Below, piece after piece: positions 1 through 22,855 of a stretch of 22,855 bases of DNA (within the stretch, counting starts at the first letter, position 1; every line of letters starts with the position of its first letter). The position numbers were made by a program, and so were the translations under genes. This DNA comes from a virus, in IMG/VR virus record IMGVR_UViG_3300046804_003253, positions 1 through 22,855 of that record, one strand, 5' to 3'. The notes under the pieces were generated by a model. The model worked only from the letters and a program-made list of their open reading frames with translations. It did no database searches and was not told the origin of the DNA.

Positions 1-924
1 GCAGTAGATCGTATGCTCGCTGAACAACTAAGTGCTGAATTAGTTGAATTTGCAGATGACCGTCGCCAACTTGCTGAGATGAAAGTCAAATACGCAAGAG
101 CGATGAAACAAAATGCAGGTTTAATGAATGAATTTGTCAAGCGACAATTAGTAGCTGAGGTTCGTGAATTACACGAAGATCAAGTTACAATGGCTAATAA
201 ATTTGGTAAATTAGAAGAATTCGTCGTAGAAGCTCTAGCTCAAGAAATTACAGAGTTTTTCAAAGACAAACAGGATTTAGCAGAAACAAAAGTTCGCTTG
301 ATCCGTGAAGGCCGTAAAGAAATACAAAAAGTTAAAGAAGCATTTGTTCAACGTGCCGCTAAAATGGTTGAAAGTGTTGTGGATACGAACCTACGTTCTG
401 AAATCACATCACTCAAAGAAGACATTGAAGCAGCTCGTAGAGCAGATTTTGGTCGTAAATTATTCGAGGCTTTTGCTGCCGAATATCAGACCAGCTACTT
501 AAACGAAAAATCAGAAACTGCAAAATTACTCAAGGTCATAGACATGAAAGATTTAGCAATTCAAGAAGCAGCGAAAGCTGTTGTGAAAGCTGAACAAATC
601 TTAGAAAGTAAACAAGCAGAAATCGTTGATTTAAAAGAATCTCAAACCCGTAAAGAAATTATGGGTGAATTGCTTGCTCCTCTAAACAAAGAGCAACGCG
701 AGATTATGAGTGAATTAATGGAAAGTGTGAAGACTACTAAATTAAACGAAAGTTTTGACAAGTATCTTCCAGCAGTCTTAAATGGCAAAACACAGCAGAA
801 GAAACAGGCACTAGTAGAGGCAAAAGAAGTTACAGGAAATAAGCAAATTTCCAACACCAACCGTAGCAGTGAGGAAGATACAAATATCGTAGATATACGT
901 AAACTCGCTGGACTAAAAATTTAA
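1..924 (+). CDS. 22: Prohead core scaffolding protein (gp22-like), 5' partial
   Basis: Internal scaffold on which the capsid shell assembles; in T4 it is degraded by the prohead protease before packaging. The frame is open from base 1 (codons for A-V-D-R precede the first ATG at 13), so the true start probably lies upstream and this entry is partial. The visible 303 residues from ATG 13 are almost entirely charged coiled-coil helix (rich in K, E, A, L), as expected for a core protein. Two related segments repeat about 69 residues apart: around residues 6-25 and 75-94, each reading roughly A-x-E-(L/I)-x-E-F-x-D-(R/K)-x-x-LAE-x-KV. The C-terminus ends in a basic, leucine-rich IRKLAGLKI. The gene lies 12 bp ahead of gp23, the T4 gene order 22-23. 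Identification rests on position, composition and remembered similarity to T4-like prohead core proteins. T4 gp22 itself is about 270 residues. Confidence 0.85.
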   Translation, partial: AVDRMLAEQLSAELVEFADDRRQLAEMKVKYARAMKQNAGLMNEFVKRQLVAEVRELHEDQVTMANKFGKLEEFVVEALAQEITEFFKDKQDLAETKVRLIREGRKEIQKVKEAFVQRAAKMVESVVDTNLRSEITSLKEDIEAARRADFGRKLFEAFAAEYQTSYLNEKSETAKLLKVIDMKDLAIQEAAKAVVKAEQILESKQAEIVDLKESQTRKEIMGELLAPLNKEQREIMSELMESVKTTKLNESFDKYLPAVLNGKTQQKKQALVEAKEVTGNKQISNTNRSSEEDTNIVDIRKLAGLKI

Positions 925-936
925 GGAGAAATTTAA

Positions 937-2133
937 ATGTCAGAACTACTCACAGGACGTTGGGCAGAAACTAAAGAAGCCCTATTAGAAGGCTTACAAG
1001 GCACAAAGAAATCAGTAATGGGAGTTACACTTGAGAATACTCGTAAGTATCTTATTGAATCCCCAACTGCTGGTGCTACTTCTGCCGGCAACGTTGCAAC
1101 ATTAAATCGCGTGATCCTTCCAGTGATCCGTCGCGTTATGCCAACCGTTATCGCTAACGAATTAGTCGGTGTACAACCAATGACTGGCCCAGTCGGTCAA
1201 ATCCACACATTACGTGTACGTTATGCAGACACATCATCAAATGCTGGCGTATTAGCAGGTGAAGAGGCATTAAGCCCATTCAAAATTGCTAGTAGCTATT
1301 CTGGTAATGCAGCAGGCGATAGCGGTATTGGTGGTGGTGGCCCAGCTAAGGCAGCTTCAACAGCTACCCTAGAAGGACAAGCTGGTAACAGATTAAGCAT
1401 CCAAATCCTCAAGCAAACTGTCGAGGCTAAGACTCGTAAGTTAAGTGCTCGTTGGACATTTGAAGCTGCTCAAGACGCACAAGCTCAACAAGGTATTGAC
1501 GTCGAAGCAGAAGTAATGGCTGCTTTAGCTCAAGAAATCACAGCTGAAATCGACCAAGAAATTATCGCTAGTTTAACAAGTTTAGCTGGTACAGCTACAC
1601 AAACTTATGACCAAGCTGCCGTTTCAGGTACAGCTACATTCGTTGGTGACGAACACGCTGCTTTAGCTGTTCAAATCAACCGTGTAAGTAACTTGATCGC
1701 TCAGCGTACACGTCGTGGCGCAGGTAACTATGCAGTGGTAAGTCCATTTGCATTGACAATCCTACAAAGTGCTACAACAAGTGCGTTTGCTCGTACAACA
1801 GAAGGTACATTAGAAGCTCCTACAAACACCAAGTTTGTTGGTACATTGAATAATGCAATGAAAGTGTATGTAAACAGCTACGCACAAGATACAGCTTCTG
1901 TGCTAATTGGTTACAAAGGTGGTTCAGAGTCTGATGCACCTGCATTCTATTGCCCATACATTCCATTGATGAGCAGTGGTGTTGTTCTAGATCCATCAAC
2001 ATTTGAACCAGTCGTATCATTCATGACACGTTATGGTTATGTTGAACTAAGCAATACAGCAAGCTCATTAGGTAATGCCGCTGACTACTTAGGTTTAGTT
2101 GCTATCACAGCTTCTAACGTTAAGTTTAGCTAA
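937..2133 (+). CDS. 23: Major capsid protein gp23
   Basis: Main shell protein of the T4-type head. The 398 residues show the family's conserved N-terminal third (residues about 53-105), including NRVILPVIRRVMP, the ANELVGVQPMTGPVG block and LRVRYA. It is clearly shorter than T4 gp23 (521 residues) and suggests a divergent aquatic T4-like group. T4 gp23 loses an N-terminal propeptide through the prohead protease at an (L/I)-x-E site. Here L39-I40-E41 followed by S42 fits that motif, so a mature protein starting at S42 is inferred. A glycine-rich stretch (residues about 130-140, GIGGGGP) looks like a surface loop. An AAGGAG ribosome site (923-928) sits 8 bases before the ATG. It is co-transcribed with the scaffold gene and followed by a strong terminator. 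Confidence 0.96.
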   Translation: MSELLTGRWAETKEALLEGLQGTKKSVMGVTLENTRKYLIESPTAGATSAGNVATLNRVILPVIRRVMPTVIANELVGVQPMTGPVGQIHTLRVRYADTSSNAGVLAGEEALSPFKIASSYSGNAAGDSGIGGGGPAKAASTATLEGQAGNRLSIQILKQTVEAKTRKLSARWTFEAAQDAQAQQGIDVEAEVMAALAQEITAEIDQEIIASLTSLAGTATQTYDQAAVSGTATFVGDEHAALAVQINRVSNLIAQRTRRGAGNYAVVSPFALTILQSATTSAFARTTEGTLEAPTNTKFVGTLNNAMKVYVNSYAQDTASVLIGYKGGSESDAPAFYCPYIPLMSSGVVLDPSTFEPVVSFMTRYGYVELSNTASSLGNAADYLGLVAITASNVKFS

Positions 2134-2160
2134 TTCAAACCTAAGGTTTGTTACAATAAG

Positions 2161-2185
2161 AAAAGGCTTCTTCGGAAGCCTTTTT
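2161..2185 (+). terminator. Rho-independent terminator after gp23
   Basis: A perfect stem pairs GGCTTC (2165-2170) with GAAGCC (2175-2180) around a TTCG loop closed by C-G, the very stable cUUCGg tetraloop. A-T pairs extend the stem and a T run follows (2181-2185). It lies 28 bp after the gp23 stop and separates the capsid unit from the next promoter. Confidence 0.92.
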
Positions 2186-2197
2186 GTTTGGTTAAAT

Positions 2198-2205
2198 AAT
2201 AAATA
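2198..2205 (+). promoter_or_regulatory. T4-type late promoter AATAAATA
   Basis: AATAAATA matches the T4 late element TATAAATA in 7 of 8 bases and lies just after the gp23 terminator. By T4 spacing, transcription would begin near 2211, giving a leader of about 78 bases for the gene at 2289. That is the longest late leader in this window. Confidence 0.65.
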
Positions 2206-2210
2206 CAATG

Positions 2211-2288
2211 TCAAAGTTTGCTTAATCAGCAAATTTATGCAGTAACCCGCTGCGTATGACCTAGAACGTCAAATTAAGGAGAAAATAA
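2211..2288 (+). other. 5' leader with two small hairpins
   Basis: The predicted leader of the gene at 2289 contains a 6-bp stem TTTGCT/AGCAAA (2217-2222 with 2228-2233, 5-base loop) and a 4-bp stem GCAG/CTGC (2239-2242 with 2250-2253). It ends in a good ribosome site, AAGGAG (2276-2281), 7 bases before the ATG. The function of the hairpins is unknown; they may only stabilise the message. Confidence 0.4.
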
Positions 2289-3371
2289 ATGGGAAGACCC
2301 CTCAGTCGCCAGCAATTGTTTGGCGCCAATGCAAATAATAACATTAAAGTACAATTTCACAACGGTACTGCTAGTGTCAAAGGTTATATTGTAGAACAAA
2401 CAGGATCTAAGAGATTCAAATGTAAAGATGCAGACGGCAACACCGCAGTTTGTTATCTAGTAGATAAAGCTAGTGCGGCATTATCTGCAGGAGAAATGAC
2501 TATCACATTTAAGTATGATGATGGTACAGTTCAACAAGCTGTTAAAATTACACGTCATCGTATTAGTGTAATTTATGATGGAATACTACAAAGTTTTCCA
2601 TGGAACTTTAGCACAAGCACATCAGACGGCTACTGGCAAGTTGAAGAAGCTGGTACTAATGCCGCTATGGCAAGTGCTACTGATTTAGAAGGCGACGATA
2701 TTAATGGAGATTATCCAGTTCCAGGATCTGGCGATACACCTTATAAATTAGGCGCCACAGGCTTGTCAGGCATTACTTACGCAAACATTGGCACACCATA
2801 TAATCCAGGTGGCAACGTTGCTACAGTATCTAACTCTGCTTCAGGATTGTGGAGAACCAAATATGACGGCAACTTTTCTGCCGCAAGTAACTCACTTCCA
2901 GCAACATGGAATTATAGTTTCTTTGGAACAGCAACAGCAATCAAATCTATTGCAGATACCTATGTAAGTTGGGGACAACAAACCGACGGTTCTGGTTTAG
3001 GTGAGCATAACTTTAGTATGGAATGGAAAGGTTATATCCAAGTTCCAACAACACAGAACTACAACTTCTATGCTGAATCAGACGACCACATCGCAATGTG
3101 GATTGGCTCGGCCGCAACAGCAACTCCAACAAACGCATCACGTTTGTTAGGTAACAATAACAAAAATATGCCAAGCGATGCAGCCACAGCTGGCGTATAC
3201 GGTGCTAACTCAGTAACACTAACAGCAGGTCAGTGGTACCCAGTTAGAGTTTGGTTTAGTGAACATACAGGTGGATGTAAAGCACAAATTTATGCACACG
3301 GTGCAAATGGCGCTAAGTTCTCAGGTAGTGAATTAACACTTGCTTATAATACAGCAACAGGCGGTTATTAA
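2289..3371 (+). CDS. Accessory virion protein with C-terminal PA14-like domain
   Basis: A 360-residue protein of beta-rich, Asn/Thr/Gly-rich composition typical of virion surface or decoration proteins. It begins MGRPLSRQQLFG, an N-terminus shared in part with the next gene. Residues about 33-95 form a small module (Q-TGSKRFK-DG-V-YLVD-GEM-KITRH) that recurs at the end of the next protein. Residues about 220-355 look like a PA14 domain, a beta-sandwich often linked to carbohydrate binding: a W-x-G-Y-I strand, then YNFYAESDDHIAMWIG and a final strand WYPVRVWFSE. I infer a surface-exposed structural protein, perhaps sugar-binding. It follows a late promoter and terminator and is first in a three-gene unit. 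No T4 homologue was recognised. Confidence 0.7.
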   Translation: MGRPLSRQQLFGANANNNIKVQFHNGTASVKGYIVEQTGSKRFKCKDADGNTAVCYLVDKASAALSAGEMTITFKYDDGTVQQAVKITRHRISVIYDGILQSFPWNFSTSTSDGYWQVEEAGTNAAMASATDLEGDDINGDYPVPGSGDTPYKLGATGLSGITYANIGTPYNPGGNVATVSNSASGLWRTKYDGNFSAASNSLPATWNYSFFGTATAIKSIADTYVSWGQQTDGSGLGEHNFSMEWKGYIQVPTTQNYNFYAESDDHIAMWIGSAATATPTNASRLLGNNNKNMPSDAATAGVYGANSVTLTAGQWYPVRVWFSEHTGGCKAQIYAHGANGAKFSGSELTLAYNTATGGY

Positions 3372-3400
3372 ACCGTAATTAACAAATAAAGGAAAAGATT

Positions 3401-4387
3401 ATGGGACGCCCATTAAACAAAAAATATTTTGGTAACCGTAATATCGGTACCAACGGTAATCAAGTCACCGGTAATTTATCAAACAGTCAAAACTATTCTG
3501 ATGATCGCATTGGTGGCGGATTTTTAGCCAGTGTTAGCAACGGTACAGTCGGCGCTATTCAGATCAACAACACTTATCCAACATTTCCAGCCCTAAATGT
3601 TGCGGCGCCGCTATTACCAGGTGGTGTAACAGCAACCTTAGCAGTTACTTGGGAAATTGCGGCTATTACTGTTGGTGGTACTAATACTGGTTATACAATT
3701 AACCAAACTAATGCTGCTGTTACTAGCTTAAATGGTTTGTATACACAAGCAAGTGTTGTCCCAGTTCTTACAATTAACACAAACGGTACAGGTAACGTAT
3801 CTGCTATCAATATTACAAGTCGCGGTGAATTTACTAGCATTAGCGGTACAGGTATTACTACTTGGGCCATCTATGGTGCTGGCGGAACTAATGCACAAGC
3901 AACAGTTACGTTCCGTGTTAAGAGTATTGCAGTTACGCAACAAGGTTCTGGTTATACCGTAACTCCTGCTTTATCATGGAGTGCAGTAAACGGCGGAACA
4001 ATGCCAAGCGCACAAACAGTTACAATGGGAACTGACACTGGTGCAGTTGGTTCTGTAACTAATCAAGAAAACGCAATCATCATGTATGCTAACGTAGGCA
4101 ACGGTGCTGGCCCAGTTGACGTTATTCGTCAAGTTTCAACTCGTCGTTACAAAGTAACAGACGGCACAACTGTTGGAATTGTTGAATTAGGTACAGACGC
4201 TACACCTGAAACAGGAGAAGCATATCTTGTTGCTACTGCTACAGGTGGCACTTACTTTGTTACTAAATTAACAGCACATAAAGCAACATTAGCAACAAAG
4301 ACAGGTGACGGAGCATTAGACGGCACAGCGGCACCATGGACATTTGATTCGGGAACTGCTACTGTTGTACAAATTGAAAATGCTTAA
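3401..4387 (+). CDS. Gly/Thr-rich accessory structural protein
   Basis: A 328-residue, low-charge protein rich in G, T, N and V, likely all-beta. It opens MGRPLNKKYFGNRN, related to the start of the preceding gene product (MGRPL, then FG a few residues later). The middle carries repeated strands with G-x-GYT signatures (TNTGYTI and GSGYTV), a pattern I associate with repetitive phage structural proteins. The C-terminal part (residues about 240-300) contains an R-Q-V-S-T-R-R-Y-K-V-T-DG-T module that parallels residues 33-95 of the upstream protein. Its ribosome site AAAGGA (3388-3393) is 7 bases before the ATG. It probably decorates the head or forms part of a fibre. The exact role is unknown. 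Confidence 0.65.
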   Translation: MGRPLNKKYFGNRNIGTNGNQVTGNLSNSQNYSDDRIGGGFLASVSNGTVGAIQINNTYPTFPALNVAAPLLPGGVTATLAVTWEIAAITVGGTNTGYTINQTNAAVTSLNGLYTQASVVPVLTINTNGTGNVSAINITSRGEFTSISGTGITTWAIYGAGGTNAQATVTFRVKSIAVTQQGSGYTVTPALSWSAVNGGTMPSAQTVTMGTDTGAVGSVTNQENAIIMYANVGNGAGPVDVIRQVSTRRYKVTDGTTVGIVELGTDATPETGEAYLVATATGGTYFVTKLTAHKATLATKTGDGALDGTAAPWTFDSGTATVVQIENA

Positions 4388-4412
4388 TAACATTTCTTTA
4401 ATAAGGTAAAGA

Positions 4413-4760
4413 ATGTCAAAAATTTTAAAAGTCAGTAACGGTAACTATAAATTGCAAGTCCAGTCTGGCGGCCAGATTGTTTTTGATGCAGGAAATGATG
4501 GTACAGTTTCAATTCTAAGCACTAAACAATCTGGAACTAAGGTAACTGGAGCATTAGTAGTTGCAGGCGGAGTTGGTATCGGCGGCAATATAACTATGGA
4601 TAAAATTTTAACTTTATCCTTGTCAACTAGCGAACCAATTAATCCTGAAGTAGGTATGTTTGCTATTGCAGATCGTACTAATTGGAATCCTGCAAGTAAA
4701 CTAACAACATCACCGTATCCTGTGTTTTATGACGGATTGACCTGGCAAGCCTTATATTAA
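4413..4760 (+). CDS. Small fibre-like structural protein
   Basis: A 115-residue beta-rich protein. Residues 45-60 read TGALVVAGGVGIGGNI, a glycine/valine repeat common in phage tail-fibre and other virion proteins. The C-terminus (residues 105-114) ends FYDGLTWQAL, the same YDG-x-x-W pattern found in the neck, sheath-stabiliser and sheath proteins of this phage. An AAGG ribosome site (4403-4406) precedes the ATG. It is the last gene of the rightward unit, and its stop codon overlaps the end of the converging Nudix gene by 9 bp. It may be a small fibre or attachment subunit; this is inference. Confidence 0.6.
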   Translation: MSKILKVSNGNYKLQVQSGGQIVFDAGNDGTVSILSTKQSGTKVTGALVVAGGVGIGGNITMDKILTLSLSTSEPINPEVGMFAIADRTNWNPASKLTTSPYPVFYDGLTWQALY

Positions 4761-5201
4761 AGATAATAAACTAAAAATTGTTTGTAACTTTGTTCTAATA
4801 ATTTTGCTAGAAAAACTATTTCGAAGCCCCTGATGAAGGGGCTTTGGTGTTTTATCAATAGTAGACCATGCCCAGCCGCAATGCTCGTCACTTAGAATTG
4901 GAAGGAACTCATCTTGTACAACACACAAGTATGTGTGAAAATTAAATACTTTATCGTTGCTAACAAAAGTTTCTATTGGGATTGTTTTTAAAATAACTGG
5001 ATTAAATCCTATCTCTTCTGTTATTTCTCTTTGCAGACTTTGCCACGGTGTTTCATCAGGGTTAGCAGTTCCGCCTACTAGGCTCCATGTGCCATTATGT
5101 TTACCGTGATGTTTTTGTAGCAGTAAAATTCTACCTGTATTCAAAGAATAGAATAAAGCACCACTACATATAATTTGTTCTTTTACAATACTAGTCTCCA
5201 T
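4752..5201 (-). CDS. Nudix hydrolase
   Basis: A 149-residue protein with a complete Nudix box, G-x5-E-x7-RE-U-x-EE-x-G-U, at residues 44-66: G44, E50, R58-E59, E62-E63 and G65 are all present. The glutamates bind the divalent metal that drives hydrolysis of a nucleoside diphosphate linked to another group. The substrate cannot be read from the sequence; nucleotide sugars, dinucleotides or oxidised nucleotides are all possible. The W...LH-x-GL tail is usual for the family. It is the last gene after gp14-gp15 on the minus strand. Its ATG overlaps the gp15 end by 19 bp with only a weak ribosome site, so translation is probably coupled. Its 3' end overlaps the converging gene by 9 bp, and a terminator-like hairpin is embedded in its coding sequence. 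A metabolic enzyme inside a late structural unit is unusual. Confidence 0.92.
   Translation of the reverse strand: METSIVKEQIICSGALFYSLNTGRILLLQKHHGKHNGTWSLVGGTANPDETPWQSLQREITEEIGFNPVILKTIPIETFVSNDKVFNFHTYLCVVQDEFLPILSDEHCGWAWSTIDKTPKPLHQGLRNSFSSKIIRTKLQTIFSLLSLI
4824..4844. terminator. Candidate terminator hairpin inside the Nudix gene
   Basis: A perfect 7-bp stem, AAGCCCC (4824-4830) with GGGGCTT (4838-4844), has a 7-base loop. On the plus strand it is followed by TGGTGTTTTA, a weak T tract. On the minus strand a run of five T lies about 9 bases beyond it. It lies 63 bp past the stop of the last rightward gene and probably ends that unit, yet it also encodes the family-typical KPLHQGL segment of the Nudix protein. 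Confidence 0.55.
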
Positions 5202-6682
5202 TGTCCCGGCCCATATTCACCTTCAAAGCTCTTCATCCACTGAACACCGTTCCAGAGGTATTGAATTCCTGTGTATATATTTGTTTGCCAGATCATCTGC
5301 TCTCGATGTTGGCTAGCGTTAAAAATTACATTCCACCTAGTACCATCCCATTCAATTATATCATTAGCCTTAGCAATCAAATCACTATTATCTAATCCTT
5401 TCCAAGCATCGGCACCGTCACCGTTTTGTTCTGATCCAATATCTTCAATAACCAAATATCTTCTACCTGCTTGTAAAACACCGTATTGATTATATAATTT
5501 AGAGTCGCTTGGGCCTGTTTGTGTTGGATCTATTATAGCATCAAACGTGCCTGGACTATTAGATCTATAATTAGACCCTAAATTATAATTTATATGATTG
5601 AGTTCTAAAATTACTCCTTCAGAATTTATAGAATAGTTACCAACTAAAGTATCAGCATCATAATTGATGTGCAAAATATAAGGGTCAACTGCATCGATAG
5701 CAATAGTACCAACTATACTTGTTCCATTAGGTTGTTGCAAATACATCATGCTTGATCCTGCAATATATTTGTTAGGATATTGTTCAAATAACTCATCCCA
5801 TTTAATTTGAGACTCATAAGAATCTGGAATATCAGTAATTAACGTATTATTTGTAACAGGTTGTTGACTAGATAATAAATGTACTTGGGAGTTATGTACA
5901 ACAATTTTAGCATTTAAAATGCTTGTATTAATTTCGGCTAATTTTTCAGCAAATTCTATTGTAGGTTCTCCAGCCGGATCCGATCCTAAGCCGTCAATAT
6001 ATCCAATTGGATTAGAAGTCGATCCTTTATATATAGATGATATTATATTTGTAATAACTCCTAAATGTTTAACTTTTACAGGAGGACTTATCCAAACTGG
6101 AGTTTCAAAAGTTAAAGTAGCTAGATCAATAGGGGTATCGTTACCAACTGGAACGTTTTTGCTCGACCAATTTACAGCAGTTAAATCTAGTACTGTTAAA
6201 CTGGTCCAATCTATATAATTGTCAGTTGTTTGTAATTCAAGGCTAGGATTAAACAGCACTAAAATTTGTTCTAACACTTGCAATTTTTGATCAGTATTAG
6301 CAGTCCAAATATCTGCCTTCATAGTTAGCTTAAACGGTGTTGGCATTAACCTTTCTACAGTATAGTTTTTACCTTGATTTGTAGTATAGGTTGTACCATT
6401 AATATCTCTTTCTCTAAAATGTTTTCTATCTACGTAAGTGGCATCGCTTAATCGATTTTTATCTAGCTCAAGACCGGTTATGTAAACTGCAATTCTTGGA
6501 ACTGCATTAATTTTATTTTCTGAATTTTCTCTTATAATGCTAGCGGCTTGTCGGTCCGGATCACCGTACAAGACCGGAACTCTAACCAAAGTTCCGTCAC
6601 CATATTTTACAGCAAAATTGCTTAACACACGAATAGTTTGTGTAATATATCGTCTAATTTGTCCGTCATAAAACCACTGCAT
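5183..6682 (-). CDS. 15: Tail sheath stabiliser / tail completion protein gp15, extended
   Basis: gp15 caps the sheath and tube and joins the tail to the neck. Residues 1 to about 215 follow T4 gp15: the opening FYDGQIRRYITQTIRVLSN parallels T4 YFYNSSFRRYATLMGDLFSN, then come RVPVLYG, a PTPFKLTMKADIWT segment (T4 PSPIKMIYELSIFT), a V-x-EQIL-x-x-F-P block and a final PPV strand. T4 gp15 is 272 residues. This protein has 499, so about 280 residues are an extension. The extension ends in Trp-rich motifs: WDGTRW (445-450), WNGVQW (477-482) and GQW near the end. The start codon shares its A with the gp14 stop (TAATG), so translation is coupled. Middle gene of the minus-strand unit gp14-gp15-Nudix. 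Confidence 0.88.
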   Translation of the reverse strand: MQWFYDGQIRRYITQTIRVLSNFAVKYGDGTLVRVPVLYGDPDRQAASIIRENSENKINAVPRIAVYITGLELDKNRLSDATYVDRKHFRERDINGTTYTTNQGKNYTVERLMPTPFKLTMKADIWTANTDQKLQVLEQILVLFNPSLELQTTDNYIDWTSLTVLDLTAVNWSSKNVPVGNDTPIDLATLTFETPVWISPPVKVKHLGVITNIISSIYKGSTSNPIGYIDGLGSDPAGEPTIEFAEKLAEINTSILNAKIVVHNSQVHLLSSQQPVTNNTLITDIPDSYESQIKWDELFEQYPNKYIAGSSMMYLQQPNGTSIVGTIAIDAVDPYILHINYDADTLVGNYSINSEGVILELNHINYNLGSNYRSNSPGTFDAIIDPTQTGPSDSKLYNQYGVLQAGRRYLVIEDIGSEQNGDGADAWKGLDNSDLIAKANDIIEWDGTRWNVIFNASQHREQMIWQTNIYTGIQYLWNGVQWMKSFEGEYGPGQWRLVL

Positions 6683-8091
6683 TACAAATCCGCCTTTGGT
6701 CTAAGAGCCTTACTTAGGCTTTGTCGTTGAGCTTCTCTACTATTACATAATCTTACAGTCCACAACCCGTCAACTGGAATAGCTTGTTGTACTGAATCAA
6801 CAACTGGTAATGTAATTCTTACTTTTCCGTTATGATTTGAGATTAGATTTGTAAAATCAGCTACTACATAATCAATAATTACACTATCTAATTTTAGTAC
6901 AACATATAGTGCAGAAACATAATCAATGTTTGTGTTTAGAATTGTGTCACCACCGACTAGATTCATGCTGTCAATTCCAACTTGATCCGTATACATCCAT
7001 TGATTATTGTTAATAAATCCAGTTTTCAATGTTTGTCTACTATCATTGTTAGTCATATTCATACGGACAGCATCTTCAACTTTAATCCAAGTATTTCCGT
7101 CAAATCTAAATAATCTGCTGGGAAGGAAATCTGTGCGTAAGAAAAAATCGTCTTTAGCAGGCAACGCAGGAAATTGTATTCCAAATCCAAAATCATAACC
7201 ATTATCGGGAAAACCGTCGCCTATCAAATAGCCTGTATAACCTGTCCTTACCGGCCTAGCAGCAGTTTCGCTTGTCCTATACGATGATACATTACTAGCT
7301 AATACTTCAATATCATCGGCAGTTTCTAATCTAGTTTTTCCTGTATCCGGGTCAACAGCAAGAGTATAAAATTGTCGAGTTTCATAACCGCTTTTTGGTG
7401 CATCTGCTTCAGCCTGAGCAACAATTTGATTGTTAATTTCTATTTCTTTATTATGAGTACTAATTAGATCTCGTAAGCTCATATTGCTAGGATCTCCATT
7501 AGCATCTAATGCAGGTTTATTTAAAATATCTGCAAATTGCTGGCTATCAGTTATCTTTTTAAGTTTTAATCTATACAAATGTGGAAACCATGTAGAACTA
7601 AAACCTTCACTAGCACGGCCAACATCTTCAATAACATAGTAGCGAGGCAACGCCATAGAAAAATCATTAAGAGCAAATTCGTCTCTTAAATGAGGGAATT
7701 CACACACATCGCCTGAAATAGGTTTTCTACCAACATAATTAATAAAATCATTAATATGAACTGTAAGGTATAATGTGTCATTATCAATGAATAATCCAAA
7801 TTGGCTTAGATTAAAGTCAATATTTTGAACATTATATAAACCCCTAATTCTGTAAATTTCGTCATCATATTTACGATCTCTATTTTCAAGAAATAACAAA
7901 TCTTGTATGTTAGTTAAATTTACAGAATTATAAACTGGTTGATCAGCTGTACCGTCAGTTTTAATCTCAGGCCCTAGATATTTGTGCAAATATACGTCGG
8001 TACCGCCGATTTGAAACATTTCGCTAGCTTGGCGATCTATGAATTTATAATCGTTACCTTTTTCCGGTTTGTATAATGATAAGCGTGGCAT
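6682..8091 (-). CDS. 14: Neck protein gp14, extended
   Basis: Neck protein that with gp13 completes the filled head and forms the tail-docking site. Residues about 15-225 match the gp14 pattern: an N-terminal GGTDVYLHKYL (T4 RGVECYYVPREYV), then FNLSQFGLFIDNDTLYLTV and GRKPISGDVCEFP (T4 SNFGMQVQDEVTLSI and GKEPKEGDLIYFP), and a LYRLKLKKI strand. T4 gp14 is 256 residues and this protein has 469. The C-terminal extension contains an FDGNTW motif (residues 330-335) shared with other structural proteins here. ATG 8091 has no Shine-Dalgarno and lies 5 bases after a GATAAATA late promoter, so the mRNA is predicted to be leaderless. It is divergent from gp13, whereas T4 genes 13 and 14 are adjacent on one strand. 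Confidence 0.86.
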   Translation of the reverse strand: MPRLSLYKPEKGNDYKFIDRQASEMFQIGGTDVYLHKYLGPEIKTDGTADQPVYNSVNLTNIQDLLFLENRDRKYDDEIYRIRGLYNVQNIDFNLSQFGLFIDNDTLYLTVHINDFINYVGRKPISGDVCEFPHLRDEFALNDFSMALPRYYVIEDVGRASEGFSSTWFPHLYRLKLKKITDSQQFADILNKPALDANGDPSNMSLRDLISTHNKEIEINNQIVAQAEADAPKSGYETRQFYTLAVDPDTGKTRLETADDIEVLASNVSSYRTSETAARPVRTGYTGYLIGDGFPDNGYDFGFGIQFPALPAKDDFFLRTDFLPSRLFRFDGNTWIKVEDAVRMNMTNNDSRQTLKTGFINNNQWMYTDQVGIDSMNLVGGDTILNTNIDYVSALYVVLKLDSVIIDYVVADFTNLISNHNGKVRITLPVVDSVQQAIPVDGLWTVRLCNSREAQRQSLSKALRPKADL

Positions 8092-8096
8092 AATGA

Positions 8097-8104
8097 TATT
8101 TATC
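8097..8104 (-). promoter_or_regulatory. Late promoter GATAAATA for gp14-gp15-Nudix (leaderless)
   Basis: Read on the minus strand, GATAAATA matches the T4 late element in 7 of 8 bases. Five bases (TCATT) separate it from the gp14 ATG. With T4 geometry (last A at -6), +1 falls exactly on the A of ATG at 8091. There is no Shine-Dalgarno. Confidence 0.7.
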
Positions 8105-8108
8105 GCCA

Positions 8109-8116
8109 GCTAAATA
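8109..8116 (+). promoter_or_regulatory. Late promoter GCTAAATA for gp13
   Basis: A variant late element with CTAAATA as its core, only 4 bp from the opposing gp14 promoter. Predicted +1 is near 8122, giving a 12-base leader that contains GAGG (8122-8125) before ATG 8134. Confidence 0.55.
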
Positions 8117-8133
8117 TACTTGAGGAACTAAAA

Positions 8134-8922
8134 ATGATAGATAATCCTGCTTCAACTGATTCAAATTCTACCCAAGAAAGAAACAAAGTTTTTGACTATG
8201 TTAAAACTATGCTGGGCGACGGCATGATTGACGTAGAAGTAGACTTAAAGCATATTGAAACTGCTCTTGACCGTGCTCTTAACAGATTTCGTCAACGAAG
8301 CCCCAATGCTGTTGAAGAAAGTTATCTATTTTTAGAACTATTGCAGGATGTAAACGAGTATAGGCTACCTGACGAAGTTATTGAAGTTCGTCAAGTATTC
8401 CGTAGAGCTATCGGCTCACGTACAGGTATGGGTGCAGGGGGAACATTGTTCGAACCATTCAATTTGGCCTACACAAACACTTACTTAATGAGCGGTAGTA
8501 TGATGGGCGGGTTAGCAACCTATGATTTATTTGCAGGATATCAAAAACTAGTAGGACGAATGTTTGGTAGTTATATTGAATTTAAGTGGAAGCCTACTAG
8601 CCATTTATTAACAATTCTACAACGCCCTTTTGCCCAAGGCGAACAAATATTAGTCCAGTCATATAATTTTAGACCTGATTGGGTTTTATTACAAGATACT
8701 TACGCAAAACAATGGTTGCGTGATTACACCTTAGCTATAACTAAGAAAATACTGGGCGAAGCCAGAAGTAAATTTAGCACAATAGCAGGTCCTACCGGTG
8801 GCGGCATGCAATTGAACGGTGCTGCCTTAAAACAAGAAGCCGATAAAGAAATAGAACTTTTAGACAAAGAACTAGAAACGTTAGTAGCAGGCGGAACTGG
8901 CTACACATTTGTAATTGGTTAA
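8134..8922 (+). CDS. 13: Neck protein gp13
   Basis: Head-completion/neck protein that partners gp14 at the portal. The 262 residues align in my memory along their length with marine T4-like gp13. Markers are a GDGMIDVEVD start of the fold, LDRALNRFRQRSPNAVEES, LPDEVIEVRQVFRR, GGTLFEPFNLAYTNTY, LFAGYQKLVGRMFG, LGEARSKFSTIAGPTGGG, and a C-terminal GTGYTFVIG. It has a GAGG ribosome site 8 bases upstream and its own late promoter. It runs opposite to gp14-gp15. Transcription may continue into the dNMP kinase gene 57 bp downstream, as no terminator is visible between them. Confidence 0.92.
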   Translation: MIDNPASTDSNSTQERNKVFDYVKTMLGDGMIDVEVDLKHIETALDRALNRFRQRSPNAVEESYLFLELLQDVNEYRLPDEVIEVRQVFRRAIGSRTGMGAGGTLFEPFNLAYTNTYLMSGSMMGGLATYDLFAGYQKLVGRMFGSYIEFKWKPTSHLLTILQRPFAQGEQILVQSYNFRPDWVLLQDTYAKQWLRDYTLAITKKILGEARSKFSTIAGPTGGGMQLNGAALKQEADKEIELLDKELETLVAGGTGYTFVIG

Positions 8923-8929
8923 ATATTTT

Positions 8930-8958
8930 TTGGCAAAATTTTAAATTTATTATATACT
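8930..8958 (+). promoter_or_regulatory. Sigma70-type promoter for the dNMP kinase
   Basis: TTGGCA (8930-8935) and TATACT (8953-8958) each differ by one base from TTGACA and TATAAT and are separated by exactly 17 bases. Predicted +1 is near 8965, followed by GGAGG (8971-8975) and ATG 8980. This looks like a host-polymerase (early) promoter inserted between late genes. Confidence 0.65.
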
Positions 8959-8979
8959 ATGTCATATCCTGGAGGCGCT

Positions 8980-9648
8980 ATGATTATTGGTATATGTGGA
9001 TTTATTGGGTCCGGCAAGGACACTATTGCAGATTATCTTGTTAACTATCACGGATTTAGAAGAGAAAGTTTTGCTAACAGTTTAAAAGATGCTGTAGCAC
9101 AAGTGTTTGGTTGGGACCGCACATTACTAGAAGGGCGTACAAAACAAGCCCGTGAATGGCGTGAACAAGTAGATCCATGGTGGGCAGAACGTTTGAACAT
9201 GCCTAATTTAACTCCACGCTGGGTATTACAATACTGGGGCACAGAAGTATGTCGCAAAGCCTTCCATGACGATATATGGATTGCTAGCCTAGAAAACAAA
9301 CTCCGTAATAGTAAAGACGATATTGTTATTTCAGACTGTCGTTTCCCTAACGAAATTAAATCAATTAAAGATGCAGGCGGCATTGTTATCCGTGTAGTTC
9401 GCGGGCCTGAACCCGAATGGTATGATGCCGCCGTTAGTATGAACCGTGGGGACAAAGGAAATATGAACTGGGCAATTAGCACAGATAAAATTAAAAAATT
9501 AGGGATACATGCTAGTGAAACAGCATGGGTCGGCACGGATTTTGATTTAGTTTTAACTAATGATAGCAGTATAGACGAATTATATTCTAAAATTAAAGAT
9601 CTGGTGTTAAATCACCTTGGCGCCAGCGAACTCCCTCTTTCTGCATAA
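8980..9648 (+). CDS. 1: Deoxynucleoside monophosphate kinase (T4 gp1-like)
   Basis: Phosphorylates dNMPs to dNDPs with ATP, supplying precursors for phage DNA synthesis. The P-loop G7-F-I-G-S-G-K-D-T15 is at the N-terminus. ISDCRFPNE and VIRVVRGPEP segments follow, typical of the phage dNMP kinase family, as does the HASE motif near residue 174. The start at 8980 (222 residues) is chosen over ATG 8959. GGAGG at 8971-8975 lies 4 bases before 8980, and 8959 would fall within or just after a -10 element, before the predicted +1. In T4, gene 1 is near genes 3, 2 and 4; here it sits between gp13 and gp18 with its own promoter. Its last 56 bases overlap the converging HNH gene. Confidence 0.92.
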   Translation: MIIGICGFIGSGKDTIADYLVNYHGFRRESFANSLKDAVAQVFGWDRTLLEGRTKQAREWREQVDPWWAERLNMPNLTPRWVLQYWGTEVCRKAFHDDIWIASLENKLRNSKDDIVISDCRFPNEIKSIKDAGGIVIRVVRGPEPEWYDAAVSMNRGDKGNMNWAISTDKIKKLGIHASETAWVGTDFDLVLTNDSSIDELYSKIKDLVLNHLGASELPLSA

Positions 9649-9928
9649 TACGTTGGCAGTTAGCACATATTGTTTTAAGATTAGATGATTTACAATTGTT
9701 TAAATTTCCATCAATATGAAATACATTAAACTGTTCTTGATGCTTGCTTTTAAAAGCACATTTATCACATTGTGATTTTTTATTGTAACCAGCCTGCGCC
9801 CATCTAGGTTTTTTTGGAAGGGCTTCTCGAGAACAAGTATCGCACTTCTTTCTATAATAAGGTTTACCTTCTTTATAATAGTTAATAGCACAGGGCTTTT
9901 GATTGCAGTTTTTACACAAAGGACGCAT
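9593..9928 (-). CDS. Small HNH endonuclease with zinc-binding cysteines
   Basis: A 111-residue nuclease of the HNH type. A cysteine cluster of treble-clef style (C5-x2-C8, C29-x2-C32, C54-x2-C57, C88-x2-C91) surrounds the HNH core FHIDGN (H71-D73-N75) and SNLKTIC. The C-terminus ends RWRQGDLTPDL, which I recall as a common ending for small phage HNH proteins. The frame is open up to ATG 10000, but I choose ATG 9928: the MRPLCKNC start fits the family and lies exactly 5 bases after a perfect TATAAATA late promoter. It may be a homing-type (selfish) nuclease or a packaging-linked nuclease; the sequence does not decide. It lies on the minus strand between two plus-strand genes and overlaps the kinase 3' end by 56 bp. 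Confidence 0.85.
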   Translation of the reverse strand: MRPLCKNCNQKPCAINYYKEGKPYYRKKCDTCSREALPKKPRWAQAGYNKKSQCDKCAFKSKHQEQFNVFHIDGNLNNCKSSNLKTICANCQRIMQKEGVRWRQGDLTPDL

Positions 9929-9933
9929 ATAGA

Positions 9934-9941
9934 TATTTATA
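9934..9941 (-). promoter_or_regulatory. Late promoter TATAAATA for the HNH gene (leaderless)
   Basis: A perfect T4 late consensus read on the minus strand. The spacer TCTAT places predicted +1 on the A of ATG 9928. There is no Shine-Dalgarno at normal distance. The arrangement TATAAATA-TCTAT-ATG is nearly identical to that at 14052-14067. Confidence 0.8.
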
Positions 9942-9998
9942 ACCGCCCTTTTCCGTGCCCTTTTTGTTTTATTAAACAGTAGTAAAAAGCCAAAATCC

Positions 9999-10006
9999 AC
10001 TAAATA
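9999..10006 (+). promoter_or_regulatory. Late promoter ACTAAATA for gp18
   Basis: An ACTAAATA element on the plus strand. Predicted +1 near 10012 gives a 25-base leader with GGAG (10026-10029) before the gp18 ATG at 10037. It is divergent from the HNH promoter 57 bp to the left. Confidence 0.55.
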
Positions 10007-10036
10007 CTAGAAGACATGTATTCGTGGAGATAAAAT

Positions 10037-13000
10037 ATGGCTCAACTTAATTCACCAGGTGTAAGTGTTACCGTTGTAGACGAAAGTTTTTACACACCGG
10101 CTGCGCCAGGCACAGTACCATTAATTATTGTAGCATCACAAGAAAATAAACAAAATGCTGCTGGTACAGGTACAGCACCAGGTACCTTAAAAGCAAATGC
10201 TGGTAAAGTGTATTTGCTAACAAGTCAATTAGATTTAGGCACTGCATTTGGCATCCCATACTTCGAGACCGACGCTAGTAATAATCCAGTTAATGCTAGC
10301 GAGTTAAATGAATATGGTTTGCAAGCAGCCTATAGTTTTTTAGGCGTAAGCAATCGTGCTTATGTTGTACGTGCTGATCTAGATACAGCACAACTATTAC
10401 CTAGTGCAGATGCTCCTGCAGGCGATCCTGCAGACGGAACATATTGGTTAGATACAGCTGATACAGTATTTGGTGTTTTTCAATGGGATGCAGATTCAGC
10501 AGAAAGCGGCGGCCAAACATTTAGTGTTCAAGCTGTAACTGTAATTACTGATAAGAATCTGTTAAGTAACCCTAATGATCTAACATCGATCCCTGCATCA
10601 AGTTTTGGTGCATTGGGTGATTATGCAATTGTTGCAACAACAAATTTAAACAAACTATACCTTAAAAAATTCCAAACAAACACTGCGGCTGGAACATGGG
10701 TAGAAGTTGGTTCTACAGCATGGGCAGCAAGTTGGCCAACAGCTATGGGAACTATTGCATCACCAAGCAGTATTCAAGCTACAGATACATTATCTATTAA
10801 TGGTAATGCAGTAACAATGACAGGTGTATCAAGCCTTAGTGCTTTAGTTACTGCTATTAATGCAACTACCGCTGTTACTGGATTAGGTATACATGCTTCT
10901 AGTGTTAATGATGTTTTAAATTTATATTCAACTGGTGTAGCTATTACCACATCAGGTTCTGTACTAGTAAAAGTAGGTATAGCCGCAGGAGAGTTTTTAG
11001 CACCTGCGTTGCAAATTAGTCCACACACTCAAATACCTTTATTCAAAGCAACAGACCATCCATTATCACAAAATGGTAATGCTTCAGGTAGTATATGGAT
11101 TAAAACTACAACAGTAAATCAGGGCGCACATTGGTTTATTAAAAAATACAATGCCGCTACAAGTAGCTGGGTTACTCAAAGTACACAATTATTTTCCACC
11201 CCAGAATCTGCATTGGCAACATTAGATACAACCGGTGGTGGCATTAACCTTGCGGCAGGCGCAGTTTACGTAAAATATAATGACGATGAAGGCACACCTA
11301 CAGAAGCATCATTTAAAGCATATTATCGCGCAAATGTTGGACCAACAAAGGTTACAACTGTGCCAATTGGTAGCAGTACACTTACAGCAGGTACAAATAC
11401 GTTTACATTAGCAGAAAGTGTAGTAGGCTCAGCTAATCCAAATGCTCCTACAACAATAACATTTACAGCGGCTGGTAATCAATCAGATGCTTCAACACTA
11501 GCATCAGCTTTGACAGCAGCTCTATCTAATTCAAAAGTTAGTGCTACATTAAATAGCAATAAGACAATTACATTAAGTCATAATGCTGGCGGAGAAATAA
11601 GATTTGTCGACGGCACTAATTCTCCATTGGCAGCTCTTTTTGCTGGATCTCCGGCAAATATCTATCCAGCACCTAGTGGTGTATCAGGTTCTTATGTAGC
11701 TAGTAATTGGTCACCAACAGTTGTTGATGATTTAGGTAATACAGTTGGCTTTGCAGTAGCAAGTGCAACAGCACCGGTAACAGATCCCGCAGATGGTCGT
11801 CTATGGTACAATTCAATGATTGACGAAATAGACATTATGATTCATGATGGTACAACATGGAAGGGATACCACAACGGCGGCATACCTGCATTAAATGGCC
11901 CTGCTCTCGATCCTAACGGCCCTATTGTAAGTGCAACAGAACCAAAATCTCAAAGTGACGGATCCGCCTTAGCAAATGGTGATTTGTGGATTGATACAAG
12001 CGATTTAGAAAACTTTCCAATGATTAATAGATATAATTATGCTACTAAAAAATGGGAAACTATTAATAATGCAGATCAAACAACAGAGAATGGTGTAGTG
12101 TTTCATGATGCACGTTGGAGCTCAGATGGGGCAGACTCAACACCTGCATCTATCCAGTCTCTATTAACTAGTAACTACTTAGATCCAGATGCTCCAGATC
12201 CTGCGTTATACCCAAAAGGTATCCTTTTATGGAATTTACGTCGCAGCGGATTTAATGTTAAAAAGTATGTAAGAAATTATATTGATACTAATGATCTAAA
12301 TCACAGGTCAGGAAACGAATTAATGTCTGGATATTTCCCTGATCGTTGGGTAAGTGAGGCAGCTAACCAACTAGATGGTTCAGGAAGTTTTGGACGTAAA
12401 GCTCAACGTGAAGTAGTACTAACAGCGTTAAACGCTCTAATTGGAAGTAATCAAGAAATTAGACAACCAGATTCAAGGGTATTTAATTTACTATCTTGCC
12501 CTGGATATTTAGAAACATTAAAACCATTAATTGGATTAAACACAGACAACGGACTAAGTGCATTTATCGTATCTGATAGCCCAGCTAGATTAACACCAGA
12601 TGCCACTACACTAAACAACTGGGGCAACAACGTTAACAAGGCAGCGGTAGACGGAGAGCAAGGCTTAATTTCTACAGATCCATATGCGGCAGTTTATTAT
12701 CCATGGGGTTACACAACAGATTTATTAGGTAACAACATTGTTGTTCCTCCAAGCCATATGATGCTACGCACAATTGCGTTAAGTGATAATGTAAGTTATC
12801 CATGGTTTGCACCAGCAGGTACACGCCGAGGCGGTATTACAAATGCAAGCTCTACAGGGTATGTAGATGGTATGACTGGCGAATTTACAACTGTTTCTTT
12901 AAATGTAGGACAAAGAGATACATTAGCTGATGTGCATGTTAACCCTATTACATACATCACCGGAACAGGTTTAGTTTGCTACGGTCAAAAAACACGCCAA

Positions 13001-13342
13001 CTTTCAGCAAGTAGTTTAGATCGTATCAACGTTGCCCGCTTAGTAATTTATCTACGTAGACAACTTGACATATTGGCAAAACCATATGTGTTTGAACCAA
13101 ATGACACAATTACAAGAAATGAAATTAAACACCAAGTAGAAAGTTTACTCTTAGAACTAGTTGGCCAACGTGCATTGTATGATTACTTAGTAGTATGTGA
13201 TACAAGTAATAATACTCCTGCAAGAATTGATCGTAACGAACTACACGTTGACATAGCTATTGAACCAGTAAAAGCAGTGGAATTTATTTACATTCCATTA
13301 CGTTTGAAAAACACTGGGGAAATTAAGGGTCTTGGAGCCTAA
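10037..13342 (+). CDS. 18: Contractile tail sheath protein gp18, greatly enlarged
   Basis: The sheath subunit that contracts to drive the tube through the cell envelope. The N-terminus (MAQLNSPGVSVTVVDES, LDLGTAFG) and the C-terminal 420 residues (GQRDTLADVHVNPI, INVARLVIYLRRQLD, an FEPND helix, LHVDIAIEPVKAVEFI) are family features. The length is 1101 residues against 659 in T4. The extra sequence, roughly residues 125-680, appears to be inserted after the N-terminal sheath region. It holds four repeated small modules with a (D)G-x-(Y/L/I)-W core at W137, W354, W590 and W651, typically followed by a (D/Y)-x-x-T-x-x-W strand. Between them, residues about 249-310 (DTLSINGNAVT ... ALVTAINATT ... 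DVLNLYSTG) resemble a flagellin hook-IN motif. The insertion probably decorates the outside of the sheath. First gene of the gp18-gp19 unit. Confidence 0.93.
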   Translation: MAQLNSPGVSVTVVDESFYTPAAPGTVPLIIVASQENKQNAAGTGTAPGTLKANAGKVYLLTSQLDLGTAFGIPYFETDASNNPVNASELNEYGLQAAYSFLGVSNRAYVVRADLDTAQLLPSADAPAGDPADGTYWLDTADTVFGVFQWDADSAESGGQTFSVQAVTVITDKNLLSNPNDLTSIPASSFGALGDYAIVATTNLNKLYLKKFQTNTAAGTWVEVGSTAWAASWPTAMGTIASPSSIQATDTLSINGNAVTMTGVSSLSALVTAINATTAVTGLGIHASSVNDVLNLYSTGVAITTSGSVLVKVGIAAGEFLAPALQISPHTQIPLFKATDHPLSQNGNASGSIWIKTTTVNQGAHWFIKKYNAATSSWVTQSTQLFSTPESALATLDTTGGGINLAAGAVYVKYNDDEGTPTEASFKAYYRANVGPTKVTTVPIGSSTLTAGTNTFTLAESVVGSANPNAPTTITFTAAGNQSDASTLASALTAALSNSKVSATLNSNKTITLSHNAGGEIRFVDGTNSPLAALFAGSPANIYPAPSGVSGSYVASNWSPTVVDDLGNTVGFAVASATAPVTDPADGRLWYNSMIDEIDIMIHDGTTWKGYHNGGIPALNGPALDPNGPIVSATEPKSQSDGSALANGDLWIDTSDLENFPMINRYNYATKKWETINNADQTTENGVVFHDARWSSDGADSTPASIQSLLTSNYLDPDAPDPALYPKGILLWNLRRSGFNVKKYVRNYIDTNDLNHRSGNELMSGYFPDRWVSEAANQLDGSGSFGRKAQREVVLTALNALIGSNQEIRQPDSRVFNLLSCPGYLETLKPLIGLNTDNGLSAFIVSDSPARLTPDATTLNNWGNNVNKAAVDGEQGLISTDPYAAVYYPWGYTTDLLGNNIVVPPSHMMLRTIALSDNVSYPWFAPAGTRRGGITNASSTGYVDGMTGEFTTVSLNVGQRDTLADVHVNPITYITGTGLVCYGQKTRQLSASSLDRINVARLVIYLRRQLDILAKPYVFEPNDTITRNEIKHQVESLLLELVGQRALYDYLVVCDTSNNTPARIDRNELHVDIAIEPVKAVEFIYIPLRLKNTGEIKGLGA

Positions 13343-13354
13343 TAGGAGAAAAAG

Positions 13355-13987
13355 ATGGCAATAGCAGCATTATCAAATTTTACAGTACCCTTAGCTAGCG
13401 ACCAAAGTTCAGCTACTCAAGGCCTGTTGATGCCAAAACTTCAATATAGATTTAGAATATCTTTTGAAGGGTTAGGCGGCTCAAAAGGGCAAAACACAGT
13501 TGAATTAACTAAACAAGTTACAGAGGCAGCAAGACCTACGCTTGAATATGAAGACCAAACAATCGACATTTACAATAGCAGAATTCACTATGCAGGCAAA
13601 TACAAATGGAGTCCAATAACAATAAAATTACGTGACGATGTTAATGGTTATGTAAGCAAATTAATTGGATTACAAAACCAAAGACAATTTGATTTTTATG
13701 AACAAAGTTCTGCGGCCAGTGCAGGTGAATATAAATTTACTATGCGAGTTGAAATGCTAGACGGCGGTAATGGCGCTCATAGTCCTAACGTTTTAGAAAC
13801 TTGGGAATGTTTGGGTTGCTATATTCAAAAAACTACGTATGGTAGTCTAGCCTATAAAAATAACGAAGTTGTTACAATAGAATTAAGCATAGTTTTTGAC
13901 AATGCTGTACAAACAGGCACTACAGCAGGTTTAGGAATTCAAGGTACTGATCAAACAAGAGGCGGAACAAAAACAACAGGCGGCTAA
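13355..13987 (+). CDS. 19: Tail tube protein gp19
   Basis: The subunit of the inner tail tube around which the sheath is built. The 210 residues contain a PKLQYRFRISFEGL opening strand, an LEYEDQTIDIYNSRIHYAGKY segment, WSPITIKLRDDV and a C-terminal NNEVVTIELSIVFDNAV strand, all typical of T4-like tube proteins. T4 gp19 is 163 residues; the extra length is a polar Gly/Thr/Gln-rich tail (residues about 188-210) and internal loops. AGGAG (13344-13348) lies 6 bases before the ATG and 12 bp separate it from gp18, so the two are co-transcribed. A terminator begins at the stop codon. Confidence 0.93.
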   Translation: MAIAALSNFTVPLASDQSSATQGLLMPKLQYRFRISFEGLGGSKGQNTVELTKQVTEAARPTLEYEDQTIDIYNSRIHYAGKYKWSPITIKLRDDVNGYVSKLIGLQNQRQFDFYEQSSAASAGEYKFTMRVEMLDGGNGAHSPNVLETWECLGCYIQKTTYGSLAYKNNEVVTIELSIVFDNAVQTGTTAGLGIQGTDQTRGGTKTTGG

Positions 13988-14016
13988 AAAAAAGCCTACT
14001 TTAAGTAGGCTTTTTT
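13987..14016 (+). terminator. Rho-independent terminator after gp19
   Basis: GCCTACT (13994-14000) pairs with AGTAGGC (14004-14010) around a 3-base loop, extended by A-T pairs, then TTTTTT (14011-14016). It closes the gp18-gp19 unit. Confidence 0.92.
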
Positions 14017-14051
14017 ATTATTTTTTATAATATAGTCATATAATCAAATAT

Positions 14052-14059
14052 AATAAATA
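14052..14059 (+). promoter_or_regulatory. Late promoter AATAAATA for the 14065 unit (leaderless)
   Basis: The element matches the T4 late consensus in 7 of 8 bases. Spacer TCTAT (5 bases) puts predicted +1 exactly on ATG 14065. There is no Shine-Dalgarno upstream. Confidence 0.75.
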
Positions 14060-14064
14060 TCTAT

Positions 14065-14988
14065 ATGGCATTTACTACCTCATCATCTGAACAGAATAAC
14101 AGTCAAGAAATACTAAAAACATGGCAACATGCCAGTAGAGTATTTGTTGACGATCAGTTTAGGCTTGCACCTAAAGCTGATTTTATGTTTCATGTTGCTT
14201 TCAACATAAACGCTAATGCAGTCAAAGATAAAAAATTAATAGAAAGCCATAGAAACGAAATAAATTTATTAGTAAAATCTGCCACCATTCCAAAGTTTGA
14301 AATAGATGTAACAAAAGCTAATCAATATAATAGAAAAAAAATAATACAAACTAGCCACAAATATGAAAATGTAACTATTAAGTTCCATGATGATAATATG
14401 AGTATTATTAATCACCTATGGCAAAATTATTATTCTCATTACTACGCAGATTCTACTTCTGCTCAAAAACCAGGAGCCTACACAAGAAATGCAACAAAAA
14501 ATTATGATTATGTTGTGGCGCCTTATGGGTTAGATAAAGGTACCGTAATACCTTTTTTTAACTATATAACAATTTACCAAATGGCTAGGCACGAATGGAT
14601 TAGTGCTAAATTAATCAATCCGGTAATTACAACCTGGGACGGCAGCACCTTAGATTATACTTCAAATAAAACACATGAAAATAGTATAACATTAGCTTAT
14701 GAAGCAGTTGCATACGATACGGGAGATGTAGAAACCGGAAGTCCGGAAGGATTTGCAGTAGAGCATTACGATACTGCTCCAAGCCCGCTAACAGGACAAA
14801 TTAATCTTACTTCAGCAAGCCCAACATTTGTCAGCTCACAACAATCTAATACTTTATCAAATTTAGTTCAAAAAGTAACACAAGTAAATCAAGCACAAAA
14901 TACTCAAAATTTATCTTCTACTACTAATCCAGTTTCTAATCAAAATTCTAATGGTAGTTTGCAAGGCTATAGTTTTCCAGGTACTTAA
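14065..14988 (+). CDS. Tube-fold-like tail protein (possible gp48/gp54-type or gp19-related)
   Basis: A 307-residue protein. The layout is that of tail tube proteins: an N-terminal strand ADFMFHVAFNI, then LLVKSATIPKFEIDV, a YNRKKIIQTSHKYENVTI strand with FHDD, a helix (NHLWQNYYSHYY) and a C-terminal strand ENSITLAYEAVAYD. The last 65 residues are Gln/Asn/Ser-rich and likely disordered. In T4 the tube-fold proteins are gp19, gp48 (tube cap) and gp54 (tube initiator). Its place after gp19 fits any of these, and I cannot choose. Its ATG is 5 bases after a late promoter without a ribosome site. The next two genes follow within 1 or 2 bases of the preceding stop, so the three form a tight unit. 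Confidence 0.6.
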   Translation: MAFTTSSSEQNNSQEILKTWQHASRVFVDDQFRLAPKADFMFHVAFNINANAVKDKKLIESHRNEINLLVKSATIPKFEIDVTKANQYNRKKIIQTSHKYENVTIKFHDDNMSIINHLWQNYYSHYYADSTSAQKPGAYTRNATKNYDYVVAPYGLDKGTVIPFFNYITIYQMARHEWISAKLINPVITTWDGSTLDYTSNKTHENSITLAYEAVAYDTGDVETGSPEGFAVEHYDTAPSPLTGQINLTSASPTFVSSQQSNTLSNLVQKVTQVNQAQNTQNLSSTTNPVSNQNSNGSLQGYSFPGT

Positions 14989-14990
14989 TC

Positions 14991-15353
14991 ATGTCAATTA
15001 ATTTACCAACAACAGCCTCTTCATCGGCACAAATAAAACAATTTTTAGATAAAAATTATAATAAAACTGTAAGTTTTCCAGCGGCAGATATAGATACATC
15101 AATAGCATTTTTTATGAAAAGAGGTTTTGATCAAACTAGTGCTATGTCAACTGCTATAACAGTTTTAAATCAAGCTAGGATTGAAAATGTTCCCGTTTTT
15201 CAAATACTTGACACATTTAAAAATTTAACAGATTTACAATTAAATCAAGTTGTAGCACAAATTGTAAACACGTATAGAGAAAAAACTAGCCTTTTAGGTT
15301 ATAGAACAGAAACTGTTATTGACCAATACGAGAGCAGAAATATTCTGGTATAA
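14991..15353 (+). CDS. Small helical protein, probable virion component
   Basis: A 120-residue, mainly alpha-helical protein. It opens MSINLPTTASSSAQIKQFLDK and includes FFMKRGFDQTSAMSTAI and FKNLTDLQLNQVVAQIVNT. The pattern (PTT start, FFxKRGF, DLQLxxxxxxIxNxxR, final SRN) is one I associate with small conserved proteins of T4-like phages of unassigned function. The ATG is 2 bases after the preceding stop and the stop is 1 base before the gp4 ATG, so translation is probably coupled across the three genes. No catalytic motif, membrane segment or signal is seen. Its neighbours suggest a role in tail or head completion; this is inference. Confidence 0.55.
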   Translation: MSINLPTTASSSAQIKQFLDKNYNKTVSFPAADIDTSIAFFMKRGFDQTSAMSTAITVLNQARIENVPVFQILDTFKNLTDLQLNQVVAQIVNTYREKTSLLGYRTETVIDQYESRNILV

Positions 15354-15354
15354 C

Positions 15355-15789
15355 ATGGCAAAATTTGCACGTGGTAAATTTGTAATGAAAAACCCCAATA
15401 AGTATGTAGGTACAAAAACACCAACATACAGATCTAGCTGGGAATGGAATTTTATGAATTTCTGCGACTTAAATGAAAATGTAGTCAAATGGGCAAGTGA
15501 AGCTGTTCAAATTCCGTATAGAGATCCTTTAACAAATAGACAAACTGTTTATGTGCCAGATTTTTTTATACAATATGTTGACAAATTTAATAAAATACAT
15601 GTTGAACTTATTGAGATTAAACCAGCTAGCCAAGCTATTTTAGAACGTGTAGGCAAGAATAAGTACAACCAAGCACAATTTGTAAAGAACCAAGCTAAGT
15701 GGGCCGCTGCTAATCTTTGGTGCCAACAGCAAGGATTAAAATTTAGAGTTATCAACGAAAATGACATGTTTCACCAAGGTAAATTATAA
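15355..15789 (+). CDS. 4: Head completion nuclease gp4 (T4 gp50/gp4 type)
   Basis: A late protein that finishes the packaged head before tail attachment in T4. The 144 residues start MAKFARGKFVMKNPNKYVG and show the pattern of a PD-(D/E)xK nuclease. SSWEWNFMNFCD (E30) and VKWASEAVQIPY come first, then P68-D69 in YVPDFF and E87-I88-K89 in ELIEIKP. A C-terminal NQAKWAAANLWCQQQGLKF segment follows. This layout fits the T4 gp4 family, so nuclease activity is inferred, perhaps trimming DNA at the portal. I choose ATG 15355 over 15319 because it lies 1 base after the previous stop and matches the family start, while 15319 would overlap the previous gene by 35 bp. The stop codon lies inside the gp16 late promoter. 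Confidence 0.88.
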   Translation: MAKFARGKFVMKNPNKYVGTKTPTYRSSWEWNFMNFCDLNENVVKWASEAVQIPYRDPLTNRQTVYVPDFFIQYVDKFNKIHVELIEIKPASQAILERVGKNKYNQAQFVKNQAKWAAANLWCQQQGLKFRVINENDMFHQGKL

Positions 15790-15792
15790 GTA
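15785..15792 (+). promoter_or_regulatory. Late promoter TATAAGTA for gp16 (near-leaderless)
   Basis: Seven of 8 bases match TATAAATA. The element overlaps the gp4 stop codon (15787-15789). Four bases (ATAT) separate it from the gp16 ATG, so predicted +1 is at or next to the start codon. The nearest AAGG (15777-15780) is too far upstream to serve as a ribosome site. Confidence 0.55.
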
Positions 15793-15796
15793 ATAT

Positions 15797-16279
15797 ATGA
15801 CTAAAAAACTTGAAGAATTACTAAATTTACCTGAGAGCAAAAAACTTGTTCAGGCTGAAGAAAAGAAAGCCAAAAAACAAGAAGTAGCACAACCGTTCTT
15901 ACGAGACATCTCAGAATTTGATAAAATCAGTGCTGCCTTGCCAGCAGTTAAGGGGCTAGGCGATGCCAGTGACGCAGAATTTGATGCGCTGGCCCAACGT
16001 GCCACAGATGCATATGACGACCTCATGGATCTAGGCATGAATGTAGAAGCACGTTACTCTGCACGTATTTTTGAAGTTGCTCAAGCATCTCTTAAAAATG
16101 CTATTGATGCTAAAGCTGCTAAAATTGATAAAAAACTCAAAATGATCGAACTACAGCTTAAGAAGCAAAAACTTGATCAAGAATCATCGGGGCTAGACGA
16201 AGGTGTAACACTTAGTGGCGAGGGCGTTATTATTAGCGATCGTAATAGTTTGCTTGAAAAATTAAAGAACATGAAATAA
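15797..16279 (+). CDS. 16: Terminase small subunit gp16
   Basis: The small terminase recognises phage DNA and regulates the gp17 motor. The 160 residues compare with 164 in T4 gp16. The pattern fits: a charged N-terminus beginning LEELLNLPESK, a central coiled-coil region (about residues 50-125, with YDDLMDLGMNVEARYSARIFEVA and a long KIDKKLKMIELQLKKQKL helix), and a C-terminal GVIISDRNSLLEKLK segment. T4 gp16 is likewise organised as a central helical hairpin with variable ends. Two genes intervene before gp17, whereas T4 gp16 and gp17 are adjacent. The ATG lies 4 bases after a TATAAGTA late element. Confidence 0.8.
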   Translation: MTKKLEELLNLPESKKLVQAEEKKAKKQEVAQPFLRDISEFDKISAALPAVKGLGDASDAEFDALAQRATDAYDDLMDLGMNVEARYSARIFEVAQASLKNAIDAKAAKIDKKLKMIELQLKKQKLDQESSGLDEGVTLSGEGVIISDRNSLLEKLKNMK

Positions 16280-16282
16280 ATA
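16275..16282 (+). promoter_or_regulatory. Late promoter AATAAATA for the 16301-16926 unit
   Basis: Seven of 8 bases match the late consensus. The element overlaps the gp16 stop (16277-16279). Predicted +1 near 16288 gives a 13-base leader with AGGA (16290-16293) before ATG 16301. Confidence 0.65.
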
Positions 16283-16300
16283 TAGTATCAGGAATACAAT

Positions 16301-16924
16301 ATGAAATCTTTTAAAGAATACCTAATTGAAAGCAAAAAAGTTTACGAATTTAAACTTAGAATTGCAGCAGATCTGCCAAAAAATGTTGCAGAACTTATTA
16401 AAACTTGCCTAAGCGAATTTAAATGCGATGCTTGCACTGGCGGAAAAAGTACACCAATACAAGAATCTCACATAGACTTCCCCGACCAAAAAAACATCAG
16501 TGTTACTACATTTGATTTAACCACTGCTTATCCTGCTACAAGCGTACAACTACGCGATAAAATTGCTGACAAGTTAGGAATTAGTATTAGTTGTGTAAGT
16601 GTTAGAACTATCTATGAAGAAAAAGAATTAGAATTAAATTATGCTAACGAAGAAAAAAGTGGAAAGTCTGTATTAGTTTCAGAGTATGAAAAAAGCGATC
16701 ATCAAGAAATGGTGGGCGATAAGAAAGTAATGTCAATGTTAAAAGGCTTATCTTCAACAAAACATCAAGGCACACAATATAAAGGTGTTAATGACCAACT
16801 TCTTGCTGATAAGGAACCTGCTGAAAAGACAGCTAAAGTAAAAACTGTAGATAAAAAATCAGGAGCAGTAAGCCCTATAGGTTCAAAGAAAATGAATAAT
16901 CCTGACACGTTTAAAGGAAAATAA
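16301..16924 (+). CDS. Probable head-associated protein with capsid-targeting-like N-terminus
   Basis: A 207-residue protein beginning MKSFKEYLIE-S. T4 internal head proteins carry a similar ten-residue targeting sequence (MKTYQEFIAE) cut after E by the prohead protease. L8-I9-E10 fits the (L/I)-x-E cleavage rule. The body (residues 12 to about 110) has VYEFKLRIA ... LPKNVAELIKTCL ... VTTFDLTTAYPATSVQLRDKIADKLGIS, a compact alpha/beta pattern I recall in T4-like phage proteins of unknown function. The last 80 residues are Lys-rich and probably disordered. It lies between gp16 and gp17. I infer that it is packed inside the head or acts in prohead assembly. Ribosome site AGGA; it is followed 1 base later by the next gene. 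Confidence 0.6.
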   Translation: MKSFKEYLIESKKVYEFKLRIAADLPKNVAELIKTCLSEFKCDACTGGKSTPIQESHIDFPDQKNISVTTFDLTTAYPATSVQLRDKIADKLGISISCVSVRTIYEEKELELNYANEEKSGKSVLVSEYEKSDHQEMVGDKKVMSMLKGLSSTKHQGTQYKGVNDQLLADKEPAEKTAKVKTVDKKSGAVSPIGSKKMNNPDTFKGK

Positions 16925-16925
16925 T

Positions 16926-17603
16926 ATGAATTTAAAAGACTTACATGCAAGATTGCAAGCTATAGAAGAAGGTGTTGAAGAATGTGGTGGAGATATGATG
17001 CCAATGTCAGCACCTAAACAACCTGATAATGTTAACATGAGTATTAACATGAGCGGCAACGGCGCAGGCGGTATCCAAGATTTATTATCTATCCTAAAAC
17101 ATATTGATAAACTTGACCAACCGGGCAAACATAGCGATGACAACGTAGTTTTTGGCATGCCAGGTGAGCATGATCATAATGAGCCTATGATGGGCGATAT
17201 TTTAGATGATATGGAAGAAGAATATGCCAATTCTGCTGCCGGCGGATCTGGTCCTGAATATATGGGAATAGATACGGTTACTGCAACCGGTGATGACCTA
17301 GCTAGCAAAGGCGTAGAAAAATTAAAAGTTAATGGCGGCGGCAATCCAATGCAGGAAGAATTAATATCTCGTCTTGCAGACCTTTATCAATCAATTAAAG
17401 AAGGCGAAAAGAAGAATGAAGCATACAATCCTAATTCATCTGCCGCACAGCACCGTCGTGAAATGGACAAACATGATCACGACAGATTAAAAGCAGCCGC
17501 TGAAAAAGACGGCGCCACTGATGCAGACAAAGCACGTTACAAGCGTTATCAAGATCGTAAAGAAGCTATGAGAAACGCATATAACGATCGCATGGAAAGA
17601 TAA
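16926..17603 (+). CDS. Acidic/charged protein of unknown function between gp16 and gp17
   Basis: A 225-residue protein, highly hydrophilic. It opens MNLKDLHARLQAIEEG, an amphipathic helix followed by a possible I-E-E cleavage site. Next come an Asn/Met/Gly-rich stretch (MSINMSGNGAGGIQDLLSILKHID), an acidic Met/Asp/Glu region (about residues 75-105) and a Lys/Arg/Asp-rich C-terminal helix (about residues 170-225). No catalytic motif is seen. The ribosome site AAAGGA lies upstream of the ATG, 1 base after the preceding stop, so the two genes are co-expressed. Composition and location suggest an internal head or core protein; a DNA-packaging accessory role is an alternative. The unit ends at the hairpin and terminator at 17619-17670. 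Confidence 0.55.
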   Translation: MNLKDLHARLQAIEEGVEECGGDMMPMSAPKQPDNVNMSINMSGNGAGGIQDLLSILKHIDKLDQPGKHSDDNVVFGMPGEHDHNEPMMGDILDDMEEEYANSAAGGSGPEYMGIDTVTATGDDLASKGVEKLKVNGGGNPMQEELISRLADLYQSIKEGEKKNEAYNPNSSAAQHRREMDKHDHDRLKAAAEKDGATDADKARYKRYQDRKEAMRNAYNDRMER

Positions 17604-17618
17604 GATTCGTCAAAGCAG

Positions 17619-17644
17619 TTGGCACACTGTCCGAACCGTGCCAA
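17619..17644 (+). other. Intergenic hairpin of unknown role
   Basis: A perfect 7-bp stem, TTGGCAC (17619-17625) with GTGCCAA (17638-17644), encloses a 12-base loop (ACTGTCCGAACC). It is not a terminator, as no T run follows, and its last two bases overlap the terminator stem at 17643, so the two may compete. The segment looks more GC-rich than its surroundings. Confidence 0.5.
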
Positions 17645-17670
17645 ATAGCTCCTTAGGGAGCTATTTTTTT
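17643..17670 (+). terminator. Rho-independent terminator before gp17
   Basis: AAATAGCTCC (17643-17652) pairs with GGAGCTATTT (17657-17666) around TTAG and runs into seven T (17664-17670). It ends the gp16 region unit just before the gp17 promoter. Confidence 0.9.
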
Positions 17671-17671
17671 G

Positions 17672-17679
17672 ATTAAATA
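17672..17679 (+). promoter_or_regulatory. Late promoter ATTAAATA for gp17 (near-leaderless)
   Basis: ATTAAATA departs from TATAAATA at two or three positions but keeps the core TAAATA. Four bases (AAGT) separate it from the gp17 ATG, and there is no Shine-Dalgarno. Predicted +1 is within 1 base of the start codon. Confidence 0.5.
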
Positions 17680-17683
17680 AAGT

Positions 17684-19285
17684 ATGGCAAAATCACTAGA
17701 CGGTGTCTTAACCAAAAAGGCACATACCAAAGAAAAGTTTACAGAAGACCAAGTTCAAGACTTGTTAAAATGTGCTGATCCCGTTGAAGGGTACATGTAT
17801 TTTGTTCAAAACTTTTTTAATATTCAACATCCTACAAAAGGTAAAATAAAATTTGAACCTTATGAATATCAAGATAGATTATTGCATAGCTATCACGATT
17901 TTCGTTTTAACATTAACATGATGCCACGTCAGAGTGGAAAGACTACATGCGCCGCAGGCTACCTCTTATGGTACGCTATGTTCCACCCAGACCAAACTAT
18001 TCTAGTTGCTGCCCACAAATATACAGGCGCACAAGAAATTATGCAACGTATTCGTTACGGATATGAACTCTGCCCTGACTATGTACGTGCTGGCGTGATT
18101 AGCTATAATAAAGGCTCAATCGAATTTGAAAACGGATCACGTATCGTAAGTCAAACAACAACTGGTACAACAGGTCGCGGCATGTCTATATCATTACTAT
18201 ACTGTGACGAGTTTGCGTTTGTACAACCTAATATTGCTGAAGAATTCTGGACTTCTATTTCACCTACACTAGCAACAGGTGGTAAAGCAATCATTACAAG
18301 CACTCCTAATAGTGATGAAGATACATTTGCTACTATTTGGAAAGAAAGCCAAGATTTGTTTGATAGCTATGGTAATGAGCGTGATGACGGATTAGGACGC
18401 AATGGTTTTCATGGGTTTAAAGCAGAATGGTGGGAACACCCCGATCGCGATGAAAACTGGAAGACAGAAGAATTAGGACGTATTGGCGAAGAACGGTTTC
18501 GTCGTGAATACGGTTGCGAGTTCTTAGTCTATGATGAAACACTGATAAGTTCTCTTAAATTAGTTGACTTATTGGGCAGAGAGCCTATGCTTAAAATGGG
18601 ACAGGTCCGCTGGTATAAAAAATTAGATCCTGATCAAGTTTATCTAGTTAGCTTAGACCCTAGCTTGGGAACAGGTGGAGATTTTGGCGCTATACAAGTT
18701 TTTGAAGTTCCTAGTTTTATACAAGTTGCTGAATGGCATCATAATATGACTCCAATTCAGGGCCAAGTTAAAATTATGAGAGATATATTAAAATATATAC
18801 AAGATGGTATTGGCGCGGAACATAATAATCAAATATACTGGAGCGTAGAAAACAATACTGTAGGCGAAAGTGCATTAGTTGTTATTGACAATCTAGGAGA
18901 AGATACATTCCCAGGACTGTTCTTAAGCGAACCAATGCGCAAAGGACATGTTAGAAAATTCCGTAAAGGTTTTAACACAACGTTTGGTACAAAAATATCT
19001 ATTTGTGCTAAAGTTAAGTTTATGATAGAAGAAAATAAAATGACTCTTAACAGCAAAAGTCTAATTAGCGAGCTTAAAACCTTTATAGCTCACGGCGCAA
19101 GTTTTAAAGCCAAACAAGGGGAACATGATGATCTTGTGTCCTCATTGTTGCTTGTTGTTAGAATGAGCCAGTTGCTTGCAGAGTGGGATCCGGCTGTTTT
19201 TGAACGTATAAAGGTACCTAGTAACTGGGAAACAGGTGACGATTTTGAACCGCCTATGCCTATATTTGTTTCGCTAGGTATGTGA
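17684..19285 (+). CDS. 17: Terminase large subunit gp17
   Basis: The ATPase motor and nuclease that packages DNA into the prohead. ATPase domain: Walker A PRQSGKTT (residues 81-88), Walker B LLYCDEFAF with D175-E176, and the coupling motif TSTPN (205-209). RNase H-fold nuclease domain: SLDPSLGTGGDFGA with D325, SVENNTVGE with E389, and HDDL (481-484) supplying the last acidic residue. These correspond in order to the T4 gp17 nuclease triad. The length is 533 residues against 610 in T4. It lies after the two-gene insert and a terminator and has its own late promoter 4 bases upstream. Its stop overlaps the next promoter. Confidence 0.97.
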   Translation: MAKSLDGVLTKKAHTKEKFTEDQVQDLLKCADPVEGYMYFVQNFFNIQHPTKGKIKFEPYEYQDRLLHSYHDFRFNINMMPRQSGKTTCAAGYLLWYAMFHPDQTILVAAHKYTGAQEIMQRIRYGYELCPDYVRAGVISYNKGSIEFENGSRIVSQTTTGTTGRGMSISLLYCDEFAFVQPNIAEEFWTSISPTLATGGKAIITSTPNSDEDTFATIWKESQDLFDSYGNERDDGLGRNGFHGFKAEWWEHPDRDENWKTEELGRIGEERFRREYGCEFLVYDETLISSLKLVDLLGREPMLKMGQVRWYKKLDPDQVYLVSLDPSLGTGGDFGAIQVFEVPSFIQVAEWHHNMTPIQGQVKIMRDILKYIQDGIGAEHNNQIYWSVENNTVGESALVVIDNLGEDTFPGLFLSEPMRKGHVRKFRKGFNTTFGTKISICAKVKFMIEENKMTLNSKSLISELKTFIAHGASFKAKQGEHDDLVSSLLLVVRMSQLLAEWDPAVFERIKVPSNWETGDDFEPPMPIFVSLGM

Positions 19286-19291
19286 TAAATA
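19284..19291 (+). promoter_or_regulatory. Late promoter GATAAATA for the 19296 unit (near-leaderless)
   Basis: Seven of 8 bases match the late consensus. It begins within the gp17 stop codon (TGA 19283-19285). Four bases (TAAC) separate it from ATG 19296; the nearest AGG upstream is too distant to act as a ribosome site. Confidence 0.7.
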
Positions 19292-19295
19292 TAAC

Positions 19296-21638
19296 ATGGA
19301 CATCAATTTAGATACAATAGCCCGAGAACTGTATGGAAAACTGCAAACTAGGTTTTCTGATATAGAATTGGCTGACGAAAACGGTGAAATTTTAACTAAG
19401 AAAGTAGATTATCCTAAGGCTAGATTTTTCGAATTTCCTTATAAAGAGGGCGGCGTAACACTAGGGACTTTGGCTATAAATCTTGACCCGGACGAAGGCC
19501 TAATAGTTCAAATCGGTGGAGATTTAGATAAAACCCAACATCCAAGAGCGTTTAAGTTTATTAGGTCATTAGGAAAATTTGCTAAACCTAAATTAATTGA
19601 TTTCAAGGTAGTTTCATTGTCTAAAAGTAATTTAGATAAAAGAGATTACCAAGCTCAACAAAACCCTAAGGAATCGCCAATAATGGAAAGCAAACTATAC
19701 GGCACTTCAAAAATTAGTTACCAAGATTTAGGTGAAGCTAGACTAGTTATCAAACATACTCAACCAGTTAACATTGATTTACCAGCTGGACGAACAATGC
19801 ACATCGAAGGCATTTATATTGAAAATGCTAACGGCGAAAGATTTAGATATCCATTAAAACATTTAAATGGCGCAAGGGCACTTGCAGAACATATTAAAGC
19901 AGGCGGCAATCCTTATGACGGCATTGGCAAGTACATTGTTGGATTAAGTGAAGAATTAGCAAGTTTAAGAAAATTTAAAGGTTATGTTACAAGACAAGAC
20001 CAACTATCTGAGACAATGAGTTATGTAACTGGCCAAGTTGCAGATAGAATTGACCAAATAAAAGAAACCTTAAGTAAATTACAAAGAACATCTTATTACC
20101 AAGAATTTGCAGAAAGTTTTGTTGAACAAGAAGACGATCTAATTCCAGAAGATGTTATTGAAACATTAGTTGACAGATTAACTATTAGAACTTTTAACGA
20201 AGAATTAAAATCAGTCTTTCCTTACATTTACAAATTTATTGACGAAGACGAACTGCCTATCGTTGAGCTAACACCAGAAGATATTGTTAATGAAAAAGCA
20301 CCAAAAGGTTGGGAAGGCACAGTTAAGGCTATGAAGAAGCATAAGGAAATTGATAATCCATATGCATTAGCAAACTGGATGAAAAACAAAGGCATGAAAA
20401 GCCATAAAAAAGAAAGTTTACAACCCGAAGAATATTTAGAAAATTTTATTTACAGTATACAAACTGAAGAAGAATCAGCAGGCGCAGGAACAAATACATT
20501 ATTCAGTCCTAATATGACTGTAAGAAAAGAAGCCGTTTTAAAATTTAATAAAATTATGGACGCTGAATTATTAGCTGGCGCAGGAGGATCAAATGTTATA
20601 GATAGCCTTAAAGGCTTAATTGATGCACCAGAATATCAAGGCTTGCTGTCTAAATTGCAAGAATTAGATCCAAGCATTGATGCTAGGTCAGCTATAGAAA
20701 TTGAATTAAAAGATCTAGCTAAACATGACAAAGATGTTGCAGATGTTATTGATTATTTAGACTTTGGTGGCGAGGGCGAAGTTGGCGGCAAAGATTTGCC
20801 CGAGCCAGAAGAAACTCCTCCTCCAGCACCCGGCCCAGAAGAAACTCCTCCTCCAGCACCGCCAGCTGGAGCTGCTCCTCCTCCTCCAGCACCGCCAGCT
20901 GGAGCTGCTCCTCCTCCGGCGCCAATGGCAGAAACAGAAGACGACCGTTTAGGTTATAAACATTTGTTTAAACAACCAGATGAAACAACTCCTCCTAAAG
21001 AAAAAATATTTAGAGGTTGGGACGAATATGATGAGTTTAAAAAGAATAGGGCTGAAAAATTAAAACATGCTATTGCTAAAGCTAAACATGCTGGCGCTGA
21101 TTTAGATACAAAATTAGATTTTGGCCACAAAGAAATGACATTACATGATGCTATGCGCGAGTGTGGGCTAACTGCTATGGAGTGCGGGTTTGAAGAACCA
21201 GATTCAGGTAAAAGCGGATTAGATGAAATATTATCAAGCATTAGCGGCTTTTGGAATGCTCATGCCCAAGACGAATCGCTTAACGGAGTATCCGGCAATT
21301 TAACTATCGGAAACACCAAAGCAAAAATAAAAATTAAAAAAGATTTTAAGAAGGGCAAATTTCCTAACGCCACTGTAGCCGACGTGAAAAAAGCGTATGC
21401 ACTAATTGATCAGTTAGATCCAAGTTCATCATTAGCAGAACAAAATAAAATTTTACAACTTGCTGGTTTGCCTGTTAAAGAGGCAGTTTCAAAAGTTGAT
21501 TTTGATAGCTTAATGAAATCGATGCATAGTTCTAATAAGACAGACGAATTATCTTGGAAACCTCACGAATCTCAAGTTGAAGAGGACTTAATTGATCCTA
21601 AAGAGCACATTTTAAATTTACTCAAGGGGATGAAATGA
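19296..21638 (+). CDS. Large (780-residue) protein of unknown function, probably head-associated
   Basis: I recognise no characterised T4 homologue. The N-terminal region (to about residue 130) is alpha/beta. Residues about 150-240 include a beta segment (LVIKHTQPVNIDLPAG, MHIEGIYIENANGERFRYPLKHLNGARALAEHIKAGG), followed by helices with SYVTGQVADRIDQIKETLSKLQ. A 43-residue Pro/Ala/Glu linker (about residues 503-545, repeated PPPAP) separates the C-terminal part, which has KHAGADLDTKLDFGHKEMTLHDAM and an SISGFWNAHAQDESLNGVSGNLTI segment. No catalytic motif is evident. It lies just after gp17 and its stop overlaps the next ATG (ATGA). I infer a virion or head-core protein from its location, late promoter and composition. 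Confidence 0.6.
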   Translation: MDINLDTIARELYGKLQTRFSDIELADENGEILTKKVDYPKARFFEFPYKEGGVTLGTLAINLDPDEGLIVQIGGDLDKTQHPRAFKFIRSLGKFAKPKLIDFKVVSLSKSNLDKRDYQAQQNPKESPIMESKLYGTSKISYQDLGEARLVIKHTQPVNIDLPAGRTMHIEGIYIENANGERFRYPLKHLNGARALAEHIKAGGNPYDGIGKYIVGLSEELASLRKFKGYVTRQDQLSETMSYVTGQVADRIDQIKETLSKLQRTSYYQEFAESFVEQEDDLIPEDVIETLVDRLTIRTFNEELKSVFPYIYKFIDEDELPIVELTPEDIVNEKAPKGWEGTVKAMKKHKEIDNPYALANWMKNKGMKSHKKESLQPEEYLENFIYSIQTEEESAGAGTNTLFSPNMTVRKEAVLKFNKIMDAELLAGAGGSNVIDSLKGLIDAPEYQGLLSKLQELDPSIDARSAIEIELKDLAKHDKDVADVIDYLDFGGEGEVGGKDLPEPEETPPPAPGPEETPPPAPPAGAAPPPPAPPAGAAPPPAPMAETEDDRLGYKHLFKQPDETTPPKEKIFRGWDEYDEFKKNRAEKLKHAIAKAKHAGADLDTKLDFGHKEMTLHDAMRECGLTAMECGFEEPDSGKSGLDEILSSISGFWNAHAQDESLNGVSGNLTIGNTKAKIKIKKDFKKGKFPNATVADVKKAYALIDQLDPSSSLAEQNKILQLAGLPVKEAVSKVDFDSLMKSMHSSNKTDELSWKPHESQVEEDLIDPKEHILNLLKGMK
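20805..20913 (+). repeat. Short tandem repeats encoding a Pro-rich linker
   Basis: Two repeat types lie side by side. A 26-bp identical block starting CCAGAAGAAACTCC occurs at 20805-20830 and 20835-20860 (30-bp period). A 33-bp unit is perfectly duplicated at 20848-20880 and 20881-20913, encoding PPAPPAGAAPP twice. All stay in frame within the 780-residue gene and probably arose by slippage. Confidence 0.85.
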
Positions 21639-22504
21639 CTTTAAGAAAGTATTTACGACTTTTAGAAGATCCTGCTTCCGGAAAAGTTTCAGACCTTCAG
21701 CTTTACTTAATTTCTCATGGGTTTAATAGAGGGTATGATGGGAAACCTTTAGAAGCAACTGGTAAATTTGATGCACATACATACTTTGCAATGATTCAAT
21801 TCATGAAAAGTAACCCTAGTAATCAGGATAAAAATGAATTAAAAAAGTTAGCTGTTAGCCTTATGGACGCTCCAGTGACTCCTGAAGATTCGGCGATAAT
21901 GCAAAAGTTAGATAACGGGGAGGCAATAGTTGGCTCACCTAATCCTGAAAAGAAAGTAGACGGGACAGCTCTGCCAACAAGTTATGCCCAAGCAATTAAA
22001 GATGTAGGCGGCGAAGGAAACGCCAGCAACAAAACACCAGACAGTTCAGCAAACAAACCACCAGACAGCTCAGCAAACAAACCACCAGACAGCTCAGCAA
22101 ACAAAACAACAGACAACGTAACTATTGATAAAAAATTAGCGGCACAAGACCCGGGCACTGCTAAGTTACAAGAATGGTTATCTAAGTTAGGTTTAAAAGG
22201 TATGAACGGTAAGAACTTGCAAACAGATGGAAGATTTGGCGTTAATACTTATTATGCTTGTAGAAAATTTATGGCAAGTAACCCTAACCCTAAACTTAAG
22301 GAAGAATTTGAGAATTTAATGAAACAAGTCCGTCATACTATGTGGATAAGTCCTGCTACAATGAAAAAAATAGATGATTCATTGCCCTTGCCTAAAGTTC
22401 AAGCACAAAGTGACAAATTTATGGGCGGTCAACCCGGGTATGATGAAGCTGGAAATAAGATAGCAGAGAGTTTAGATAGAATACTTAAATTAGCAAGGAT
22501 TTAA
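21635..22504 (+). CDS. Two peptidoglycan-binding-like domains with a repeat linker
   Basis: A 289-residue protein. Two domains resemble PG_binding_1: residues about 18-60 (LQLYLISHGF ... GKFDAHTYFAMIQFM) and 175-215 (LQEWLSKLGL ... DGRFGVNTYYACRKFM). The pattern is LQ-x-x-L-x-x-x-G, then G-x-(F)-D/G-x-x-T-x-x-A-x-x-x-FM. Between them lie three 8-residue repeats T/P-PDSSANK (134-157). No hydrolase motif is seen. The N-terminus MTLRKYLRLLE-D fits a capsid-targeting/prohead protease site (L9-L10-E11). The C-terminus ends PGYDEAGNKIAESLDRILKLARI, part of which recurs in the next gene. The ATG overlaps the upstream stop (ATGA), so translation is coupled. It could be a head-packaged protein or a cell-wall-binding virion protein. 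Confidence 0.65.
   Translation: MTLRKYLRLLEDPASGKVSDLQLYLISHGFNRGYDGKPLEATGKFDAHTYFAMIQFMKSNPSNQDKNELKKLAVSLMDAPVTPEDSAIMQKLDNGEAIVGSPNPEKKVDGTALPTSYAQAIKDVGGEGNASNKTPDSSANKPPDSSANKPPDSSANKTTDNVTIDKKLAAQDPGTAKLQEWLSKLGLKGMNGKNLQTDGRFGVNTYYACRKFMASNPNPKLKEEFENLMKQVRHTMWISPATMKKIDDSLPLPKVQAQSDKFMGGQPGYDEAGNKIAESLDRILKLARI
22034..22105 (+). repeat. Three 24-bp tandem repeats (PDSSANK linker)
   Basis: Units at 22034-22057, 22058-22081 and 22082-22105. The last two are identical (CCACCAGACAGC then TCAGCAAACAAA) and the first differs at a few bases. They encode an unstructured 8-residue repeat inside the gene at 21635. Confidence 0.88.
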
Positions 22505-22506
22505 AA

Positions 22507-22855
22507 ATGAAAAGAATAACTGAATCAGATTTATTAGCTAGAGTAGCAAGATTAGAAAATATTCTAGCATTACATGAAGGGCCTGCTGATGCTGGTAAAC
22601 CTGGATTTGACGAAGCTGGAAATAAAATTAATGCTGACGGTACTCCTGGCACTACTACTGGACAAGGCGGCTCGCAGTCTTCTTGGCCAACAACACCAGA
22701 CGCAATTAAAGCCTTCCAAAAAGCGAACGGTTTAAAAGATGACGGTCTTATTGGTCAAAAGACCATGACCGCACTACAGTCAAAAGGAATGACTCCTCCT
22801 CCAGGATTTAAACCTGTACCTAATAAAGCAGCACCTGCTAAACCTGCTGCTGCAC
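22507..22855 (+). CDS. Peptidoglycan-binding-like protein, 3' partial
   Basis: The gene starts 2 bases after the previous stop and runs off the window; 116 codons are visible. It opens MKRITESDLLARVARLENIL, a basic amphipathic helix. Residues 32-37 (PGFDEA) and the following GNKI repeat the PG-(Y/F)-DEAGNKI found at the end of the preceding protein. Next comes one PG_binding_1-like domain (residues about 62-95: DAIKAFQKANGLKDDGLIGQ, then a KTMTAL helix) with the hallmark G-x-I-G-x-x-T. A Pro/Ala/Lys-rich linker then begins, so more domains probably follow. No enzyme motif is visible in this part; a lysozyme or amidase domain could lie beyond the window. The preceding CDS ends in AAGGATTT, giving a possible AAGGA ribosome site. 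Confidence 0.75.
   Translation, partial: MKRITESDLLARVARLENILALHEGPADAGKPGFDEAGNKINADGTPGTTTGQGGSQSSWPTTPDAIKAFQKANGLKDDGLIGQKTMTALQSKGMTPPPGFKPVPNKAAPAKPAAA

Follow-up and report, generated by a model that had tools for sequence, protein, structure and literature searches.

A tail sheath enlarged by repeated tryptophan modules and probable flagellin/FliD-like domains in a lineage of T4-related jumbo phages

Why should a contractile phage tail be built from a sheath protein about two-thirds longer than that of T4, and of what does the added mass consist? This question is raised by a 22,855-base virus fragment (the window, i.e., the whole stretch of DNA analysed), in which an intact open reading frame (ORF) at 10037-13342 on the + strand encodes a tail sheath protein of 1101 residues, compared with 659 aa for T4 gp18 in the PDB set. 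A preliminary description, made from the letters of the sequence, had proposed an oversized gp18-type sheath, and this identification holds. The tail sheath profile phrog_10581 aligned with residues 1-1094 over profile positions 1-913 of 915 (E 7e-221), insert included, and the C-terminal sheath domain PF17482 (Phage_sheath_1C) scored 54.2 bits against a curated cut-off of 26.9. Because three independent contigs (L001, L002, and L003) carry the same ORF at 96-100% identity, the oversized ORF is not an assembly artefact. Surrounding the sheath gene are those for the major capsid protein (T4-type), the large terminase, the head closure protein, and the head-tail adaptor, as well as for a gp15-like sheath stabiliser, the tail tube, and a dNMP kinase; it adjoins tube and neck genes (tube, 13355-13987; Ad2/neck, 8134-8922; gp15-like, 5183-6682). 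In the relative PA5oct, the sheath was detected in virions by mass spectrometry (annotated as ESI-MS/MS), and that of CBB is listed among tail homologues (PMC5259590). The ORF at 10037-13342 encodes the contractile tail sheath of a jumbo phage related to T4, within the RaK2/Atu_ph07/PA5oct lineage, and its main parts, together with the adjoining tube gene, are as follows.

10037..13342, + strand: tail sheath protein (gp18-type), 1101 aa, stop included (phrog_10581, Phage_sheath_1C, AF2 model)
10037..10387, + strand: N-terminal half of the conserved sheath core, residues 1-117 (115-121 aa in 91/91 relatives)
10388..12394, + strand: insert, a modular rigid body, residues 118-786 (187-875 aa in relatives; folds alone in the model)
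12395..13342, + strand: C-terminal half of the sheath core, residues 787-1101 (301-327 aa in 91/91 relatives)
13355..13987, + strand: tail tube protein, directly downstream of the sheath (phrog_4542, E 1.3e-48)

Several other genes of the window deserve mention in their own right. The tube gene at 13355-13987 is followed by a second tail-tube-like gene in tandem (14065-14988; 307 aa), whose match to that tube family is weaker (E 4e-13) and whose C-terminal part includes a Q/N-rich stretch. A protein with PA14 and GLEYA domains, lacking a PHROG match, is encoded right behind the major capsid gene (2289-3371) and is a possible capsid-surface adhesin or decoration. The gp15-like stabiliser (5183-6682, - strand; 499 aa) seems enlarged too, since its T4-gp15 domain spans residues 4-222 only. 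Beside it lies a NUDIX-like ORF (4752-5201, - strand), and the identical NUDIX-gp15 pairing occurs in phage CBB (CBB_232, CBB_233).

Alignment of 91 full-length relatives (603-1306 aa) separated a nearly constant core of about 430 residues, comprising an N-terminal part of 115-121 aa and a C-terminal part of 301-327 aa, from an insert of 187-875 aa that splits the two halves. The very large insert of the preliminary description is therefore present in our protein, although it extends over residues ~118-786 (669 aa) instead of 125-680. AlphaFold2 (AF2) modelled the full protein with high confidence (91 relatives; pLDDT 92.2, pTM 0.79), and the insert alone was predicted even more confidently as a rigid body (63 relatives; pLDDT 95.3, pTM 0.87), so that the structure prediction called for earlier yields a sheath core split by a rigid insert. 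Structural comparison of the modelled core with solved sheaths gave Z 35.8-36.8 for the extended KP1 sheath (359-361 residues aligned, spanning 21..1101) and Z 32.4 for the R-pyocin sheath, the matches to solved sheaths spanning 21..1101 with about 345-360 residues aligned; in the model, the two-part core is shown to have the contractile sheath fold. The related viral sheath ctWb16 in BFVD matched the whole protein (TM 0.78/0.83). Against seven T4-like gp18 relatives, the core aligned in hhalign with 100% probability over the C-terminal 231 columns, whereas the insert gave 0.2% (E 0.33) against their inserted domains, i.e., no detectable relation. The possibility that the insert is merely an ordinary T4-like sheath domain, named beforehand as the finding that would overturn the idea of an unusual insert, is rejected on this comparison of sequences.

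What the insert is made of became apparent from its tryptophan-containing modules, which are listed below with the strands of the AF2 model.

10415..10531, + strand: W module M1, residues ~127-165, W137 (strands 136-139, 147-152, 160-164; homologous to M3 and M4)
10592..10708, + strand: degenerate module M1', residues ~186-224, closing W221 (strands 196-199, 204-210, 221-223)
11066..11182, + strand: W module M2, residues ~344-382, W354 and W378 (strands 353-356, 368-372, 377-381; M4 match 96%)
11246..11356, + strand: degenerate module M2', residues ~404-440, with Y at the W position (strands 410-414, 425-431, 437-440)
11774..11872, + strand: W module M3, residues ~580-612, W590 and W608 (strands 589-592, 600-603, 608-610; M1 match 97%)
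11942..12067, + strand: W module M4, residues ~636-677, W651 and W673 (strands 650-653, 662-667, 672-675)
12194..12361, + strand: possible seventh module M5, residues ~720-775, after which the chain returns to the core (strands 730-733, 740-745, 770-773)

Each W module is modelled as a three-stranded beta meander with a Trp on strand 1 and usually another on strand 3. Profile-profile comparison over the 91 relatives linked M1 to M3 (97%), M2 to M4 (96%), and M1 to M4 (84-86%), with weaker pairings for M2 or M4 with M2' (61-70% each) and for M3 with M4 (25-52%); control windows from the core gave about 0, except for one spurious pairing of M1' with a core window (29-39%). The insert holds six GxxW motifs (G at 134, 351, 363, 587, 605, and 648), where shuffling would predict 1.36 (P 0.0012), and this excess, together with the profile-profile homology, rules out a chance origin of the motifs. 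The W modules are genuine homologous repeats. The four G-x-x-W modules recognised at the outset, at W137, W354, W590, and W651, are accordingly real, and the count rises to six with the degenerate M1' and M2', plus the possible M5. M1', whose profile match to M4 is weak (8-17%), is counted as a module mainly on structural grounds, and M5 is tentatively taken as a seventh repeat on its strand pattern; its W771 is kept in 90/91 relatives, and profile-profile comparison gave no match between it and the other modules. As modelled, the six W modules and the possible seventh form the constant skeleton of the insert. W137, W590, and W651 are kept in 90/91 relatives and W354 in 85/91, and judged by this conservation the Trp positions look like fold-defining rather than glycan-contact residues. 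Searches of the other ORFs of the 22,855-nt stretch gave no convincing W-module match; elsewhere, weak matches occurred in phrog_34255, from other phage families (best E 1.8e-5, 10/37 members), and in a virion protein region of PA5oct (E 0.007). No PDB sequence relatives were found for modules M3-M4, Foldseek of the insert against the PDB returned nothing at E 0.001 or better, and VIA found no PDB chain at Z >=5 over the W-module part; since VIA only re-ranks the list from Foldseek, this missing match is not proof of a novel fold. Comparison with Ig folds brought up Fab chains only (Z 2.0-2.4).

In the loops of this W-module skeleton sit two further domains, which the preliminary description had overlooked.

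10769..11026, + strand: IN1, probable flagellin/FliD-like domain, residues ~245-330 (Flagellin_IN sub-cut-off; flagellin 2zbi, Z 7.5 over 88 residues)
11390..11671, + strand: IN2, probable flagellin/FliD-like domain, residues ~452-545 (FliD 6iwy, Z 7.7, 99 residues, rmsd 2.5)

IN1 and IN2 are mutually related (77-81%, profile-profile). Their fold matches (Z 7.7, 7.6, and 7.5; rmsd 2.5-2.9; 88-99 residues) were nearly all flagellin or FliD in the top rows, and for IN2 phage tail chains followed behind, including the phiTE contracted tail (451-residue chain of 9cba; Z 6.6) and the T7 tail (Z 4.7). IN1 and IN2 are probably flagellin/FliD D2-D3-like domains; the assignment stays short of proof because all matches lie at Z <8, a level that is not decisive and can reflect a merely common arrangement. 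The Pfam family Flagellin_IN scored 18.7 bits for IN1 and 11.0 bits for IN2, both below its cut-off of 22.7. Profile searches of the insert, proposed along with the original idea, thus separated it from T4-like inserts and left both Flagellin_IN and every carbohydrate-binding family below cut-off. Weak-E PDB sequence matches of the insert to designed TIM barrels and a hydrolase were rejected as spurious, as they overlap the helix-strand pattern of IN2. Taken together, the modelled core, W-module body, and two IN domains give this sheath the minimum of three domains expected of the type 3 multi-domain class.

The oversized sheath is not a peculiarity of one phage, because the insert is found throughout the RaK2/Atu_ph07/PA5oct lineage (phrog_10581), which includes phages of E. 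coli, Pseudomonas, Agrobacterium, and Cronobacter. Named relatives have sheaths of 1086 aa (Atu_ph07), 1091 (Phosso), 879 (PA5oct), 887 (121Q), 883 (GAP32), 955 (SCTP-2), and 990 (Vibrio phage 2.275), and many further relatives came from four scans of viral contigs. Of 90 relatives, 89-90 have the W blocks, 48 have IN1, and 59 have IN2; the presence of IN domains was scored by alignment occupancy, so that misalignment could disturb these counts. On a tree built from core columns only, the minimum number of changes was at least eight for IN1, at least six for IN2, and at least five for lengths >1180 aa, compared with one each for M1 and M4. This single loss of M1 and M4 belongs to L114 (603 aa; L114:304-2112; one contig only), whose core is 45-48% identical and whose 187-aa insert consists of a wholly different repeat known from baseplate wedge, fibre, and head-closure families. 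These alignments indicate that the W skeleton was retained while flagellin/FliD-like domains were repeatedly gained or lost across the lineage. Among close pairs, dN/dS rose from the core (0.007 and 0.038 for its two halves) through the W blocks (0.075-0.094) to IN2 (0.105) and IN1 (0.17), with no sign of diversifying selection across the insert blocks; the insert is constrained throughout, least in IN1. The sheath ORFs of L048, L054, and L069 (1244-1306 aa) carry additional repeats of the pattern GTxLxVxxVxxGxxxxGxxISGxxIxxGTxI, which enter the chain behind residue ~243 of the present protein.

How might such a sheath work? The core builds the contractile helix, an established role in this family, and would itself carry out contraction. 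By analogy with T4 and the other solved sheaths, the insert, which parts the two core halves, would lie away from the tail tube; every subunit would therefore expose it on the tail surface, and such outward projection is likely. The W modules would form a rigid arm and a packing surface touching neighbouring subunits, which would stabilise a long, heavy tail, and the IN domains, the most peripheral and exchangeable parts, may serve weak surface adhesion, shielding, or appendage anchoring. We therefore favour, as the probable reading, a sheath with a core of ~430 residues and a W-module insert outside the tail for packing and stability, carrying exchangeable IN surface domains. A bolder version is possible, though we hold it to be less likely than not: the sheath may act as an exchangeable display platform, in which a constant W arm receives plug-in domains of the flagellin/FliD type and other phage-virion repeats, swapped time and again between lineages. 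If this were true, the whole tail surface, beyond the fibres alone, would be retooled in evolution.

Other explanations were weighed against the packing and stability reading. The preliminary description had suggested host or glycan contact, and the repeated W modules could be glycan-binding units over the full length of the tail, in keeping with the weak carbohydrate contact proposed for many surface-exposed phage domains and discussed for sheath Ig-like domains (PMC9230969), and with the unusual tails of jumbo relatives such as CBB and 121Q. We consider this quite unlikely. The Trp residues are near-invariant (85-90/91) in phages whose hosts differ widely, the pattern a fold core would show, and no carbohydrate-binding family attained its cut-off (the CBM-like PF14683 reached 17.4-18.1 bits against 27), which makes Trp glycan binding the weaker reading; the W blocks are, moreover, under purifying selection, and the modules have no PDB sequence relative. 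Alternatively, separate proteins forming hairs or whiskers along the tail could be rooted in the insert. CBB has tail whiskers whose gene was not identified (PMC5259590), Atu_ph07 has whiskers, and hair-like fibres were reported for 121Q, all within this lineage. GAP32, however, has the same sheath family with no whiskers reported, the CBB authors sought whisker candidates among genes absent from GAP32 (PMC5259590), and the hairs of Atu_ph07 sit chiefly on the head, none of them directly linked to the sheath; an anchoring base is thus unlikely.

Finally, the insert could be the product of neutral growth, in which modules accrete in large genomes with no selected function. Insert length does range widely (187-875 aa), expansions beyond 1180 aa arose at least five times, and sheath size climbs with genome size (Evseev et al., 2022; PMC9230969). 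Such growth is nonetheless very unlikely to account for the insert, as dN/dS of 0.075-0.17 in every insert block indicates constraint and the W skeleton is almost completely retained across relatives. While multi-domain sheaths of jumbo phages are known, the present family offers a natural series in which inserts of 187-875 aa sit on one constant core. Because this series splits a retained skeleton from domains that come and go, the function of the added sheath mass can be tested by comparison, cryo-EM, and deletion.

Set beside known systems, the large insert is the normal design of a widespread giant-phage sheath family, and the present sheath is mostly ordinary because this family-wide design was already modelled in 2022 (PMC9230969). 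Among 112 sheaths, Evseev et al. modelled those of Atu_ph07 ('5+ domains'), RaK2, and SCTP-2 as multi-domain 'type 3', located the additional domains on the side remote from the tube, and suggested roles in adhesion, appendages, and stability (PMC9230969). In the open-access papers searched, an incomplete set, we did not find the W-module repeat relation, the flagellin-like identity of the IN domains, or the gain and loss counts. The closest named full-length relatives, those of Atu_ph07 (1086 aa) and Sinorhizobium phage Phosso (1091 aa), share 42-43% identity over aligned parts, with the same W modules and core; in these two a further IN-like stretch separates M1 from M1', and the alignment shows no IN2. 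The RaK2-like sheaths (121Q, GAP32, and CBB) and PA5oct have the core and the W137, W590, and W651 positions in common with the present sheath but shorter inserts (about 460 aa in 121Q) without IN1. Flagellin and FliD D2-D3 domains (Flagellin_IN) resemble IN1 and IN2 in fold (Z up to 7.7) and, weakly, IN1 in sequence, whereas the IN domains stay below the Pfam cut-off and are embedded in a sheath rather than a flagellar protein; IN-like folds were also matched in the phage tails of phiTE, T7, and P-SCSP1u. T4 gp18 and T4-like sheaths (Straboviridae, Kyanoviridae) have the same contractile core, with an insertion at the same position in the chain.
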